Assembly (NCBI GenBank): GCA_023129715.1
Contig: JAGMBO010000044.1
Location: forward strand, 62,001 to 126,000
Direction of reading: 5' to 3'
Source of the DNA: Candidatus Eiseniibacteriota bacterium
GTDB lineage: Bacteria; Eisenbacteria; RBG-16-71-46; CAIMUX01; WJJG01
Length of the DNA: 64,000 nucleotides
The translations under genes were made by a program, and so were the position numbers. Shown here piece after piece: positions 1 to 64,000 of the stretch. Position 1 is the first letter of the stretch, and the number at the start of each line of letters is the position of its first letter. A model generated the notes under the pieces. The model was not told the DNA's origin. It was given only the letters and a program-made list of their open reading frames with translations, and did not search any database.

Positions 1-159
1 GTTTTCGCATGGCGAGTCGCCCCTCGCCCCACTGGGCTGTGCCGGATCGCGCGAAGTGACTTGGAATGCTGTGTTGGGTTCCATGGTGACGCGGGGGAGG
101 GCTGGAGCGCTGCGGCGGGATGGGGGCGTTCCATTGGAGCCGGAGCGCCACGCTCGTTC
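1..159. other. non-coding flank downstream of the LysR gene
   Basis: No ORF here has family-like content. The + strand ORFs starting at 56 and 61 are shadows of the LysR gene on the other strand. I see no clear terminator. Confidence 0.4.
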
Positions 160-1041
160 TCAGGTGTCGCCGAGCAGGACCTCGAGAAAGCGTTGCATCG
201 CCGTTGGGATCTCGCGTCCGCGCTTGATCAGGATTCCGAGGGGACGCTGATAGCCCATCTTGGCGAAGCGGACGACGGCGAGCGAGTTGCTGGCGACTTC
301 ACGCTCGACCGTCATCAGGGGCAGGATCGAGATGCCCGTCTCGATCTCGATCGCGCGCTTGATCGTCTCGATGTTGTCGAATTCCATGGCGATCTTCACC
401 CGCACGCCGTTTTCGCGCAGGATCTTGTCGATCGCCCGGCGGGTCGGGATGTCGCGATCGAAGGCGATGAAGGATTGGCCGGTGAGCTTGCGGATGTCGA
501 TGCGCTTGAATCCGGTCAGCGGATGTCCGGGGGGGCAGACGACGACGAGTTCGTCGCTGCGGAACTCACGGATCTCGACGCCGGAACGACGGGCGGGGTA
601 GGCGACGATCCCGATATCGACGGCATTGCCGACGACATCGTCGTAGATTCGGTTGGCCCGATTGTACTCGACGCGCATCCGCACGCCGGGGTAGCGGCGC
701 ATGAACTCCGTCAGATAGGGGTGCAACTCGTGCAGCCCGACGCTGTAGATCGTGGCCACCCGGACCGTGCCCCCTACGCTGTCGGAGAGCTGGCGGAGGC
801 GGTGTTCCATGCTCTCGAGGCGGGCGAGGGCATCCTTGGCTACTTCGTAGAGGATCTCACCCGCCTGTGTGGGGCTGAGGTTGCGCTTGCCGCGCTCGAT
901 CAGCTTCTGCCCGTAGCGATCCTCAAGGCTGCGGACTTGTTGGCTGACCGCAGATTGAGAGATATAGTTGAGCACCGCGGCCTTGGAGAAGCTCTTGCTC
1001 TCGACGACATCACAGAAGACCTTCAGCGACTCGATCTGCAT
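160..1041 (-). CDS. LysR-family transcriptional regulator
   Basis: A 293-aa LysR-type regulator of the family's usual length. The N-terminal winged helix-turn-helix (about residues 1-60) contains the typical run FSKAAVLNYISQSAVSQQ. A linker helix follows, then the two-lobed effector-binding fold (about 90-290) with GTVRVATIYSVGL and the later TGISILPL segment. The ATG start gives the standard LysR N-terminus MQIESLKVF. The gene is divergent from mtaB, and a 17-bp dyad fitting the LysR T-N11-A rule lies about 50 bp upstream of its start, so autoregulation is likely. CysB-like or CbbR-like regulators are the nearest in style, but no metabolic target sits beside it and the inducer cannot be read from the sequence. 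Confidence 0.9.
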   Translation of the reverse strand: MQIESLKVFCDVVESKSFSKAAVLNYISQSAVSQQVRSLEDRYGQKLIERGKRNLSPTQAGEILYEVAKDALARLESMEHRLRQLSDSVGGTVRVATIYSVGLHELHPYLTEFMRRYPGVRMRVEYNRANRIYDDVVGNAVDIGIVAYPARRSGVEIREFRSDELVVVCPPGHPLTGFKRIDIRKLTGQSFIAFDRDIPTRRAIDKILRENGVRVKIAMEFDNIETIKRAIEIETGISILPLMTVEREVASNSLAVVRFAKMGYQRPLGILIKRGREIPTAMQRFLEVLLGDT

Positions 1042-1090
1042 CGCTCAGCGACCTCCCCGCGGCCCGGGATCATTCCACGCGCCCCTTGCG

Positions 1091-1107
1091 CTAATGTGAT
1101 CCATTAG
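1091..1107. promoter_or_regulatory. LysR-type operator dyad
   Basis: CTAATG-TGATC-CATTAG is a perfect 6-bp inverted repeat with a 5-bp centre. It contains TAATG-N5-CATTA, matching the T-N11-A pattern of LysR-family sites. It lies in the lysR/mtaB divergent intergenic region, 50 bp from the lysR start. Binding by the adjacent regulator is inferred from position and symmetry. Confidence 0.6.
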
Positions 1108-1178
1108 AATGTTTCTTACCACGCGCGCCCGCGACCTGTCCAGCCAGACCGATCCGGCGAAAGGGGGAATCGGGTGCA

Positions 1179-1208
1179 TTGACAACCGCGGCGGTCTCTT
1201 CCTAGGCT
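1179..1208 (+). promoter_or_regulatory. sigma-70-type promoter for mtaB-miaB
   Basis: A perfect TTGACA -35 box is followed after 18 bp by TAGGCT (4 of 6 to TATAAT). It lies about 90 bp upstream of the chosen mtaB start. The same TTGACR-18-TAGNNT layout precedes hscB and etfB in this window, which raises confidence. Confidence 0.5.
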
Positions 1209-1299
1209 GAGCGGGCCCGCTCGCCGCCCCGAAGGTCCGGCGGTGAGGGGGGGAGGGTGGGCCACGAGGTCGGAAGTTCATCATCGAGATGGGAGCGCC

Positions 1300-2796
1300 A
1301 TGCATCCGAGTCGACATCCCCGTTTCGCGCTGCGGTTCCTGGGTTGCCGGGCCAACCAGGAGGAGTGTGAGGCGCTGCGCTCGCAGCTCTTGACCGCGGG
1401 CGCCGAGGAGGTCGAGGCTCTGGATGCCGCCGACTGGGTGATCGTCAATACCTGTGCCGTGACCCGCTCGGCCCAGGCCCAGTCCCGCCAAGTGGTGCGC
1501 CGGGCCGGGCGCGCCCGCGGTGAGCGGGCCGCGGTGCTCGTCACCGGGTGCGGCGTGCAACTCGATCCGCAGGAATTCGCGGGCCTGCCCGGGGTCCGTT
1601 GGGTGGTCGGCAACGCGGAGAAGGCGCGCATTCCTGCCCTCTTGCTCTCAGCGGGGACACCCGCCGGCGCTCCGGCCGGGGTCGCGCACTGCCGGGGGGC
1701 GCGCGAGGTCCGCCGGGAACCGTTTGAGGAGCGGGGGGCGCACGTCTTCCATGGCGACGATCCGACCCTGCCCGGCTTCCTCGTGCTCGGGGCGGTCGTG
1801 CCGCACACGCGCGCCCGCGCGCTGCTGAAGGTCCAGGACGGGTGCTCCGGTTCATGCACCTACTGCATCGTGGCGGCGCTGCGCGGCCGTCCCCGCTCCC
1901 GCCCGCTGACCGAGGTAGTGCAGGAGACCGAGCGGCTGGCCGGGGCCGGGTATCACGAGGTCGTCCTCACCGGCATCAACTTGGGGCTCTACGGCCGGGA
2001 CCTGTCGGAGCCGGGCGGGGAAAAGGGCGCCGGTCTGGCCCGCCTGCTGCACGCATTGGAGCGCTTTGCCGGCCGGTTGCGTGTGCGGCTCAGCTCGCTC
2101 GAGCCGATGGCTTTCTCCGGGGCGCTGATCGAGGCGATCGCTGCCTCTCCGGTCTGCTGTCCGCACTTCCATGTTCCGGTGCAGTCGGGGGATGAGCAGT
2201 TGCTCCGGCGCATGGGGCGCCCGTACGGGCGCCGCGAGATTGAACGGATCGTCGCGGCCCTCGGTCGCTGTCAAACGCGATTCGGCCTCGGGATCGATGT
2301 GATCGCCGGATTCCCGGGCGAGACGGAGGCGTCGTTTGCCGCAACGCTGAGCTGGATCGAGGAGCTGCCGGTGACCTACCTGCATGCCTTCGGCTACTCG
2401 GAGCGGCCGGGCACCCCGGCTGCGGACTTCTCGGAGCGGGTGGCGCCGATCGAGCGGAAAGCGCGTGTCCGGCGCCTGCGCGAACTGGATGCCCGCCTGC
2501 GGCTGCGCTTTCAGGAGCGGCTCGCCGGAACGCGGTGCGAGCTGATCGTGGAACGCTCTTCGGGGGCGGCGTTCGGGGGCATCTCCGGCGAGTATGTGCG
2601 CATGCAGGGGCCCGGCCCCGGAGCGCCCCCCGGTGAACGGCTGACGGTGACCGCCGGTGGCGCGCTGCGCCCGGGGCTGCAGAGCTGCCGGCCGGTCGTC
2701 CCGGCTGCCCGCAGCGACTGCCCCGGAGTGCAGGAAGTGCCCGGGCGGCGCCTGGGGGGGCGCTGCGTCGGGCGACGGCGGGGTGACGGGGAATGA
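1300..2796 (+). CDS. mtaB: MtaB-type tRNA (t6A37) methylthiotransferase
   Basis: A 498-aa radical-SAM methylthiotransferase that adds a methylthio group to N6-threonylcarbamoyladenosine-37 of tRNA. The N-terminal UPF0004 domain supplies three cluster cysteines in FLGCRANQEE, VNTCAV and VTGCG. The radical-SAM core carries the CX3CX2C motif CSGSCTYC, and the C-terminus has a TRAM-like segment. The LGCRxNQ signature and lack of the MiaB YGCQMN signature favour MtaB over MiaB or RimO. The ORF track extends upstream to 1243, but the ATG at 1300 has GGGAG just before it and gives the family-typical start. Its stop overlaps the miaB start by 4 bp (ATGA). It probably depends on the same iron-sulfur supply as its neighbour. 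Confidence 0.88.
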   Translation: MHPSRHPRFALRFLGCRANQEECEALRSQLLTAGAEEVEALDAADWVIVNTCAVTRSAQAQSRQVVRRAGRARGERAAVLVTGCGVQLDPQEFAGLPGVRWVVGNAEKARIPALLLSAGTPAGAPAGVAHCRGAREVRREPFEERGAHVFHGDDPTLPGFLVLGAVVPHTRARALLKVQDGCSGSCTYCIVAALRGRPRSRPLTEVVQETERLAGAGYHEVVLTGINLGLYGRDLSEPGGEKGAGLARLLHALERFAGRLRVRLSSLEPMAFSGALIEAIAASPVCCPHFHVPVQSGDEQLLRRMGRPYGRREIERIVAALGRCQTRFGLGIDVIAGFPGETEASFAATLSWIEELPVTYLHAFGYSERPGTPAADFSERVAPIERKARVRRLRELDARLRLRFQERLAGTRCELIVERSSGAAFGGISGEYVRMQGPGPGAPPGERLTVTAGGALRPGLQSCRPVVPAARSDCPGVQEVPGRRLGGRCVGRRRGDGE

Positions 2797-4115
2797 CGAG
2801 GCGCTACCACCTCGAGGTCTACGGCTGCCAGATGAACGTGGCCGATGGCGAGCTGATCGCGGGTCTGCTCGAGCGGGAGGGGTGGCGGCGAACGGCAGAG
2901 GCGACCGAGGCCGACCTGATCGTGGTCAACACCTGTGCGGTTCGCGAGCGGGCTGCCGAGCGGGTGATCGGCCGCATCCAGAGCTTGCGGTCCCTGAAAC
3001 GGAAGCGGCCCGAGCTACGGATCGCCCTGGTCGGATGCCTGGCTCGTTACGGGGGCGAGGATCTCGCCGCGCGGCTGCCCGAGGTCGATCTCTTCCTCGG
3101 ACCCGACGCCTACCGGCAATTGCCGCACCTCCTGCGCGGCGACGAACGCGGGCCGGCCTTTGCCCTCCAGTCCGATCGCGGCGAGACCTACGAGGGGCTG
3201 GCGCCCGCGCGCGGGGCAGGGGTCAACGCCTGGATCAGCATCATGCGCGGCTGCGACCGCATGTGCACCTACTGCATGGTCCCCTTCGCCCGGGGCCGCG
3301 AACACAGTCTGCCCGCCGAGGCGGTGCTGACCGCCGCGCGCGAGGCGGTGGCGGAAGGGCATCCCGCCCTGACCCTGCTGGGCCAGACAGTGACCTCCTA
3401 CCGTGACGGCGAGCGTGACTTCGCCTGGCTCCTGGAGCAACTGGCCGGCCTCCCCGGGGTTCGACGCATCCGGTTTCTCTCGCCCCATCCGGCCGACTTC
3501 ACGGCGCGGCTGCTGGCGGTCATCGCGGCGCACCCGCAAGTCTGCCGTCACTTCCACCTCCCGCTCCAGTCGGGATCGGATGGCATCCTTGCCGCAATGC
3601 GCCGGGGCTACACCCGGGAGGCCTACCTCGCGCTGGTCGCGGATGCCCGCCGTCTCCTGCCGGGGATCGCGATCACGACCGATTTGATCGTCGGCTTTCC
3701 CGGAGAGACGGAGCGCGACTTCGAGGAGACGCTGGAGGTGATGGGCGCGGTCGAGTTCGATCAGGCCTTCATGTTCGCTTATTCCCCCCGACCGCGAACC
3801 TATGCCGCGCGCAAGCTGGCCGACGACGTACCCGCAGCGCTCAAGCGCGCCCGCCTGGAGAAGATGATCGCCCTGCAGGAACAGCACTCCCGAGGCGCCT
3901 ACACCCGTCTCATCGGCCGTATCGTCGAGGTGATGATCGAGGGGCCGGCCCGCACCCCCCCGGGGCATCTCTTCGGGCGCAGCGACGGGTTCAAGGACGT
4001 GATCGTCGCCGACTGCGAGCCGGCGCCGCGGGTGGGAGAAGTCGTCCGGGTGGTGGTTACGGGGGCGAGTTCCCACACCCTGCTCGGGCGGGGAGTCGGT
4101 CGGGTCGCGGATTGA
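2793..4115 (+). CDS. miaB: MiaB tRNA-2-methylthio-N6-dimethylallyladenosine synthase
   Basis: A 440-aa radical-SAM enzyme that converts i6A37 to ms2i6A37 in tRNAs reading UNN codons. The MiaB signature YGCQMNVADGE is at the N-terminus, with VNTCAVRERA and VGCLARYGG supplying the other auxiliary-cluster cysteines. The radical-SAM motif is CDRMCTYCMVPFARG, and the MiaB-typical GFPGETERDFEET and a C-terminal TRAM domain follow. It overlaps mtaB by 4 bp, so the two methylthiotransferases are translationally coupled. The length is normal for the family. No miaA (isopentenyl transferase) is in the window. Confidence 0.95.
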   Translation: MTRRYHLEVYGCQMNVADGELIAGLLEREGWRRTAEATEADLIVVNTCAVRERAAERVIGRIQSLRSLKRKRPELRIALVGCLARYGGEDLAARLPEVDLFLGPDAYRQLPHLLRGDERGPAFALQSDRGETYEGLAPARGAGVNAWISIMRGCDRMCTYCMVPFARGREHSLPAEAVLTAAREAVAEGHPALTLLGQTVTSYRDGERDFAWLLEQLAGLPGVRRIRFLSPHPADFTARLLAVIAAHPQVCRHFHLPLQSGSDGILAAMRRGYTREAYLALVADARRLLPGIAITTDLIVGFPGETERDFEETLEVMGAVEFDQAFMFAYSPRPRTYAARKLADDVPAALKRARLEKMIALQEQHSRGAYTRLIGRIVEVMIEGPARTPPGHLFGRSDGFKDVIVADCEPAPRVGEVVRVVVTGASSHTLLGRGVGRVAD

Positions 4116-4151
4116 TGCCGGTCGGGGACCGACAACCAGCCGAGAAGCGCG

Positions 4152-4181
4152 TTGACAGCGCCATGAGGCGCCACATAGCAT
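4152..4181 (+). promoter_or_regulatory. sigma-70-type promoter for the hscB operon
   Basis: TTGACA, an 18-bp spacer and TAGCAT end 39 bp upstream of the hscB ATG. The spacer holds a short dyad (GGCGCC region: GCGCC-ATGA-GGCGC), which could serve as an operator. Confidence 0.6.
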
Positions 4182-4220
4182 CTCCTCTCTGTAGTTGCTC
4201 ACGAGATCAGAGGCGATGGG

Positions 4221-4898
4221 ATGAAGTGCTGGAACTGCCAAAACGCCTTGGACGAGGTCATTATCTGTGGCCGCTGCGGCATGCCGCAGATGGTCGGATC
4301 GTTCAATCCATTCGGTATTTTGAACATACCGCCCCGGCTGCATTGGGATGAGGGGGGGGTCCGTACCGCCTACGAGCGGCTTGCCTTGCGCTGCCACCCC
4401 GATCTCTTCCGCGCCCACCGCGACGAGCGGGTCCTCTCGGCGGCCAGCTCGGCCATGCGGGCGATCAATGACGCCTTCCGCGAGATCCGTGAGCCCGTCC
4501 GGCGTCTGAGATACGTCCTGGCGGCAGTCGGTCAGACGCAGGGGGCGACGCGCACCGTGCCCGCCAGCTTGCAGGATTCGGTCCAGATCATCGAGCGGGT
4601 TCTGACGACGGTCGATGAGGCCCGCAAGGCGGGCGACCGCGTGGCTTGGGAGGGCGAGCAGGACCATCTGGCTTCCCTGCTGGTGAAAATCGAGAAGGCC
4701 CGCGAGCGCACGGCCGAGACGATGCGGGCGCTGGTGTCCGAATGGGACGGCGGTGTGGAGAGCGCGAACAACGACTGGCCCGACATGTCCGAGGATTGGA
4801 TGAACCGGGCGATGACCTGGGCGGGGGAGCGCGAGTACCTCGACTCGATGATCAACCGTGTCGAGGAGGCGGGCAGGCCTCCGGAGGAGAGCGAGTAG
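4221..4898 (+). CDS. hscB: HscB-like J-domain co-chaperone with N-terminal zinc finger
   Basis: A 225-aa HscB/Hsc20-type J protein. Residues 3-19 form a CxxC-x9-CxxC zinc-binding knot (C3, C6, C16, C19), as in eukaryotic HSC20 and many non-proteobacterial HscB proteins. The J domain follows, with the invariant HPD at 59-61 (RCHPDLF), and then a helical C-terminal domain that in the family binds the scaffold protein IscU. The next gene, starting directly after the stop, encodes an Hsp70, the expected partner. No iscU, iscS or ferredoxin gene is nearby, so a role in iron-sulfur cluster transfer is inferred from family, not from context. ATG start preceded by a sigma-70-like promoter. Confidence 0.82.
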   Translation: MKCWNCQNALDEVIICGRCGMPQMVGSFNPFGILNIPPRLHWDEGGVRTAYERLALRCHPDLFRAHRDERVLSAASSAMRAINDAFREIREPVRRLRYVLAAVGQTQGATRTVPASLQDSVQIIERVLTTVDEARKAGDRVAWEGEQDHLASLLVKIEKARERTAETMRALVSEWDGGVESANNDWPDMSEDWMNRAMTWAGEREYLDSMINRVEEAGRPPEESE

Positions 4899-6719
4899 GT
4901 GGCACAGCTGGGCCAGAAAAGCTCGGATGAGACCTTTGTCGCGGTCGATTTCGGCACGTCGGCCAGCCGGATCGCCTATTCCCGCGGGGAGGGCCATGCC
5001 CTGGTGGCCGAGCTGAACGGCGAGACCGAGATTCCCTCGGTGCTGACCCTCTCGCCCGAAGGCGGCATGCTCGCCGGGGTCGATGCCCGCAACCACCAGG
5101 CGATCTTTCCCTCCGAGACGCTGATCGGTCTGAAGTCGCTATTCAGCGCCGATCCCGAGGAGTTGCGGGGTCGGGGGCACCTTTTTCCCCAGAAGATCGA
5201 CAGCAGCAGTGATCAGTTCCTGCGCCTGGAGATCGGCGGGCGCCCGCGCACGCCGCTGGAGCTGATCGCGTTGTACTTGCTCCATCTGCGGCAGACCGCC
5301 GAGGTCGGGATGAACCGGGTGGTCGAGTCCGCGGTCTTCACTGTCCCTGTCTCCTTTACGCCTCTGGAGCGTCAGGCCTTCCGGCTGGCGGCGCGGATGG
5401 CGGGATTCCAACGGGTGCGGCTGCTCGACGAGCCCGTGGCCGTTGCCCTGGCGGCCATCTCGCGTGGTGTGCGCGGCCGGCTCGCCGTGGCGAGCTGGGG
5501 AGCGGGGTATTTCGGCGCCACGGTCGTCGAGGCCCAGCAAGACATGGTTCAGGTGCTCGCGAGCGTGGGCAGCTCGCGTCTCGGTGGCGCCCGGATCGAC
5601 GATGCCCTGGCTCAGGACTTCCTCGAGCGCGTGCGCGCCGCGGGGGGCGAGGGGTTCGCGCACGAGGCGACCGTCGCGCGTCACCTGCTCGAGGCGGCGC
5701 GGCATGCCAAACAGGAGATCGCCGCCCGCGGCAAGGCGGTTCTTCAGCTGCGGTCGGGCAAGGAGAAGAAGCCGGTGCGGCACACCTATCAGGCCGGCGA
5801 TCTCAACCAGTGGCTCGATCCGCTGGCGACGAAGGCCGCCGGCCTCTGCCGCGGGTTGCTGCAAGAGCTCTCGCTCGGCTCGGGCGACGTCGACATGCTG
5901 CTGCTCGCCGGCGGCATGGTCCAGATAGAGGCGGCCGCGGCGTCGTTGCGAGAAGTCTTCGGCCGCGATCCCGAGCCGGGGTACGGTTCCTTGGAGACGG
6001 CGGTCACGGGGGCCCTCGTGCGGGCTCGCTTCCTCGAGCGGGAACTCGCCGAACCCCTGGTGCTCGATGCCATGCCGATGGCGCTCGGCATCGAGGGCCA
6101 GACGGGCCACATCAACACCCTGCAGGCCCGCACCGAACGGATTCCGGCCAGCAAGGTCGAGCTCTTCACGACCTATCTCGAGAAGCAGACCGAGGTCGCC
6201 ATCCAGCTCTACGGGCATCGCGGCCAGCAGTGGGAACGGTTGGCGGCGGCGGAGATCGCCAAGATCCCGCCGATGAAGGGCAATCAGCCCAAGATCGAAG
6301 TGACGCTGACGTTCGATGAGGATGGGGTGCTCAATGCCTCCGCGCGGGAGATGAGCAAGAGCAAGCCCCTGGCCGTCGAGCTGCGCCCGCCTCACGGAAT
6401 GACGGGCAACGAGCTGCGCAGCATCGAAGAGGAACTGCCCCCGCATGCGGAAGAGGATTTTTCCGAGCGGCTACGCGAAGAGCTGCGTGTTCGTGGGCAG
6501 TTGCTGCTGGGAACTCTGGGAGTGGTGGCGAGCCGGCATGCGAGTGTGATGACGCGTGACGAGAAACACATCATCGTCAGCAAGACACGTGACTTCGAAG
6601 AAGTGCTCGAGGGGGGTGACATTGATGAGATGCGCAGTTGCTCACGCGAGTTGGCCGAAGCCGCCCAGCCGGTGATGCAACGGGTGCTGGACAAGAGCCT
6701 CGAGACCCTCCTGCGCTAG
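4899..6719 (+). CDS. HscA-like Hsp70 with degenerate ATPase motifs
   Basis: A 606-aa Hsp70 close in length to HscA (about 616 aa). GTG start with GGAGGAG about 10 nt upstream, directly after the hscB stop. The phosphate-1 loop is VAVDFGTSAS (residues 14-23), lysine 79 sits where the catalytic lysine is expected, and DEPVAVALA (177-185) keeps the glutamate. The phosphate-2 motif, normally DLGGGTFD, reads SWGAGYFG (199-206), so the Mg/ATP aspartate is Ser and the phosphorylatable threonine is Tyr. The substrate-binding beta domain (LDAMPMALGIEG onward) and a short helical lid are present. It is likely the HscB partner, but ATP hydrolysis may be absent or very slow. A divergent DnaK paralogue is the alternative reading. 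Confidence 0.85.
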   Translation: MAQLGQKSSDETFVAVDFGTSASRIAYSRGEGHALVAELNGETEIPSVLTLSPEGGMLAGVDARNHQAIFPSETLIGLKSLFSADPEELRGRGHLFPQKIDSSSDQFLRLEIGGRPRTPLELIALYLLHLRQTAEVGMNRVVESAVFTVPVSFTPLERQAFRLAARMAGFQRVRLLDEPVAVALAAISRGVRGRLAVASWGAGYFGATVVEAQQDMVQVLASVGSSRLGGARIDDALAQDFLERVRAAGGEGFAHEATVARHLLEAARHAKQEIAARGKAVLQLRSGKEKKPVRHTYQAGDLNQWLDPLATKAAGLCRGLLQELSLGSGDVDMLLLAGGMVQIEAAAASLREVFGRDPEPGYGSLETAVTGALVRARFLERELAEPLVLDAMPMALGIEGQTGHINTLQARTERIPASKVELFTTYLEKQTEVAIQLYGHRGQQWERLAAAEIAKIPPMKGNQPKIEVTLTFDEDGVLNASAREMSKSKPLAVELRPPHGMTGNELRSIEEELPPHAEEDFSERLREELRVRGQLLLGTLGVVASRHASVMTRDEKHIIVSKTRDFEEVLEGGDIDEMRSCSRELAEAAQPVMQRVLDKSLETLLR

Positions 6720-6733
6720 CCGCAAGGTGGCCC

Positions 6734-7792
6734 GTGACCATCGAATCGCTCAGAATGCCGGGACGCCTCATCGAGTTCTGTGAACAGGCACGTGCCAGAA
6801 TCGCAGCCGCCGAACGGATCCTCCTGGCCGCGCACGTCTTCCCCGAGCCGGATGCGATCGGATCCGAGGCGGCGTTGGCCCGACACCTCCTGCAACAGGG
6901 GCGCCAGGTCTTCGTCTGCAACCCATCGCCGGTGCTCGATGTCTATCGCTTCCTCACCGATCTCTCGGGACTGCCTCCCGAGCATTGGGTCGAGGGGAGC
7001 GATCGGGTTCCGGAGCATGACCTGATCATCCTGCTCGATGTCAGTGACTGGGACTACATGGCCTCGCTCGGCAAGGTGCTCCGGCGGTCTCCGGCGCCGA
7101 AGATCCTCTTCGATCACCATCAGAGCAGCGCGCCTGCGGGCACCCTGGCGCTGATCGATCCCGACGCGAGCGCAACCGGCGAGGTGCTCTTTCGCTACTT
7201 CCTGGCGACGGGGGCGCCGGTCGACCGTGAGATGGCCCAGGCGCTCTACGCCTCGATTCTCTTCGACACCGGCAGCTTCCGTTTCCGCAATGCGCGCGAC
7301 GAGACGCTGCTGATCGCCGCCGAGCTGATCCGCCAAGGGGCGAGCCATCGCGAGACGGTCGCCAAGCTCTTCGAGAACGAGTCGTTTCCCCGCGTCGAGC
7401 TGCTCACCGCGGCGCTGGCGCGACTGGTGAGCGACGCGGACGGACGGATTGCCTGGACGTATGTCACCGAGGAGATGTTCCGGCGCACGGGAACGACCGC
7501 CGGCGACGCCGACGGCATCATCGATCACTTGATGACCATTCGCGGGGTCCAAATCGGCGTGCTGTTTCGCGAGCTTCCCGGGGGCGGCGTCAAAGTCACC
7601 TTCCGCTCCAAGGGCAAGCCGAACGTCGGCCGGCTGGCCGGGGCCTTGGGGGGCGGTGGTCGCCCGACCGCGGCGGGCGTGACTCTGCCCGGATCGCTGC
7701 GGGAGGCGAGCAATCGGGTCGTGCCGGCGGTGCGTTCCCTGGTGGGGACGGCCGTGCGGCCGGTGGAGGAGTGCGATGTCAGTGATTCCTGA
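6734..7792 (+). CDS. nrnA: DHH/DHHA1 phosphoesterase, NrnA-like oligoribonuclease / pAp phosphatase
   Basis: A 352-aa DHH-family phosphoesterase that in NrnA relatives degrades nanoRNA and dephosphorylates pAp. The metal-site motifs are HVFPEPDAIGS, LLDVSDWDY, DHHQSS (the DHH box) and LYASILFDTGSFRF. The DHHA1 domain ends with GGGGRPTAAG where GGGGH-x-x-AAG is usual. I chose the GTG at 6734 because AAGGTGG lies 5-6 nt upstream; an ATG at 6755 (MPGRLIEF) is the alternative. The track ORF from 6638 would overlap hsp70 by 80 bp and lacks support. It overlaps folE by 17 bp, consistent with one operon from hscB to folE. Confidence 0.82.
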   Translation: MTIESLRMPGRLIEFCEQARARIAAAERILLAAHVFPEPDAIGSEAALARHLLQQGRQVFVCNPSPVLDVYRFLTDLSGLPPEHWVEGSDRVPEHDLIILLDVSDWDYMASLGKVLRRSPAPKILFDHHQSSAPAGTLALIDPDASATGEVLFRYFLATGAPVDREMAQALYASILFDTGSFRFRNARDETLLIAAELIRQGASHRETVAKLFENESFPRVELLTAALARLVSDADGRIAWTYVTEEMFRRTGTTAGDADGIIDHLMTIRGVQIGVLFRELPGGGVKVTFRSKGKPNVGRLAGALGGGGRPTAAGVTLPGSLREASNRVVPAVRSLVGTAVRPVEECDVSDS

Positions 7793-8339
7793 ACTCGTCA
7801 AAGGGCTGTTGAAGGAATGTGGTGAAGATCCTGATCGCCCCGGCCTGCAGAAGACGCCGGACCGGGTTACCGCGGCGTGGAAGAAGCTGACGGCCGGGTA
7901 CCAACAGTCGTTCGACGAGGTCCTCGCGGGGGCGATCTTCACCGAACGCTATGACCAGATGATCATGGTCAAGGACATCGACTTCTACAGCCTGTGTGAG
8001 CATCATCTGTTGCCCTTCTTCGGCAAGGTCCACGTCGCCTACATTCCGGACGGCCGCATCATCGGGTTGAGCAAGATTCCCCGGGTGGTGGATTTCTTCG
8101 CCCGGCGCCTCCAACTCCAGGAACGGATGACGACACAGATTGCGGAAGGCCTTGCCGAGGCATTGCAGCCCCGGGGCGTGGGGGTCGTCGTCGAGGCCTT
8201 TCACCTGTGTGTCGCCATGCGGGGCGTACAGAAGCAGAATGCCTACATGACCACCAGTGCCATGCACGGGGATTTCCGGGATGATCGGGCGACGCGGGGT
8301 GAGTTTCTCGGTCTGCTCCGCCGCCGCCACGCGCGCTGA
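7776..8339 (+). CDS. folE: GTP cyclohydrolase I
   Basis: A 187-aa GTP cyclohydrolase I, which converts GTP to 7,8-dihydroneopterin triphosphate at the head of folate (or queuosine/biopterin) synthesis. The zinc ligands are visible: C74 and H77 in YSLCEHHLLPFFG and C145 in FHLCVAMRGVQKQ. GLSKIPRVVDFFARR and the TTSAMHGDF end are also family-typical. The ATG overlaps the end of nrnA by 17 bp. It is the last gene of the operon and is followed by a 16-bp perfect hairpin. Length is normal. No other folate gene is nearby. Confidence 0.95.
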   Translation: MSVIPELVKGLLKECGEDPDRPGLQKTPDRVTAAWKKLTAGYQQSFDEVLAGAIFTERYDQMIMVKDIDFYSLCEHHLLPFFGKVHVAYIPDGRIIGLSKIPRVVDFFARRLQLQERMTTQIAEGLAEALQPRGVGVVVEAFHLCVAMRGVQKQNAYMTTSAMHGDFRDDRATRGEFLGLLRRRHAR

Positions 8340-8445
8340 TTCCCCGGTGAGGCCCCGCCGGATCTCCCGGGCGCGCGCCCTCTCGGGACCTCTCCTCCTG
8401 GAGGACATGGCGGGAGACGCGGGATGGAGTCGATCGGCTCGGTAG

Positions 8446-8482
8446 GGCAACGGGCACCGGAGTCGATCCGGTGCCCGTTGCC
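8446..8482. terminator. strong hairpin between convergent folE and GAPDH genes
   Basis: A perfect 16-bp stem (GGCAACGGGCACCGGA and its complement) encloses a 5-nt loop GTCGA. No T-run follows on either strand, so it may be a bidirectional hairpin stop or an mRNA-stabilising 3' end. Its position, about 100 bp past folE and 55 bp past the convergent gene, fits a shared terminator. Confidence 0.65.
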
Positions 8483-8536
8483 GTTCATCGCGGCGCCGTC
8501 TGTGGGGCTCCCTTGACGGCGCGGGATTCCGGCGAG

Positions 8537-9607
8537 CTAGATCTCATCGAAGAAGTAGGCGCGCAGCGGCTGCAGGCGTTCCACATAGTCGTCCGGGTAC
8601 AAATACCACGCGGCGATCGCCACCGATGAGAGCAGCGAGTTTCCATCCTGCGGCGTGAAGGTGAAGCCGACGATCTCATGGTCGCCATGAACGTGCAGCG
8701 TCGGCGTGGAGACGACTGTCTGGCTGAGCAGGCGCCCGAAGTGCCCCTGGTCGCGCCCGAAGGAGAAGATCGCGTTGCTCGAACGCTTCTCGGTCAGTGC
8801 GATGCGCTGGTTCTCGCGCAGGCGGGCAATGACCTGAGGCAGCGTGATCTTCTCGCGCAGCCTGATGTTGAACCACATGGCATGCATGTACTGGGTGTTG
8901 AGCTTCATCGCCGAGCTGAAGATCGGTAGCTCGTATCCGAGCGTATTGAAGAGATGATAGGCATCGCGCGCGTGATGCGTGCCGAATTCGCTGTCGTCGT
9001 GCTTGCCCGCCTGGGGCGCCGGGGCGAACTTGCTGTCCTGGCTGATGTCGCTGGCGCGCCGGATTAGGACGAAGCGTCCCTCGACGAGATTGGCGGGATC
9101 CTTGTCCTGCAGCGCCAGGGTATCGATGACCACGGCGAGATTGTGGGTGTTGCAGGAGACGACCTGGACGTAGTTGTCCTTGTCCCGCAGCAGCGCCTCG
9201 TCGTTGATTCCCCGGGCATAGGGTTTGCCGAACCCGAACTCACTGCCCTGCGCGACGAACCCGAGCGTGTTCTCTTCGAAGCGCGCGTAGTTCTCTTCCT
9301 TGTTCTTGTTCCCGGCGGGGGTGCAGTCGATGACCACATCGGCCAGCCCGAGGGCCTCTTCGTAGCCGTAGGTCACCTTCATCCCCAGCTCTTCGAACTC
9401 CCCGATCATCTCCTGATCGGCACATAGATGGGCTCCTCGTCGAATCAGCGCCTTGACCTTGGGCCGATCATAGGTCAGGGCCTGCTTCTTGTTGAAGCTG
9501 ATCGTCTCGAGGCCCAGTTCCTTGCGGAACGTGCAGAGCAGTCCGAGCAACGGCTCGCCGATCGTCCCGGTGCCGACGACGTGGACGTGTTTACCGGTCT
9601 TTGCCAT
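8537..9607 (-). CDS. type II (archaeal-type) glyceraldehyde-3-phosphate dehydrogenase-like protein
   Basis: A 356-aa dehydrogenase. The N-terminal Rossmann motif is VHVVGTGTIGEPLL, and the catalytic cysteine is probably C152 in VQVVSCNTHNL, matching the VVSCNT motif of archaeal phosphorylating GAPDH. DCTPAGNKNKEENY resembles the archaeal VDGAPKKIGKQN region. Bacterial type I GAPDH carries ASCTTN instead. The ATG at 9607 has GGAGGGAAGG about 10 nt upstream; the track start at 9649 is a GTG without support. A promoter with TTGACT-17-TACATT sits upstream. The gene is monocistronic and convergent with folE. It would act in glycolysis or gluconeogenesis; NADP preference cannot be read. A related reductase is possible. 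Confidence 0.7.
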   Translation of the reverse strand: MAKTGKHVHVVGTGTIGEPLLGLLCTFRKELGLETISFNKKQALTYDRPKVKALIRRGAHLCADQEMIGEFEELGMKVTYGYEEALGLADVVIDCTPAGNKNKEENYARFEENTLGFVAQGSEFGFGKPYARGINDEALLRDKDNYVQVVSCNTHNLAVVIDTLALQDKDPANLVEGRFVLIRRASDISQDSKFAPAPQAGKHDDSEFGTHHARDAYHLFNTLGYELPIFSSAMKLNTQYMHAMWFNIRLREKITLPQVIARLRENQRIALTEKRSSNAIFSFGRDQGHFGRLLSQTVVSTPTLHVHGDHEIVGFTFTPQDGNSLLSSVAIAAWYLYPDDYVERLQPLRAYFFDEI

Positions 9608-9658
9608 AGCGGCCTTCCCTCCATTCCACATTGTTGACGGTGTCGCCACTCCCCCGGG

Positions 9659-9687
9659 AATGTAGGATCTGACCCCGGGGAAGTCAA
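9659..9687 (-). promoter_or_regulatory. sigma-70-type promoter for the GAPDH-like gene
   Basis: Read on the minus strand: TTGACT, a 17-bp spacer, TACATT. It places transcription start about 45 nt upstream of the ATG at 9607. Confidence 0.6.
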
Positions 9688-9816
9688 GATGGGCCCGGCG
9701 TGCAGATGGGCCCCGCGTGCTTGCACTTCGCCGCCTCAGGCGGCAGAATCGCCTGGCTGCGCGACCCCTCGCGGGGAGGGGTTCGGCGTGGCGCGGGGCT
9801 CGATGGGGAGGGCACT

Positions 9817-11262
9817 ATGTTGCCGGCGGATCAGGGCAGCGGGTTTGCAACATCACTTCCAGAGGCAACCGAGACCGGGACGATGCCGGAGGTCCTGGGG
9901 GCGCGGCGGGAGGTGCCCCTGCTCGACGGCCGCCGGGTGGCGCAGGTCTTTCTCGACAACGCGGCCAGCACCAAGCCCCTGCGCCGGGTCAGCGAGTACG
10001 TTCGGGCGATGGAGGATTACTACTCGAACATCCATCGCGGGACCGGATACGACTCGGTCTTCTGCACGCAGCAGTACGAAGAGGCCCGCGAGATCGTGGC
10101 CGCCTTTGTCGGCGGAGATCCGGTACGCGATGTCGCCATTCCGGTGCGCAACGCGACCGAAGGGCTCAACCTCCTCGCCTCGACCTTCGAGTTCCGTCCC
10201 GCCGACATCGTCTTGACGACGCTACTGGAGCACCACTCGAATGATTTGCCCTGGCGCGGCAAGGCCCGCGTCGAGTATGTCGGCCTGCGTCCCGACACGA
10301 CCCTCGACCTGGCCGAATACGAGGCGCGCCTGCAGGCGCTGCGCGGGCGCGTGCGGATCGTCGCGGTCACCGGGGCCTCGAACGTCACCGGTGAGGTGCT
10401 TCCGGTGCACAGGCTGGCGGAAATCGCGCATCGCAATGGGGCGCTGATCGTCATCGACGCGGCCCAACTCGCGCCCCACCGCGGAATCGACATGCGCCCG
10501 CATGGCCGCCCCGATCATCTCGACTTCGTCGTCTTCAGCGCCCACAAGATGAACTCTCCGTATGGTGAGGGGGCGATCATCGGACCCCAGAGCCACTTCA
10601 ATGCCGCCGCCCCCTATCTGCAGGGGGGAGGCACCGTCTACCACGTCGGTCTCGACCATGTCATTTGGGCCGATGCCCCCGATCGCCAGGAGGCGGGGAC
10701 CCCCAATGTGCTCGGCCTGCTCGCCCTCGCCGCGGCGATCCGCATCTATCAACAGGTGGGATGGGACGCGATCGTAGCCCACGAGCGCGAGCTGACCCGC
10801 CGCCTGCTGCGGGGCATGGCGGCCATGCCGCAGGTCGAGATCCTCGGTCCCGCCAATGCGGACGATCTCGGCGATCGTCTCGGGGTGGTGGCCTTCTCGG
10901 TCGTCGGCTTGCACTATCAGTTCGTCGCCGCCGTGCTTTCCTATGAATTCGGCATCGCTGTGCGCGCCGGTTGCTTCTGCGCGCATCCCCTGATCAAGCA
11001 TCTGCTCAAGGTCACGCGCGATCGGGAGCGGGCGATCGAGGGAGAGGTGCAGAGCGGCGATCGCCGGGAGGTCCCGGGAGCGGTGCGCGCCAGCATTGGG
11101 CTGCACAACACGCCGGCCGATATCGACCGCTTCCTCGAGGCGCTGGGGGCCATTGCCGCCCGGCGCTGGCGAGGCCGCTACGTGCAGGAGACGCGGACGG
11201 GGGCGTTCCACCCCGAGGACTACACCTTCGATTTCTCCACCGCCCCGCAGCTACCCGACTGA
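9817..11262 (+). CDS. class V aminotransferase, cysteine-desulfurase-like
   Basis: A 481-aa PLP enzyme of the SufS/NifS-like class V family. The N-terminal VFLDNAASTKP is the family opening, FSAHKMNSPYGEG holds the PLP lysine, and RAGCFCAHP aligns with the active-site-cysteine loop of group II desulfurases (RxGxxCAxP). The ATG at 9817 follows GGGGAGGG at proper spacing; the track ORF adds 39 poorly conserved residues. A loop of about 20 charged residues (TRDRERAIEGEVQSGDRREV) lies between the cysteine loop and ASIGLHNT. There is no sufBCDU or isc operon nearby, so the sulfur acceptor is unknown. Selenocysteine lyase or another class V enzyme of similar architecture cannot be excluded. The gene is convergent with trmJ. 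Confidence 0.78.
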   Translation: MLPADQGSGFATSLPEATETGTMPEVLGARREVPLLDGRRVAQVFLDNAASTKPLRRVSEYVRAMEDYYSNIHRGTGYDSVFCTQQYEEAREIVAAFVGGDPVRDVAIPVRNATEGLNLLASTFEFRPADIVLTTLLEHHSNDLPWRGKARVEYVGLRPDTTLDLAEYEARLQALRGRVRIVAVTGASNVTGEVLPVHRLAEIAHRNGALIVIDAAQLAPHRGIDMRPHGRPDHLDFVVFSAHKMNSPYGEGAIIGPQSHFNAAAPYLQGGGTVYHVGLDHVIWADAPDRQEAGTPNVLGLLALAAAIRIYQQVGWDAIVAHERELTRRLLRGMAAMPQVEILGPANADDLGDRLGVVAFSVVGLHYQFVAAVLSYEFGIAVRAGCFCAHPLIKHLLKVTRDRERAIEGEVQSGDRREVPGAVRASIGLHNTPADIDRFLEALGAIAARRWRGRYVQETRTGAFHPEDYTFDFSTAPQLPD

Positions 11263-11279
11263 GCTGCGCGGGCGCCGGT

Positions 11280-12089
11280 TTATTCGAGCCCCAGCTGCTG
11301 CTCGAGGCGGGTGAGCAGGCCTAGCAGCCACCGGGCCTGTTTCCCCGAGAGCGGTCCGCTGCGCAACGGCGCGAGATAGGCCTCCGGCGGATGACGCTTG
11401 AGCACGCGGCTCGGATAGGCGAGTGCGGCGAGAACCGCCTCCGTGCGGGCCAAGATCTCCCGGCGCTGTTGCGAGGTTGCCGGCCGCGGCGGGGCGCCGG
11501 CATCGGACACCGGCCGCGGGGGGCCGTCGGCGGTGGGGCGACTGGGTCCTGGGGCGGCCGGCTCGCGCGGCAGTCCGGAAGCCTGTGCGCGGGCCGGTTC
11601 GGCGATCGACCGGCGGCACAGTTCGTAGGCCATCAGGGTCACGCTGTGCGCCAAATTCAGTGGGCCGCCGCTGGTCGGAAAGCGGATCAGCCGGTGGCAG
11701 CGATCGAGCCACGCGCGATCGAGTCCGTTGCGTTCGGGGCCGAACAGGATCAGCAGGCGTCCCGGGCGGTGGTGGCGATACTCGGCCACGGCGGCTGCGG
11801 GCGAGATCAGCTTGCGGTGGCGGCCGACGCGCGCGCTGGTTCCCCAGACCTCATCGAAGCCGGCGAGCATCTCCGGGACTTCAGCGGCGGTGACGATTTC
11901 TGCAGCGCGCAGGGTTTCCCGGCCCCAACGCACCGCCAGGGCCGCGTCGCGATGTCCCGGACGCGCGGCGGGGGCGATCAGGCGCAGGTCGCGGAAGCCG
12001 AAAGCGGTCAGAGTTCGGGCGGCGGCGCCGGCATTGCCCGGTTCGGTCGGGTAGACGAGCGCGAAGGTGACCGGGGGAAGCGCAGTCAT
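11280..12089 (-). CDS. trmJ: TrmJ-like tRNA 2'-O-methyltransferase (SPOUT)
   Basis: A 269-aa SPOUT methyltransferase likely to methylate the ribose 2'-O of C/U32 in tRNA anticodon loops. Motifs: VYPTEPGNAGAAARTLTAFG (motif 1), ILFGPERNGL (motif 2) and GGPLNLAHSVTLMAYEL (motif 3, the AdoMet knot). A proline/arginine-rich linker of about 50 residues leads to a helical C-terminal domain of the kind that dimerises TrmJ. The track ORF to 12926 is an artefact. The real ATG at 12089 overlaps the upstream radical-SAM gene's stop by 4 bp, and the N-terminus MTALPPVTFALVYPTEPGN is family-typical. Confidence 0.85.
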   Translation of the reverse strand: MTALPPVTFALVYPTEPGNAGAAARTLTAFGFRDLRLIAPAARPGHRDAALAVRWGRETLRAAEIVTAAEVPEMLAGFDEVWGTSARVGRHRKLISPAAAVAEYRHHRPGRLLILFGPERNGLDRAWLDRCHRLIRFPTSGGPLNLAHSVTLMAYELCRRSIAEPARAQASGLPREPAAPGPSRPTADGPPRPVSDAGAPPRPATSQQRREILARTEAVLAALAYPSRVLKRHPPEAYLAPLRSGPLSGKQARWLLGLLTRLEQQLGLE

Positions 12090-13084
12090 TGTTGCGACTC
12101 CTTGGTCTTGAGCACACCCATCCGCGGTCCGTGCGTGGGCCGGCACGCGGTGCCCTGGCGGCTGCCCCGCTTGCGCAGGATCCGGCAGATCTCGGCGCGC
12201 ACGATCGTCTCGCGGACGCCCCACCGGGGCGCCAGCAACATCCTCCGCGGAGCCACCGCGCACAGGCGCTCGACGACCACCCGCGCATCGAGTTGTTCGA
12301 GGAAGTCGGCGGCGAGCTGCGCATAGGTGCGCCATGAGGGGAGGCTCCACAACGCCGGATGACGCAGGGATGCGAGTGCACTGCCGCGGAGCACCTGGAG
12401 GTGGTGGAGCTTGACCGCGTCGATGCCTGCCGCGGAGAGGCGCCGGGCGCCGGCGATCTGGGAGGGGGCCGGCTCCCACGGCGTTCCGAGGATCATGTGG
12501 GCGCCGACGTGCAGGCCGCGGGCCTTGAGAAGGGCGATCGCCCGGCGAGCCTGCGCCCAGGTGTGCCCACGGCGCATTGCCCGCAAGGTGGCATCGTCGG
12601 TCGACTGCACCCCGAGCTCCACCTGGAGATAGGTCTCGCGCGCAGTGGCGGCGAGCAGGTCGAGCACCACGTCGGGCAGGGCGTCGGGGCGGGTGCCGAC
12701 GACGATGCCCAGCGTGCCGGGACAACGGCGCGCCTCGGCGAGCGCGGCGGCGAGCCGCTCGGGGGGGCCATGGGTGCTGGTGTAGGGTTGGAGGTAGACG
12801 AGGTAGCCGGTCGCGGCGGGATAGCGCCGGCGCAGGCCAGGTAGGGCACGGCGCACCTGTTCGCTCAGGGCAAGCTTCGGGCGGCTCGCGGGGGGGCGGA
12901 ACCCATCGATACTGCAGAAGAGACACCCGGCGGTCGCGCGCGTGCCGTCACGCACGGGGCAAGAGAACCCTGCATCGACGGCGACGCGGAAGACCTTGCC
13001 CCCGAAGCGCCGGCGGGCCACCGAGCGGGGGTTGGTGTAGGGAGGCCCGGGAGAGGTCCTGTCCCCGTCGACCAGCCCCCGCAT
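12086..13084 (-). CDS. TIGR01212-family radical SAM protein (YhcC/YtqA-like)
   Basis: A 332-aa radical-SAM protein. The YhcC-type cluster motif is CPVRDGTRATAGCLFC (CX11CX2C), preceded by FGGKVFRVAVDAGFSC. YLVYLQPYTSTHGP, GVQSTDDATLRAMRRGHTW and LHHLQVLRGSAL are also family hallmarks. The biochemical function of this family is not established. The ATG at 13084 lies 8 bp past the htrA stop, so htrA-yhcC-trmJ form one compact minus-strand cluster. An upstream ATG at 13129 would overlap htrA by 38 bp and adds non-conserved sequence. Confidence 0.85.
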   Translation of the reverse strand: MRGLVDGDRTSPGPPYTNPRSVARRRFGGKVFRVAVDAGFSCPVRDGTRATAGCLFCSIDGFRPPASRPKLALSEQVRRALPGLRRRYPAATGYLVYLQPYTSTHGPPERLAAALAEARRCPGTLGIVVGTRPDALPDVVLDLLAATARETYLQVELGVQSTDDATLRAMRRGHTWAQARRAIALLKARGLHVGAHMILGTPWEPAPSQIAGARRLSAAGIDAVKLHHLQVLRGSALASLRHPALWSLPSWRTYAQLAADFLEQLDARVVVERLCAVAPRRMLLAPRWGVRETIVRAEICRILRKRGSRQGTACRPTHGPRMGVLKTKESQQ

Positions 13085-13091
13085 GGTCGGG

Positions 13092-14603
13092 CTACTCGGG
13101 AATGCGCAGGGCGACGAAGCGGCGCGCATCCCGGGTGATCACCGTCAGCAGCAACACGTCCCCTTTCTCGAGTCGGGCCGTCTGTTCACGCACGTCGGCG
13201 ACACTCATGACCGGCTTGCGCCCCGCCTCGACGATCACATCGCCGAGCCGCAGGCCTTCCTGGGCGGCCACCGAGCCATTGCGGACATCGGTGACCACCA
13301 CGCCCTCGAGTCCGGGGTCGAGCTCCAGGCGGTCGCGCCACTCGTCGTTGAGGAAGGCGACATCGAAGCCGAGGTCTTCGAACACATCGTCGATGGCGCC
13401 GGCGAGCGGAGCCTCGTCGGATTCGAGCTCTTCGAGCACGACCTCGAGACTGCGGGCTTTCCCGTCGCGCAATACGGAGACCGAGATCTTGGTGCCGGGG
13501 CGGGTCTGGGCCACGCGCATCCGCAGGTCGTCGACATCCTCCACGCGCTTGCTGTCGATCGCGACAATGATGTCCCCATCCTTGATGCCCGCCTTGTCGG
13601 CCGGGCCATCTTCGACGACCTGCTGGACGAGGGCTCCGTAGCGGATGTCGGTATCGAAGGCCGCGCGCAGGGCGTCGGTCAGGTCGCCGATGTAGATGCC
13701 GAGCCACCCGCGCACGACATGTCCCTCATCGAGAATGCTCTGCATCACGGAGCGGGCCAAGCCGATCGGCACGGCGAACCCAACCCCCTGGTAGCCGCCC
13801 GTCCGGCTGGCGATGGCGGTATTGATCCCGACGACCTCGCAATGGAGATTGACCAGCGGCCCGCCGCTGTTGCCCCGGTTGATCGCCGCGTCGGTCTGGA
13901 TGAAATCCTCGTAGTCGGTCAGGCCGATCCGCGAACGTCCCTTGGCGCTGATGATGCCGGCGGTCACCGTCTCGCGCAGCCTCTCGCCGAAGGGCGTTCC
14001 CAGCGCCAGGACCCATTCGCCGACCCGCATCGCGTCGCTGTCGCCCAGCTCGAGATAGGGCAGCGGCTCGTCGCTCTCGACCTGGATGACAGCCACGTCG
14101 GTCTTCGGGTCGGTGCCGATGATTTCGGCATCCAGCTGCCGGCCGTCGCTGAGGCGCACGAGGATGTTCTCGGCTTCGGCGACGACATGATTGGCCGTGA
14201 GGATCCGGCCGTCGGCCGAGACGATGAAGCCCGAGCCGAGCCCCCACTGGCGATGCTCGCGCGGTGTGCCGCGCCGAGGGCCGAAAAAGCGCTGGAAGAA
14301 CTCGGGCATCTGATCGCTGTGGAATGACCTACTCGAGACGACGCGCTCGCTGGTGATCGTCACCACCGCCGGCCGCGCCCGCTCGGCGACGGCGGCAAAG
14401 GCGTCACCCAGCGCGGCGGCCACGTCCAGCGGATCTTCGGCCGGCCCGGCCGTCGCCTGGGCAGCCAGCGGGTGGGCCGGTCCCCGGGAGGAGAGTCCCC
14501 ACCAGCCGGCTGCGCCGAGGAGCATCGCCGCCATCAAGAAGACTGCCGGCATCAAGGGCGAGAACCGGTTGGCCCTTGCACGCGCGTCCTTCGTTCGATC
14601 CAT
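13092..14603 (-). CDS. DegP/HtrA-family periplasmic serine protease with two PDZ domains
   Basis: A 503-aa Do-like protease. An N-terminal membrane anchor or signal segment (about 18-34) is followed by a trypsin-like domain with H139 (TANHV), D169 (KTDVAVIQV) and S246 (NRGNSGGPL). Two PDZ domains follow (about 290-380 and 410-500), the second short. It probably degrades or refolds misfolded envelope proteins, a natural role next to the secretome-rich region. GGAGGAGG is 5 nt upstream of the ATG. First gene of the htrA-yhcC-trmJ cluster. The C-terminal domain ends at the stop without an additional sorting tail. Confidence 0.93.
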   Translation of the reverse strand: MDRTKDARARANRFSPLMPAVFLMAAMLLGAAGWWGLSSRGPAHPLAAQATAGPAEDPLDVAAALGDAFAAVAERARPAVVTITSERVVSSRSFHSDQMPEFFQRFFGPRRGTPREHRQWGLGSGFIVSADGRILTANHVVAEAENILVRLSDGRQLDAEIIGTDPKTDVAVIQVESDEPLPYLELGDSDAMRVGEWVLALGTPFGERLRETVTAGIISAKGRSRIGLTDYEDFIQTDAAINRGNSGGPLVNLHCEVVGINTAIASRTGGYQGVGFAVPIGLARSVMQSILDEGHVVRGWLGIYIGDLTDALRAAFDTDIRYGALVQQVVEDGPADKAGIKDGDIIVAIDSKRVEDVDDLRMRVAQTRPGTKISVSVLRDGKARSLEVVLEELESDEAPLAGAIDDVFEDLGFDVAFLNDEWRDRLELDPGLEGVVVTDVRNGSVAAQEGLRLGDVIVEAGRKPVMSVADVREQTARLEKGDVLLLTVITRDARRFVALRIPE

Positions 14604-15012
14604 GGTCGCCTCCTCCTAATCGTCGTGTCTCGTCGGGAGGGCCGCTCCGGGCTTCCCAGGAGTGTTGCTCCAGTCCCCATGCAGAACACCACCCAGCCAA
14701 GCCCTGTTCCCGTTGCCGACTGGCCCCCGCATGGCGCAACGCGCATTCCCGGCGTGCAGGATGCACGCTGAGCGGCGTGCCTGCCAAGCAGCTTCCCGGA
14801 GGAGCAGGGCAACGGCTTGTTGTATCAGCAGTTGCCGGGCCCGTCCATTCGATCTCTTGCTGGCATGCCCCCTGCCCAGAGAGGAGGTTCGGGGAGATGG
14901 GTGCTTCCCGAGGGCCCCGTGCCCGCGTCCGGATCATCAGCAAGACATCCTTCATCTGGGGGAGCGATTGCAGGCTCTCGATCATCAGCGGGTCACGCCG
15001 GTGGGTTCGCTC
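14604..15012. other. 409-bp intergenic region between htrA and the Fn3 protein
   Basis: Divergent promoter region. It contains a perfect 7-bp hairpin (GCGTGCA-GGA-TGCACGC, 14752-14768), a 6-bp dyad GGCAAC/GTTGCC around 14810-14840, and a possible sigma-54 site at 14861-14875. No convincing ORF or sigma-70 promoter was seen on either strand. Confidence 0.5.
14860..14876 (+). promoter_or_regulatory. possible sigma-54 promoter for the Fn3 protein
   Basis: CTGGCATGCCCCCTGCC has the GG-N10-GC spacing and a good -24 half (TGGCATG). The -12 half (CTGC) is weaker than the consensus TTGC. It lies about 130 nt from the chosen start. In a GC-rich genome chance matches are common, so this is a weak call. 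Confidence 0.25.
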
Positions 15013-18000
15013 ATGCGGGCTCGGCCGACCGGTCATGCCGGGTGGGCCTTCCTGGCTCGCTTGGCCCACCCGGCTCGCTTGGCCCGCCCGGCTCGTTCGG
15101 CCGTCCTGCTTCCCGGTCTGATTCTGGCTCTCCTGGCCATCCTCGCTCCGGCCGCGCCGGCCAGCAAGGGTGGGCCGCCGAGCTATCCGAAGATCGCCAC
15201 CTACGGCAGCGCCTTCAATCGTTTCACCCCCGGCCAGTGGGACACGCTCTCCTGGTTCGATCTGGTCGTCTGCCGGGCGAGTCCCTATCGGGTCGCCCAG
15301 ATTCGGGAACGCAATCCCGATCAGCGCCTCTTCTTCCTGACGATGCCGCAGAACATCGTTTCCTGGGAGGAAGACCAGACCTGGTGGTATCCCGACACGA
15401 GCTACAGCCTGCACCGGCTGGTGCAGTTCTACGTCGAGCAGAACGACTGGTACCTCCGTGATATCTGGGGCCAGAGGATCTCCGAGTGGGATGGGTGGGC
15501 GGCCAACTGGACGCCCTACTGCCCGGAGGGCAACTATGGGACCTCGAAGGGACTGACCTACGCCGAGTGGTACGCCAGCGTGGCCATGCCCCAGATCATG
15601 GGCGGTTCCCAGAAGTGGGAGCCCTGGGGGTGGGGTTCGAGCGCCTTCGACGGTGTTGCCTGGGAGGTGATGGCCGACTGCCCCGCCAGCGGTCTGCCCG
15701 ACCCGTACATGTATGCCGATCCCGATGGGGATGGCGTGGCTGAGGGGATCTACTCGAGTTGCTATGACGGAGGGGATGAAGATCCCCTCTCGCTGTTGAT
15801 GCACGAGAGCAATGAGGATTTCTATGCGCGCCTGCAGCAATGGGTCCCGGCTGATCTGATCCTCAACAAGAACCGCGGCGGCAAGCACACCCATCCGAGC
15901 TGGGCCTACGAGCTCAACGGACTCAAGCTCGAGGACTGGAATCCGAGTCGCACGCGGGCGGTCAACTCCTGGTGGAGCTGGATGTATGGCCGCCGGCACG
16001 AGGATGGCGAGTTCATCGGCGACGGCTATGCCTTCGCCGAGCAATCGATGTATCGCACGGGCATCGACGAACTCGACGGATGGGACATGACCTGGATCAT
16101 GGTCTGGACGCGCGGCGTGGAGTGGGAGCCCGCCCGCGCCGAGCGCATGCGTCGCTGGGGAATGGGGACATCGATGCTCGGCGATGGGTATTTCGTCTTC
16201 TGCGTCGATCAGGGGACGCCCGATTGGTTCGACATCTTCGATTGGGACTTCGGCCAAGCGCTCGAGGACTACCAGCGCGAGCTGGTCGGCAGCGACACGC
16301 TCTACGTGCGGCGCTTCGAGCAGGGCTTCGTCGAGGTCAATCCCTACTATCCGCAGAGCCTCTCCGGCGTGCCTCCCGAAGACGCCCGCTTTGCCTTCTG
16401 GCTGGACGTCGATGATCTCGAGGTCGTCGGCATCGCCCACGACCAAGTCACCCTACGCTGGAGAGTGCCCCAGGGGGAGATCAACGGCGTCGATGCGACC
16501 GAGATCCGCTGGGCCATCTGGCCGATCACCGCGGAGAACTGGGAACTAGCGCAGCCCGCCGCCGCCGGCCTCGTCAGTGGAACAGGGGGCAGCCAGGTGG
16601 AGTGCATTGTCGCCGGGTTGGAACCCGAGACCGACTACTACTTCGCCGCCAAGAATCGGATCTACGGCCGCTGGCAGCCGGGGGTCTCTAACCTGGCCGC
16701 CGCCACGACCGCCGCGGCGCCCCCGGGCAGCGAACCCGACGAGACGCCCCCCGCCGCCGTGCTCGATCTCGGCTCGCCCGACCAGGGACCCGGCTGGATC
16801 GATCTCACCTGGAGCGCCCCGGGCGACGACGGCGACGAGGGCGCCGCCGAGCGCTACCTGTTGCGCTACCGCCTCGGCGCCGAAATCGTCGACGAGGGCG
16901 CCTGGTTGGCGGCCGATTCGGTAGCGGCGGGGCTCCCGGCGCCGGCGACGGCCGGCACGCCGCAAGGCGTTCGTCTCGAGGGCCTGCAACCGGGCGAACT
17001 CTATGGGATCGCCCTGCGGGCGATCGATGAGGCGGGCAATCTCGCCGGACTTTCCAACCCCCTCCTGATGCTCTGCCCCGAGCCGCCCGATACCCTGCCG
17101 CCCGCGCCGATCCACGACCTCGCGGTGACTGCGACCTATAGCGATGGTTTCGATCTGGCCTGGACGGCGCCCGGGGATGACGCCGCCGAGGGGACCGCTA
17201 GCGGCTACCGGCTCGCCTGGCTCGCCGGTGGGCCGATCGACACCGAGACCGACTGGGAACAGGCCGCCCAGGAGAGTCTGGCGACACTCGCGCCCGCCCC
17301 GGCGGGGACGCCGCAGAGCTACGCGCTGCGCGGCCTCGATCCCGAGACGCTCTACGGCCTCGCCTTGCGCGCTCATGACGACGTCGGCGCGCTCTCGCCG
17401 CTTGCCCTGCCGGCCCTGCTCGCCGAGACGTTGCCCGCTCCCGACACCTTGCCGCCCGCGGCGGTCAGCGATCTCGCTCTGGTCGAAGCCGGGACGAGTT
17501 GGCTCGAGCTGAGCTGGACGGCGCCCGGAGATGACGGGGCGCAAGGCGCGGCGGATCACTTCGTGCTCGGCTGGCGCGCGGGCAGCGAGGCGCTTGTCGG
17601 CGAAGACGACTGGCAGGCCGCCGTGCAGGTCACCGAGGGTCTGCCCGACCCACCCGCGGCCGGGACACCGATCATCTGGCGGCTGACCGGATTGGCCCCG
17701 GAGACGCGCTTGGCGCTCGCCGTGCGGAGCTATGACGACGCCGGTCTTGCAAGCGCGCTCTCGAACGCGCTGCTCGCCGAGACGCTGCCGCCCCCCGATA
17801 CGCTCGCTCCCGCGGCGATTGCGGATCTGGCCGTCGATTCAGTGACGCCATCTTCGGCACGGCTGACCTGGAGCTGTCCCGGGGACGACGGCATGGCCGG
17901 CCAAGCCGAACGCTTCGTCCTCGGGTGGCTCGAGGGGGCCGAGCTGGTCGATGAGGCGGCTTGGGCGGCTGCCGACACGCTCCTCGATGGACTTCCCCGC

Positions 18001-20457
18001 CCGCTCGCGGCGGGCGAGCCGGTCGCCTTCCTCTTCACCGGGCTCACGCCCGAGCGGATTTACAGCTTTGCGGTGCGCGCCGATGACGACGCCGGGCGGC
18101 GATCGCCGCTGGGCCCGCCGGTGACCTTCGCCACGCCCGCCGTGCCCGATACGGTTGCCCCCGGCGCGGTCGAGGACCTGCAGGCGCAGCTCCGCCCGGC
18201 CGGCACGGTGCGGCTGGTCTGGACGGCCGCCGGAAACGACGGCGCCGCGGGCCTGGCGCCCTGGCTGGTCGTCGCCATCCGGCCGGATGCGCCGGTCGCG
18301 GCCGAGGCCGATTGGGCGGTGGCGCAACGGGAGACCTTGGCCAACGAGGTGTCGGGTGGAGCGCAGGACTCCCTCGATCTGATCGGTCTCGAGCGCGACC
18401 GGGAGTGGGGATTCGCCGTGCGCTACATCGATCCGGCCCGATTGGCCGGTCCGCCGTCGAATGCGGTGCTCCTGGCGATCCCGCCCCCTCCCGATACGAT
18501 TTCGCCGGATCCGGTGAACGACCTCCTCGTGCTCGCGGCTGAACCGACCCAGGTGACCCTGCAGTGGAGTTGTCCCGGCGATGACGGCGAGACCGGCGTG
18601 GCGGAGCGCTTCGTGCTCGGCTGGGTCGCGGGAGCGGCGCTTGCGAATGAAGGGGACTGGGCGGCCGCCCAGCAGATCGAGGCGGGGCTTCCCCGTCCGG
18701 GTCCACCGGGATCGGTCGTGAGCTACACCCTGGCGAGTCTCGAGCCCGAACAAACCTACAACGTGGGAGTGCGGACCTATGACGATGCGGGGCTTCTGTC
18801 GGCACTGGGGACACCGGCGACCGTTACCCTCCCGGCGCACCCGGACACGCTGCCGCCCGAGCGGGTCACCGATCTCGACGTGGCTCTGCGCGGCGAGGCG
18901 GCGCTTCTTCTTTCATGGACCGCCGCGGGAGATGATGGCCGCGCGGGAACGGCAGCTACATTGATCGTCGCGCGCCGCCAGGACCAGATGATCGAGACCG
19001 AGAGCGACTGGCAGGCGGCCCGGCGCGACACCTGCGCCAGCGCGACTCCGGGAGGCGCCCCCGACTCGCTGCTGCTCGACGATCTGGCGCGGGGGGCGGC
19101 CTGGGGGTTCGCCCTGCGCTACCGCGACGAGGCGGGGCTCGTGGGGCCGATCTCCAACTTCGCGACCGGTTTCATTCCGGCCGAACCGGTACCCGCGGAC
19201 ACGACGGCGCCGGCGGCGATCACCGACCTGCGCGTGATCGCGCTGGGTGAGGGCGCGCTGACGCTGGCCTGGAGCGCCGGCGGGGACGATGGCCAGGCGG
19301 GTGAGGCAGACCACTACCGGGTCGGGATTATCTCAGGTGCTCGCATGACCGCCGCGGACTGGACACGCGCCGATCATCATGAGTGGGCGCATGGCGGTGC
19401 GTTGGGTGGTTCCGAGTGCGTGCAGCAGCTCACGGGGCTCACGGCCGGAGAGAGCTACGGACTCGCGTTGTGCGCGGTCGATGAGGCCGGCAATGAATCG
19501 CTTCTCTCGAATCCGATCTGGGTGCCGGCCCTCACGCCCCGCGCCGAGTTGGTGCCCGCGAGCATCGACGATCTCGAGCTCATCCTCACCGGCACCGAAT
19601 GGGCCGAGTTTGCCTGGAGCGCCCCGGCCGATCCCGGAGGAGGGGAGGCGGTCGAGGCGTATCGTCTCGGCTGGGCCGTTGAGTCCTTCACCGAAGCCGA
19701 GTGGGATCAGATCTCCCAGCTTGCCTTGCCCGACTCGCCGGCCGCCCCGGGCGCGCGCGAGCGCTTCCGTCTCGAGTCCTTGGAGCCGGTGACCACCCAC
19801 TGGGTCGCCCTGCGCAGCCGCAACGGCCTGGGTCGCTGGTCGTCGCTCTCGGCGTGCGTCGCGGTGACCACGCATGCCTGGGATGCGCAGCCGCCCCCGA
19901 CGCCGGCGGCGCCGACGGTCACGGTGGACGAGGAGGTGACCCTCTACTGGCTCCCGGTCGAAACGCCCGACTTGCTCGGCTACAACGTCTATGGACGGCC
20001 CGCCTCGGCCGGCAGCGGCGAGCAGCTCAATGATGATCCGCTCGCCGAGACGAACTGGTCGTTTTCCTGCCCCGGGCGTGGGGAGAACTTCTTCGTTGCA
20101 GTCACCGCGCTGGATGCTTCGGGCAACGAGAGCCTGCTGAGCGCGGAGACCCCGCTCTTCTCGCGGGAACTCCGCCTTGCCGGCCCCTTTCCGCACCCGA
20201 TCGAGGGGGAGGCGCGTTTCACACTCACGCTGCCCGTCGCCGAAGGAGGCGCCGCGCATGTGAGCGCGCGCATCTTCTCGGTGGCGGGTTACCAGATCCG
20301 TCGCTGGATCGACGAGACGCTGCCCACGGGTACGGAACTCCCGCTGCAGTGGGACACTCGTGACGACCGTGGTGCCCTCGTCGGACCGGGCCTCTATTTC
20401 CTCAAGCTCGAGACCCCCACCGAGTCGCTGATGCGTAAGATCTACGTGCGGCGGTAG
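15013..20457 (+). CDS. secreted 1814-aa protein: glycoside-hydrolase-like N-domain, Fn3 repeats, FlgD-like tail
   Basis: A Sec signal (SAVLLPGLILALLAILAPAAPASKG) precedes an N-terminal domain of about 450 aa rich in Trp and acidic residues (FTPGQWDTLSWFDLVV, WGWGSSAFDGVAWEVM), in the style of putative glycosyl-hydrolase TIM barrels such as GHL15. That call is tentative. About ten Fn3-like repeats follow, most opening D-T-x-x-P and containing W[ST][AC]PGDDG. The last 85 residues are a FlgD-Ig-like domain (PTGTELPLQWDTRDDRGALVGPGLYFL) ending in RKIYVRR, as in type IX-style sorted proteins. Likely surface or extracellular. The start is uncertain: ATG 15013 lacks a good Shine-Dalgarno, and TTG 14968 has GGGGGAG too close. 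The signal-peptide region contains 18-bp tandem repeats (LAHPAR/LARPAR). Confidence 0.8.
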   Translation: MRARPTGHAGWAFLARLAHPARLARPARSAVLLPGLILALLAILAPAAPASKGGPPSYPKIATYGSAFNRFTPGQWDTLSWFDLVVCRASPYRVAQIRERNPDQRLFFLTMPQNIVSWEEDQTWWYPDTSYSLHRLVQFYVEQNDWYLRDIWGQRISEWDGWAANWTPYCPEGNYGTSKGLTYAEWYASVAMPQIMGGSQKWEPWGWGSSAFDGVAWEVMADCPASGLPDPYMYADPDGDGVAEGIYSSCYDGGDEDPLSLLMHESNEDFYARLQQWVPADLILNKNRGGKHTHPSWAYELNGLKLEDWNPSRTRAVNSWWSWMYGRRHEDGEFIGDGYAFAEQSMYRTGIDELDGWDMTWIMVWTRGVEWEPARAERMRRWGMGTSMLGDGYFVFCVDQGTPDWFDIFDWDFGQALEDYQRELVGSDTLYVRRFEQGFVEVNPYYPQSLSGVPPEDARFAFWLDVDDLEVVGIAHDQVTLRWRVPQGEINGVDATEIRWAIWPITAENWELAQPAAAGLVSGTGGSQVECIVAGLEPETDYYFAAKNRIYGRWQPGVSNLAAATTAAAPPGSEPDETPPAAVLDLGSPDQGPGWIDLTWSAPGDDGDEGAAERYLLRYRLGAEIVDEGAWLAADSVAAGLPAPATAGTPQGVRLEGLQPGELYGIALRAIDEAGNLAGLSNPLLMLCPEPPDTLPPAPIHDLAVTATYSDGFDLAWTAPGDDAAEGTASGYRLAWLAGGPIDTETDWEQAAQESLATLAPAPAGTPQSYALRGLDPETLYGLALRAHDDVGALSPLALPALLAETLPAPDTLPPAAVSDLALVEAGTSWLELSWTAPGDDGAQGAADHFVLGWRAGSEALVGEDDWQAAVQVTEGLPDPPAAGTPIIWRLTGLAPETRLALAVRSYDDAGLASALSNALLAETLPPPDTLAPAAIADLAVDSVTPSSARLTWSCPGDDGMAGQAERFVLGWLEGAELVDEAAWAAADTLLDGLPRPLAAGEPVAFLFTGLTPERIYSFAVRADDDAGRRSPLGPPVTFATPAVPDTVAPGAVEDLQAQLRPAGTVRLVWTAAGNDGAAGLAPWLVVAIRPDAPVAAEADWAVAQRETLANEVSGGAQDSLDLIGLERDREWGFAVRYIDPARLAGPPSNAVLLAIPPPPDTISPDPVNDLLVLAAEPTQVTLQWSCPGDDGETGVAERFVLGWVAGAALANEGDWAAAQQIEAGLPRPGPPGSVVSYTLASLEPEQTYNVGVRTYDDAGLLSALGTPATVTLPAHPDTLPPERVTDLDVALRGEAALLLSWTAAGDDGRAGTAATLIVARRQDQMIETESDWQAARRDTCASATPGGAPDSLLLDDLARGAAWGFALRYRDEAGLVGPISNFATGFIPAEPVPADTTAPAAITDLRVIALGEGALTLAWSAGGDDGQAGEADHYRVGIISGARMTAADWTRADHHEWAHGGALGGSECVQQLTGLTAGESYGLALCAVDEAGNESLLSNPIWVPALTPRAELVPASIDDLELILTGTEWAEFAWSAPADPGGGEAVEAYRLGWAVESFTEAEWDQISQLALPDSPAAPGARERFRLESLEPVTTHWVALRSRNGLGRWSSLSACVAVTTHAWDAQPPPTPAAPTVTVDEEVTLYWLPVETPDLLGYNVYGRPASAGSGEQLNDDPLAETNWSFSCPGRGENFFVAVTALDASGNESLLSAETPLFSRELRLAGPFPHPIEGEARFTLTLPVAEGGAAHVSARIFSVAGYQIRRWIDETLPTGTELPLQWDTRDDRGALVGPGLYFLKLETPTESLMRKIYVRR
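16735..19880 (+). repeat. tandem Fn3-coding repeats (about 350 bp each)
   Basis: Nine consecutive Fn3-like units with boundaries at about 16.74, 17.09, 17.44, 17.80, 18.15, 18.49, 18.85, 19.20 and 19.55 kb. Each opens with a proline-rich D-T-L-P-P-type linker and a W-S/T-x-P/A-G-D-D-G loop. Divergence between units is moderate, so the array is old rather than freshly amplified. Confidence 0.75.
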
Positions 20458-20563
20458 AACGCGCTGTTCCCGTTCCGCCCCAGTGGGGCGCGGCACGTCC
20501 AACTACGAGCGTCGATCGCTCCCCCCGCGATGGCTGTACCCAGGATCCGCGGGGATCTGCGGG

Positions 20564-20593
20564 TCGACAGTTGCCCCCCCTCGCGCCTACAAT
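20564..20593 (+). promoter_or_regulatory. sigma-70-type promoter for the LVIVD-repeat gene
   Basis: TCGACA (5 of 6) - 18 bp - TACAAT (5 of 6), about 55 bp upstream of the start at 20648. It suggests this gene and the next are transcribed separately from the Fn3 gene. Confidence 0.5.
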
Positions 20594-20647
20594 GTGCATG
20601 CAGCACGGATACCTGTTTCAAACTACCGTGATTCCAGGAGGCGGGGG

Positions 20648-23119
20648 ATGGCTGCGGCTCGTTGCTTCGTCGGTGTGGTCTTCTTGCTTCTGGTGTGGGG
20701 CCCGCCGACGAGATCTGCCCGCGCGCAGGAGTGCCTCCACTACGAGGATCTTGCGCACTTCGTCTATCAGGCGGACACGCTCTACTCAGCCCTCAACCTG
20801 GCCGTCTCGGGAGACTATGCGTATGTCACCTACGCGATTCCCACGCTGCGCATCTACGATATCAGCGATCGCGTCCATCCCCAGCTTGTGGGCGGCTGTA
20901 GCGTGGGGACCTGCGCGGTGCTTGGTCAGGCGCGCGATGTCGCCCTCTTTGATGGCTTTGCCTGTGTCGTGACCAGCCACGAGGGGCTGGAAATCGTCGA
21001 TGTCAACCAGCCCGATTCCCCCACGGCCATCGCCAGCCTGAATACGAGCGGCATTGCCATGGGCGTGGATTGCATGGATGGGTATGCCTACATTGCAGCG
21101 CTCGGCACCGGGCTGTGTGTGGTCGACATTCACGACCCGTGGCTGCCTGCTACGGTCGCCTATCTGGACACCCCGGGGCCGGCAGAGGAGATCGCCTGCG
21201 CCGATGGCCTGGTTTACATCGCCGCGGGCAATGCCGGGCTGGCGATCGTCGATGCAAGTGTGCCGTTCTCGCCGACGATCCTCGCCACCCTGCCGACGCC
21301 CGCTGCAGCCGCCAATGTTGCCGTCTCCGGCGCCTACGTGTTTGTGGCCGCCGAGGGGGCGGGGCTTCTCGTTGTGGACGTTCATGACCCCGCCGCCCCG
21401 TTCATCCTCGGTGCGCTGCGCGACCCGGAGTACGCGCGAGACGTCTGCGTCTATGAAGGGGTTGCCTACGTGAACACCGGCCTCGGCCTGCAGGTCGTCA
21501 ATCTCGACAATCTCGGGGAACCAAGCGCCATCGGTCTTGTGCGCGCCCCGGGTCCGGCCAATGGGGTGGCAGTGGTCGACGACTATGTCTACATGTCGAG
21601 CACCCACTTCTCCCTGGGCGTCGTCGATCTCTGCGACTTCAAGTTCCCGACGCTCGTGTCCAGCATCTGCACCTACGAGGGCGCCATCGGAGTCTGTGCA
21701 CGCAACCAGTACGTTTATGTCGCGGACGACGAGGCCGGTCTGGTCATCGTCGATGCGACCCACGTTGAGTCGCCCGCGATCATCGGGTGGGTTGATACGC
21801 CGGGGCTGGGACGCAGTGTCTCCGTCGTCGGCGACCTCGCGTTCTTGGCCGACTACACATCCGGCCTGCAGATCATCGATATCAGCGACCCCACCACCGC
21901 ATCGATTGTCGGCGGAGTGGACACGCCGGGCCATGCCACCGATCTGAGAGTGGTCGATGGGTACGCCTACCTGGCGGACGGCGCAGGCGGTCTGCACATT
22001 GTGGACGTGACCAATCCGGCCGCGCCTCAGATCGTTGCCACCCTGCTCACGGCTGACGACGTTTGGGGCGTGACTGTGGAAGATGGCCTGGCCTGCGTGG
22101 CCAGCGGCTACGATCAGTTCTTCACGATCGATGTCTCTGAGCCCACAATGCCCGAGATCCTCGGCTGGGTGACGATTCCCCCTTGGTTCGAGTTCTGGGG
22201 CAACGCGATCGCGCGCTGCGAGGATGTCGTGTTGGCCAACGTGCCCTATGCGGGTATCTGCATCATCGATGTCGGCACACCGGCGTCTCCGGTGCTCATC
22301 GGCCGGATTGAGATGGATGATGACGTGCGCGACATCGATGTCTTCGGCAACCTGGCCTACGTGGCCTGCCACACGGCGGGCATCACGATCTTCGATCTGA
22401 GCAATCCCTATGTACCGACCTTGATCTCTACGGGAATCACACAGGGGATCGCGTACGGAGTGGACGGCACGGGGGATTACCTCTACGTCGCCGGCGGTTA
22501 CGACGGTCTGGAGATCGCCTATCGGCAGTGCAGCGACGAGCCCACACCGGTGAGCACCACTCGACTCCAGGCCCAGGTGGATCCGGAAGGCGTCCACCTC
22601 TCCTGGAATCCGGTGGCGATCGAGGCTCATGAGGATCTGCTCATCCGGCGTCGCGAAGATCCAGAGGGCACACTGTCCGGCTTCATCACGCTGGCGACGC
22701 TCGGCCCAGAAGCTTCGATGATCGGTGAATACTGCGATCGCACGGCGCAGTCCGGCCGGCACTACCTCTATCGCCTGATTGCCCACGCGGCCGATGGGTC
22801 CGAACGCATGCTGGCCGAGACGAGCGTGACCCTGGCGGGAGGCCGATTGGAGTTGCTGCCGATTGGGATCCTTCCAGGGGATGTCATGACGACTTTGTCT
22901 TTCCGCGTTCCCCACGCGGGCACAACACGCCTCGGCGTTTTCGATGTGGCGGGGCGCTGCATCTGGCGCTCGGAGCCGATGCAGGCAATCACCGGTCTCA
23001 ACCAAGTCGGCTGGGACGGTCGGGACGCGCGCGGGAGTCGTGCTCCCTCCGGCCTGTATCACGTAAGCCTCGATTGGCATGGGCGGCGGGTCACCCGGCC
23101 CCTCGTGGTCCTGAGATAA
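20648..23119 (+). CDS. secreted LVIVD-repeat beta-propeller protein with FlgD-like tail
   Basis: An 823-aa protein. The N-terminal signal is MAAARCFVGVVFLLLVWGPPTRSARAQ. About 14 LVIVD-type repeats follow (LRIYDISDRVHPQLVG, LAIVDASVPFSPTILA, LVIVDATHVESPAIIG, LHIVDVTNPAAPQIVA and so on), which in this family stack as a beta-propeller on the cell surface. An Fn3-like region and a FlgD-Ig-like tail (GLNQVGWDGRDARGSRAPSGLYHV) end the protein. AGGAGGCGGGGG directly before ATG 20648 fixes the start; the track ORF from 20483 is upstream read-through. Function is probably adhesive or structural; the ligand is unknown. Confidence 0.85.
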   Translation: MAAARCFVGVVFLLLVWGPPTRSARAQECLHYEDLAHFVYQADTLYSALNLAVSGDYAYVTYAIPTLRIYDISDRVHPQLVGGCSVGTCAVLGQARDVALFDGFACVVTSHEGLEIVDVNQPDSPTAIASLNTSGIAMGVDCMDGYAYIAALGTGLCVVDIHDPWLPATVAYLDTPGPAEEIACADGLVYIAAGNAGLAIVDASVPFSPTILATLPTPAAAANVAVSGAYVFVAAEGAGLLVVDVHDPAAPFILGALRDPEYARDVCVYEGVAYVNTGLGLQVVNLDNLGEPSAIGLVRAPGPANGVAVVDDYVYMSSTHFSLGVVDLCDFKFPTLVSSICTYEGAIGVCARNQYVYVADDEAGLVIVDATHVESPAIIGWVDTPGLGRSVSVVGDLAFLADYTSGLQIIDISDPTTASIVGGVDTPGHATDLRVVDGYAYLADGAGGLHIVDVTNPAAPQIVATLLTADDVWGVTVEDGLACVASGYDQFFTIDVSEPTMPEILGWVTIPPWFEFWGNAIARCEDVVLANVPYAGICIIDVGTPASPVLIGRIEMDDDVRDIDVFGNLAYVACHTAGITIFDLSNPYVPTLISTGITQGIAYGVDGTGDYLYVAGGYDGLEIAYRQCSDEPTPVSTTRLQAQVDPEGVHLSWNPVAIEAHEDLLIRRREDPEGTLSGFITLATLGPEASMIGEYCDRTAQSGRHYLYRLIAHAADGSERMLAETSVTLAGGRLELLPIGILPGDVMTTLSFRVPHAGTTRLGVFDVAGRCIWRSEPMQAITGLNQVGWDGRDARGSRAPSGLYHVSLDWHGRRVTRPLVVLR

Positions 23120-23130
23120 GGGGGAGCGAG

Positions 23131-24873
23131 ATGCGGTTCGGATGCCGATGCCGTGGTTTCCTGCTCCTGGCCCTCGGGCTCGGAGTCATGCTCGGCCTCC
23201 ACGCCTCCCCGGCTCGGGAGCCCGGCATACAGGGGTCGGGTCACGATTCGCAGGGCACGCGCGACTGCCCCGATACGCTCTGGTTCGGCGGCGATGACGG
23301 CACCGGCGTCGCCTACCTGGGGGGGGTCTGGGATTGGGATACGATCACCGGGGATTCCTTGCAGGGGTGGCGGGCGCCGGACATGGGTCTGCAGAAGAAC
23401 CGGTACTTCGGATGGGTGGAGAAGGACTCGTTCATCGTCCACGGCGACCCGGTAATCCCGATGATCGGAGACAGCGAGGGCATGCTCTGGTGCGGCGTGC
23501 ACGAGGATGAGGCCCTCTGCCGTGGCTTCGTCGATGGCATGGGCTACGGCAACCACATGTGCCAATCCGCCCGTTCCCCGGCCGTGCCGATCGACCCGGT
23601 CAACGACGACATCGACCTCGCCTTCGATTTCTTCAGCGAGTCGGAGTGGGGGTTCGATTACACCTACGTCTACGTCGGAAGCTACGGCGCCGGCGGCGAC
23701 CATCTGGCGGATCTCGAACTCGCCCGCTTTGACTGGTGTCAGGGTTCCTATGAGGATCCGGACCACTTCGCGACGAGCATCGCCCGGGGGACCCTTCCGG
23801 CAGAGACGGAGACGACGCGTGTCGAGCTGCGCTTCGCCTCCGACATGATCTGGTCCGATGAAGATGGGGAATGGCCGACGGTGGCGGGGCCGTTTACGAT
23901 GGACAACCTCTCCCTGAAGGTGGGCGGGGCGAAGGCGCTCGAATTCGATTTCGAGACGGGCCCTCAGGGATGGGTCTTCGATACTTGCTGGACGCGTGCC
24001 ATGGATTGGTTGATCGCCGGCAGTGACTACATCACGACGATCCCCGAGGAGACCTGGCAGGCGTGGACCCCCGCAGGTTGTCCGCTCAGCGCCCGGGCCC
24101 TCGGCTTTTTCGATCCGCAGAATCTTCCCTACTCGCCCCACAACTTCTGCGATCGATTCTACTTCTCCGGTCCGATCGCCCGCTGCAGCCTCGGTCTCTG
24201 CGAGTGGGACTCCCTGCTGGTGCGCTATACCGGCTACCTATCCAATTGGGGCGATAACTTCTGCAGTCTCCGCATTCGCTGGGGGTATCGCTATCATCGG
24301 CTCGGCGGCGGGAATTGCTGGTCCAGACCTTGGATGAGTTCCGATTGGCTATGCGAGAACACGGTGAGCTGCACGACCGCCGTCGCCGAGATTCCCGGGG
24401 CACGCGCGGGTTTACCGACCGACTGGGATTCGCTCCAGGTCGCTTTCGAGTTCTACTACTGGTGCTGGCCGAAGTCGGAGACTCCGAAGCGGCCGAAGTG
24501 CGCCCCGCTGCTCGACGACGTACAGGTCGGTTTTGCCTGGATCGACCCGGCGACTCTCGACGATGGCGAGTCGCAGGTCATTCCCCCGGCGCGAGGGATG
24601 GCCGCCACCTGTCGCCCCAATCCCTTCCTGCAACAGACCACGATCCACTTCACCCTGGCCGCCGCCACAGATCTGCGTCTGGTCGTCCTCGATGCAACCG
24701 GGCGAATCGTGCGGAGCATCGCCATCGAGGGACTGGGGGCGGGGCCCCATGCCGTGACCTGGGATGGACTCGATCGCACCGGACATCCCGCCGAGTCCGG
24801 CTTCTACTGGATCCGGCTGATCGATGGGCAGGGCGCCGTGGGGGACGACGTGGCCGTCGTGAGACTTCGCTAG
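23131..24873 (+). CDS. secreted 580-aa protein of unknown function with FlgD-like tail
   Basis: Signal peptide RFGCRCRGFLLLALGLGVMLGLHASPA. The body has no motif I recognise. It begins with DTLWFGGDDGTGVAYLGGVWDWDT and is rich in Trp, Asp and Cys, like beta-sandwich domains of extracellular proteins. The last 90 residues are FlgD-Ig-like (CRPNPFLQQTTIHFTL, HAVTWDGLDRTGHPAESGFYWIRL). GGGGGAG precedes ATG 23131, 11 bp after the previous stop, so it is likely cotranscribed with the LVIVD gene. The FlgD-like tail predicts surface delivery by a type IX-like route. Confidence 0.8.
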   Translation: MRFGCRCRGFLLLALGLGVMLGLHASPAREPGIQGSGHDSQGTRDCPDTLWFGGDDGTGVAYLGGVWDWDTITGDSLQGWRAPDMGLQKNRYFGWVEKDSFIVHGDPVIPMIGDSEGMLWCGVHEDEALCRGFVDGMGYGNHMCQSARSPAVPIDPVNDDIDLAFDFFSESEWGFDYTYVYVGSYGAGGDHLADLELARFDWCQGSYEDPDHFATSIARGTLPAETETTRVELRFASDMIWSDEDGEWPTVAGPFTMDNLSLKVGGAKALEFDFETGPQGWVFDTCWTRAMDWLIAGSDYITTIPEETWQAWTPAGCPLSARALGFFDPQNLPYSPHNFCDRFYFSGPIARCSLGLCEWDSLLVRYTGYLSNWGDNFCSLRIRWGYRYHRLGGGNCWSRPWMSSDWLCENTVSCTTAVAEIPGARAGLPTDWDSLQVAFEFYYWCWPKSETPKRPKCAPLLDDVQVGFAWIDPATLDDGESQVIPPARGMAATCRPNPFLQQTTIHFTLAAATDLRLVVLDATGRIVRSIAIEGLGAGPHAVTWDGLDRTGHPAESGFYWIRLIDGQGAVGDDVAVVRLR

Positions 24874-25198
24874 CCGTTGCGCTTCTTCGTCGAGGTATGG
24901 CGCCGGCTGCCTACGGCTGAGCCGATGGCCAGGGCGGTCAGGGCACCAGCCTGCCGACTCCCGGTGTCGGGCGTGACCGCTACAACCGCGCCTACGATGT
25001 AGGTTCTCTCCAGAGAGATCGAATCCTCCGCACATCCGGCCCCGAAGTACCCGCAGCAAGACGGGGCCCGCTGTGGTAGACTTGCCTCTGCCAGAGTTGC
25101 CCAGCGCAGGCCTGGTAGGACGGTCCATACGACGCGTTCCCCCCGAGTGCTCCGGTTCCGTCGCCGTCACAGGGCCCTTCGGTCCAGGAGGTTCTCGT
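24874..25198. other. 325-bp intergenic region
   Basis: Contains two short dyads next to each other, CTAC-GAT-GTAG (24992-25002) and TCTCT-CCAG-AGAGA (about 25005-25018), and a possible -10 TAGACT near 25076 without a matching -35. No ORF with family-like content. Confidence 0.4.
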
Positions 25199-28100
25199 AT
25201 GTGGAACGAGCACCGCTGCCTTGCGCCCGGTCCTGACGATCCTGCTTCCGCGCCACCAGATTCGCCGCCCTCCGGTTTCCGCCGCCGTCACGCTCTGCGC
25301 ACACGCCTCCTCTTGCCCGCCCTGCTGGCAGTCTTCGCCTGCAGCGGCCTGCTCGGCGGCGCGCGAGCGTGGGAGGAATCCGGGCGCAAGCCCCTTCGGC
25401 CGCCGTCCGACCACTCTGCAGACCGCCTCCGCGAGGATCGTGCCGCGGCGCCGGTTCTGCCGCAGCTTGCGCCCTGCCCGTTGCAGGGAATCGGTGCGGT
25501 CGATGCGGTGGCCCTCGGGCCGGCGACGACTCGCAGCCTGGCGGTCTTTGCGCAACAGGCCGCCGTCGGCGAGGCGGGCACGGTCTCTTCCACAGCGACG
25601 GCAGCGACGGAGATCGATCGTGATACCGCCGTGCGTCTTGCGACGGCACGGGCCCACTGGCAGTGGGGGCCACAGGTGCGACTCGGATCGGTGCTCCCGC
25701 TCCACGACCCGGCGGGGAATCTCTATGCATGGGACGTCGATTTCACCCTGGATGGGGCTCCCCTCGGCGCCTACATGGACGTTGCGGAGGAGTGGCAGGC
25801 GTTCTGCAGGGAACGTGCACTCACCATCGAGACGCGCACGCGGCGCGGGGAATCGGCCCTTCCGCGCGAGACCGGCTCGCGGCGCTACGGCAGCGTGACC
25901 GTCTCAGCGACCCTGGATGCCCCGCCGATCCGCGGAGCCCGCGCGGGTGTCTCGAGTTTCTATGCTACGGGGTGGAAGGCCGCCGGGGTGGCGGCGCAGG
26001 TCCTAGGAACCACAGAGCGCCAACTGGTCCGGATTCTCTTTACGGGAAGCTGGGAGCGTCTCTTCGCATTCACCGACGGCACGCAGACGATCTTCGTTCA
26101 GGGGCACGAGCCGTGGGGCTGGTACGACGGGGAGGCCTTTGCGCAGCATGCCAAGGAAGATCGCCTCGCCCGGCAGGTGTACACGCAGTCCCGGTTGCAG
26201 GCGAAGGGGCGGGATCTGGCCGGCGTGGTGGCAGAGGAGCGTGAGCGCAATGCGGCCCGCATCGATGACTGGCTGGCGGGAAGCATGGGAACCCGCAGCC
26301 CGATTCATATCGTTGGCTACGCCGCCGAGTTCATCCCCTACCAGTGGTTTGGCGGTTGTTCCCCGACTTCCGGTTCAATGGTGCTCAACTACTACGATGA
26401 ACTCGGCTGGTATGGGCGGATCACCTACTACTATTCGCGCGATGATGATCCCGTCTTCGGGACACTCAAGTGCCATGTCTCCGATGCCAGCCGCTTCATG
26501 CGGGTGACGATGAATACCACCGACGATACGGGGCGGACGTTCATTTGGGACATCTATCCCGGGATGGTCGAGTATGCCAACGACTACTGTGACTACAACT
26601 TCTCGGGCGGTGTCGAGGTCACCGGGGATATCGTCGACTGGCACTTCGAAGACGGCGTGGACATGATCAACGGCAATCACCCTTTCATCTTCAGCTCGAA
26701 CTTCTATCCTGGGGCGGGAACGGCCCACTCCGTCGCGGCCGTCGGCTACGACAGAGGGCCTGATCCCGACGAGTACCTCTGCTACAACACCTGGGCGGAC
26801 GGCTATGTAGTCGAGTCGGCGCCGAGCGCCGGAGGACCACTGGATTACACACATCTGGCGGCGCCCTATCCGGGGGGCGGATCCCAGTACGATGTCAAGC
26901 TGACCTACCCGGACGGCCATCCGTGGTACAGCTCCTGCTATCCGTTCGGCAGCTTCGAGTCCGGACAGTCGATGACGATCCAGTGGATCAACTGGGGCGA
27001 GCCGGCCCACCATGTCGACATCGACTACTCGCCGAGCGCGGGTGCCGGCTGGGCGGAGGTCGTCTCGGGTACGGCGGACGACGGCTCCTACGTCTGGGAT
27101 GTGCCCTGCGAGGTAGGCGACGCGCTGGGACGCATTCGCATCAGTCAGTATTCGAGCGGGGGCACGCTCTACAGCTCCGACGGCAGCTATGGTGACTTCG
27201 AGTTTGAAGACTACGACTTCCCACCGTCGCCGACGAATTGCACCCCGCCGTCCGGCGCGGTCTGCCAGCCGACTGCCGGGACCCTCGACTGGGACGATGT
27301 TGCCGAGGCCGAGTACTACGTCGTGCGGATCATTCCCGACGGCGAACCCTACTATGAGGTCGAGGTGGTCTCCTCAGCCTACCACTACTCCGGCTTCGAT
27401 CCCGGGCGGCAATACGCTTGGAGTGCGAGATGCGTCAATACCTGTGGTCTCCATGGCGCCTCGGGCGGCCTGCGTACATTCACCATCGGTCCCGCGTCCC
27501 TGGCGGCACCGACGCTGCTCAGCCCGGCCAATGATGCGACCTGTGTCGTGACCACCGGCACACTGGACTGGTCGGATGTCACCGACGCCGGCGGCTACCG
27601 CATCCAGCTCGGCTGGACCTGCGGCGGCTACAGCCCCGTGATCCAGCTCACCGCATCCCAGCTCGACTACAACGATCTCGATCCGGGGCGCACCTACTAC
27701 TGGCGCGTGGCGACCCGGGATGCCTGCGGCAACTACGGCAGCTACTCTGACTGCTGGCGCTTCACCTGCGGCAGCGGAACGCCGCAGAGCCCTGTGCTTC
27801 TCCTGCCAGCGAATGGTGCCGTCGATCAGTCGGTCACCGGTATGCTCGACTGGCAGGATGTCGAAGGCGCGACCGCCTATCGGGTGCGCATCGGAACGAG
27901 TTGCGGGGCGGGTTCGGAGTACCTGATCAGCTCAGCGACATCCGAGTTCGAGTATTACAGCCTCGATCCCGGGGAGATCTACTTCTGGCAGGTGCAGACC
28001 AAGGATGCCTGCGAGCAGTGGGGTGCCTATTCCGATTGCTTCCAGTTCACCATTCGGGCGGCGGCGACGATCCTGGTCGAAGCCGATGGCTCGGGCGACT

Positions 28101-31100
28101 ACCCGACGATCCAGGCGGCGATCGATGCCGCCATCGGGGGGGACGTTGTCGAGCTGGGCGATGGAACCTACTCGGGCACGGGGAACCGCGACCTCGACTT
28201 CCTCGGCAAGGCGATCACCGTGCGCTCGGGGAGCGGAGATCCGGGGGCCTGCATCATCGACTGCGGCGGCAGCGCCGCGGAGAACCATCGCGGCGTCACG
28301 TTTCAATCGAGCGAGGGCTACAGCTCCGTGCTCGAGGGCGTGACGATCCGCTATGGCTACACCTACCAGGGTGGGGGCATCTACATCTCCGCCTCGTCGC
28401 CGTGGATCCTCAACTGCCACATTGATCTCAACACGGCGACCAACAGCGGTGGCGGCATCTACTCGACGTCGATCTATACACCGATCATTCAGGACTGCCG
28501 GATCTACGCGAATGTGGCCAATGTCGACGGCGGTGGGATCGGCTGCTACGACGGGCGGCTCTCGGTACAGTCCTGCACGCTGCAGCTCAATCACTCCAGC
28601 TTCGACGGCGGCGCGATGATGGTCTGGAACTCCGATGTCACGCTGACCGATTGTGAGTTGCTCGGCAATTCCGCCAGCGACGACGGCGGCGCGCTTTGTC
28701 TGCGCGAGGGCAGCGAGCCGAATATCAGCGGCACGATCGTCGCCGGCAATACGGCGAACGATAACGGCGGGGGGGTCTACAGCTACGGCAACGTGATCGC
28801 CAACTACTCGGACTGCACGATCTCGGGCAACAGCGCGCCGACCGGTGGGGGATTCTCGCTGCGCAGCACGAGCAGCGCCTCGCTGCGCAATTCGATCGTC
28901 GCGTTCTCGCCGACCGGCGCGAGCACCTTCTGCGATGCGACCAGCAGTGTCACGACCACCTGCACCGATGTCTACGGCAACGCGGGCGGAGACTGGGTCG
29001 GATGTGTCGCGGGGCAGTCGGGGACCAATGACAATCTCGCCGCGGATCCGCTGTTCTGTTTACCGGAGAACTATGACTTCGAACTCCACCTCGACTCCCC
29101 ATGTGCTGCGGGGAACAACCCGGATTGCGGGCAGATTGGGGCGCGCGGGATCGGCTGCGGCCCCTCGGTGCCGCTGACGGTGCTGGTCAAGCCGGACGGG
29201 ACGGGGGATTACCCGACGATCCAGGCGGCGCTCGATGACCTGCTCAATGGCAGCATTGTCGAGCTGGCCGACGGGATCTTCACCGGATCGGGCAACCGGG
29301 ACATCGACTTCGTGGCCAAGATGATCACGGTGCGCTCTCAGAGCGGCGACTCCTCGGCTTGTGTCATCGACTGCGGCGGCAGCGCGGCTGATCCTCACCG
29401 AGCCTTCTACTTTCACTATGCGGAGGGCAGCCAGACCCGCGTCGAGCGGGTGACGATCCGCAATGGCTATGCCGAGGAACTGGGAGGTGCGATCTACTGC
29501 GTCCATCTGTCCTCTCCCGCGATCATCGGCTGTGTCTTCGAGGACAATGTCAGCGACGGAATCGCCGGGGCGATCGCCTGTGACTACTCTTCCTCCCCGA
29601 CGATTCAGGGGTGCCGTTTCGAGAACAACCATGCGGTGACCTGGGGCGGCGCGATCGATCTGTGGCGCAACTCCTCACCGACGATCAGTGACTGTGCCTT
29701 CATCGGGAATACCACCGGCGCCGGCGGGGCGATCGATGCCTACTCCGATTCCTCGCCGAGTATCGTGCGCTGCACCTTCATCGGCAACGAGGCGGTCCGG
29801 GGGGGCGCGCTCTTCGCGGAGGAGACACTGCTCGATCCATGCGATTGTTCGTTCTATGCCAACTCCGCGCCGCCGCAGAGCCGGAAGGCAGCGCTGCCGG
29901 GTGAGGACTTCGAGGCGATCATCTCCGGGCGCGTCTGGTCGGGCGGGGTTCGCAGTGCCGGTGGGGCTGTGATCTATGCCTATGCCGGAGCGACGGTGAC
30001 ACTAGAGCGCTCGATCCTGGCCTTCAGCGCGCTGGGGGAAGCGGTGCTCTGCGAGGGGGACGGAAGCGCGACGCTTTCGTGTTGCGATGTCTATGGCAAT
30101 GCCGGCGGCGACTGGGTCGGCTGCCTGGCGGGTCAGGAGGGCGCCAACGACAATCTGTGGGCCGATCCGCGCTTCTGCAACCCCGAGGCGGGCGCGTTGA
30201 CCTTGCAGGAGGCCTCTCCCTGCACGCAGCAGGCCAACCCGGGCTGCGGCCGAATCGGCGCTTGTGAGATCGGTTGCGGCTATCACCTGACCATCAACGC
30301 CGAGGGCACCGGCGACTGCTCGACGATCCAGGCGGCGATCGATGCCGCCGGATCCTGGGATGTGATCGAGCTACTCGATGGGACCTACACCGGGTCGGGC
30401 AACCGGGATCTCGACTACCAGGGGAAGGTGGTCACGGTTTGCTCCGCCAGCGGGAATCCCACCGACTGCGTCATCGACTGCGAGGGGAGCGTCTCAGAGA
30501 CGCACTACGGCGTCTATTTCCACACGGGTGAGACGGCGGATTGCCGGCTGGAGAACGTTACCATCACTGGCGGCTACACCGGCGCCGGTGGGGCGGTGAA
30601 GATCAACAATGTCGCGCCGACGATTGTGGGCTGCATCTTTACGGAAAACCATGCCACCGACAGTGGGGGGGCAATCCAGAACTACCAGGGAAATCCGACG
30701 ATCGCCAACTGCCTGATCGAAGGCAACACGGCGGACAATGCCGGGGGCGGGATGAACGCCAACGGTGCCACCGGGACGTTGAGCGGCTGCACCTTCCGCG
30801 GCAACTGGGCGCTGTGGGGCGGTGGCGGGCTCTACAACTACCACTCGAGCCCGCTGATCGATGACTGCATCTTCGACGGCAACACCTGCGACCACTGGGG
30901 TGGGGGGCTGCACAACACGCAGATCGACAGTCAGCCGACGGTCGTGGGCTGCACGTTCCACGGAAATGGCGCCCCCGCCGGCAGCGGGATCTACAATCGC
31001 GTCGATGCCCAGGTTGCGATCGAGAATACGATCATCGCCTTTGGCACCGGGGGCGAGGCGGTCTACTGCGGGGGGGAGAGCACGGCGATACTGACCTGCA

Positions 31101-31618
31101 GTGACGTCTACGGCAATGCGGGCGGCGACTGGAGCGGGTATCTCGCCGGACAAGAGGCGCTCCGCGACAACTTCTCCGCCGATCCACTCTTCTGCGATGC
31201 GGCGGCAGGTAACCTTTGGCTCCATGCCGATTCTCCCTGCGCTGAAGGCAACCACCCGGCCTGCGGCCGCGTCGGGGCGCTGGGCGTCGGGTGTGGCGCA
31301 TCCGATGTTGCCGCCGATGCAATCCTGCCGGAGGTGCTCTCGCTCGGGCCGGGCACGCCCAATCCATTCCGGAGGGGAGCGGAGTTCACCCTCGCCGTGC
31401 CGGCCGACCCCGGGGGCGTGCGCGTCGCACTTTGCGTCTACGATGCGAGCGGGCGGCGCATCCGCAGCCTGCTCGATGGTGCCATGGCGCCGGGTATCCA
31501 CCGCCTGACCTGGGACGGCACCAATGATGCCGGAGAGCCCGCGCGCAGCGGGATCTACTTCGTGCGCATGGAGGGTGCGGCGGGCGGGATGACTCGGCGG
31601 GTGGTGCTGATTCAGTGA
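25199..31618 (+). CDS. secreted 2139-aa C39-like cysteine protease / Fn3 / triple beta-helix protein
   Basis: ATG 25199 follows CCAGGAGG at proper spacing. A hydrophobic signal (TRLLLPALLAVFACSGLLGGARA) is followed by a propeptide-like region of about 300 aa. The C39-like/papain-fold domain has probable nucleophile C387 (WFGGCSPTSGSMVLNYY), H510 (GTAHSVAAVGY) and an Asn in CYNTWADGY. Three Fn3-like repeats (TLDWxDVxxAxxYxV) come next. Then three about 365-aa units each have a pectate-lyase-like right-handed beta-helix, opening GSGDYPTIQAAIDAA and closing with a GN-x2-CGxIGARGIGCG-type signature. A FlgD-Ig-like tail (GIHRLTWDGTNDAGEPARSGIYFV) ends it. Likely an extracellular self-processing or host/matrix-degrading surface protein; the substrate is unknown. 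Confidence 0.82.
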   Translation: MWNEHRCLAPGPDDPASAPPDSPPSGFRRRHALRTRLLLPALLAVFACSGLLGGARAWEESGRKPLRPPSDHSADRLREDRAAAPVLPQLAPCPLQGIGAVDAVALGPATTRSLAVFAQQAAVGEAGTVSSTATAATEIDRDTAVRLATARAHWQWGPQVRLGSVLPLHDPAGNLYAWDVDFTLDGAPLGAYMDVAEEWQAFCRERALTIETRTRRGESALPRETGSRRYGSVTVSATLDAPPIRGARAGVSSFYATGWKAAGVAAQVLGTTERQLVRILFTGSWERLFAFTDGTQTIFVQGHEPWGWYDGEAFAQHAKEDRLARQVYTQSRLQAKGRDLAGVVAEERERNAARIDDWLAGSMGTRSPIHIVGYAAEFIPYQWFGGCSPTSGSMVLNYYDELGWYGRITYYYSRDDDPVFGTLKCHVSDASRFMRVTMNTTDDTGRTFIWDIYPGMVEYANDYCDYNFSGGVEVTGDIVDWHFEDGVDMINGNHPFIFSSNFYPGAGTAHSVAAVGYDRGPDPDEYLCYNTWADGYVVESAPSAGGPLDYTHLAAPYPGGGSQYDVKLTYPDGHPWYSSCYPFGSFESGQSMTIQWINWGEPAHHVDIDYSPSAGAGWAEVVSGTADDGSYVWDVPCEVGDALGRIRISQYSSGGTLYSSDGSYGDFEFEDYDFPPSPTNCTPPSGAVCQPTAGTLDWDDVAEAEYYVVRIIPDGEPYYEVEVVSSAYHYSGFDPGRQYAWSARCVNTCGLHGASGGLRTFTIGPASLAAPTLLSPANDATCVVTTGTLDWSDVTDAGGYRIQLGWTCGGYSPVIQLTASQLDYNDLDPGRTYYWRVATRDACGNYGSYSDCWRFTCGSGTPQSPVLLLPANGAVDQSVTGMLDWQDVEGATAYRVRIGTSCGAGSEYLISSATSEFEYYSLDPGEIYFWQVQTKDACEQWGAYSDCFQFTIRAAATILVEADGSGDYPTIQAAIDAAIGGDVVELGDGTYSGTGNRDLDFLGKAITVRSGSGDPGACIIDCGGSAAENHRGVTFQSSEGYSSVLEGVTIRYGYTYQGGGIYISASSPWILNCHIDLNTATNSGGGIYSTSIYTPIIQDCRIYANVANVDGGGIGCYDGRLSVQSCTLQLNHSSFDGGAMMVWNSDVTLTDCELLGNSASDDGGALCLREGSEPNISGTIVAGNTANDNGGGVYSYGNVIANYSDCTISGNSAPTGGGFSLRSTSSASLRNSIVAFSPTGASTFCDATSSVTTTCTDVYGNAGGDWVGCVAGQSGTNDNLAADPLFCLPENYDFELHLDSPCAAGNNPDCGQIGARGIGCGPSVPLTVLVKPDGTGDYPTIQAALDDLLNGSIVELADGIFTGSGNRDIDFVAKMITVRSQSGDSSACVIDCGGSAADPHRAFYFHYAEGSQTRVERVTIRNGYAEELGGAIYCVHLSSPAIIGCVFEDNVSDGIAGAIACDYSSSPTIQGCRFENNHAVTWGGAIDLWRNSSPTISDCAFIGNTTGAGGAIDAYSDSSPSIVRCTFIGNEAVRGGALFAEETLLDPCDCSFYANSAPPQSRKAALPGEDFEAIISGRVWSGGVRSAGGAVIYAYAGATVTLERSILAFSALGEAVLCEGDGSATLSCCDVYGNAGGDWVGCLAGQEGANDNLWADPRFCNPEAGALTLQEASPCTQQANPGCGRIGACEIGCGYHLTINAEGTGDCSTIQAAIDAAGSWDVIELLDGTYTGSGNRDLDYQGKVVTVCSASGNPTDCVIDCEGSVSETHYGVYFHTGETADCRLENVTITGGYTGAGGAVKINNVAPTIVGCIFTENHATDSGGAIQNYQGNPTIANCLIEGNTADNAGGGMNANGATGTLSGCTFRGNWALWGGGGLYNYHSSPLIDDCIFDGNTCDHWGGGLHNTQIDSQPTVVGCTFHGNGAPAGSGIYNRVDAQVAIENTIIAFGTGGEAVYCGGESTAILTCSDVYGNAGGDWSGYLAGQEALRDNFSADPLFCDAAAGNLWLHADSPCAEGNHPACGRVGALGVGCGASDVAADAILPEVLSLGPGTPNPFRRGAEFTLAVPADPGGVRVALCVYDASGRRIRSLLDGAMAPGIHRLTWDGTNDAGEPARSGIYFVRMEGAAGGMTRRVVLIQ
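28067..31290 (+). repeat. three-fold repeat of a beta-helix module (about 1.1 kb per unit)
   Basis: Units start near 28067, 29182 and 30283. Each has D/E-G-x-G-D-x-x-TIQAA, then G-x-GNRD-x-DFxxK-x-x-TV, V-I-D-C-x-GS, several beta-helix rungs, DVYGNAGGDW and a Cys-rich end. Modules have diverged but keep the same order, so this is an internal triplication. Confidence 0.8.
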
Positions 31619-31771
31619 TGCTCGATCGCGGAACGAGGAAGGCACTGCTTCTCCGGCGGTGGGCGTCGAGGAGCCCGAGGGGAAGAGCGTGGGGCCAGGG
31701 TTCGCGAGGCCCGATCGTAAGAGCGTAGAGCCCGCTCTCATTTGGCACACCTGAGGCTACTGCTTAGGGTG

Positions 31772-34129
31772 ATGCCCGCCTACGACGACCCATCCACGCG
31801 CGGCGGCGCCCCGCTTTGGGGGCGGTGTCCAAGTGGTCTGCGCCGCCGAAGCCTCCGGTCGGAGCGGTTTCAGCTGAGCGTTGCGTTCAACCGGCAGCGG
31901 ATTGCCGCGGCGGCAGTCGGTCTGCTGGTTTTCTTGGGTCTGGGTGGTCCCCCTGGCGCTGCCACGGCGGCAGGCATGGCGATCGAGTCGGTGCGCACCA
32001 TTCATCCCCCGCGCATCGATGGCCGCCTCGACGATCCCGTCTGGCAAACGGCACCGGTCTGGCGCGAGTTCGTTGCCTTCCATCCCGAACCCGGTGCGTC
32101 TCCCTCGCAACCGACCGCGGTTCGCATCGTCCATGACAGCGAGGCGATCTATCTCGCTTACCGCTGCTTCGACGATCAGCCCGGGAGCATTCGGGCGGCT
32201 CTCGCCCCGCGTGATCAGGCCTTCGCGGATGACTGGGTCGGGCTGATCCTCGATCCCTTTGGTGATGGGCGCAGTGCAGTCCAACTGTTGGTCAATCCAT
32301 CGGGCTGTCAACTCGACGCCCGCATCCCGGGGGACGGCAGCGGAGACGACTTCTCCGTTGACTACTGTTTCGCGTCCGCCACCGCGCGCGACAGCAGCGG
32401 CTGGAGCGCCGAGTTGGCGATTCCGTTCGCCAGTCTGCGCTACCAGGCAGGAGACCCGATTGAGATGGGTCTCTTCGCCCTGCGTCATGTCAGTCGCACG
32501 GGAGAGCGGCTGGCAATGCCACCGATCCAACTTGGCGATTCCCATTGGCTCGCGCGGGGGCTGCGGGTGCGCTTCGCGGGGGTCGCCGAAGGTCCTCCAG
32601 TCGATCTCTTGCCCGCCCTCACCTGGCGCGCGCATGCCGGGCGGGGGCTGGATGGCGTTTGGTCGGAGCGCGATGACCAGGCCCAACTCGGCGGCAGTCT
32701 GCACTGGGCGCTGACCCATCACCTCGTGTTGAGCGCCGCCTACGAGCCCGACTTCAGTCAGGTCGAAGCCGACGCGCCCCAGGTCGAGGTCAATCAGCGC
32801 TTCCCCATCTACTATCCCGAGAAGCGTCCGTTCTTCCTGGAAGGTCGCGAGTTCTTCTGCATGTCCGCGGAGGGCGGTGCGCTGGGAGCGATCTTCCATA
32901 GCCGCACGATCGAGCAGCCGCGGTGGGGCGCAAAGTTGAGTGGGCGCATCGGACGGCGGCATGCACTGGGGCTACTCGTGGCCCGCGACGCGCCGGGTGA
33001 TCTCAGCGGGGCAGCCGGCGGCGCTGAGGGAAACGGCAGCCCCGGCACGGGGGCGAGTGCTGAGCTCCCGGAGGCGAGGATCCTCGTCGCCCGCTACGCC
33101 CATGTCCTCAGTCCGACCGCCACGGTGGGCGGCTATGCCGATCTCCGCGAGACCGCAGCGGGAACGGGCTCTGGGGATAAGCGCACGGCGACGATGGGCC
33201 TGGATGCCGATCTGCTCCTAGGCGCCAGTGTGCGGCTCGCCGGGCATTGGCTCCACAGCCGGGAGCAGGCAGAAGAGGAGGGCCCAGACGGCCATGCCTG
33301 GACGCTGCGGCTCCAGCGTCCGCGCGAGCGTTCCTTCCTGCAGCTACGCTGGCAGGCGGTCAGCCCGAGCTTCGTCTTGGGCAACGGCTATCTGCAGCGC
33401 CGGGGAATCCGCGAGGCGCGCCTCGATCTCGAAACACGTCTCTTTCCCGACGTCCGCGGCATCGAGCGGTTGATTCCCTGGCTGAGTGCCAACGGCGCCT
33501 GGGCCTGGGGTGGCCGGCGGACCGATCGCGGCGTGACTCTCGCACTGCGGGCTGAAGGTCAGCGGCAATCTGCGCTCGAGGTTGCCCGCCGCTGGTCCGA
33601 GGAGTTCTTCGCTGGGCTGACGATGGCAACCCACGCCTGGACGATCCAGGCCAGCACCCAGTGGATCGCGGGCGTGCAACTGCAGGCTATCACGCGGTGG
33701 GAGCGCGTGCCGTTCTATGATCCGTACGCCCCGGCGCCGGGGTGCGCGCGCACGATCGCGGCGGCCGTCACCCTGCAGCCGACCGAACACTGGGAAACCG
33801 CGCTGGAGACGACGATCCTGCGCTTCCGTCTCGAGGAAGCGAAAGCATCGCTCTACGACGATGCGATCCTCTCGGCGCGCATCCGCTGGCAGCCGAGTCG
33901 CTACCTCTTCTTCCGTGCAATCGGCGAGTGGAACGGCTTCGCCGGAGAACTACTCACCGACTGGTTGGCCTCATTCCGCTACGTGCCCGGAACGGTCGTG
34001 CACGTGGGCCTCGGCAACCTCTACCGCTACGAGGAGGAGGGCAGAGCCCTCTCCAGCAACCTGATCAGACGCAAGTACGAGCGGCAGCGAGAGCTCTTCC
34101 TGAAGATCGCCTATGGATTCCATTTCTGA
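31772..34129 (+). CDS. DUF5916 outer-membrane protein with N-terminal CBM9-like domain
   Basis: A 785-aa protein. Signal segment IAAAAVGLLVFLGLGGPPGAATA. A CBM9-like sugar-binding domain (IDGRLDDPVWQTAPV ... DDWVGLILDPFGDGRSA) is followed by the DUF5916 hallmark FSQVEADAPQVEVNQR-FPIYYPEKRPFFLEGREFF and a long beta-barrel-like C-terminus ending KIAYGFHF, a terminal aromatic as expected for outer-membrane barrels. DUF5916 proteins are common in FCB-group bacteria; their function is not established. The start is uncertain. ATG 31772 has TTAGGGTG directly upstream, and the n-region before the signal is unusually long (about 45 aa). Confidence 0.82.
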   Translation: MPAYDDPSTRGGAPLWGRCPSGLRRRSLRSERFQLSVAFNRQRIAAAAVGLLVFLGLGGPPGAATAAGMAIESVRTIHPPRIDGRLDDPVWQTAPVWREFVAFHPEPGASPSQPTAVRIVHDSEAIYLAYRCFDDQPGSIRAALAPRDQAFADDWVGLILDPFGDGRSAVQLLVNPSGCQLDARIPGDGSGDDFSVDYCFASATARDSSGWSAELAIPFASLRYQAGDPIEMGLFALRHVSRTGERLAMPPIQLGDSHWLARGLRVRFAGVAEGPPVDLLPALTWRAHAGRGLDGVWSERDDQAQLGGSLHWALTHHLVLSAAYEPDFSQVEADAPQVEVNQRFPIYYPEKRPFFLEGREFFCMSAEGGALGAIFHSRTIEQPRWGAKLSGRIGRRHALGLLVARDAPGDLSGAAGGAEGNGSPGTGASAELPEARILVARYAHVLSPTATVGGYADLRETAAGTGSGDKRTATMGLDADLLLGASVRLAGHWLHSREQAEEEGPDGHAWTLRLQRPRERSFLQLRWQAVSPSFVLGNGYLQRRGIREARLDLETRLFPDVRGIERLIPWLSANGAWAWGGRRTDRGVTLALRAEGQRQSALEVARRWSEEFFAGLTMATHAWTIQASTQWIAGVQLQAITRWERVPFYDPYAPAPGCARTIAAAVTLQPTEHWETALETTILRFRLEEAKASLYDDAILSARIRWQPSRYLFFRAIGEWNGFAGELLTDWLASFRYVPGTVVHVGLGNLYRYEEEGRALSSNLIRRKYERQRELFLKIAYGFHF

Positions 34130-34350
34130 CGTCGACTGCTCGCCCCTGGCACCCCGGTTCGGGGGAGGTTGCGGAGAGGGCGCTCCGCGAGTTCCGCAGC
34201 GAGCGCGCAAGCGTGAGCGAGGACGCCACACCCCCATAATGCCTGTCTGAGCGGGAGCCCTCTCTGGACCTCACCCCGGGAGACCTGGTGCGAAACGCGG
34301 GCGGGCCGGGCAACCGCGAGTCTGCGGGGCATGCAGCGGGCCCGAGCCGA
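34130..34350. other. convergent intergenic gap
   Basis: 221 bp between two convergent genes. GC-rich with only weak dyads; no clear T-tailed terminator on either strand and no ORF with family content. Confidence 0.35.
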
Positions 34351-36354
34351 TCACTCGATCGTCCGATAGTCCTCGTCGGCGTCTTCGAGGTAGGGCGAGC
34401 GCTGCCGGAAGCCTTCGAGGGCGCGGTCGAGCGGGGTCGGGCCGGCCGCAGGGTCCGGCGCGGTCGTGCGACCCGCTCCTCGCGACCTTGTTCGTCCCGG
34501 TGACTTGCCGCCCGCGCGGCTGCGCGTGCTCGCCCTGGCGGCGGAGGCCGCCCGCGCCTCTTCCGCCGCGTAGCCGGCCAGGCGGGCCAGTTCGCCGATC
34601 GTCTCACCGCGCGAGACCACCTCGAGCTCGGGGTCCTTCTTGTGATAGGTGACGAGCACCTCGGCCGGCTTGCCGAAGAGGTTGTGGTGATCGCCCATCA
34701 CATCCTGGTAGGCCCCCAGCAGAGCGATCGCCAGCAGATAGGGCCGGCCGGGTTGGCTGGCGTGCAGCTCGAGGACTTCTTTGACGTCGCGCACATCGGT
34801 GAAGCTGTCGATCACGCCGTCGGAGTCGCAGGTCAGGTCGACGAGGATGCCCTGCACAGTCGCCGGCTCCCCGAGGCGATGGATCGGCACGACGGGGAAG
34901 AGCTGCTCGATCGCCCAGGCATCGGGGACCGAGTGGAAGACGCTGAAGTTGGTCACGTATTTCGCCCGAAAGGTTTTCTCCAGGACGCGGAACTCATCGG
35001 AGATGTGATCCGTCTGGCGGGCAAAGGCGAGTGCGCGACGACAGATGCGGTAGAAATCCTGTTCGGCGCGCGCCTTGCGTTCCAACGAGAGATAGCCGAG
35101 GTCGAAGAGGTTGATGATCTCCCCGCGCGTCACTACCGCGTCGTGATAGTACTCGCGGAAGTTCTTCACCGAGATCTCCCGGGCGATCTCCTCCATTTCG
35201 AGCAGCTGCGGCGGCAGGTCGTCTTGATCCTTCTCGACCGCACCGGGAACCTCGTCGGGGGCGTAGTCGAGGGGCGCATCGCTCTCACGGCTCTCGCAAT
35301 TGGTGATCAGCAGCGAGTGGTGTGCCGTCAGCGCGCGGCCGCTCTCGGAGACCAGATCGGGAGTCGGGACCTCCTCTTCTTCGCAGACTTCCTGCACGGT
35401 GTAGACGACATTGTTGGCGAATTCCTGCATGGTGTAGTTGACACTGCTGTCCGAGGGCGTTCCGCTGCCGTCGTAGTCGATCCCTAAGCCGCCGCCGACG
35501 TTCAGCGTCGTCAGGGGCGCGCCGTGCTGGCGCAACTTCGCGTAGATGCGCGCGGCCTCCTTGACCGCATCCTTGATTCGCCGCACGCTGGTGATCTGGG
35601 ATCCGATGTGATAGTGGAGCACGCGCAACCGGTCGAGCAGCTCCTCGCGACGCAGGGCATCGACGGCGTAGAGCAGCTCCGAGGAGCCGAGGCCGAACTT
35701 GGCCGTCTCGCCTCCCGACGCTTCCCAGCGCCCGCTGCCGCGCTGATAGAGCCGGCAGCGCAGGCCGATCAAGGGCGCGCTACTCAAGGGCGCGCTACGC
35801 TCTCGCCGCACGGCGTCGATGACCATCGAGATCTCGCGCAGGCGCTCGATCACCAGCACGATCGGCACGCCGGCCGCGGCGGCCCGCGCCGCCATGGTGA
35901 CGAGCGTGGGGTCCTTGAATCCATTGATGCAGATCCAGGATCCGGGGGGCAGTGCGCGCGAGAGGGCGATCGCCAGCTCGGGCTTGCTACCGACCTCGAG
36001 CCCGAAGGCATCCGGGCGGCCGGCGGCGATCAGGCTCTCGACGACCGGCTTCATCGGGTTGACCTTCAGGGGATAGACGCTGCGATAAGAAGGCCGATAG
36101 CCGAACTCCTCGCGCGCCCGGTCGAAGCAGCGGTAGAGCTCCTTCAGTTGTGTTTGGAGCACTTGCGGGAAGCGCACCAGCAGGGGGGGCGCGAGGCCCT
36201 CTCCGGCCGCCAGACGCACGACGCTCGTCAGATCGACAGTACGCGCATCGCGGAAGGGCCGGACGAGCAAGTGTCCCGCGGGTCCGATCGCGAAGTAGCC
36301 TGCCCCCCACTCATCGATTCCGTAGGGGCTCTGGATCTTTCCATTGCGCGCCAT
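34351..36354 (-). CDS. speA: biosynthetic arginine decarboxylase
   Basis: A 667-aa PLP-dependent fold III decarboxylase that converts arginine to agmatine for polyamine synthesis. MARNGKIQSPYGIDEWGAGYFAIG is the SpeA N-terminus, K97 in SVYPLKVNPM is the PLP lysine, LNVGGGLGIDYDGS forms the phosphate-binding loop, and LTCDSDGVIDSF carries the active-site cysteine. The chosen ATG has GGAG 8 nt upstream; the 17-residue upstream extension is unsupported. The last 50 residues are an arginine/serine/proline-rich tail not typical of SpeA (RSRAGGKSPGRTRSRGAG). The PorV-like gene ends 101 bp upstream on the same strand, so shared transcription is possible. No speB or aguAB is in the window. Confidence 0.93.
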   Translation of the reverse strand: MARNGKIQSPYGIDEWGAGYFAIGPAGHLLVRPFRDARTVDLTSVVRLAAGEGLAPPLLVRFPQVLQTQLKELYRCFDRAREEFGYRPSYRSVYPLKVNPMKPVVESLIAAGRPDAFGLEVGSKPELAIALSRALPPGSWICINGFKDPTLVTMAARAAAAGVPIVLVIERLREISMVIDAVRRERSAPLSSAPLIGLRCRLYQRGSGRWEASGGETAKFGLGSSELLYAVDALRREELLDRLRVLHYHIGSQITSVRRIKDAVKEAARIYAKLRQHGAPLTTLNVGGGLGIDYDGSGTPSDSSVNYTMQEFANNVVYTVQEVCEEEEVPTPDLVSESGRALTAHHSLLITNCESRESDAPLDYAPDEVPGAVEKDQDDLPPQLLEMEEIAREISVKNFREYYHDAVVTRGEIINLFDLGYLSLERKARAEQDFYRICRRALAFARQTDHISDEFRVLEKTFRAKYVTNFSVFHSVPDAWAIEQLFPVVPIHRLGEPATVQGILVDLTCDSDGVIDSFTDVRDVKEVLELHASQPGRPYLLAIALLGAYQDVMGDHHNLFGKPAEVLVTYHKKDPELEVVSRGETIGELARLAGYAAEEARAASAARASTRSRAGGKSPGRTRSRGAGRTTAPDPAAGPTPLDRALEGFRQRSPYLEDADEDYRTIE

Positions 36355-36455
36355 GGCCCGTTCTCCACCAGCTCGAAGGATGCCGAAAGCCGGCGTGGCG
36401 GCCATGGGGGACCGCCCTCGTTGCCCTCATCGTGACAGCGCCGGTCGTGTTGCGC

Positions 36456-37463
36456 TCAGAAGGTGACATGTAGGCTGAGGCGGTGGGTCTCACCGAGCTC
36501 CTCGCGCCCCATGGCCAGCCCGTAGTCGAAGCCGATCTCGTTCCAGTGCAGGCCTGCACCGGCGGAACTCTGAAGGGTTGCCTCGTCTCCGTCGTCGCGC
36601 CAGCGCAGGCCGCCACGCAGGACGAGGGTGCGCCCGATCGCCCGCCACTCCGCTCCGCAGGCCGCCTCATAGAGTGCAGCGGCCTCGAGGTCGTAGCTCA
36701 CCGTCAGGGGCACTGCCAGGGTCCGGTGGGGCCGGAGCGCGAGGCCCGCCTCGGCGGCGGGGCGCAGCTGATCCTGGGAGCTCTGATCCCAGGAGAGGCT
36801 CGAGAAGAGCGAACGCAGCACGAGACTCGCCTCGAGACAGGGGCGCAGCGAGCGGCTGAGAGCGAAGTCGAAGGAGAAGCCGCGCGCGCCGACGCCATCT
36901 AGGTCGCTGCGCACCAGCAGGCCGTGGGCCGCGAACCCGTAGGCGAGGCCCCCCCAGCCCCGCGCGGCGTAGGCGAGCGACAGATCATACTCGGCATACG
37001 CCTCCGGCTCGGGGTCGAGATCGACCCAGGTCGCCTGGAGTCCGAAACCGAAGCAACTGCCCACGTCGCCTTTCCGGCGCTGAATGCGCCCTTCCTGCCA
37101 GCCGACTTCGTGGCGTCCACGGGGAAAGGCGCAGAAGAGCGCCGCGTGGTGCACGAGATCGAGACTGAAGAGGTCGGCATGGGTGGCCGTCAGCCCGCGG
37201 TTGCGCACGGCGATCAAGCGCGCGGGATTCCAGTGCACCGCCGTGGGATCATCGACCAGCGGCGCCAAGGCGCCAGCGAGGGCGGTTCCGCGGCCACCGG
37301 GTTCGAGATCGGCGAACGCGCCGGTCACCGCCCAATTCCCGTCACCGGCGCGCGCCGTTGCGGCCGCGCCGAGCAGGAGCAACAGGACGAGCAGGATCGA
37401 CCCGGCCGCCAAACCGGTGTAATCCCGCCGCGTAGGCCTGTGCTGGTCAGCGCTGGAATACAA
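36456..37463 (-). CDS. PorV/FadL-like outer-membrane beta-barrel protein
   Basis: A 335-aa protein. The signal peptide (RDYTGLAAGSILLVLLLLLGAAATARA) is followed by GRGTALAGALAPLVDDPTAVHWNPARL, the A-x-x-D-D-x-x-A-x-x-x-NPA-x-L motif of PorV/PorQ and other FadL-like barrels, then about 14 amphipathic strands ending LSLHVTF with a terminal Phe. I chose a TTG start at 37463 because AGGAGA lies 9 nt upstream and it supplies the basic n-region; it overlaps the preceding gene by 17 bp. The track ORF to 37856 is read-through in another gene. In type IX secretion PorV carries substrates with C-terminal signals; its coupling to a FlgD-tailed protein gene fits such a role. Confidence 0.72.
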   Translation of the reverse strand: MYSSADQHRPTRRDYTGLAAGSILLVLLLLLGAAATARAGDGNWAVTGAFADLEPGGRGTALAGALAPLVDDPTAVHWNPARLIAVRNRGLTATHADLFSLDLVHHAALFCAFPRGRHEVGWQEGRIQRRKGDVGSCFGFGLQATWVDLDPEPEAYAEYDLSLAYAARGWGGLAYGFAAHGLLVRSDLDGVGARGFSFDFALSRSLRPCLEASLVLRSLFSSLSWDQSSQDQLRPAAEAGLALRPHRTLAVPLTVSYDLEAAALYEAACGAEWRAIGRTLVLRGGLRWRDDGDEATLQSSAGAGLHWNEIGFDYGLAMGREELGETHRLSLHVTF

Positions 37464-39963
37464 AGGCCCGGATCTCCTCTTGTGTACTGCCGGAAGGGCG
37501 CGTTGTTCGGATGCGAACCAGATAGGGCCCCGGCCTGACTCTCGTCCCCCGGCCGTTGTGCCCATCCCATTGCGCGACGAAGTGCAACACACTGCCTTCA
37601 CAGCGGAAACTGCGGATGCGATCGCCCTCCAAGTTGTAGATCTCGATCTCGACCGCCGACCAACCGGCGGCATCGGTGAGCTCGAAGGCATCCCCGGGAT
37701 AGAAGGGCTTCGGGATCGTGATCTCGACGGCCTCGGTGACGTAGTAGATCGCAAACTCGGTCGAGGCGGGCGAGCGATTGCCAACAACGTCGCGGGCGTA
37801 AGCCACCAGGCGGTTGACACCCGGGAGCAACCGCACGCCCCCGGAAAAGGCGCCACTCGGGGCGATCGTCAGCCCTGGGTAGCTGCTCGTGCTGTCAGCG
37901 CCCTCGTGCTCAACCGTGAGGAGGACATCGACTGCATCGTCGGGCGAGGCATAGCCCGAGACGGCGAGGGTATCCCCGGCAACCTCGCTGGGAGGTTCCG
38001 GCACCAGCGAGGGGGCCTGGGCAGGGCCTTCATTGTCCATCGCCAGGCGCAGCGAGACCGTGCCGGTGCCGCAGCCGTCATGATCCGTGACTGTTACGTG
38101 GGCATAGAGATCATAGGGATCGATGCCCTCGTCACAGCAGGCATCATCCCGGAACTTGTACTGGAACCAATAGGTGACCGAGTCAGGCCCGGACAACGAA
38201 TCGACGTATCCGCGCCCGACTAGACTATTCCAGGCGTAGCGCCCGTCGAGTTGGGAGAGGTCGAGGGTCAGACCCAGGGGCCGGTTGGTCGAGCGCCAGG
38301 TCGTGTACAGCACAATCGTGCCCCCGTTGCGCACGGTGAAGAGGGTGTCGCCGTCGTGAGCGACATAGCGCGTCGAGTCGCCCACCGGGTAGGTGGCGAC
38401 ATGGATCGGGGGATGGTTCGTCAGACAGAAGAGCAGCGAGTTGGTCGTCGTGCTGTAGCCCGTCGTCGGGTCGTAGGCGGTCACCGGCACCACGAGACCG
38501 CCGGCATCCTCGTAGGGATTGTCGCCCGAGATGCAGTACTCGATCCGATGGCAGGCCCACGTTTCGGTCGTATCGCCGACGGCGACCTCCTCGTTGGGAC
38601 AGCGCGAGTAGAGCACTTCGGCGCCGTTGAAGAGCGAGTCGACTTCGCTGAAGTTGGCCCAGACGTCGTAGTCTTCCCGGTCGTCCCAGTAGCTGTAGAC
38701 CACTACCGTCGTCTCGTTCTGGACGGGGACCTCGACGGTCGTGTCGGCGGCAAAGGTGTCGGGCTGGATCACGCGCCAGCTCTTGAACTCGGGAGCGTAG
38801 AGCAGATTGATGATCTGGGTGGTCGAGGGATCCGAGCGGTTGCCGAGCAGATCGCGCCCGTAGGCGACTAGTTGATTGCGGCCCGGCTGCAGCGTCAGGG
38901 TATCGCGGAAGGCGGGCGTGCCCTCGTCGTCGTAGAGCGGCAGCACGTGCTGGGTGGTCAGGTCCTGCACGAGCAGGAGGTCGACTGAGCCGACCGGGGC
39001 CGATCCGGAGACGATCACCTCCGGGTCACCGGTTTCGGCGGGCAATTCGTCGAAGACCGGGCTACCGTCGGGTCCGGCGTTGTCGAACTCCAGCAGCAAC
39101 GTGTAGCTGGTACGCCCGCAGCCGCCGTCGGTGGCGACGAGTTGCACCGGCAGGCGGGTCGAGTCCTCGTACTGCGCCTGCTCGTCGAGTTCATAGTAGA
39201 TCGCGCGCTTCTGCACGCTGTCATCGACCTGCTCCAGGAAATAGTCGAAGACACCGCCGGCATCGAAGCTGTCGTCTGCGGCCGAGAAGTCCGCCTCCAG
39301 CGTGAAGGGGGAGATGGCATAGTGCCAGGTCGTCTCGAGATGGATGAGATCGCCGTTGCGCACGCGCAGGATCGAGTCACCCTCTTCGACGAGAATGCGA
39401 GTCGGGTCGGCGATGATCGTCGTGCCGCGATGCCGCGGCGGATCGTTCGAGAGGCAGAAGCGCAGCACATCGCTGATCGTCGTATCACCGTAGCTCGAGA
39501 CCGCGGTCATCGGAACGGCGATGTTGGCGCCATCCTGGAGCGGATTGCCCGCGGAGAGATCGTAGGTGAACCAGAAGCAGGGCCAGAGGGTCAGACTGTC
39601 GTGTTCGACCAGCGAGGAATCGCCGATATACTCGCCGCGGATCGGGGCCGTCGCGCCTAGGTCGAGCCGGCTGAAGTCGGCCGAGACGCTCTCGGCCCGG
39701 GCCCAGTAGGCGAGGAACTCGATGTGGGCCGTATCCTGAACCGTCGCGCCGGGCGTGAGGATGCGGTAGCCCTTGATCGTCGGAGGGGCCGAATCGCCAT
39801 CGGCGGTGGCGGCACCCGCCAGAACCACGATGCCCCCCGCGGGGGAAGCGTCGGGGGAGGGGCGCGCGAGGGCGCTACCCAGGATGAGGGCGCTCGAGAA
39901 GAGCAGCGCCGCCAAGCCGGTCCAGCGACGCGCCGTCATGGGAGAGTGCATGGCTCCGCGCAT
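37447..39963 (-). CDS. secreted 838-aa internally duplicated protein with FlgD-like tail
   Basis: Signal peptide MTARRWTGLAALLFSSALILGSALA, with possible starts at 39963 (AGGG 5 nt upstream), 39951 and 39939. The body consists of two related halves of about 370-390 aa. Compare LRFCLSNDPPRHRGTTII ... DSILRVRNGDLIHLETTW with LLFCLTNHPPIHVATYPV ... DTLFTVRNGGTIVLYTTW; both halves end in GxNxLVAYxRDxxGNRS. A final FlgD-Ig-like domain (KPFYPGDAFELTDAAGWSAVEIEIYNLEGDRIR) ends in RAFVFQR. No known family recognised. The gene overlaps the PorV-like gene's TTG start, indicating translational coupling. Confidence 0.8.
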   Translation of the reverse strand: MRGAMHSPMTARRWTGLAALLFSSALILGSALARPSPDASPAGGIVVLAGAATADGDSAPPTIKGYRILTPGATVQDTAHIEFLAYWARAESVSADFSRLDLGATAPIRGEYIGDSSLVEHDSLTLWPCFWFTYDLSAGNPLQDGANIAVPMTAVSSYGDTTISDVLRFCLSNDPPRHRGTTIIADPTRILVEEGDSILRVRNGDLIHLETTWHYAISPFTLEADFSAADDSFDAGGVFDYFLEQVDDSVQKRAIYYELDEQAQYEDSTRLPVQLVATDGGCGRTSYTLLLEFDNAGPDGSPVFDELPAETGDPEVIVSGSAPVGSVDLLLVQDLTTQHVLPLYDDEGTPAFRDTLTLQPGRNQLVAYGRDLLGNRSDPSTTQIINLLYAPEFKSWRVIQPDTFAADTTVEVPVQNETTVVVYSYWDDREDYDVWANFSEVDSLFNGAEVLYSRCPNEEVAVGDTTETWACHRIEYCISGDNPYEDAGGLVVPVTAYDPTTGYSTTTNSLLFCLTNHPPIHVATYPVGDSTRYVAHDGDTLFTVRNGGTIVLYTTWRSTNRPLGLTLDLSQLDGRYAWNSLVGRGYVDSLSGPDSVTYWFQYKFRDDACCDEGIDPYDLYAHVTVTDHDGCGTGTVSLRLAMDNEGPAQAPSLVPEPPSEVAGDTLAVSGYASPDDAVDVLLTVEHEGADSTSSYPGLTIAPSGAFSGGVRLLPGVNRLVAYARDVVGNRSPASTEFAIYYVTEAVEITIPKPFYPGDAFELTDAAGWSAVEIEIYNLEGDRIRSFRCEGSVLHFVAQWDGHNGRGTRVRPGPYLVRIRTTRPSGSTQEEIRAFVFQR

Positions 39964-40073
39964 GATTGCCCTGGTTGACGTTCCTTCCGCCGGTCTCTGT
40001 TCCGGTGTGCCGCACCGGCCGGCGCGCCCCCTGGCGGAGGGAGGTGCGCGGCTGCGGCAATCTTGCTGCGAGC

Positions 40074-40134
40074 AGCCTGCCGCGACGTCATATTCGCCAG
40101 CCGTTCGGGGGTTGTCAAGCGGCAGGCTTGCCGC
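40074..40134. promoter_or_regulatory. inverted-repeat region between two divergent promoters
   Basis: AGCCTGCCGC (40074-40083) is the exact complement of GCGGCAGGCT (40119-40128). The right arm is also half of a 6-bp hairpin, GCGGCA-GGCT-TGCCGC (40119-40134). A minus-strand TTGACA lies between the arms at 40113-40118 and a plus-strand TTGCCG lies in the right arm, so a protein bound here could affect both divergent genes. Confidence 0.4.
40090..40118 (-). promoter_or_regulatory. candidate promoter for the 838-aa protein gene
   Basis: On the minus strand TTGACA is followed after 17 bp by GAATAT. The -35 is perfect, the -10 poor. It would give a leader of about 120 nt. Confidence 0.35.
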
Positions 40135-40156
40135 TCGCAAGACCGCGTGATAAGAC
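40128..40156 (+). promoter_or_regulatory. candidate promoter for the patatin operon
   Basis: TTGCCG - 17 bp - TAAGAC. Start of transcription about 40163, some 40 nt before the ATG at 40205. Matches are moderate. Confidence 0.35.
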
Positions 40157-40204
40157 TCTTTGGGATCCGACCCCGTAGCCGGCAGCGGCTCGTCAGGCAC
40201 GGCG

Positions 40205-41119
40205 ATGTGCCGGGCGTGGGGTCGCGAGGGCAGGGACGCCTGGATCAAGAAGCTGATGAAGAGCGCCGCGGGAAACCACCAGGGAGGGGGGAAGGCCTCC
40301 GGCACCGCCGGAGTCGCCGTGGCCCTCAGCGGAGGTGCGGCCCGCACGATCGCCCACATCGGGGTGCTCAAGGTGCTCGCGCGGGAGGGCATCCCGGTGA
40401 GCCGCATCGCCGGCACGAGCGGGGGAGCCCTGATCGCAGTGCTGGTGGCGGCGGGCTATCCCCTGGTCGATCTGGAAGTGGATGCGTGCCGGGCGGGCTG
40501 GTATCGCCTGGCCGAGGTCCGTCCCCATCCGCTCGGGATCCTCTCGACCGAGAAGCTGCGTGAGTTCGTCGAGCGCCGTATCGGCGAACTTTGCATCGAG
40601 GACTTCCCGCTTCCCTGCGCGGTGGTGGCGACCGATCTGACGAGCGGGTGCCGGCGCGTCTTCGACTCCGGTCCTGCCGGTCCGGCCGTCGCGGCGAGCT
40701 GCGCGATCCCGGAGTTCTACCGGCCGGTGAAGTGGGAAGGGCATGACTACGTGGATGGGGGTCTGGTGGAGCCGTTGCCGGTGCGCGCGGCGCGGGCGCT
40801 CGCGGGGCCCGAGGGGGAAACGCTGATTGCGGTCAGCGTGCTGCGCCCGCGAGCGATCGGTGAGGGGCCGCGGCACATCTGGCAGCTCGTGGGCCGGATC
40901 ACCGAGGTGGTCCAGAACGAAATGGTGCGCCGCGACCGGGAAGCTGCCGATGTCTATATCGAGCCCGCGGTCGCGGATTTCTCCTACCTCGACCTCCGCC
41001 AGGCCGAGGAACTGATCGCGGCAGGCGCGGCGGCGATGGAGCAACAACTCGACCGGCTATGGAGGCAGATCGGCCGGACGGGTTCTGCATCGCGGCCGAA
41101 CAACCTATCGGGGGCATGA
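40205..41119 (+). CDS. patatin-like phospholipase
   Basis: A 304-aa RssA/patatin-type acyl hydrolase. The oxyanion-hole region is VALSGGAARTIAHIGVL, S72 lies in the nucleophile elbow GTSGG, and the dyad aspartate is in YVDGGLVEPLPV. No signal peptide, so it is likely cytoplasmic or inner-membrane associated, with a role in lipid turnover that is not specified. ATG 40205 has AGG about 8 nt upstream; ATG 40256 (MKSAAGNHQ) is an alternative. The stop overlaps the next gene's ATG (ATGA). First gene of a four-gene overlapping operon. Confidence 0.85.
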   Translation: MCRAWGREGRDAWIKKLMKSAAGNHQGGGKASGTAGVAVALSGGAARTIAHIGVLKVLAREGIPVSRIAGTSGGALIAVLVAAGYPLVDLEVDACRAGWYRLAEVRPHPLGILSTEKLREFVERRIGELCIEDFPLPCAVVATDLTSGCRRVFDSGPAGPAVAASCAIPEFYRPVKWEGHDYVDGGLVEPLPVRAARALAGPEGETLIAVSVLRPRAIGEGPRHIWQLVGRITEVVQNEMVRRDREAADVYIEPAVADFSYLDLRQAEELIAAGAAAMEQQLDRLWRQIGRTGSASRPNNLSGA

Positions 41120-42294
41120 TGGAGACTCAGATGCGCGTTCTGCACATCGGACTCCTGCGGTTCGCCAGTGCGATCTCCTGGCACGCGGTGATGATGGCCA
41201 AGGCGCTTCAAGAACGAGGGCATTTCTGCTGGGTGGCCGGTCATCCAGGATCCCCGCTCGTCGCCCTGGCGGCCCGGGAGGGGCTACAAGTGCCGGCGGC
41301 GCTCGGATTCCCCGAGCTGCGGCCATGGAACTGGGGGCACGTCGTCGGCAAGTTGCGCCGCTTCCTGATCGACCAGCGGGTCGATCGCCTGATCGTGCAC
41401 ACCGGCAGCGGGCACCTCGAAGCCCATCTGGCGCGCCGCGGACTCGGGATCCCCCTGGTGCGGGTGCGCGCCGATGCCCGGGTGCCGCGCGCTGACCTGC
41501 CGCACCGCTGGCTCTACCTGCACGGCTGTGACCGGCTCGTCGTCAGCGGGGCCTACATGCTGGATCGCCATCTAGCCCCCATCGGGATCTCCCGGGAGCG
41601 GGTCAGCGTTCTCCCCCCCGGCATCGACCTCTCCGAGACCACCTGGCGTCCCGACGCGGGCCGCCAGCAGGCGCGGGAGGACATTCGCCATCAGTACCAG
41701 ATCCCGGGTGGGGTGCCCCTCTTCGGGGTAATCGGCCGGCTCTCGCCGGTCAAGGGCCACCAGACCCTGATCGAAGCTGCCGGCCGACTGGCGGCCGAGG
41801 GGCGCGACTTCCGTCTCTTCATCGTCGGCGCGGAAGAAGAAGTCACCATCGAGGAACTGCGCGCCCTTGGGCGCCGGCTCGGGATAGAGGAACGTCTCGT
41901 CTTCACCGGGCATGTCGAGGATCCGCTTTTCTATGCCGCGGCGTTCGATTTCGGGGTGATTCCCAGCCTCGGATCCGAGGCGATCTCGCGCAGTGCGCTT
42001 GAGTTCATGGCGGTGGGGGTTCCGGTGGTCGCCAGCCTGGTCGGGATCCTGCCTGAAGTGGTCAGCGAGGACGAGCTGTTGGTGCCCCCGGGGCGTCCCG
42101 ACTCGCTCGCCGAGACGCTCGGGCGCCTGCTCGACGATCTGCCCCATGCCGGCCGGTTGGGCGAGCGGGCCTTCCGGCGAGTGCAGCGGCATTTCAGTCT
42201 CGAGCGACTGGGTGAGGCCCTCGAGCAGCTCCTCGAGGAGACCCCGGCGCGTCCCCGCGCCGCGCAACGGGCACATGCGGGAACCCATGAGTGA
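41116..42294 (+). CDS. GT4-family glycosyltransferase
   Basis: A 392-aa retaining GT-B glycosyltransferase. The N-terminal MRVLHIGLLRFASAISWH is the acceptor domain. The C-terminal donor domain begins PLFGVIGRLSPVKGHQTLIEAA and carries the E-x7-E region EAISRSALEFMAVGVPVVAS. Likely to act in lipopolysaccharide or other envelope glycan assembly, given the GT2/WaaE-like partner. It overlaps the patatin stop by 4 bp at ATG 41116. An internal ATG at 41131 with GGAG 6 nt upstream is an equally good start. Donor and acceptor sugars cannot be read. Confidence 0.85.
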   Translation: MMETQMRVLHIGLLRFASAISWHAVMMAKALQERGHFCWVAGHPGSPLVALAAREGLQVPAALGFPELRPWNWGHVVGKLRRFLIDQRVDRLIVHTGSGHLEAHLARRGLGIPLVRVRADARVPRADLPHRWLYLHGCDRLVVSGAYMLDRHLAPIGISRERVSVLPPGIDLSETTWRPDAGRQQAREDIRHQYQIPGGVPLFGVIGRLSPVKGHQTLIEAAGRLAAEGRDFRLFIVGAEEEVTIEELRALGRRLGIEERLVFTGHVEDPLFYAAAFDFGVIPSLGSEAISRSALEFMAVGVPVVASLVGILPEVVSEDELLVPPGRPDSLAETLGRLLDDLPHAGRLGERAFRRVQRHFSLERLGEALEQLLEETPARPRAAQRAHAGTHE

Positions 42295-43120
42295 GCGGCT
42301 GCCGATCTCAGCGATTCTGATCACGCTCGATGAAGAGGACCGCCTGCCGCGCGCCTTGGCGAGTCTCGAATGGGTCGATCAAGTCGTCGTCGTCGACGCC
42401 GGCAGTTGCGACCGCACCCAGGAGATCGCCCGGCAGGCCGGGGCGCAGGTCATCGAGCATCCCTGGGAGGGCTACAGCGAGCAGAAGGCCTTTGCCCTCC
42501 GGCACGCAGCGCATCGCTGGGTGCTCTGGATCGATGCCGATGAAGAAGTCTCCGCCCCCTTGCGGGCCTCGATCGAGCGAACCCTGACGCGGCAGGCGCA
42601 GGGCGCCGAGGACCACGCCGCCTATGCCTGCAACCGCCGCACCCAGTATCTCGGCCGGTTCGTACTGCATGGTGGCTGGTACCCCGACCGCAAGGTGCGA
42701 CTCTTCGACAGTCGGCGAGCCGCCTTCGATGGGCGGCGCGTGCACGAGGGGCTGCGCGTTGATGGGCGCGTCGGGCATCTCGCCGGAGACCTCCTGCACT
42801 ACTCCTTCCGCAATCTCGAGCACCACATCCAGAAGGCCCACGAGATGGCGCGCCTATGGGCCGAGGAACACGCCGGCCGGCGCCGAGTCACAATGTTGGA
42901 AATGCTCCTCCACCCGCTGGGCAAGGGGATCAAGAGCCTCATCCTGCGTAGGGGATTCCTCGAGGGCTGGCGGGGCTGTCTGCTGGCGGGCATGGGGAGC
43001 TACTCGGTTTGGCTGAAGTATGCCCTGCTGCGCGAGCGGCAGGAACGGGACGAAGCGCCGGATCCGGGAAGGGATCCTTCCCCCGGGCCTGCCCGGCCTG
43101 AAGAGAGGGAGAAGGAATGA
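42287..43120 (+). CDS. GT2-family glycosyltransferase, WaaE/KdtX-like
   Basis: A 277-aa inverting GT-A enzyme. ISAILITLDEEDRLPRALASLEWVDQVVVVDAGS and the DxD-like WIDADEE are typical of WaaE, which adds beta-1,4-glucose to the inner lipopolysaccharide core; HGGWYPDRKVRLF is also family-typical. It overlaps the GT4 gene by 8 bp and the next gene by 4 bp. The last 25 residues are a Pro/Glu/Arg-rich tail. WaaE itself is an analogy; the acceptor is unknown. Confidence 0.83.
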   Translation: MSERLPISAILITLDEEDRLPRALASLEWVDQVVVVDAGSCDRTQEIARQAGAQVIEHPWEGYSEQKAFALRHAAHRWVLWIDADEEVSAPLRASIERTLTRQAQGAEDHAAYACNRRTQYLGRFVLHGGWYPDRKVRLFDSRRAAFDGRRVHEGLRVDGRVGHLAGDLLHYSFRNLEHHIQKAHEMARLWAEEHAGRRRVTMLEMLLHPLGKGIKSLILRRGFLEGWRGCLLAGMGSYSVWLKYALLRERQERDEAPDPGRDPSPGPARPEEREKE

Positions 43121-43482
43121 TGGAGTCTGATGCGGGCGCCGCCGCGGCCGGCAAGCCTGAGGTTACCTACGAGGCCTTCGCTGCCCTCGACCTGCGGGCC
43201 GCCAACGTGATCGCCGCCGAGAAACACCCCGATGCCGACAAGCTGCTTGTCTTGCGCATCGACCTCGGGGAGCTGGGTGAGCGGCAGATCATCGCCGGCA
43301 TCGCGCAGCAGTACCAGCCGGAGGAACTCGTCGGCAAGACGATCATTGTCGTCGCCAACTTGAAGCCGGTTCGCCTGCGGGGGATCGAGTCGCGTGGGAT
43401 GCTGCTTGCGACCCAGCACGATGATGCCGTGACCCTCTTGACCGGCATGGGACCGATCCCTCCGGGCGCGGCGGTTTCCTGA
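43117..43482 (+). CDS. stand-alone MetRS C-terminal-type tRNA-binding protein (Trbp111/CsaA-like)
   Basis: A 121-aa OB-fold protein matching the C-terminal tRNA-binding domain of methionyl-tRNA synthetase: FAALDLRAANVIAAEKHPDADKLLVLRIDLGE, QIIAGIAQQY and LKPVRLRGIESRGMLLAT. In many bacteria this domain is fused to MetG; here it stands alone and starts within the ATGA overlap of the GT2 gene. It may dimerise and bind tRNA elbows as MetRS beta-subunits or Trbp111 do. A catalytic metG is not in the window, so whether that enzyme has its own copy is unknown. Confidence 0.85.
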   Translation: MMESDAGAAAAGKPEVTYEAFAALDLRAANVIAAEKHPDADKLLVLRIDLGELGERQIIAGIAQQYQPEELVGKTIIVVANLKPVRLRGIESRGMLLATQHDDAVTLLTGMGPIPPGAAVS

Positions 43483-43581
43483 CTCACTGCACAAGGTTCT
43501 TCTGCTGAGCCCCTGGGGCAGCCTCTCGCTCGGCGTGCGGCGCGGTTCACCAAGGTCGAGACTGCCCCGCTGCGGGTCTCA

Positions 43582-44628
43582 TCAGCGTGTCGCGCGAATG
43601 GCCAGGAAGGGGGCGATGCGCTGGCGGGAGAGCGCGGCGGTCGGATGCTCGGGATCGAGTTCCAGGCAGCGCGCGTATTCCCGGTCGGCCCACTCGGCGA
43701 AGCCGAGCCGTTCGTAGACCAGCCCCAGATTGTTGTGTGCGTGCGCCGGACAGCTGGGTGCTGCGATCGCCATCTCGAGTGCCGCGCGGGCTTGGACGAA
43801 CTCCTCGCGAAGCAGCCAGATCAGGCCGATTCCATTCCAACCCTCCGTGTTCTGGGGATCGATCGCCACGGCCGACTCGAAGGCCCCGAGCGCCTCGTCG
43901 CCGCGGTGCAGATCGAGGAGCGCGAGACCGAGCGCGATCCAGGCGGGGTCGTGCTTGCGATCGAGGCGCAGGGCGCGGTGGGCCGCCCGGTAGGCGAGCT
44001 GAGGCGCTTGCGCCTTCAGATGAGCCCGGGCGAGCGTCGACCAGACCGCCACTCCGCCGGGGTCGGCCAGCGCGGCGCGTTCGAGATGATCGCGCGCCGC
44101 GGCCGTTTCCTCGATGGCCAGCAGGGCTGACCCGGCGACGAAGTGGCCGTCGGCGCCAAGATCCTCGCCGAGCCAGGGATCGAGACGATCGAGGGCGCCG
44201 ATCGCATCGTTGCGGGCCCAGGCCGTCTTGGCCGCTGCGATCGCCGCCGCGCGCGGATCGGCAAGATCTGAATCCTCCATCTCGCTGCCCGGCTGTCGAG
44301 CGGGTTCGCCCATTGCACTGCCTGTCCTGGAGGCCTCCCGATCATTCCACTCGGGGGGTGGAGCCGGGAAGATGGCGCGCGGGTTCGAAGCCTCGGAGTC
44401 GGTTTCCGCGCCGGCGGGAGCGGCCGGGGCCTCCCGGGTTGTGGCCGTGCTCATCGGCTCGGTCGTGGCTTCGCTCCTCTGCGCCGAGGCCTGGGCCGTC
44501 TCCCACGAGGAGTCCTCCGGTGAACAGCCCCAGGGACCGGCAAAGACCAAGTAGGTCACGACGAGCGCGCCCAACACACATGCCGGCGCCTGCCAGAATC
44601 CTCCGCCGGGTTGTTTCCGCCTATTCAT
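43582..44628 (-). CDS. membrane-anchored TPR-repeat protein under probable sigma-54 control
   Basis: A 348-aa protein. The N-terminal hydrophobic segment (APACVLGALVVTYLVFAGPWGC) acts as an anchor or signal; the cysteine lacks a canonical lipobox. A low-complexity Ala/Glu/Ser/Thr linker leads to about five TPR units (AIGALDRLDPWL, AARDHLERAALADP, AYRAAHRALRLDRKHDPAWIALGLALL, AFESAVAIDPQNTEGWNGIGLIWLL, YARCLELDPEHPTAA). Probably periplasmic-facing scaffolding. AGGAAGG precedes ATG 44628. A near-consensus sigma-54 promoter lies 46 bp upstream and the next gene upstream encodes a sigma-54 activator, so this is the likely target of that regulator. The track start at 44964 is read-through. Confidence 0.8.
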   Translation of the reverse strand: MNRRKQPGGGFWQAPACVLGALVVTYLVFAGPWGCSPEDSSWETAQASAQRSEATTEPMSTATTREAPAAPAGAETDSEASNPRAIFPAPPPEWNDREASRTGSAMGEPARQPGSEMEDSDLADPRAAAIAAAKTAWARNDAIGALDRLDPWLGEDLGADGHFVAGSALLAIEETAAARDHLERAALADPGGVAVWSTLARAHLKAQAPQLAYRAAHRALRLDRKHDPAWIALGLALLDLHRGDEALGAFESAVAIDPQNTEGWNGIGLIWLLREEFVQARAALEMAIAAPSCPAHAHNNLGLVYERLGFAEWADREYARCLELDPEHPTAALSRQRIAPFLAIRATR

Positions 44629-44673
44629 CGTGTCCTTCCTCTCCGCGCCGCTGTTGCTTCTGCCCTGGCCTTG

Positions 44674-44691
44674 TTGCAAGGCCCGCGCCAG
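44674..44691 (-). promoter_or_regulatory. sigma-54 (-24/-12) promoter of the TPR gene
   Basis: On the minus strand CTGGCGCGGGCCTTGCAA matches the consensus YTGGCACGrNNNTTGCW at all but one position, with exact GG-N10-GC spacing. Predicted transcription start near 44663, about 35 nt before the ATG at 44628. Confidence 0.75.
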
Positions 44692-44750
44692 CGTCGGCCT
44701 AGTGACGCCGAACGGCATCGGCCGCCGTCGCAACCGACGCTCTCGCTGGG

Positions 44751-44760
44751 CACTGCAGTG
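44751..44760. promoter_or_regulatory. palindrome at about -90 of the sigma-54 promoter
   Basis: CACTGCAGTG is a perfect 10-bp palindrome centred about 90 bp upstream of the predicted start, the usual range for an enhancer-binding protein site. Further up, CTCCG-AGCG-CGGAG (about 44879-44892) is a second dyad. Binding by the adjacent regulator is inferred. Confidence 0.35.
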
Positions 44761-44909
44761 AGACGGGGGAGGAGCGATGGGTGGAGGCGGATGCACGGTC
44801 AACTCGCGGGCGCACTCAGCGCGTGGAGCGGCTGCGACGCCTGTGGTCGAGGAGTGTCGCCGGGACGCCGCACTCGATCTCCGAGCGCGGAGTGCGTGCA
44901 TACGATGCG

Positions 44910-46493
44910 CTAGGTCTCGTCGCCGGGGCGCTTCAGATCGTGCGCGACGATCTTGCGGTGGCACGTCGTGCGGTCGAGTCCGAGTCGCTCCGCCGCGCGG
45001 GTCACATTCCAGCCGGTGCTGGTCAGCGCCTCGAGCAGGTGGCGCTTCTCGAGGTGCCAGAAGGCTTCATCCATTGTCGCTCGCCGCGGAATCGCAAGCG
45101 TGTAGCCGTCACCCGAGTTGCCGGCCGCCGCTGGGGTACTGGGCAAACCAGCCGTTGTGGCACTCGGCGAAGCAGCCGTTGCGGCACTGGGCGAAGCAGA
45201 TGCTGTGGCACCGGGCGAAGCAGATGCTGCGGCACTGAGCGAAGCAGATGCTGTGGCACTGGGCGAGGCAGTCGCCGCCGGGCTCGGCGAGACGGCGCCG
45301 GGCGTCGCCGCCAGGGCCGTCTCGAGATCCTCGACGGTCAGGGGGTTCGAGCGCGTCAGGATCAGCGCCCGCTCGACGACGTTGCGCAGCTCGCGGACAT
45401 TGCCGGGCCAGCCATGGGCTTCGAGGCGCACGATCGCCTCGGGCGAGAGCGTGCGGGGGGCAATGTGCTCCTCCTGCGCGAAGCGCGCGGCGAAGTGCTC
45501 CGCAAGGGGGACAACGTCCTCGCGGCGCTCGCGCAGGGGGGGGACGTGGACGATGATCACCGCCAGGCGATGGTAGAGATCGAAGCGGAACCGCTCGGCC
45601 TTGATCTCGCTCTGCAAGTTCCGGTGCGTCGCGGCGACGATCCGCGGCCGGGCGGCAATCGTCTTCTCTCCACCGACGCGGCGGATGGTGCCTTCGTCGA
45701 GCGCGCGCAGCAGGCGCGCCTGCATGGAGGGAGGCATCTCGCCGATCTCATCAAGGAAGAGCGTGCCTCCATGCGCCTGCTCGAAGAGACCATGATGGCG
45801 AGCGACAGCGCTGGTGAAAGCGCCCTTCTCGTGCCCGAAGAGCGTCGACTCGGCGAGATCGCGGGGCACGGCGGCGACGTTGAACGCGATCCAGGGACCG
45901 TCGGGGTTGGGGCCGCGCTGATGGAGGAGGCGGGCGATTTCCTCCTTGCCGACGCCGCTCTCGCCGGTGATCAACACCGGCGTGCGCCGCGGGGCGACCA
46001 GGGCGACGCGTTCGAGCAGTGCGCGCATGGCGGGGCTCTCGACGATCAGCTTGCGCGGCCGCTCTCCCGCGGCGCGTAGCCGGCGGTTCTCATCTTCCAG
46101 CCGCCGGCGCTCGAGAGCGTTGCGCAGCGAGAGCAGGATGGCCTCGGCGCGGGGCGGCTTCTCGAGGAAGTCGAAGGCGCCCCGGCGGGTCGCATCGACG
46201 GCGAGCGAGACATCTCCCCGCCCCGAGATCATCACCACGGGCAGTCCCGGGTGGCGTTTGTGCAGGGCAGTGAGCAGGTCGAGCCCCGTGCCGTCCGGCA
46301 GGTAGACATCGAGCAGGGCGGCATCGGGAAGGGGTGGCCGGGCCATGCGCGCGAGCGCTTCGGCGACCGATCCGGCTGTGGTCACTCGGAAACCGCCGCT
46401 GTCCAACAGCGCCTCGAAGGCGCGCTGGTCAGCCGCTTGGTCGTCGACGACCAGAATCAAGGGGCGATGCTCCGGTGTGCTCCTTTTCATCAT
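44910..46493 (-). CDS. NtrC-family sigma-54 response regulator with GAFTSA loop and repeat linker
   Basis: A 527-aa regulator. Receiver domain (residues 10-130) with acidic pocket VVDD, phospho-acceptor D62 (ALLDVYLPDG) and lysine in FLEKP. AAA+ domain with Walker A GESGVGKE, Walker B GGTLFLDEIG and the sigma-54 contact loop GAFTSA in place of GAFTGA. A linker of about 55 residues made of 8-aa Ala/Ser/Pro repeats precedes a Fis-type helix-turn-helix (NVTRAAERLGLDRTTCHRKI). AGGAAGG lies before ATG 46493. The kinase is directly upstream. Its probable target is the TPR gene downstream. Confidence 0.9.
   Translation of the reverse strand: MMKRSTPEHRPLILVVDDQAADQRAFEALLDSGGFRVTTAGSVAEALARMARPPLPDAALLDVYLPDGTGLDLLTALHKRHPGLPVVMISGRGDVSLAVDATRRGAFDFLEKPPRAEAILLSLRNALERRRLEDENRRLRAAGERPRKLIVESPAMRALLERVALVAPRRTPVLITGESGVGKEEIARLLHQRGPNPDGPWIAFNVAAVPRDLAESTLFGHEKGAFTSAVARHHGLFEQAHGGTLFLDEIGEMPPSMQARLLRALDEGTIRRVGGEKTIAARPRIVAATHRNLQSEIKAERFRFDLYHRLAVIIVHVPPLRERREDVVPLAEHFAARFAQEEHIAPRTLSPEAIVRLEAHGWPGNVRELRNVVERALILTRSNPLTVEDLETALAATPGAVSPSPAATASPSATASASLSAAASASPGATASASPSAATAASPSATTAGLPSTPAAAGNSGDGYTLAIPRRATMDEAFWHLEKRHLLEALTSTGWNVTRAAERLGLDRTTCHRKIVAHDLKRPGDET
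45135..45302. repeat. 24-bp minisatellite within the sigma-54 regulator linker
   Basis: About six to seven in-frame copies of a 24-bp unit (GGCACTGGGCGAAGCAGATG plus 4 bp on the plus strand). Copies start at 45135, 45159, 45183, 45207, 45231 and 45255, with a decayed copy after. On the coding strand it gives PSATASAS-type octapeptides. Copies differ at 1-5 positions. Confidence 0.85.
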
Positions 46494-46537
46494 GCGCCCT
46501 TCCTGTGCCGATTCCTCATGCGCCCTTCCCGTGCCGA
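46491..46537 (-). repeat. 26-bp tandem duplication of the kinase stop / regulator start junction
   Basis: CATGCGCCCTTCC-[T/C]-GTGCCGA occurs at 46491 and again at 46517 (plus strand). On the coding strand the copy overlapping the kinase stop reads GGGCGCATGA and the second copy is the regulator's own start. Between them an ATG at 46519 opens a 9-codon ORF (MRNRHRKGA) whose TGA overlaps the regulator ATG. Confidence 0.75.
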
Positions 46538-48075
46538 CGCGGCGTCTCGTCGCGATCGGCGAGCGGCAACCAGAGATCGAACGCCACTCCATCCGGTGTA
46601 TTGCGGTAGCGCAGGTCGCCCCCCAATTGCAGCGCGATGCTGCGGGCGATGGCAAGTCCGAGCCCGCTGCCCCCTGCCTTGGTCGTTGCCCCTCCCTGGA
46701 ACATGCGGGCGCCGATCTCGGCGGGGATCGGCTCGCCGGCGTTCCAGACGGTCATCCGCACGTAGGTGCGCTCGCCGGCCGGCCCCTCGACCTCGGCGGT
46801 CGGATCGGCGACCTCGATGCGCAGCGCTCCCTCGCCCGCCGCTTCCAGCGCGTTGCGCAGGAGATTGCCCACGGTGCGTTCGAGGCGTGCCGGATCGACG
46901 GCGACGCAGTGTGCCTCGCCGGCCCCGAGGAGAGGGATCGCTCGTGCCGGCGCCCAGCGCCGGGCGACGGCGGGGATCCATGTCTCCAGAACGATGCGCC
47001 GCGGGATGCCTTGGGGCAAGCGCGCGAAGTCGGAGAACTCCTCGAGCAGCACCTCCGCGGAACCTAGGGCCTGGAGCGCCTCGCGGATCAGTTCCGGATT
47101 CGGCGGGCGTTCGCCTCCGGCGCGCGTGGCGAGCTCCAAGCTGATCCGCACGGGGGTGAGCGCGTTGCGCACCTCGTGCGCCAGAGCGCGCCCGGCGCTG
47201 CGCCAGCCGGCGAGCCGGCGCGCGGCTTGCAGACGGATCGCAAGGCGCGTCCGGCGATGGGCCAGCTCGCTGAGCAGTTGGGACAACGCGTCGGGGTCGG
47301 CCACGTGCGTGGCTGACAGGTGCTCGGGGAAGAGACGCCGGGCGTGGTGCTGCAACCCGGCGAGGGCGCGATCCGCGGAACGGCCCGCCCAGAGCAGGCC
47401 GGCGAAGACGATCAGCACGCTTCCGGCAATCCAGGCGAGCGCGGCCCAGCCGGTGCGATGCGGCGGGTCGGCCGCACAGAGCCCGTAGGACGCCGATTCC
47501 TCGAGCGGGAGCACGAAGAGCACGGGCGAGGTCTCCTCGCCGATTCGCGCGAGGCGCCAGGGGGAGAAGAACGGATCATCGAGAAAGACGCCGCTGACGA
47601 GTCGCAGGCCGCCCTCCGGTCCGAGCAGTCGCTCGGTAACCAGGGCGAGCCGGCTCCGGCGCGCCAGCGGTTCCTCGACGATCCAGAACTCTCCGGCGCC
47701 GGGTTGGGTGAGCGGCATGCCGACGCTCGCCGGCCAATGGGCCGAGGCGAGCACGCGCCCCCGCGGGTCCATCACCCGGCAAACGGGCCGTTGGAGCCGG
47801 GCGGCGGTCCGTTCGATCCAGGGTCGCCACTGCGTTTCTCCCTGCGCGGCTGTGGGAATCGGGGTCGGGAGGGGGGCGGCGCGATCGCAACGCAGGGCCG
47901 CCTCCGTTCGCTGCCACCATTCGACGGCGGCGGCGCGCTGGTTGCTGCTTGCCGCGCGGTGCGCCTCGCGCACCGCCATCCACCCGGCGGCGGCGACGAA
48001 CAGGGCCAGCAACAGGGCGCCGGGAAGGAATGGGAACCGCACGCCGCGCGCGCGTCGCGGGGCAGGCGAGCTCAT
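46516..48075 (-). CDS. membrane sensor histidine kinase of the first sigma-54 system
   Basis: A 519-aa kinase with two membrane segments (FLPGALLLALFVAAAGWMAV and ALAWIAGSVLIVFAGLLWAG) bounding a periplasmic sensor of about 190 aa with no family I recognise. The H-box is LAHEVRNALTPVRI, where the usual HE-x-RNPL has Ala for Pro, then N-box NLLRNALEA and G-box GGSGLGLAIARS. The ATG at 48075 overlaps the alr stop (ATGA). It ends at the duplicated junction before its response regulator. Confidence 0.88.
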   Translation of the reverse strand: MSSPAPRRARGVRFPFLPGALLLALFVAAAGWMAVREAHRAASSNQRAAAVEWWQRTEAALRCDRAAPLPTPIPTAAQGETQWRPWIERTAARLQRPVCRVMDPRGRVLASAHWPASVGMPLTQPGAGEFWIVEEPLARRSRLALVTERLLGPEGGLRLVSGVFLDDPFFSPWRLARIGEETSPVLFVLPLEESASYGLCAADPPHRTGWAALAWIAGSVLIVFAGLLWAGRSADRALAGLQHHARRLFPEHLSATHVADPDALSQLLSELAHRRTRLAIRLQAARRLAGWRSAGRALAHEVRNALTPVRISLELATRAGGERPPNPELIREALQALGSAEVLLEEFSDFARLPQGIPRRIVLETWIPAVARRWAPARAIPLLGAGEAHCVAVDPARLERTVGNLLRNALEAAGEGALRIEVADPTAEVEGPAGERTYVRMTVWNAGEPIPAEIGARMFQGGATTKAGGSGLGLAIARSIALQLGGDLRYRNTPDGVAFDLWLPLADRDETPRRHGKGA

Positions 48076-49259
48076 GAGCGCGAGCCTCGCAGCACGCGGG
48101 GCAGATGCCGGCCGATGCGGGTGACGATCTCGTAGTTGATCGTTCCGCACAGCGCGGCAAGCGTGTCGGCGCTCACCGACTCGCTGCCGCTGCGGCCGAT
48201 CAGGATCACCTCTGCTCCGAGATCGGCTTCAGGGATGTCGGTGACATCCACCATGGTCATGTTCATGCAGACCCGTCCGACGATCGGCGCGCGGCGTCCG
48301 TGAACGAGCACATGACCGCGCCCCGAGAGGTGACGATCGTAGCCGTCGTAGTAGCCGACCGGCAGGACCGCCAGGCGCATCGCCCGCGTCGTGCGGAACG
48401 TGCACCCATAGCCGACGTACTCCCCATCCGGAACGTCCTTGATCTGGGCGATGCGCGTCTTCCAGGAGAGGGCCGGGACAAGTTCCGGTCCCATCCGGTG
48501 GGAGAGCAGAGTCGAGAGGAACGTCTCGCGCGAGGGCCACAGTCCGTAGCTGGCGATGCCGAGCCGCACCAGGTTGCCATGGGTCTGTTCCATGACGATC
48601 GCGGCGGCCGAACAAGCCGAGTGCACCAGATCGGGCTCCAGCCCCGCCTCGGCGAATCGCCGCTGGATATCGCGGAGCCGGGCGAGCTGCTGGCGGGCGA
48701 TGGTGTGATCGGTCGTATCTTCGATGTTGGCGTAGTGCGTGTGCAGGCCACGGAAGCGCATCGCGGGATGCTGCTCGAAGAAGCAGCCCCATTCAGGGAT
48801 CTCATCGGGCAGGATGCCCTGGCGGTGCGTGCCCGTCTCGGCCTTCACGTGGAGCGCGACGCGGCGATCCTGGGCGCGCGCCGCGTCCGCCAGCGCAGCG
48901 GCTACGCGCAGATCGGAGACGGTCACTTCTGCGCCCGAGGCGACAACCGCGGGCGCATCGTCGGGGAGGGTCGGACCCAACAGGCAGACCGGCGTTGCTC
49001 CGGTGAGGTCGGAGATCTCGGCGAACTCCTCGAGCGAATGGACCCCCAGGTAGTCGACGCCTTCGGCGACCGCCAGGGGCGCGATCAAACGGGCGCCATG
49101 GCCGTAGGCGTTCGCCTTGATGACCGCCATGCGCAGCGTGCCCGACTGCAGGACACGGTCCAGTGCGCGCAGATTGTGGCGGTAGGCCGCGGCATCGACT
49201 TCCACCCAGACGGGCGGCGGCCGATCACTGGTTTTCTGGATGCAGGGCGTGCTCGTCAT
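48072..49259 (-). CDS. alr: alanine racemase
   Basis: A 395-aa PLP racemase making D-alanine for peptidoglycan. K48 in MAVIKANAYGHG binds PLP. The catalytic tyrosine region is YVGYGCTFRTTRAMRLAVLPVGYYDGY, and RVCMNMTMVDVTD is also a family motif. The chosen ATG at 49259 overlaps the 3' end of the upstream SBP-like gene by 35 bp and the track ORF starts even further in. Its stop overlaps the kinase ATG. The pairing of a cell-wall enzyme with a two-component system suggests a wall-related signal, by inference only. Confidence 0.93.
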   Translation of the reverse strand: MTSTPCIQKTSDRPPPVWVEVDAAAYRHNLRALDRVLQSGTLRMAVIKANAYGHGARLIAPLAVAEGVDYLGVHSLEEFAEISDLTGATPVCLLGPTLPDDAPAVVASGAEVTVSDLRVAAALADAARAQDRRVALHVKAETGTHRQGILPDEIPEWGCFFEQHPAMRFRGLHTHYANIEDTTDHTIARQQLARLRDIQRRFAEAGLEPDLVHSACSAAAIVMEQTHGNLVRLGIASYGLWPSRETFLSTLLSHRMGPELVPALSWKTRIAQIKDVPDGEYVGYGCTFRTTRAMRLAVLPVGYYDGYDRHLSGRGHVLVHGRRAPIVGRVCMNMTMVDVTDIPEADLGAEVILIGRSGSESVSADTLAALCGTINYEIVTRIGRHLPRVLRGSRS

Positions 49260-50841
49260 CTGCTCGCTCGTTCTTCGCGCGGCCCAGCCGGCCGCCAGTT
49301 CTGAGCACCACCAGGGGAGGATGTGGTTCCCCCCACAACGGCGCCAGCCCATGGAGCAGGACCTGCGGCCGGGAAGGCGCTTCCATCCACCAGTCGATCG
49401 GTCCCAGCAGCAGGGGGATCAGCTCTCCTCCGGCCAGCAATCGGGCCTCGAGATCCTCGGCCATGCGCCACTCTTCTTCCAGCACATCGATCGATGCCGT
49501 GCCGTCCTCATCCTCGGTCCGCTGCACCGCCTCCCAGGCGGAGAGCGTTGCCGGATCGGCCCAGGCGAACAGCATGCGGAGCTGATCCCACGCTTCCGAA
49601 CGCTTGGCGGTGATCGCCAGGCGCAGGTCGATCCCGGCTTCCTCCATGGGCGGCAGATGCGGGCCGTCTGGGGCGGGCTGGGGGAGCAGGGCGACATCCC
49701 AGCCGGCCGGCCAGAGCAGCGCGCGAATCCGCTCGGCGACACAGTGCATTACCGGCCAACCCTCCGGGAAGCGCAGACTCACCCGGTACCGCTCCTGCGG
49801 CGCGGCGCCTTCCGCCTCCCGGGCGGGGCTCGGCGGTGCGGTCGCGAGCTCGGTGTCCCGTGCCCGCCCGGGCAAGAGCCTTCGGGTCGCGTGCCATCCG
49901 GAACGTTCCCCGCCCGGCAGCAGCGGGCCCGCCGCGAGACGCGCCGCGATCACGCTGCTCGATGCGCGCAGGTCGGGCGAGAGAAGCAGGGCGAGATGGA
50001 CGAGGAAGGGGGTCCCCGCACGCGAAACGGGCGATTCCGCCTGGCAGTAGGCAGGCAGCGGCGGCAGGAAGAAGCGGATGCGCGCCGCCACCCGATCTTC
50101 CGGTGCAAGCCTCCAGTGCCCCAACAGCTCCAAGAGCGGGACAGGCGGACCGGTCTTTTCGGGAGACCCCGTACGCTCCCAACTGGCGAGCTCGCCGAAG
50201 GCCGGTGTGGGATCGCGGATCTCCTGCCGCCATGGGGTGAGTCGCGTCTGCACCTGGAAACGCCCGCACCCGGGGTCGAGGCCGGAGCGCCGGTCGACGC
50301 ACAGTGACGTTTCCCAGGCGCTCAGACGGGCGGGGAAATGGGGGTCGGGCCGTTCGAGCAAGAAGCGGAGCCGCGCGTCGCCGAGCGGCAGAATCCCCTC
50401 CGGTGCCTGCTGGGCGTTCGCCCCCCGCCAGCCGAGCACATGGCGGAAGAGCAGCCGCCCCAGACGGCTTTGGCGCGCGCCATGGGTGAGTCGCGCCGCG
50501 GCTTCGGCGGCGGTGAGATCCCCTTGCCCGGGGCGAATCGAGAACGTCCAGATCGTTGCCGGGTCATTCGTCCAGGCAGTGTCGGCGAGCCCTGCGCCCC
50601 AGCCCGTGTCGATCTGCTCGACGAGGCGGCGCTCGGTCGTGCTGTGGATGAATCCGCCGGCGAGGGAGGGTTCTCCCTTGACCGGCGCCGCGCGCGCGGT
50701 GACCGCGCCGGGCGGAAGGCCGAGCATGAGCAGGAGGGTGAGCAGGCAGATGGGCGGTGCGCCGGACGGCGCACCGAGACGGAGATCGAGCGAGAAGTCG
50801 CGCAGGGCGCCGAGCAGGCCGGCGCGGCGGCAAGTGGCCAT
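49225..50841 (-). CDS. divergent family 5 extracellular solute-binding-like protein
   Basis: A 538-aa protein with a possible signal (ICLLTLLLMLGLPPGAVTARA). The region TIWTFSIRPGQGDLTAAEAAARLTHGA ... RFLLERPDPHFPARLSAW resembles the TWTFxLRPGxxFxDGxPLTAADV and L-x-x-PDPxFLxxLS motifs of OppA/DppA proteins. Later segments (IDLRLAIT, LAGGELIPLLLGPIDWWM) fit lobe II, but many conserved positions are lost. No ABC permease or ATPase genes are nearby. GGAGG about 10 nt upstream of the ATG; four bases separate it from the exonuclease gene. It may sense or bind a ligand rather than support transport. Moderate confidence. Confidence 0.55.
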   Translation of the reverse strand: MATCRRAGLLGALRDFSLDLRLGAPSGAPPICLLTLLLMLGLPPGAVTARAAPVKGEPSLAGGFIHSTTERRLVEQIDTGWGAGLADTAWTNDPATIWTFSIRPGQGDLTAAEAAARLTHGARQSRLGRLLFRHVLGWRGANAQQAPEGILPLGDARLRFLLERPDPHFPARLSAWETSLCVDRRSGLDPGCGRFQVQTRLTPWRQEIRDPTPAFGELASWERTGSPEKTGPPVPLLELLGHWRLAPEDRVAARIRFFLPPLPAYCQAESPVSRAGTPFLVHLALLLSPDLRASSSVIAARLAAGPLLPGGERSGWHATRRLLPGRARDTELATAPPSPAREAEGAAPQERYRVSLRFPEGWPVMHCVAERIRALLWPAGWDVALLPQPAPDGPHLPPMEEAGIDLRLAITAKRSEAWDQLRMLFAWADPATLSAWEAVQRTEDEDGTASIDVLEEEWRMAEDLEARLLAGGELIPLLLGPIDWWMEAPSRPQVLLHGLAPLWGEPHPPLVVLRTGGRLGRAKNERADDEHALHPENQ

Positions 50842-50845
50842 CGGT

Positions 50846-51694
50846 TCAGCCCTCCGCCACCGGTCGCACCTGCCGGATCCGGTCCAGGCGGAAGGCGCCG
50901 GGATCGCCGCCGCGGTCGACGAGACGGACCCGCAGATAGACGAGGGGACCGCTGCGCTCCAGATGGAGCGGAATCACCCGGAAGGTACGGATCCCGCTGC
51001 GGCCTTCGTAGTCGAGTTCGACGGTGAGACCCGCTTGGGCCGCCGCGGGCAGGTGTTCCATCGTCTCGAGAGAGAGAGTCGTCTCTTTGAGCTTCTCCCA
51101 GGGCACCGGAATCGGCTCTTGTGCGGCGAGCAGATCGGCGAGGCACTGCGCCCGGCCCCGCCAGCGCGCCAACAGCAAGCGCAAGAGCCCCGCAGTCGTG
51201 ATTACATCGGCGAGCGCGCGATGGGCCGGGGCGTGTTCGAGACCCAGACTGTGGTGCAGCGCCTTGAGCGAATAGCTGGGCAGCGTGAAAGTGTTGCGCG
51301 CGAGACGCAGTGTGTCGATCACGGGGCCCTTCCAGGCCTCGAAGCCGGCGCGCTTGCGCTCGGCGCTCAGGAAATGCAAGTCGAACGGGGCATTGTGCGC
51401 CACGAAGACCGCCTCGTGCAGCAGTTGCTCGAGCGCCGGCCAGACCGCCTCGAATGCTGGAGCGGTCGCGACCATGGCATCGTCGATGCCGCTGATGGTC
51501 GTGGCAAGGAGAGGGATGTGGATGCCGGGATTGACCAGACAGTGATAGCGCCCGACCTCTTGAAGCCCGTCTTGAAGCCCCTCGAGGCGTAGCGCGGCCA
51601 CCTCGGTGATGCGGTCCTCCGGCTCCAGACCGGTGGTCTCCACGTCGACGACAACAAAGGCCAGTTCCTCAATCGGTTGGTTCTTGCGGGGCAC
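50846..51694 (-). CDS. DEDDh 3'-5' exonuclease fused to a C-terminal WYL-like domain
   Basis: A 282-aa protein. The N-terminal DnaQ-like exonuclease (about 10-180) has D17 and E19 in VVDVETTGLEPEDRITEVAAL, the second Asp in VFVAHNAPFDLHFL, and HRALADV with the catalytic His and last Asp. A linker with PVPWEKLKETTLSLETME leads to a C-terminal segment (about 222-280) whose GLTVELDYEGRSGIRTFRVIPLHLERSGPLVYLRVRL ... FRLDRIRQV resembles a WYL domain. GTG start with AGGAAAC upstream. It is the first gene of the minus-strand series and divergent from a lipoprotein gene. The role is unknown: repair or proofreading exonuclease with a ligand or nucleic-acid sensor. Confidence 0.78.
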   Translation of the reverse strand: MPRKNQPIEELAFVVVDVETTGLEPEDRITEVAALRLEGLQDGLQEVGRYHCLVNPGIHIPLLATTISGIDDAMVATAPAFEAVWPALEQLLHEAVFVAHNAPFDLHFLSAERKRAGFEAWKGPVIDTLRLARNTFTLPSYSLKALHHSLGLEHAPAHRALADVITTAGLLRLLLARWRGRAQCLADLLAAQEPIPVPWEKLKETTLSLETMEHLPAAAQAGLTVELDYEGRSGIRTFRVIPLHLERSGPLVYLRVRLVDRGGDPGAFRLDRIRQVRPVAEG

Positions 51695-51776
51695 CCCGTT
51701 TCCTTTCGGTTGTGGATTGCCGGGTCCAGCATCCTCCCGGCTGCCGACAGAGACTGCGTCTGTTTGCGCCGGAGGG

Positions 51777-51782
51777 TATACT
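51777..51782 (+). promoter_or_regulatory. candidate -10 box for the lipoprotein gene
   Basis: TATACT (5 of 6 to TATAAT) lies in the divergent gap upstream of the lipoprotein start. No good -35 was seen 16-18 bp upstream (CTGCGT). Confidence 0.3.
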
Positions 51783-51913
51783 AATTGCCCGCCGGCCTGC
51801 CGGAAAGGGCTGGTGCAGGGGGGGGGACATTCGTGGGCAGTGGATCGAGGATTGCTGAGCAGCGAGCTTCAGCTTCCCGCGCCCGAGGCGCTTGGCCCGC
51901 GCGTGCTCGGGGT

Positions 51914-52801
51914 GTGAGCGATCATCCGGTGAGTTGCTCGGCACGCCTGGCACGCCTGCTCTTCTCCGGGGCCCTGATCCTCCTTTCCGGGGCCCTTGCC
52001 GGGAGCGGTTGCCGCCGGGAGGCGCCGCCCCCCAGGCTTGGTCCGGTTCCGGGTGATATCGGTGCCCTCCAGTCGGCCCTTGCGGCGCGCACGCCCCCGG
52101 AAGCTCTCGAGGGCAAGGGGAGCGTGCATCTCTCGCTGCACGACGAGGATCTGCCGGCGCTCGATGCGCGCTTCCTGATCTCGGCCCTGCACGGGGGGCG
52201 TGTGGCGCTGCGTCCCGGCATCCTCCCACCGGTTCTGGGACTCTGGTTCGATTCTCAGGGATGGAGCTTGCGGCTGCCCCGCCAGCGGCTTGCCTGTGAA
52301 TCCAGGGGCGAGGGGCCGATTGCTCCGCAATCGATGATGCGTCTGGGCAGATATCTTTTCCAACCTCAATCGCTGGTGGAAGATCTCGTCGCCCCCCGGC
52401 GGATCGATCGTGGGGCGGAGTGGGTGCTGCGCGGGCGGCTGCGGCAACTCTCGGAAGAGATGGACGTTGCCGAGATCTGGATCGACCCGCGCACTCTGGG
52501 GGTCTCCCACTGGGGGCTCGCTGCCCGTAACGGGGAGACCCTGCTGCGGGTCGCCTACGAGCCCCCGCTCGAGGATGCAGACTATCGCGGCCTCATTCGT
52601 ATCGTGTTGCCTGGCCTGGGGTTGCGCGGACAACTCGGGGTGCGGGAGCTGAAACAGGGTGAGCCTACGCTCAAGCCGGTGCCGCTGCTCCCCGCCGGCT
52701 GGGATGTTCTATCCCCGGAAGAGCTTCCCGATCTCCTCGGCGGGTTCGCCGATCGGGAAGGACAGCGCGGCCGCGAGTCCCGGCCCGAGGCGGCGCGTTG
52801 A
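51914..52801 (+). CDS. probable outer-membrane lipoprotein, LolA/DUF4292-like
   Basis: A 295-aa protein with a lipoprotein signal (ARLLFSGALILLSGALAGSGC, lipobox LAGSGC-type). The body (GKGSVHLSLHDEDLPALDARFLISAL ... VLGLWFDSQGWSLRLPRQRL ... AEIWIDPRTLGVSHWGL) has the rhythm of LolA/LolB/DUF4292-type half-barrels that bind lipid, but the match is loose. GTG at 51914 chosen; GTG 51929 also possible. The last 30 residues are charged and probably disordered. The track start at 51785 is upstream read-through. Not in a lol cluster. Confidence 0.6.
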   Translation: MSDHPVSCSARLARLLFSGALILLSGALAGSGCRREAPPPRLGPVPGDIGALQSALAARTPPEALEGKGSVHLSLHDEDLPALDARFLISALHGGRVALRPGILPPVLGLWFDSQGWSLRLPRQRLACESRGEGPIAPQSMMRLGRYLFQPQSLVEDLVAPRRIDRGAEWVLRGRLRQLSEEMDVAEIWIDPRTLGVSHWGLAARNGETLLRVAYEPPLEDADYRGLIRIVLPGLGLRGQLGVRELKQGEPTLKPVPLLPAGWDVLSPEELPDLLGGFADREGQRGRESRPEAAR

Positions 52802-52895
52802 GCGCTCCCCCCCGGGGGGAGGTCCGCGGGAAGCTCCGCCCCGCGGTGAGCGCCCGGTGGGGGGTGAGTCCCCGAGGTTGTTGCCGACCTTTCGA

Positions 52896-52925
52896 TTGAC
52901 CCATTCCATGGATCTCTGCTAGCGT
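52896..52925 (+). promoter_or_regulatory. sigma-70-type promoter upstream of etfBA
   Basis: TTGACC - 18 bp - TAGCGT. Same -10 style and spacing as the mtaB and hscB promoters. Predicted start about 52932. Confidence 0.5.
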
Positions 52926-52931
52926 CCCCTT

Positions 52932-53072
52932 TTGGCCTGTCCGGGGGGCTGCCTCGGCGGACCGTGCTGCGCCAGGATGCTGGGGCCATGCAGTCACGGG
53001 GAAAGCCGGACGGGCGTTATCAGAGAGCGCTCCGCGTGAGCCTTACCGGCCCCTGTGGAGCCTTGTTTTTTT
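52932..53072 (+). ncRNA. candidate small RNA or regulatory leader before etfBA
   Basis: About 140 nt between a good promoter and a T-tailed hairpin, with no ORF of family content. It contains several complementary GC stretches. It does not match any riboswitch or housekeeping RNA consensus I could recall (compared by eye with FMN, cobalamin, TPP and c-di-GMP aptamers, SRP RNA and 6S RNA). Either an independent small RNA or an attenuating leader of etfB. Existence as RNA is inference. Confidence 0.35.
53048..53072 (+). terminator. intrinsic-terminator-like hairpin upstream of etfB
   Basis: GGCCCC-TGT-GGAGCC (six pairs, one C-A mismatch) followed by TTGTTTTTTT. One of the few T-tailed hairpins in the window. 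It lies 61 bp upstream of the etfB start and 123 bp downstream of the promoter. Confidence 0.5.
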
Positions 53073-53133
53073 GGGGGCGAGACCGTCCGGCCCGTCCCGG
53101 GCGGGAATCTGTACCTCGCGGGAGGCAGAAGCT

Positions 53134-53916
53134 GTGAAGATCGTTGTCTGCATGAAGCCGGTTCCGAGTTCCGAGGCGCGCATCAACATCGCCTCCGACG
53201 GCCGTTCGATCGATCCGACGGATGTCGAGATGGTCGCTAATCCATACGACGAGTATGCGGTCGAGGAAGCGCTGCGCATCAAGGAGGCGCGCGGTGAGGG
53301 GGAAGTGATCGTCCTCACCGTTGCCGCCGAGGCGGCGCGGTCGGAGATCCGCAAGTGTCTGGCGATGGGTGTCGACCGGGGCGTGATCGTGCAGGACCCT
53401 GCGCTGCTCGGCGGAGACGGTATCGGAACGGCGCGCGTGCTGGCGGCCGTGATTCGCGAGCTCGAACCCGAACTCGTGCTCTGCGGCAAGTTGAGCATCG
53501 ACGTCGAGAGCGATGTCGTCGGGATCGCGCTGGCCGAGTACCTCGACTGGCCGCACGTCTCATTGGCGACGAAGATCGAATGGCCGGACGGGAAGATGGC
53601 GAAGGTCCAGCGTGAGATCGAGGGGGGTGCGGAGATTGTCGAGGTCTCTCTGCCGGCGGTGGTGACCGCCGAGAAGGGGCTCAACGAGCCGCGCTATGCG
53701 TCGCTGAAGGGCATCATGGCCGCCAAGCGCAAGCCGATCGAAGCGGTCACGCCGTCGGTCGATGCCGGCCAGGTGGGAGCGGCAGGCGCCGGTGTCGAGA
53801 TCGTGGCCATGAATCCACCCCCCGCGCGCGGTGGTGGTAAGAAGTTCGAGGGCGAGATCGAGGAAGTCGTGCCGCAGGTCGTGGAGTTGCTCAAGTCCGA
53901 GGCAAAGATTCTCTAG
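53134..53916 (+). CDS. etfB: electron transfer flavoprotein beta subunit
   Basis: A 260-aa EtfB, which binds AMP (or FAD in bifurcating forms) and carries electrons from acyl-CoA and other flavin dehydrogenases. VKIVVCMKPVPSSEARI, MVANPYDEYAVEEALRIKE, LCGKLSIDVESDVVGIALAEYLDWPH and LPAVVTAEKGLNEPRYASLKGIMAAKRKPIE are all family motifs. GTG start with GGGAGGC about 8 nt upstream; the track start 53071 lies in the leader. Twelve bases separate it from etfA. No acyl-CoA dehydrogenase or Etf:quinone oxidoreductase is beside it. Confidence 0.95.
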   Translation: MKIVVCMKPVPSSEARINIASDGRSIDPTDVEMVANPYDEYAVEEALRIKEARGEGEVIVLTVAAEAARSEIRKCLAMGVDRGVIVQDPALLGGDGIGTARVLAAVIRELEPELVLCGKLSIDVESDVVGIALAEYLDWPHVSLATKIEWPDGKMAKVQREIEGGAEIVEVSLPAVVTAEKGLNEPRYASLKGIMAAKRKPIEAVTPSVDAGQVGAAGAGVEIVAMNPPPARGGGKKFEGEIEEVVPQVVELLKSEAKIL

Positions 53917-53928
53917 GAGGTTGCGTCG

Positions 53929-54894
53929 ATGGCCGGACGGGTACTCGTGTTCGCTGAGCAACGGGACGGGCAATGTCGCAAGAGCGTGTTCGAGGCGCTG
54001 GGACTCGCCGCGCAACTCGGCGATGAAGTCCATGCATTGCTGGTGGGAGATGCCGTCGCATCGCAGGCCGCTGAGCTGGGGGCCCATGGCGCCCAGACGG
54101 TGCACACGGTCGAGGACGAGCGGCTGGCGCGCTACTGGAACGAAGGCTATGCGGCCGCTCTCGCCGCCGCGATCGATACCGTGCAGCCCGATCTGGTGCT
54201 CTTGATCGCCACTGTGATGGGCAAGGATCTGCTCGCGCGCGTTGCCGCGCGCCGCAATCTCGCTGCCCTGACCGACTGCATTACCCTCACCGAGAACGAG
54301 GGGACCTTCGAGGCGGTCAAGTCGATGTATGGGGGCAAGATCTTCGCCACGATCCGCGCCAAGCGGACTCCGGCGATCGCGAGTCTGCGGCCGAGCGCCT
54401 ATCCGGTTCCCGAACGCCAAGAGGCCCAGCCCACCGTGCAGGCGTTGGCGGTCGATCTGCCCGCCGAGCAGCGCGCCCGGGTGGTCGAGGTGCGCAAGAA
54501 GGAAGAGGGCCAGATTGATGTGCAAGAGGCGGAGGTGATCGTCTCGGGCGGGCGCGGCATCAAGGATCCGAAGAACTTTGAAATGATCGCGGGACTCGCC
54601 CAGGTTTTCGGGGCGGCCGTGGGCGCCTCGCGCGCCGCGGTCGACGCCGGATGGATCGATCACTCCCATCAGGTGGGACAGACCGGGAAGACGGTCTCGC
54701 CGAAGCTCTATGTGGCGGTCGGGATCTCGGGTGCGATCCAGCACCTCGCCGGCATGCGGACGTCGCAGTGCATCCTGGCGATCAACAAGGATCCGGACGC
54801 ACCGATCTTCAGCATCGCCGACTATGGAATCGTCGGTGACCTGTTCAAGGTTGTGCCCGCGCTCGTTGCGGAAGTCAAGAAGGTGCAGGCCTAG
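53929..54894 (+). CDS. etfA: electron transfer flavoprotein alpha subunit
   Basis: A 321-aa EtfA, the FAD-binding partner of EtfB. The FAD motif [28 protein letters not shown] is intact, and [37 protein letters not shown] is also canonical. AGGAGG precedes the ATG, 12 bp after etfB. Length normal. Electron donors and acceptors must be encoded elsewhere. Confidence 0.96.
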
Positions 54895-54962
54895 GGCGAT
54901 TCACCCGGGCCGCGGATCCCTTCGTGCTGGGAGGTGGGCCGCGCCGGGAAGGAGCGTGAACG

Positions 54963-55967
54963 TTGGAGAAAGAGCAGGCATTGCAGGACGTGGATCTCGA
55001 GACGCGTGCAGACCAGCCCGCGAGCAGCGCGGAAGACGATGCCGAGGCTGGGGATGCCGATGCCGCGGCGAATGGGGCGGCCTCTGCCGACCTCGTCGAT
55101 GACGCGCAAGCCGAGGCCAACGATGTCGTGACGGCCCAGGAGGAGGAGGCCGAGGAGGAGGAAGGCCACAGTCTTGTCTTCCCGCTCTCCTATCCTGTTC
55201 TCCTGGCCGAGTTGCGCGAGACGATTCCCTTCCTCCTCGAGCATGGGCTCAATGTGGAAGTGAATTTGGCGGATACGACCTACAACGGCGAGATCTCGAT
55301 TCGCGAGCTGGAGCGCATGGCGATCGAGCTGCGTCGGAACAAGATCAAGGTCGTCGCCCACCTGCCCCATCACGACCTCAAGCTGGCGAGCCACGACAAG
55401 ATGGTCCAGCAACACAGCATCGAGGCGATTCAGGAAGGGCTCGAGATCGGCAAGATTCTCGGGGCGCGGATCGCGGTTTTTCACAGCGGGTTCAGCAATC
55501 ACGTCAACCCCAATGAGATCGATTGGTGGGTCGAACAGTGCATCACCAGCCTGGAGGATCTTGTTGCCCGGGCCCAGGAAGAAGAGGTCATCGTCGCCCT
55601 GCGCAACACCTGGGAGTCGGATGAGCAGGTGCTCGCGCGGTTGTTCGAGGCGATCGGATCCTCCTGGTTCCGCTTCGCCTGCGATGTCGGTCACGCGGCC
55701 TGTTTCTCGCAGTTTGCGCCCGAGGAGTGGATCGCCCAGTTCCGCGACCGGATCGTCAATCTGCACTTCCACGACAATGATGGCGTGCAGGATCTCCACC
55801 AGACCTGCGGCGCCGGGGTGGTCGGGTTTGATGTCGTCTACGAGGCGGTGCGCGAGGAGTTGACCGAGCCGGTCAACATCACCTTGCCAGTCTCGCGTGA
55901 GGCATTGGTTCCCTCGATCCAGCATCTCGAGGAGTGCGGCTTCCAGTTCGAGCGCAGCCACTCCTGA
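54963..55967 (+). CDS. AP-endonuclease-2 / sugar-isomerase-like TIM barrel with acidic N-terminal extension
   Basis: A 334-aa protein. The first 68 residues are strongly acidic and low-complexity (AEDDAEAGDADAA, EEEAEEEEG). The barrel follows: FLLEHGLNVEVNLADTTYNGE, VVAHLPHHDLKLASHDK, GARIAVFHSGF, FRFACDVGHAACF, VNLHFHDNDGVQDLH. It keeps the His/Asp set of the fold, but the metal-binding glutamates usually seen (LEN near strand 5, E near strand 8) read ALRNTWE and NITLPVS. TTG start with AAGGAG 9 nt upstream, 68 bp after etfA, so probably in the etf operon. May bind a sugar or nucleotide without catalysis. Function unknown. Confidence 0.7.
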   Translation: MEKEQALQDVDLETRADQPASSAEDDAEAGDADAAANGAASADLVDDAQAEANDVVTAQEEEAEEEEGHSLVFPLSYPVLLAELRETIPFLLEHGLNVEVNLADTTYNGEISIRELERMAIELRRNKIKVVAHLPHHDLKLASHDKMVQQHSIEAIQEGLEIGKILGARIAVFHSGFSNHVNPNEIDWWVEQCITSLEDLVARAQEEEVIVALRNTWESDEQVLARLFEAIGSSWFRFACDVGHAACFSQFAPEEWIAQFRDRIVNLHFHDNDGVQDLHQTCGAGVVGFDVVYEAVREELTEPVNITLPVSREALVPSIQHLEECGFQFERSHS

Positions 55968-56278
55968 TCCGGCGCATACGTTGCGTGCTCGGCACGCGCA
56001 ACGAAGACCATGTCGCGAGCGGCGCCCCTGCGGGGCGCCGCTTCCTGTTGTGGTGCAACCGGCATCGGTTGGCGCCTGATCGCGCTGTCCGGCGCTTGCG
56101 GTGATAGCATCGTGACGGAACTGAAGCAGCGACGGGGCCTGATGGAGTGGGCGGGATGTGCCCGCCGCGCGGGCATTGCCGTTGGGCCGCGCACGGGAAC
56201 GCCGCGCGCGAAGCGGGCCCAAGGCGCGCGCAGCCCAAGTGGGGTTCGCCCCGGCGCGCGCCGGTACCGCCCACTCCA
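55968..56278. other. convergent intergenic region with large inverted repeat
   Basis: 311 bp between convergent genes. It is dominated by the 29-bp inverted repeat and its GC-rich centre. No supported ORF; the minus-strand ORF 54891-56327 is a shadow of the TIM-barrel gene. Confidence 0.5.
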
Positions 56279-56295
56279 TCAGGCCCCGTCGCTGC
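56126..56295. repeat. 29-bp perfect inverted repeats bracketing a 112-bp GC-rich core
   Basis: The 29 bp at 56126-56154 (including GGGGCCTGATGGAGTGGGCG) is the exact reverse complement of 56267-56295. The right arm contains the stop codon of the MEMO gene. The core (56155-56266) is very GC-rich with smaller dyads. It looks like a MITE/REP-like intergenic element or a long bidirectional hairpin. No target-site duplication could be identified. Confidence 0.75.
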
Positions 56296-57589
56296 CTGCC
56301 GGGCCTACGCGATCTGACCGGTTCCACAGTGCGAGCGCGCCGAAGCCGACCGCGCTGTCGAGCCGCTCATCGACACTCTGCTCGTAACCGAGGACCTCGC
56401 CGCGGGTACCGGGGAGCAGTGCGTTGAGGGCATAGAGCGCCGGCAGGCCGCACACCCGGCGGGCATTGCGCTGCTCCGCCAAGTCGCGCACGAAGCCATC
56501 GCCGTCTCCCGCAGCCAGGTGATCCAGACTCGCGCGGTCCGCGCGGGCGACGTTTTCCAGGAAGGCGGAGGTCAGGGGCTCGCGATCCCCGAAGCGCTTG
56601 CCGACGTGCGCCAGATCGACGCCGGCGACGATCAGCCAGCGCCCGCCGCGGGCGGCAAGCTGCGCGCGCAGCATCGTCAAGAACTCCTCGATCTGCGCCC
56701 GCCGCGATGGGGGTGGGGCCAAGAGGTCCTCCCACGAGAACGTGCACAGGACCGGCAGGCAGGGAGGTAGGGCGCTGGGCGGCCGAGCGCCGGCGGAAAG
56801 CGCATGTTGCAGGAAGACGACCTGGAACTCGATCGAATGCTCCCAGCGGTGGAGATCCTGCTCGGCGAGCGGATCAAAGCTCAGTGCTCCGGCCAACGCC
56901 TCGATCAGTGTCCGGTCGGTTGGGGCGATGCCCAGGGGAGTCGCGAAGTCCTTGCTCGTCAGGATGAAGGGCTGCTCTCCGCCGGCATGGGAGACGCCGA
57001 GGATCACGATGCCGTTGGGGCGGGCCCCCCAGAGCCGCGCGTAGCCGGCCGCGTAGACCGCCGCCCCGCGTGAGGGATCGATGTGGGGCACGGCGAGGCC
57101 CCCGGGCCAGTCGACCAGCGGGTGGGTGGGAAGGCCGGCGGCGGTACCGGCATAGAGGGCATCCAATTCGCGCAGCAGGATCGCCTGATCGGCGCTGTAC
57201 GCGGTACCCGCGAACTGCGCCGGGCGTGCCGACCAGGCGGCATACTCGCGGGCGAGAGTTTCGCGGTGTTGATCGAAGGCGGGACTCGCCAGAAAGTGCT
57301 TCTCCTCGAGCTTGGCGAAGAAGGCACACACCTGATCGCTGGGCAGGATGCGTCCGCTGGCGCGCGCGGCGGCGAGCTGGATGTCACGGACCGTGTGGCG
57401 TCCATCGCAGTAGCGCAGCAATTCGAGCGAGGCGGGCGAGACGATCAGCGGCTCCCCGGCCACGCCCGAGGGATCACGCAGCAAGAGCAAGTCCTGACCC
57501 TGGTGGCTGATCGGCACGATCTCGATCGGGCGCAGGGGGGCGATCGGTGCCGCGGGGGGGTCGCCGAGTGTGGTCGCTTCTTCGCTCAT
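56279..57589 (-). CDS. MEMO/AmmeMemoRadiSam B-family protein with N-terminal PqqD-like region
   Basis: A 436-aa protein. The C-terminal MEMO1-type domain (about 170-430) has AVPHIDPSRGAAVYAAGYARLWG, IVILGVSHAGG, HRWEHSIEFQVVFLQHAL, LPVLCTF and LIVAGVDLAHVGKRFGD, so the metal-binding His/Asp/Cys-like positions of MEMO proteins appear kept. The first about 120 residues (VSPASLELLRYCDGRHTVRDIQLAAARASG) look like a PqqD-type winged helix. ATG 57589 follows GGGGGG. Partner AMMECR1 and radical-SAM genes usual for this system are not in the window. Activity unestablished. Confidence 0.82.
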   Translation of the reverse strand: MSEEATTLGDPPAAPIAPLRPIEIVPISHQGQDLLLLRDPSGVAGEPLIVSPASLELLRYCDGRHTVRDIQLAAARASGRILPSDQVCAFFAKLEEKHFLASPAFDQHRETLAREYAAWSARPAQFAGTAYSADQAILLRELDALYAGTAAGLPTHPLVDWPGGLAVPHIDPSRGAAVYAAGYARLWGARPNGIVILGVSHAGGEQPFILTSKDFATPLGIAPTDRTLIEALAGALSFDPLAEQDLHRWEHSIEFQVVFLQHALSAGARPPSALPPCLPVLCTFSWEDLLAPPPSRRAQIEEFLTMLRAQLAARGGRWLIVAGVDLAHVGKRFGDREPLTSAFLENVARADRASLDHLAAGDGDGFVRDLAEQRNARRVCGLPALYALNALLPGTRGEVLGYEQSVDERLDSAVGFGALALWNRSDRVGPAGSDGA

Positions 57590-57662
57590 TGCTGGTCCCC
57601 CCGGCGCCGCGGATTCCGTCCCGCGCAGCACAGTCCGCTCGGGTAGATGCCGTGCTTTTCGG

Positions 57663-57696
57663 CTGAGATGACTACAGCGGGACGGTATCATCCCGC
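57663..57696 (+). promoter_or_regulatory. sigma-70-type promoter with overlapping operator dyad for the second kinase operon
   Basis: CTGAGA - 17 bp - TATCAT. A dyad GCGGGA-N8-TCCCGC (57677-57696) is centred on the -10, so a bound repressor would block the promoter. It lies in the divergent gap with the MEMO gene. Confidence 0.45.
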
Positions 57697-57729
57697 GCGA
57701 GCGATTGTCCATGCAGGGGGAGGCGCGCA

Positions 57730-59147
<1,418 letters not shown>

Positions 59148-59151
<4 letters not shown>

Positions 59152-59208
59152 GTGCGAGGATGAAGCCATGAGTGGGAGGACGAAGCCATGAGTGCAGGGA
59201 AGCCCCCC
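59148..59208 (+). repeat. 20-bp triplicated kinase stop / regulator start junction
   Basis: ATGAGTGCGAGGATGAAGCC, ATGAGTGGGAGGACGAAGCC and ATGAGTGCAGGGAAGCC start at 59148, 59168 and 59188. The first ATGA overlaps the kinase stop, the third is the regulator start. The first two open 7-codon ORFs (MSARMKP, MSGRTKP), each ending in the TGA of the next ATGA, so translation could be passed stepwise. Confidence 0.8.
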
Positions 59209-60645
59209 AAGCGTGCGGCCGGCGGCAAGGACCCGGCGCGGAGCTCCCACCCGGCGCAGGCCCCAGACGTTTCGGCATCCGCCGGGCGGAGCGGGTTCCG
59301 CATTCTGGTCGTCGACGACGAGGCGGAGCTGCGGCGCAACCTCGAGGATCTCTTCGTCGAAGAGGGCTATGCGGTGGCGACCGCTGGATCGGGAGACGAG
59401 GCGCTTGCGGCGCTCTCCGCGGAGCCCTTTGCGCTGGTGATCTCCGACTTGCGCATGCCGCCGCCCGATGGCCTGGAACTGCTGCGCCTGGTTCGGGAAC
59501 ACTGGCCGGAGACCGCCTTCATCCTTTTGACCGCCTACGCCACACTCGATACCGCCCGCGAGGCGCTGCGCGCCGGAGCCCTTGACTACCTGCAGAAGCC
59601 CTATAAGGAATTCGAGATGGTGATGCGCGTTGGACGCATCTACGAGCAGGGCCGCCTGCAGCGCGAACGCGACCTACTCACTGAGCGCGTCGCCGCCCTG
59701 GAAGAAGCGACCCGTTTCGAGAACCTGGTCGCCCGCAGCGCGGCGATGGAGGATGTCTTTGCGCTGGCGCGCAAGGTGGCGGCGAGTACGGCAACCGTGC
59801 TGCTGCGCGGTGAGAGCGGCACAGGCAAGAGCGCGCTCGCCCGCGCGATCCACCTGGCGAGCCCGCGGGCGGCGCAGGCGTTCCTGAGGATCAACTGCGG
59901 CGCGCTGCCCGACGCCTTGCTCGAGAGCGAGCTCTTTGGGCACGAGAAGGGCGCCTTCACCGGAGCCGTGCGCCGCAAGGCGGGGCTCTTCACCGTTGCC
60001 CACGGCGGCACGCTCTTCCTCGATGAGATCGGGGATATCTCTCCGGCGATCCAGTTGAAGCTGCTCCAGGTTATCGAAGAGAAAACCTTTCTTCCGGTCG
60101 GGGGCGTGGAGCCGCTGGAAGTCGACGTGCGCCTGATCGCCGCGACCAACCGTTCGCTCGAGGAAGCGATCGAAGCGGGCGATTTCCGCGAGGATCTCTT
60201 CTACCGCGTCAACGTCTTCCCGATCGTGATCCCCCCCCTGCGGGGACGTCGGGAGGATATCCCCCCGCTGGTGGAATGCTTCTTGAACAAGAAAGGGGTG
60301 GAACGTAGCCGGATCTCCCCGGGAGCCATGGAGGCGCTTCTCCGCCACCCGTTGACCGGGAATGTCCGGGAGCTCGAGAACCTGCTCGAGCGAGCGCTGA
60401 TCGTCGCCGGCGAGGGACCGGTGGAGGAGAGCCAGATCGCGCCTCCGACCCGCATGCCGGCGAGTATCTGCCCGAACGACCTGGAGATACCCGATGAGGG
60501 TCTGGTTCTCGAAGACCTGGAAAAGAGGCTGATCGAGAAGGCGCTGGAGAAGGCGGAAGGGAATAAGAGCCGGGCGGCAGCCCTGCTGGGACTGACCCGC
60601 CGGACGCTCTACTCACGCATGGAGCGCTACGGGATCCAGCTCTGA
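59188..60645 (+). CDS. NtrC-family sigma-54 response regulator
   Basis: A 485-aa regulator. An unstructured N-terminal extension of about 35 residues precedes a receiver with VVDDEAE, phospho-acceptor aspartate in LVISDLRMPPPDG and KPYKEFEM. AAA+ domain with GESGTGKSA, intact GAFTGA (FGHEKGAFTGAVRRK) and GGTLFLDEIG, then a Fis-type HTH (NKSRAAALLGLTRRTLYSRM). The Shine-Dalgarno GGGAGG lies 8 nt before ATG 59188. No strong sigma-54 promoter was found in the downstream gap, so its targets probably lie elsewhere. Confidence 0.92.
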   Translation: MSAGKPPKRAAGGKDPARSSHPAQAPDVSASAGRSGFRILVVDDEAELRRNLEDLFVEEGYAVATAGSGDEALAALSAEPFALVISDLRMPPPDGLELLRLVREHWPETAFILLTAYATLDTAREALRAGALDYLQKPYKEFEMVMRVGRIYEQGRLQRERDLLTERVAALEEATRFENLVARSAAMEDVFALARKVAASTATVLLRGESGTGKSALARAIHLASPRAAQAFLRINCGALPDALLESELFGHEKGAFTGAVRRKAGLFTVAHGGTLFLDEIGDISPAIQLKLLQVIEEKTFLPVGGVEPLEVDVRLIAATNRSLEEAIEAGDFREDLFYRVNVFPIVIPPLRGRREDIPPLVECFLNKKGVERSRISPGAMEALLRHPLTGNVRELENLLERALIVAGEGPVEESQIAPPTRMPASICPNDLEIPDEGLVLEDLEKRLIEKALEKAEGNKSRAAALLGLTRRTLYSRMERYGIQL

Positions 60646-60686
60646 GAAGAGCCGTTGTGTACGCAGAGGGGCAGGAGGTGTTCGCC

Positions 60687-61766
60687 ATGGGGCACCCGAA
60701 GAGGCTGACCGGCACCGGCACCGGCATCGGCACCAGCATCGTCCTCGCTGTCTGCCTGCTGGGGATCGTGCTCTGCGCTGCTCCCGCCGCGGCCCAGACT
60801 CAGGCTCAGCGGCAGATCGAGGTCGAGTTGCGCCGCAGCGATACGCTCATCGAGCGGGCGCGCGACGAGGTTGCCGGCGTGCGCAACGCCTTTGCTCACG
60901 ACCGGCTGCGGCGGGCGCAGCAGTTGCAGCGCGACGCCTGGCGCGAATTCACGCCGGGCGACTCCCAGGGGCTGCGCCGCGCATACGAGTTGACGAAAGG
61001 GGCCCGGGGATTCGCGCTGAAGGCGATCGAGGCCGCCGCCATCGAGAAGCGGGCGCGTGAGAGCGTGCGGGCGATGATCGAACGTGCGCGGGACCGCGCG
61101 GCCGAGGTTGCCCCGCTCGTCAAGGCTTCCCAGGCTGCGCTCGCCGAGAAGCTCTTCGAGCAGGGGCTCGAGCAGCTTCGCCGGGCGCGGCGCGCCTTCC
61201 AGCGGAGCGATCCCCAGGCGGCGCGTCTGGCGACCCTTGCCCGCAACTTGATCGAGCGCGCCGCCCGCGCCGCCTCCGGGGAGGGGACCGATGGCGCGGC
61301 GCTCGAGGCGGCCCTCGAACGCACCGCGGCGCTGATCAACGAGGTGCGGGCGCGCCTGCTGGAAGAGGGGTCTCCGCGCGAGGCGGCGGCGATGCTGCAG
61401 GAGGCGGCGCGACTGCTCGAGCAGGCCCGCGCCGCGGTGCGTGACGGGCACCCCCTGCATGCCTTCCGTCTCGGGATGGCGGCCCGCGAGAAGGCGCTTG
61501 AAGTGCTCACGCGTTTGCGCCACCTGCCGGCGGCCGAGGAGCTGCGGGCGACCTTGCAGGGTCTGGAAGCCCTCTATGACGATCTTGCGCCCCGGGTCGC
61601 GGCGAGCGGGAATCGCAAGGCCGAGTCTCTCTTCAAGCAGGGCCGCGAGATGCTTACCGAGGTTCGGCGCGAGTTGCGCGCCAAGCGGGTACGCAAGGCG
61701 CTCGCCGCCCTGGTCGCGGCCGAAACGCTGCTGCGCGAGGCGAGTGAGGCGTTGGGTGAGCGCTAG
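60687..61766 (+). CDS. secreted alpha-helical (coiled-coil) protein
   Basis: A 359-aa protein. Signal peptide (SIVLAVCLLGIVLCAAPAAAQ) followed by about 330 residues of charged helices rich in Ala, Arg, Glu and Leu (RARDEVAGVRNAF, RARESVRAMIERARDRAAE, AALERTAALINEVRARLLEEG). Probably a periplasmic coiled-coil or helical-repeat protein. AGGAGG 6-7 nt before ATG 60687 fixes the start; the track start 60657 lies upstream. It overlaps the next gene's start by 11 bp. No family recognised. Confidence 0.75.
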   Translation: MGHPKRLTGTGTGIGTSIVLAVCLLGIVLCAAPAAAQTQAQRQIEVELRRSDTLIERARDEVAGVRNAFAHDRLRRAQQLQRDAWREFTPGDSQGLRRAYELTKGARGFALKAIEAAAIEKRARESVRAMIERARDRAAEVAPLVKASQAALAEKLFEQGLEQLRRARRAFQRSDPQAARLATLARNLIERAARAASGEGTDGAALEAALERTAALINEVRARLLEEGSPREAAAMLQEAARLLEQARAAVRDGHPLHAFRLGMAAREKALEVLTRLRHLPAAEELRATLQGLEALYDDLAPRVAASGNRKAESLFKQGREMLTEVRRELRAKRVRKALAALVAAETLLREASEALGER

Positions 61767-63342
61767 GGGGGACGGTCGGCGACCGTCGCCCCCGCCGAGG
61801 GTGGGCCTGCGTCCGGCGGTCGCTCTGATCGCCGGACTGCTGCTCGGATCGTTTCCGCCCTGTGGCTTAGGCGGGCTCCTGCTCCCGGCCATGGCCGACA
61901 CTCCACCGGAGCAGGACGCCCGCCTGTCGATCTCGACCGGAACCGAATTCGAGGCGATCGATCAATCCTATGGTTTCGAGACCTGGTTCGATCCCACCGA
62001 GTCGATCGACTGGTCGGCCGAGGAACAGCTCGAGACCTTGCGTAACGAGGATCGCGAGCGCGAGGTGCTTGCCGTGGCGTCCATCGCCTGGCGGCCGGTG
62101 ATAGCCGCGCTCAGGAATCCGGCGGTGGAGCTCGAGGGCCGCTGGAGCGAGTCACGCCGCGTCATGACCGTTGGTGGCGAGGCGACCAGTGCCGCGTTCG
62201 GCGCCTCCGGTTGGAGCCTGCGCCAGCACCTCTTCATCGAGGAGGAAGAAGAAGCGGGCGAACGCCTCACCAGCGGCGAGGAGCTTCTCTACCTGCAGTG
62301 GCGGCGAGAGCTGCAGCGCGATTCCTGGAGTCTTGCCCTGCGCAGCACCGTCGATCTCTCCTGGAGCGACGCGTCCTCGAGCGAGCCGGATTCGCTGAGC
62401 GAGCTGTATGCCTATTTCCTCGACTACCAGAAGCTCAGCCTGGGGGTCGGCCTGTTCTCCCGCGGGTTGAGCAGCGCGTCGCTCTACTTCGATCTGACCC
62501 GCAAGTGGAGTTCCGGAGAGGGCAGCGCCTACACGGCCGGGGCGCTCGATTTCTATCGCGACTGGTTCGGGTCGAGCGGCTTCTGTACGCTCGGGCTGCG
62601 CGTCGAACGCCGCGTCTATGAAGCCGCCGGGGATTCCCTGGCGGGCTACTCCTCGGGGTTGCGGCCCTATTGGGAGGGAGAGTGGGTCGGCCGCTGGAGT
62701 AGCGGGGGAGAGGGCGCCCAGGTCGAGACCGACCTGCGCCTGACCGGCACCGCCTATGATGAGTACTCCAGCGCGGCGGAGGAGAGCGTCACGGTAGACC
62801 TCGACGATCTCGGATCGATCGACACCGATCGTCTGCGTCTCGAGTTCGAACTGCTCGCCGCGCGCGACCTGCTTCCCTTGCTGCGCGCCCCGCGCGAACC
62901 ATTCGGCGGGGAGGACGCCTGGATCGAGAGCCCCTGGCTCGAGAGTTTGCGGTATGGCGCCGGGCTCGCCATTGACCGTCTCTGGTTGGCCGAGGGGGCG
63001 GGGGAGTTCACCGCGCTGGGGGCGCGCTTCGAACTCAGCGCCCGCTGCGGGCGGTTGCTGGGCGGGGCTTGGCTCGAGCTTGCCCTCGAGAGCGGCTATC
63101 GCAACTACCGCGGCGACGGGGATGCGTTGGCGCTCGACTTAGCCGGGCTCAGTTTCTCCTTCGCCCAGAGCGACTACGCCTACGTCGAGGCCTCCCTGGT
63201 TGGGGGCGGCCGCCTGCCTGCCGGGTTCGAGTGGGAGGGCTACGCCTTCCTCGACACCGAGATCCACACCGGCCTCGAAGACGATGCCCACCTCTTGGCG
63301 GTGACCATCGCCCTGACCCGACGCTGGGACGTGCTACGCTAG
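61756..63342 (+). CDS. probable outer-membrane beta-barrel protein
   Basis: A 528-aa protein. GTG start overlapping the coiled-coil gene by 11 bp with GAGGC upstream. Signal segment (PAVALIAGLLLGSFPPCGLGGLLLPAMA), then a long run of alternating amphipathic strands with many aromatic girdle residues (YLQWRREL, SWSLALRSTVDLSWS, ASLYFDLTRKW, FRYWEGEWVGRW-like segments) and a last strand LAVTIALTRRWDVLR. Acidic loops (IEEEEEAGERL) suit an external face. Barrel topology is inferred from pattern; the family is unknown. Coupling to the coiled-coil gene suggests an envelope pair, possibly controlled by the upstream two-component system. Confidence 0.6.
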   Translation: MSARGDGRRPSPPPRVGLRPAVALIAGLLLGSFPPCGLGGLLLPAMADTPPEQDARLSISTGTEFEAIDQSYGFETWFDPTESIDWSAEEQLETLRNEDREREVLAVASIAWRPVIAALRNPAVELEGRWSESRRVMTVGGEATSAAFGASGWSLRQHLFIEEEEEAGERLTSGEELLYLQWRRELQRDSWSLALRSTVDLSWSDASSSEPDSLSELYAYFLDYQKLSLGVGLFSRGLSSASLYFDLTRKWSSGEGSAYTAGALDFYRDWFGSSGFCTLGLRVERRVYEAAGDSLAGYSSGLRPYWEGEWVGRWSSGGEGAQVETDLRLTGTAYDEYSSAAEESVTVDLDDLGSIDTDRLRLEFELLAARDLLPLLRAPREPFGGEDAWIESPWLESLRYGAGLAIDRLWLAEGAGEFTALGARFELSARCGRLLGGAWLELALESGYRNYRGDGDALALDLAGLSFSFAQSDYAYVEASLVGGGRLPAGFEWEGYAFLDTEIHTGLEDDAHLLAVTIALTRRWDVLR

Positions 63343-63493
63343 CCGCCGAGACGGTCTGCTCCGCCGGCCGGTCGAGACGGCATGCTAGGCGCCGAGACGG
63401 TCTGCTCCGCCGGCCGGTCGAGACGGCATGCTAGTTGCCGAGATGGTCTGCTCCGCCGGCCGGTCGAGACGGCGCGCTAGCTGCCGAGACGGT
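63338..63493. repeat. 46-bp tandem repeat after the barrel gene
   Basis: GCTAG markers at 63338, 63384, 63430 and 63476 define three full 46-bp units and the start of a fourth. Each unit holds GCCGAGACGGTCTGCTCCGC and CCGGCCGGTCGAGACGGC. The first GCTAG carries the barrel gene's TAG stop. Copies differ at few positions, so the array is recent. Confidence 0.85.
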
Positions 63494-63516
63494 ATGGAGT
63501 TGTGCCGACGGCCACG

Positions 63517-63545
63517 TTGACACACTCTACACCCCTTTCTATACT
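63517..63545 (+). promoter_or_regulatory. near-perfect sigma-70 promoter for the YbbR-domain gene
   Basis: TTGACA - 17 bp - TATACT, the best sigma-70 match in the window. Predicted start about 63552, some 30 nt before the GTG at 63582. Confidence 0.8.
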
Positions 63546-63581
63546 GCGCGCCGAACGATGCCTGGGGAAGAGGGCTCACTC

Positions 63582-64000
63582 GTGGCACGCTGGGTTTCAA
63601 GACACCTCTTCAACAATGCCGGGATCAAGCTGCTTGCGCTTGCCCTGGCCCTGTTTCTCTATCTCCACGTGTTCGCCAGCCAGGAGAACGAGATCCTGAT
63701 CGACGTGCCCCTCGATCTGCACGGCATCCCCGAGGGGTTGACCTGGTCGGGGAACCTGCCGGCCACCGCCGAGGTGCGCTTCCGCGGCTTGGGGCTCGAT
63801 CTGCTCAAGATGCGGGCCCGTCTGGAACAGGCGCGCCTGCGGGTCGAGGTGGGCGAGGCCCGCCCGGGCCACTACCAACGGCCGTTGGTCTCCGAAGATG
63901 TCATCCTCCCGCGCGATCTGCGGGTCCAGGCGGTCGCGGTCGAGTCGCCGCGGGAGATATCGCTCGAGTTCGATCGCCTTCTCGTGTGCCGGCTGGGCGT
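63582..64000 (+). CDS. YbbR-domain protein, partial (cut by the window end)
   Basis: At least 139 aa, open at the window's end and so missing from the ORF track. One N-terminal membrane segment (NNAGIKLLALALALFLYLHVFA) precedes a YbbR-like domain (LIDVPLDLHGIPEGLTWSG ... PATAEVRFRGLGLDLL ... YQRPLVSEDVILPRDLRVQAV). In many bacteria YbbR (CdaR) follows the diadenylate cyclase CdaA; here no cyclase precedes it. GTG 63582 with GAGGG upstream is preferred over ATG 63558, which lacks a Shine-Dalgarno. Confidence 0.75.
   Translation, partial: MARWVSRHLFNNAGIKLLALALALFLYLHVFASQENEILIDVPLDLHGIPEGLTWSGNLPATAEVRFRGLGLDLLKMRARLEQARLRVEVGEARPGHYQRPLVSEDVILPRDLRVQAVAVESPREISLEFDRLLVCRLG

Follow-up and report, generated by a model that had tools for sequence, protein, structure and literature searches.

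Textbook Hsp70 action depends on ATP hydrolysis that is triggered by a J protein. Hsp110/Sse1, a divergent Hsp70, functions without relying on a normal hydrolysis cycle. Among the bacterial Hsp70s, HscA and HscC were described in a review as keeping most of the residues for ATP binding, hydrolysis and allostery (PMC8215388). In DnaK, whose E. coli residue numbers are used here unless stated otherwise, D8, E171 and D194 keep the Mg-bound waters in place, T11 and K70 serve as gamma-phosphate sensors (PMC12406271), and J binding acts by bringing T199 to the gamma-phosphate (PMC13012618). The substitution T199A lowers hydrolysis by at least 95% and leaves ATP binding (PMC9691929) and allostery (PMC12406271) in place. 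In the eukaryotic RAC, Ssz1 binds ATP without hydrolysing it and is obligately paired with the J protein Zuo1, which stimulates another Hsp70 (PMC7083937, PMC9197937). No report of a bacterial equivalent of Ssz1-Zuo1 was found in the open-access papers covered by a limited search.

The window, a stretch of 64,000 nucleotides from a Candidatus Eiseniibacteriota genome, encodes a divergent Hsp70 directly behind an HscB-type J protein (Table 1). The Hsp70 reading frame is complete, starts with GTG and has no internal stop; the Pfam HSP70 model covers its product end to end (248 bits), and the nucleotide-binding domain (NBD, approximately residues 12-384) is followed by a linker, the beta part of the substrate-binding domain (SBD-beta) and an alpha lid. 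An earlier note on this DNA had claimed that the phosphate-2 loop reads SWGAGYFG instead of DLGGGTFD, with the metal-site Asp and the catalytic Thr both replaced. Alignment with E. coli DnaK and HscA confirmed both statements, the changes being D194S, L195W, G197A, T199Y and D201G. The note had also raised the possibility that nearby side chains supply the missing groups. No stand-in Asp or Thr was found near the loop in this alignment, and the segment between E178 and E211 (own numbering) holds no Asp or Glu, so neighbouring residues do not replace the catalytic Asp or Thr.

Table 1 Features of the chaperone locus. Positions are those of the window, except for the last row, which lists loci of other genomes.
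Feature	Position	Strand	Basis or remark
MtaB-type tRNA methylthiotransferase, upstream neighbour	1243..2796	+	profile; synteny
MiaB-type tRNA methylthiotransferase, conserved upstream neighbour	2793..4115	+	profile; synteny
Possible sigma-70-type promoter TTGACA-18-TAGCAT, just 5' of the J gene	4152..4181	+	weak: 1 found, 0.5 expected by chance
HscB-type J-domain protein, 225 aa	4221..4898	+	HscB models, HscB/HSC20 structures; adjacency in 5/5 loci
N-terminal zinc ribbon CWNC...CGRC of the J protein, as in human HSC20	4227..4277	+	alignment to 3bvo; four Cys invariant in 5/5
HPD motif of the J-domain, intact	4395..4403	+	sequence; invariant in 5/5
GGAGGAG, RBS-like, within the end of the J gene	4883..4889	+	sequence
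Divergent HscA-like Hsp70, 606 aa	4899..6719	+	Pfam and NCBIfam profiles, alignment, model
Phosphate-1 loop DFGTSAS (canonical DLGTTNS)	4947..4967	+	Asp8, Thr11 kept; Thr12/Asn13 changed
Lys equivalent to DnaK K70 (Arg in two orthologs)	5133..5135	+	alignment
Glu equivalent to DnaK E171, kept (Asp in one ortholog)	5430..5432	+	alignment
Phosphate-2 loop SWGAGYFG (canonical DLGGGTFD)	5493..5516	+	alignment
Interdomain linker LVLD (DnaK LLLD), Asp393 kept	6057..6068	+	alignment
DHH/DHHA1 (NrnA-like) phosphoesterase, conserved downstream neighbour	6734..7792	+	profile; synteny
GTP cyclohydrolase I (FolE), conserved downstream neighbour	7776..8339	+	profiles; synteny
Divergent type II (archaeal-type) GAPDH relative	8537-9649	-	far below NCBIfam cut-offs
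SufS-like cysteine desulfurase-family protein	9700-11262	+	291 bits, below SufS cut-off of 475; synteny with chaperone locus
MnmL/YtqA-type radical SAM tRNA-modification enzyme	12086-13129	-	third tRNA-modifying radical SAM gene within 12 kb
Small predicted membrane protein of other genomes	L147 3911-4579; L148 2497-3123; L041 9470-10111; L040 4132-4797	L147 -; L148 -	no Pfam match where tested

Four other genera of the family each contributed one ortholog, 42-52% identical to the window Hsp70. Their phosphate-2 loops read CWGAGHFG, CWGAGYLS, TWGAGYLS and CWGGEHFS; across all five proteins Trp195 is invariant, position 194 is Ser, Cys or Thr, position 199 Tyr or His, and position 201 Gly or Ser. 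The canonical D[LF]GGGT[FY]D is present in all 31 aligned HscA and DnaK proteins and in each of 65 other Hsp70 reading frames screened, some of which represent one gene from overlapping loci. A profile scan of 385 genomes separated the five orthologs (1010-1063 bits) from everything else (at most about 360), and a single-protein scan of GTDB contigs returned ordinary DnaK only. Since the same three residues are replaced in five genera around an invariant Trp, the altered loop is a conserved state and not decay.

Beyond D194, T199 and D201, the positions changed in all five proteins are T12, N13, D148 (Pro), Y145, R71 (Ser), Q378 (Arg) and N170 (Asp or Glu). The loss of ATPase residues is not complete: kept at the ATP site are D8, G10, T11 (Ser in G004), K70 (Arg in two), E171 (Asp in one), K270 (Arg in one) and the adenine-site GG (G341-342). 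Residues of docking, allostery and the substrate-binding domain are also kept (P143, F146, R151, R167, L392, D393, P419, V436, L454 and D481). Thus the J-docking, linker, proline-switch and peptide-binding residues persist while the Mg-positioning and catalytic side chains are replaced in every ortholog. Invariant positions make up 29% of SBD-beta and 23% of the NBD in the five orthologs; SBD-beta is thus no less conserved than the NBD, and the protein probably still binds clients.

From this combination of kept and lost residues we strongly infer that effective ATP hydrolysis, J-triggered hydrolysis included, has been lost, while the protein can likely still bind ATP and reach the docked state. 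The nucleotide-independent clamping proposed in the earlier note fits less well, since the protein keeps most of its ATP contacts, both gamma-phosphate sensors (Thr11, Lys/Arg70), the J-docking surface and many allosteric residues; an ATP-binding but non-hydrolysing Hsp70 is preferred. An AlphaFold2 model built on a 30-sequence alignment shows a full Hsp70 (pLDDT 85.5, pTM 0.84) and supersedes a poor five-sequence model (pLDDT 65.8). Its best fold matches are ATP-bound, J-bound or restrained DnaK structures (TM 0.77-0.78, against 0.53 for ADP-state 2kho). The run contained no ligand and the conformation chosen does not bear on the nucleotide state, so that the DnaK-ATP-like model is consistent with an ATP-like docked state and not decisive.

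The J gene adjoins the Hsp70 gene in all five genomes. The partner with intact HPD that the earlier note had pointed out is HscB-type, and its pairing with an Hsp70 of this kind is conserved in five genera. No nucleotide separates the TAG stop codon of the J gene (4896-4898) from the GTG with which the Hsp70 gene starts, which together with the GGAGGAG suggests translational coupling. The two genes lie in one frame at 4896-4901 and are also continuous, with one stop between them, in two orthologs (L007, L009); a read-through J-Hsp70 fusion is conceivable. The top profile matches of the J protein are HscB models, to which it is similar overall and in its HPD, and among structures it matches bacterial HscB and human HSC20 best, with an alignment to HSC20 that extends through the CWNC zinc finger. 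As in human HSC20/HSCB, the CWxC zinc finger precedes the J-domain; in contrast to HSC20, its C-terminal domain is not recognised as HSCB_C and its partner is a putative pseudo-ATPase. HSCB_C (PF07743) had no match in the window genome or the rest of the phylum and did match the E. coli control, so that the C-terminus is either too diverged for this model or different. A profile of the J proteins found no ortholog elsewhere in the phylum and only distant HscBs outside it. J proteins of similar type, several with a CWxC finger, were found in other phyla within ordinary isc operons (iscS-iscU-iscA-hscB-hscA) with intact HscA.

Several lines of comparison point to HscA as the origin of the window Hsp70. 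HscA models outscore DnaK models in all five orthologs, and at 10 of the 11 sites that distinguish HscA from DnaK the proteins follow HscA, the GrpE-signature deletion among them (DnaK residues 286-289 are deleted in all five, and 290-295 are not DnaK-like). The 606 residues fall within the 600-620 expected of HscA, with about 12 residues before the first strand and no charged C-terminal tail, the protein ending in LETLLR. It shares with HscA the adjoining HscB-type J protein and the Fe-S gene slot described below. It differs from HscA in its ATP binding and hydrolysis residues, of which D194, T199, D201, T12, N13 and D148 are changed in all five, in its position outside an isc operon, in the altered IscU hot spots of its J protein, and in its score of 284 bits against the NCBIfam HscA cut-off of 708.55. 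DnaK itself is a poor assignment, as DLGGGTFD, the GrpE signature, the acidic tail and an above-cut-off score are all absent; so is HscC, which has 550-580 residues and a large NBD deletion at DnaK 76-101 that is absent here. In a phylogenetic tree the clade falls outside the DnaK clade (support 100/99), on a long stem branch, and an AU test did not reject placing it on the DnaK side of HscA (p 0.147). Given the long branch and this test, HscA ancestry is likely, not proven. A canonical dnaK, whose existence the earlier note had proposed to check, is encoded separately. In the window genome its two parts lie at the ends of two contigs (L001, L003) and the middle third is missing, probably through an assembly gap, so its own phosphate-2 is not visible; in the sister genera G001 and G002 it is full length and carries DLGGGTFD.

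The order MtaB-MiaB-J-Hsp70-DHH-FolE, followed by the GAPDH-like and SufS-like genes, is kept across the family as far as the contigs reach. The GAPDH-like gene, whose product had no Pfam match, is yet kept in the family loci and in a sister family. In sister families of the same taxonomic order (loci L146-L150), the flanks MiaB and DHH enclose IscS and in some cases also IscA and a YgfZ-like protein, and neither a J protein nor an Hsp70; these loci form an apparent Fe-S and tRNA-methylthiolation gene cluster. The J-Hsp70 pair therefore occupies an Fe-S slot next to methylthiotransferase genes. Methylthiotransferases use up an auxiliary [4Fe-4S] cluster, and in E. coli they depend on YgfZ, which supports MiaB activity (PMC10002905). 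Plausibly, these loci descend from one isc locus, of which iscS-iscA-ygfZ survived in the sister families and hscBA in the family of the pair. IscR-IscS-IscU of the window genome are encoded elsewhere. As evidence of an Fe-S function the neighbourhood is no more than suggestive; FolE, DHH and GAPDH-like genes lie in the same run. A search for a defence role of the locus gave no match. In several genomes, the window not among them, a small predicted membrane protein gene lies divergently oriented between MiaB and the Fe-S or chaperone genes.

The explanation that we favour, at roughly even confidence, is a lineage-specific chaperone pair derived from HscB/HscA, whose Hsp70 is now a pseudo-ATPase that serves as a clamp or adaptor in the maturation of Fe-S or methylthiolation enzymes. 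The role of the Hsp70 would probably be that of a switch or clamp that runs without the usual ATPase engine. The two proteins would be co-produced, as the abutting genes and synteny indicate. The Hsp70 would bind ATP and could take the ATP-like docked conformation, with negligible hydrolysis. The J-domain may dock at R167, D393 and P419 without a catalytic outcome or may act on DnaK, and the J protein would be a stable partner or targeting subunit instead of an ATPase trigger. By analogy with Ssz1 (PMC7083937), the substrate-binding domain might hold an extended client segment with low affinity and fast exchange, and release would proceed without hydrolysis, by nucleotide exchange or displacement. 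Most speculatively, the clients would be Fe-S maturation factors or the neighbouring methylthiotransferases, and probably no longer, or not only, IscU; a link to MiaB/MtaB is a guess from gene position. Somewhat short of even confidence, we tentatively suggest that the pair is the first bacterial J-protein/pseudo-Hsp70 machine, HscA-derived, ATP-binding and non-hydrolysing, lastingly joined to its J protein, serving methylthiotransferases or other Fe-S clients and convergent with Zuo1-Ssz1.

The earlier note had called a J protein beside such an Hsp70 paradoxical. The pairing is real, and the paradox is eased by Ssz1/Zuo1 (PMC7083937, PMC9197937), which is the closest precedent: an Hsp70 thought to bind and not hydrolyse ATP, with a J partner, beside a canonical Hsp70. 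The likeness is one of description, the bacterial complex being predicted only, and the window Hsp70 differs in keeping lid and linker and in having an HscB-type instead of a Zuotin-type partner. Hsp110/Sse1 resembles it as a divergent Hsp70 not relying on the normal cycle; the window protein has no long SBD insertions, a lower fold match to it (TM of about 0.67) and no sign of an exchange-factor role.

The main rival takes this precedent literally, with a stable heterodimer whose J-domain acts on canonical DnaK, in the way that Zuo1-Ssz1 acts on Ssb, and whose pseudo-Hsp70 is a scaffold that pre-binds the client and hands it over. We consider it possible and on the whole unlikely. Besides the described behaviour of Ssz1, a canonical DnaK does co-exist, and HPD is intact in all five J proteins though the adjoining Hsp70 has no catalytic Thr. 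However, the J protein has no evident tethering extension, the lid that Ssz1 lacks is retained, and the pseudo-Hsp70 has R167, D393 and P419 unchanged, as though a J-domain still docked on it.

Improbable, in our view, is a rebuilt active site in which the loop [SCT]-W-G-x-x-[YH]-x-[GS] provides new catalytic groups (Tyr/His 199, Cys/Ser/Thr 194) for slow or differently regulated hydrolysis. The restricted substitutions and the persistence of D8, K/R70 and E/D171 would agree with it, but loss of the Thr hydroxyl alone abolishes nearly all hydrolysis in DnaK, the loop also lacks the Mg-water Asp194 and Asp201, Lys70 and Glu171 themselves vary among the orthologs, and none of the five proteins has kept Asp148 or Tyr145.

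LPPVK, the motif of IscU that HscA recognises, is unchanged in IscU of the window genome and in each of the ten canonical isc loci read. As proof of an IscU client it was rejected, since it is also found in phylum members without the pair and is not kept in pair-bearing sister genomes (LPAVK in IscU of G002, locus L086; LPEAK in a NifU-type protein of G001). Among the HscB residues important for IscU binding (PMC3040723), L92 is kept, L96 is Gln and E100 is Arg in all five J proteins, and F153 is not conserved. With these changes and the LPAVK and LPEAK variants, classical delivery to IscU, and IscU as the sole client, is doubtful. A classical HscBA system for IscU that has merely given up fast hydrolysis is accordingly quite remote: the HscA-like signatures, the HscB-type partner, an IscS-IscU with LPPVK elsewhere in the genome and the Fe-S slot speak for it, against the changed hot spots, the inconstant LPPVK and a report that HscA-assisted cluster transfer depends on ATP hydrolysis (PMC9596805). 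A decaying gene or assembly artefact, for which the long stem branch and the fragmented metagenome assemblies might be cited, is hardly credible given full-length open frames and conserved synteny in five independent assemblies and the restricted substitutions around the invariant Trp.

The J-Hsp70 pair is real, conserved and unusual. Under the favoured reading of a non-hydrolysing clamp or adaptor, the window Hsp70 would be a natural separation-of-function mutant, in which the J partner, the J-docking surface and the peptide site were kept over five genera and the catalytic centre was discarded. With it one can test directly which parts of Hsp70 work require hydrolysis, what a J-domain does where no hydrolysis can follow, and whether an ATPase is needed for Fe-S chaperoning.

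Follow-up and report, generated by a model that had tools for sequence, protein, structure and literature searches.

A putative sigma-54 promoter between an NtrC-family response regulator gene and a TPR protein gene

The gene of a sigma-54 activator and the gene of a TPR protein are neighbours on the minus strand, and a near-consensus sigma-54 site is present in the gap between them. This locus raises the question of whether the TPR gene is transcribed from that site under the control of the neighbouring regulator. We consider it likely that the TPR gene is a transcription unit by itself, expressed from a sigma-54 promoter that the adjacent two-component system activates. The features of the locus are listed in Table 1, where positions refer to the window, the whole stretch of 64,000 nucleotides that was analysed.

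Table 1. Features of the locus between the TPR protein gene and the histidine kinase gene.
Feature	Position	Strand	Basis or remark
TPR protein gene, 348 aa, presumed target	43582..44628	-	Pfam TPR_1/TPR_2 above cut-off
Non-coding stretch separating the regulator and TPR genes, with promoter and probable activator sites	44629..44909	-	Codon statistics
Putative sigma-54 -24/-12 promoter element TGGCGCGGGCCTTGCA	44675..44690	-	One mismatch, exact spacing, best-scoring window position
CACTGCAGTG palindrome	44751..44760	-	Centre at about -92 from predicted start; candidate element only
Two more CACTC/GAGTG half-sites	44852-44856, 44813-44817	-	At about -190 and -151
CACTC-N14-GAGTG inverted pair	44871..44894	-	Centre at about -218; weak candidate activator site
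NtrC-family response regulator gene, 527 aa	44910..46493	-	Pfam Response_reg, Sigma54_activat, HTH_8
Sensor histidine kinase gene	46516..48150	-	HATPase_c above cut-off, HisKA just below; start codon uncertain

The -24/-12 element and the genes around it

The sequence-only reading had described a near-consensus sigma-54 site before the TPR gene, and this observation was confirmed. The string CTGGCGCGGGCCTTGCAA was located on the minus strand at 44691-44674. It has one mismatch to TGGCACG-N4-TTGCW, an A to G change in the -24 element, and its GG-N10-GC spacing is exact. The element TGGCGCGGGCCTTGCA is the sole match to TGGCACGNNNNTTGCW in the window at up to one mismatch. The predicted transcript start, derived by setting the C of the -12 GC (44676) as -12, is at about 44664 and gives a leader of about 35 nt to the TPR ATG (44628-44626). 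The distance of about 35 nt that had been claimed holds for this predicted start but not for the element itself, whose -12 end is separated from the ATG by about 46 nt. The element is located within the 281-nt non-coding gap, with a same-strand start codon 3' of it, and no sigma-70-type promoter was found in a search of 43500-46600. Judged from its sequence, it is a genuine-looking sigma-54 promoter.

The upstream gene had been taken to encode a sigma-54 activator, and its domains agree with this. The regulator consists of REC, sigma-54 AAA+, a Ser/Ala/Pro-rich repeat linker, and a Fis-type HTH, the domain set of an NtrC-family response regulator, with all Pfam domains above cut-off. Its scores of 403 of 558.6 bits (ntrC) and 373 of 600 (NtrX) are below the NCBIfam cut-offs, and it was not assigned as NtrC or NtrX proper. 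The linker between AAA+ and HTH is encoded by a 24-nt tandem repeat of about six copies (45127-45275), and it is shorter in the orthologous regulator of another genome, G007. The histidine kinase is the probable partner of this regulator. A second NtrC-family kinase-regulator pair is located at 57730-60645 in the window, with a canonical GAFTGA loop and no strong sigma-54 site nearby. In the TPR protein, a single N-terminal membrane helix, recognised by reading the sequence, precedes the TPR repeats. The protein was not assigned as PilW, Tgl, or any other named TPR protein, with all NCBIfam equivalog scores below cut-off (the best being PilW, 52 of 154 bits).

Sigma-54 sites across the genome and in an orthologous locus

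The proposal depended on the presence of rpoN, and the genome encodes two RpoN proteins that are 28% identical, each with AID, CBD, and DBD. Their genes are located at L001 586-1980 and L002 505-2133. One is in the usual place, between LptB-like and ribosome hibernation factor genes, and the other RpoN carries a long charged C-terminal tail.

At up to one mismatch, 50 sites were found genome-wide compared to 34 for the reversed pattern. Genes were called with a codon model for which the window served as training set, a method that is crude on short stretches and equal for both sets. On these calls, 32 of the 49 other sites fall between genes and 16 are followed within 250 nt by a start on the same strand, compared to 5 and 1 of 29 reversed-pattern controls. 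These counts suggest that chance accounts for about a tenth or less of the well-placed sites. The G007 counts are 23 intergenic and 11 well-placed sites out of 30.

The sites also tend to follow activator genes. Eight of the 50 sites, counting the site in question and one site (C14) inside a called gene, follow a same-strand activator AAA+ domain by no more than 1 kb (248-993 nt), where 0.27 would be expected and none of the 34 controls does so. The genes that come after such sites include one for a type IV pilin-like protein, dnaK, and a probable flagellar rod gene (flgB), the latter two names being read from sequence. For the pilin-like gene, the site follows the activator AAA+ domain at 736 nt and precedes the gene by 109 nt. 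Pilin-like and flagellar rod genes are known kinds of sigma-54 target. For this genome, the rule is that a sigma-54 promoter should be sought directly downstream of activator genes.

Other sites were observed in the same search. The sigma-54-like sites at L044 533-548 and L078 1986-2001 precede dnaK and an Hsp20 gene, which are unusual sigma-54 targets, and the dnaK site is directly downstream of an activator gene. Two divergent perfect-consensus sites are located at L033 1501-1516 and 1757-1772, and neither of the genes behind them has a Pfam match.

The locus is conserved in G007, which belongs to the same order and another family. G007 keeps the gene order exonuclease, SBP-like protein, alr, histidine kinase, response regulator, gap, and TPR gene. 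Between the two genomes, identity is 42% for the regulators and 40% for the TPR proteins, the latter over 136 residues. The G007 gap contains TGGAACACTCCTTGCC at the matching place, with GG-N10-GC spacing and TTGC and with three mismatches to the full consensus. The leader from this site to the TPR ATG is about 64 nt. A site of this quality arises by chance in 2% of simulated gaps, and it ranks only fourth in its 16 kb in the matrix scan. When further orthologous loci were sought with the histidine kinase among 39 relatives, the order, the phylum (47 genomes), and GTDB contigs, only the G007 locus was found.

Alternative readings and candidate activator sites

The first alternative is that the sigma-54 promoter is real but is served by one or more other activators, with the neighbouring regulator acting elsewhere. 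About 26 strong activator-domain matches are present in the genome, and the neighbouring regulator has an unusual sigma-54 contact loop. The loop was read directly as GAFTSA, where the canonical form is GAFTGA. The orthologous regulator of G007 has GAFTGA. The other activator loops read in the genome are mostly GAFTGA, with four GAFTDA (L162, L163, L167, and L173) and one each of GAYTGA and GSFTGA, and GAFTSA was absent from all other activators of the genome with a readable loop. Against this alternative stand the strong genome-wide tendency of sites to be directly downstream of activator genes and the regulator-TPR adjacency kept in G007. We regard it as unlikely and infer direct activation by the neighbouring regulator.

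The gap was also searched for sites that the regulator may bind. A palindrome near -90 had been pointed out. Its position was correct (CACTGCAGTG), but a role as the site of the regulator found no support. Three CACTGCAGTG palindromes at up to one mismatch are present in the window where 1.3 are expected, which is not beyond chance, the 11-nt extension GCACTGCAGTG has a single copy in the whole genome, and the palindrome is absent from the orthologous G007 gap. For lack of recurrence and conservation, CACTGCAGTG has no support as the binding site of the regulator. The 5-mer most enriched across both orthologous gaps is GAGTG/CACTC, with 4 and 3 copies. Its joint p of 2.2e-5 uncorrected rises to about 0.01 once 512 words are corrected for, for a word that was picked after looking and that has one G007 copy inside the promoter element. 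These half-sites are a weak lead to the activator site, and a better one than CACTGCAGTG. Alternatively, the CACTC-N14-GAGTG pair might form a hairpin in the RNA 3' of the regulator gene, for which the predicted fold was no better than that of shuffled sequences. No known RNA element was found in an Rfam search of the gap.

The second alternative is that the element matches the consensus by chance, as may happen in GC-rich DNA, with the TPR gene read through from an alr-HK-RR operon or transcribed from an unrecognised promoter. The A to G mismatch raises the GC content of the site, the pattern by itself exceeds its genome-wide control only modestly (50 compared to 34), and a search of the gap for intrinsic terminators found none. 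At two mismatches, TGGCACGNNNNTTGCW has 10 matches in the window where 8.2 are expected, so the pattern alone proves little in GC-rich DNA. However, the position, score, and neighbourhood of the site argue against chance. In a scan with a matrix built from 27 well-placed intergenic sites, drawn from this genome and from G007, with the site in question left out, it ranks first of 127,970 window positions at 15.1 bits, with the runner-up at 12.7 and the weakest training site at 15.5 bits. This score is reached in 0.1% of simulated gaps with equal length and composition. The G007 site at the matching place also argues against chance, and the gap is long for an operon. We find this alternative very unlikely.

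That the TPR protein starts further upstream, in a frame open to 44964 that would place the element inside coding sequence, is hardly conceivable and was rejected, given that the in-frame extension scores -57 in codon usage, with a third-position GC of 0.67 compared to 0.8 in the gene, the chosen ATG has a good Shine-Dalgarno sequence (GAGAGGAAGG) and the membrane helix, and a stop codon is present in the upstream frame of G007.

Proposed mechanism and comparison with known systems

The reading as a regulator-linked sigma-54 promoter is supported at the level of sequence. In the proposed mechanism, RpoN-RNA polymerase would wait at the TGGCGCGGGCCTTGCA promoter as a closed complex. The kinase would phosphorylate the response regulator, which would bind within the gap upstream of the promoter and form a hexamer. 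The regulator would then open the complex by ATP hydrolysis via its GAFTSA loop, and the TPR gene would be transcribed as a separate unit. It might even be that alr-HK-RR-TPR is an undescribed conserved sigma-54-controlled cell-envelope module in which the natural GAFTSA partly frees the regulator from its signal, as Ser does in NorR, a conjecture that we hold to be quite unlikely.

The loop has counterparts in studied activators. In NorR, replacement of the second Gly of GAFTGA by Ser, the same change as seen here, keeps activity and partly frees the protein from control, and G266D, the counterpart of GAFTDA, is constitutive (PMC2941729). However, NorR is a GAF-domain activator and its Ser form is a laboratory mutant, whereas this regulator carries the Ser naturally and has a receiver as its control domain. 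Desulfovibrio vulgaris resembles this genome in having many NtrC-family response regulators with listed targets at neighbouring locus numbers; its GAFTGA loop variants are common (12 of 37) and many are thought functional, but GAFTSA is absent from the eight activation-compatible variants listed (PMC4641369). GAFTSA is therefore probably no strong argument against function, because the NorR Ser mutant is active and many D. vulgaris variants are thought functional. A literature search for GAFTSA, with most subscription journals outside its coverage, found no paper. The natural GAFTSA is a useful test of how much the sigma-54 contact loop can vary.

The regulator-adjacent sigma-54 promoter is a familiar bacterial switch, here in a little-studied lineage and recurring several times in the genome, and the locus provides that lineage with a concrete and testable regulator-target pair. 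In the pilS-pilR-pilA type of arrangement, a kinase gene and an NtrC-family regulator gene are followed by a sigma-54 promoter before the target gene. The locus described here has the same order and the same spacing logic, and the pilS-pilR-pilA type itself is seemingly present in this genome too, with a pilin-like gene behind an activator. Unlike that arrangement, this locus has a TPR protein rather than a pilin as its target, and neither its sensor nor its regulator reaches the cut-off of any named equivalog.
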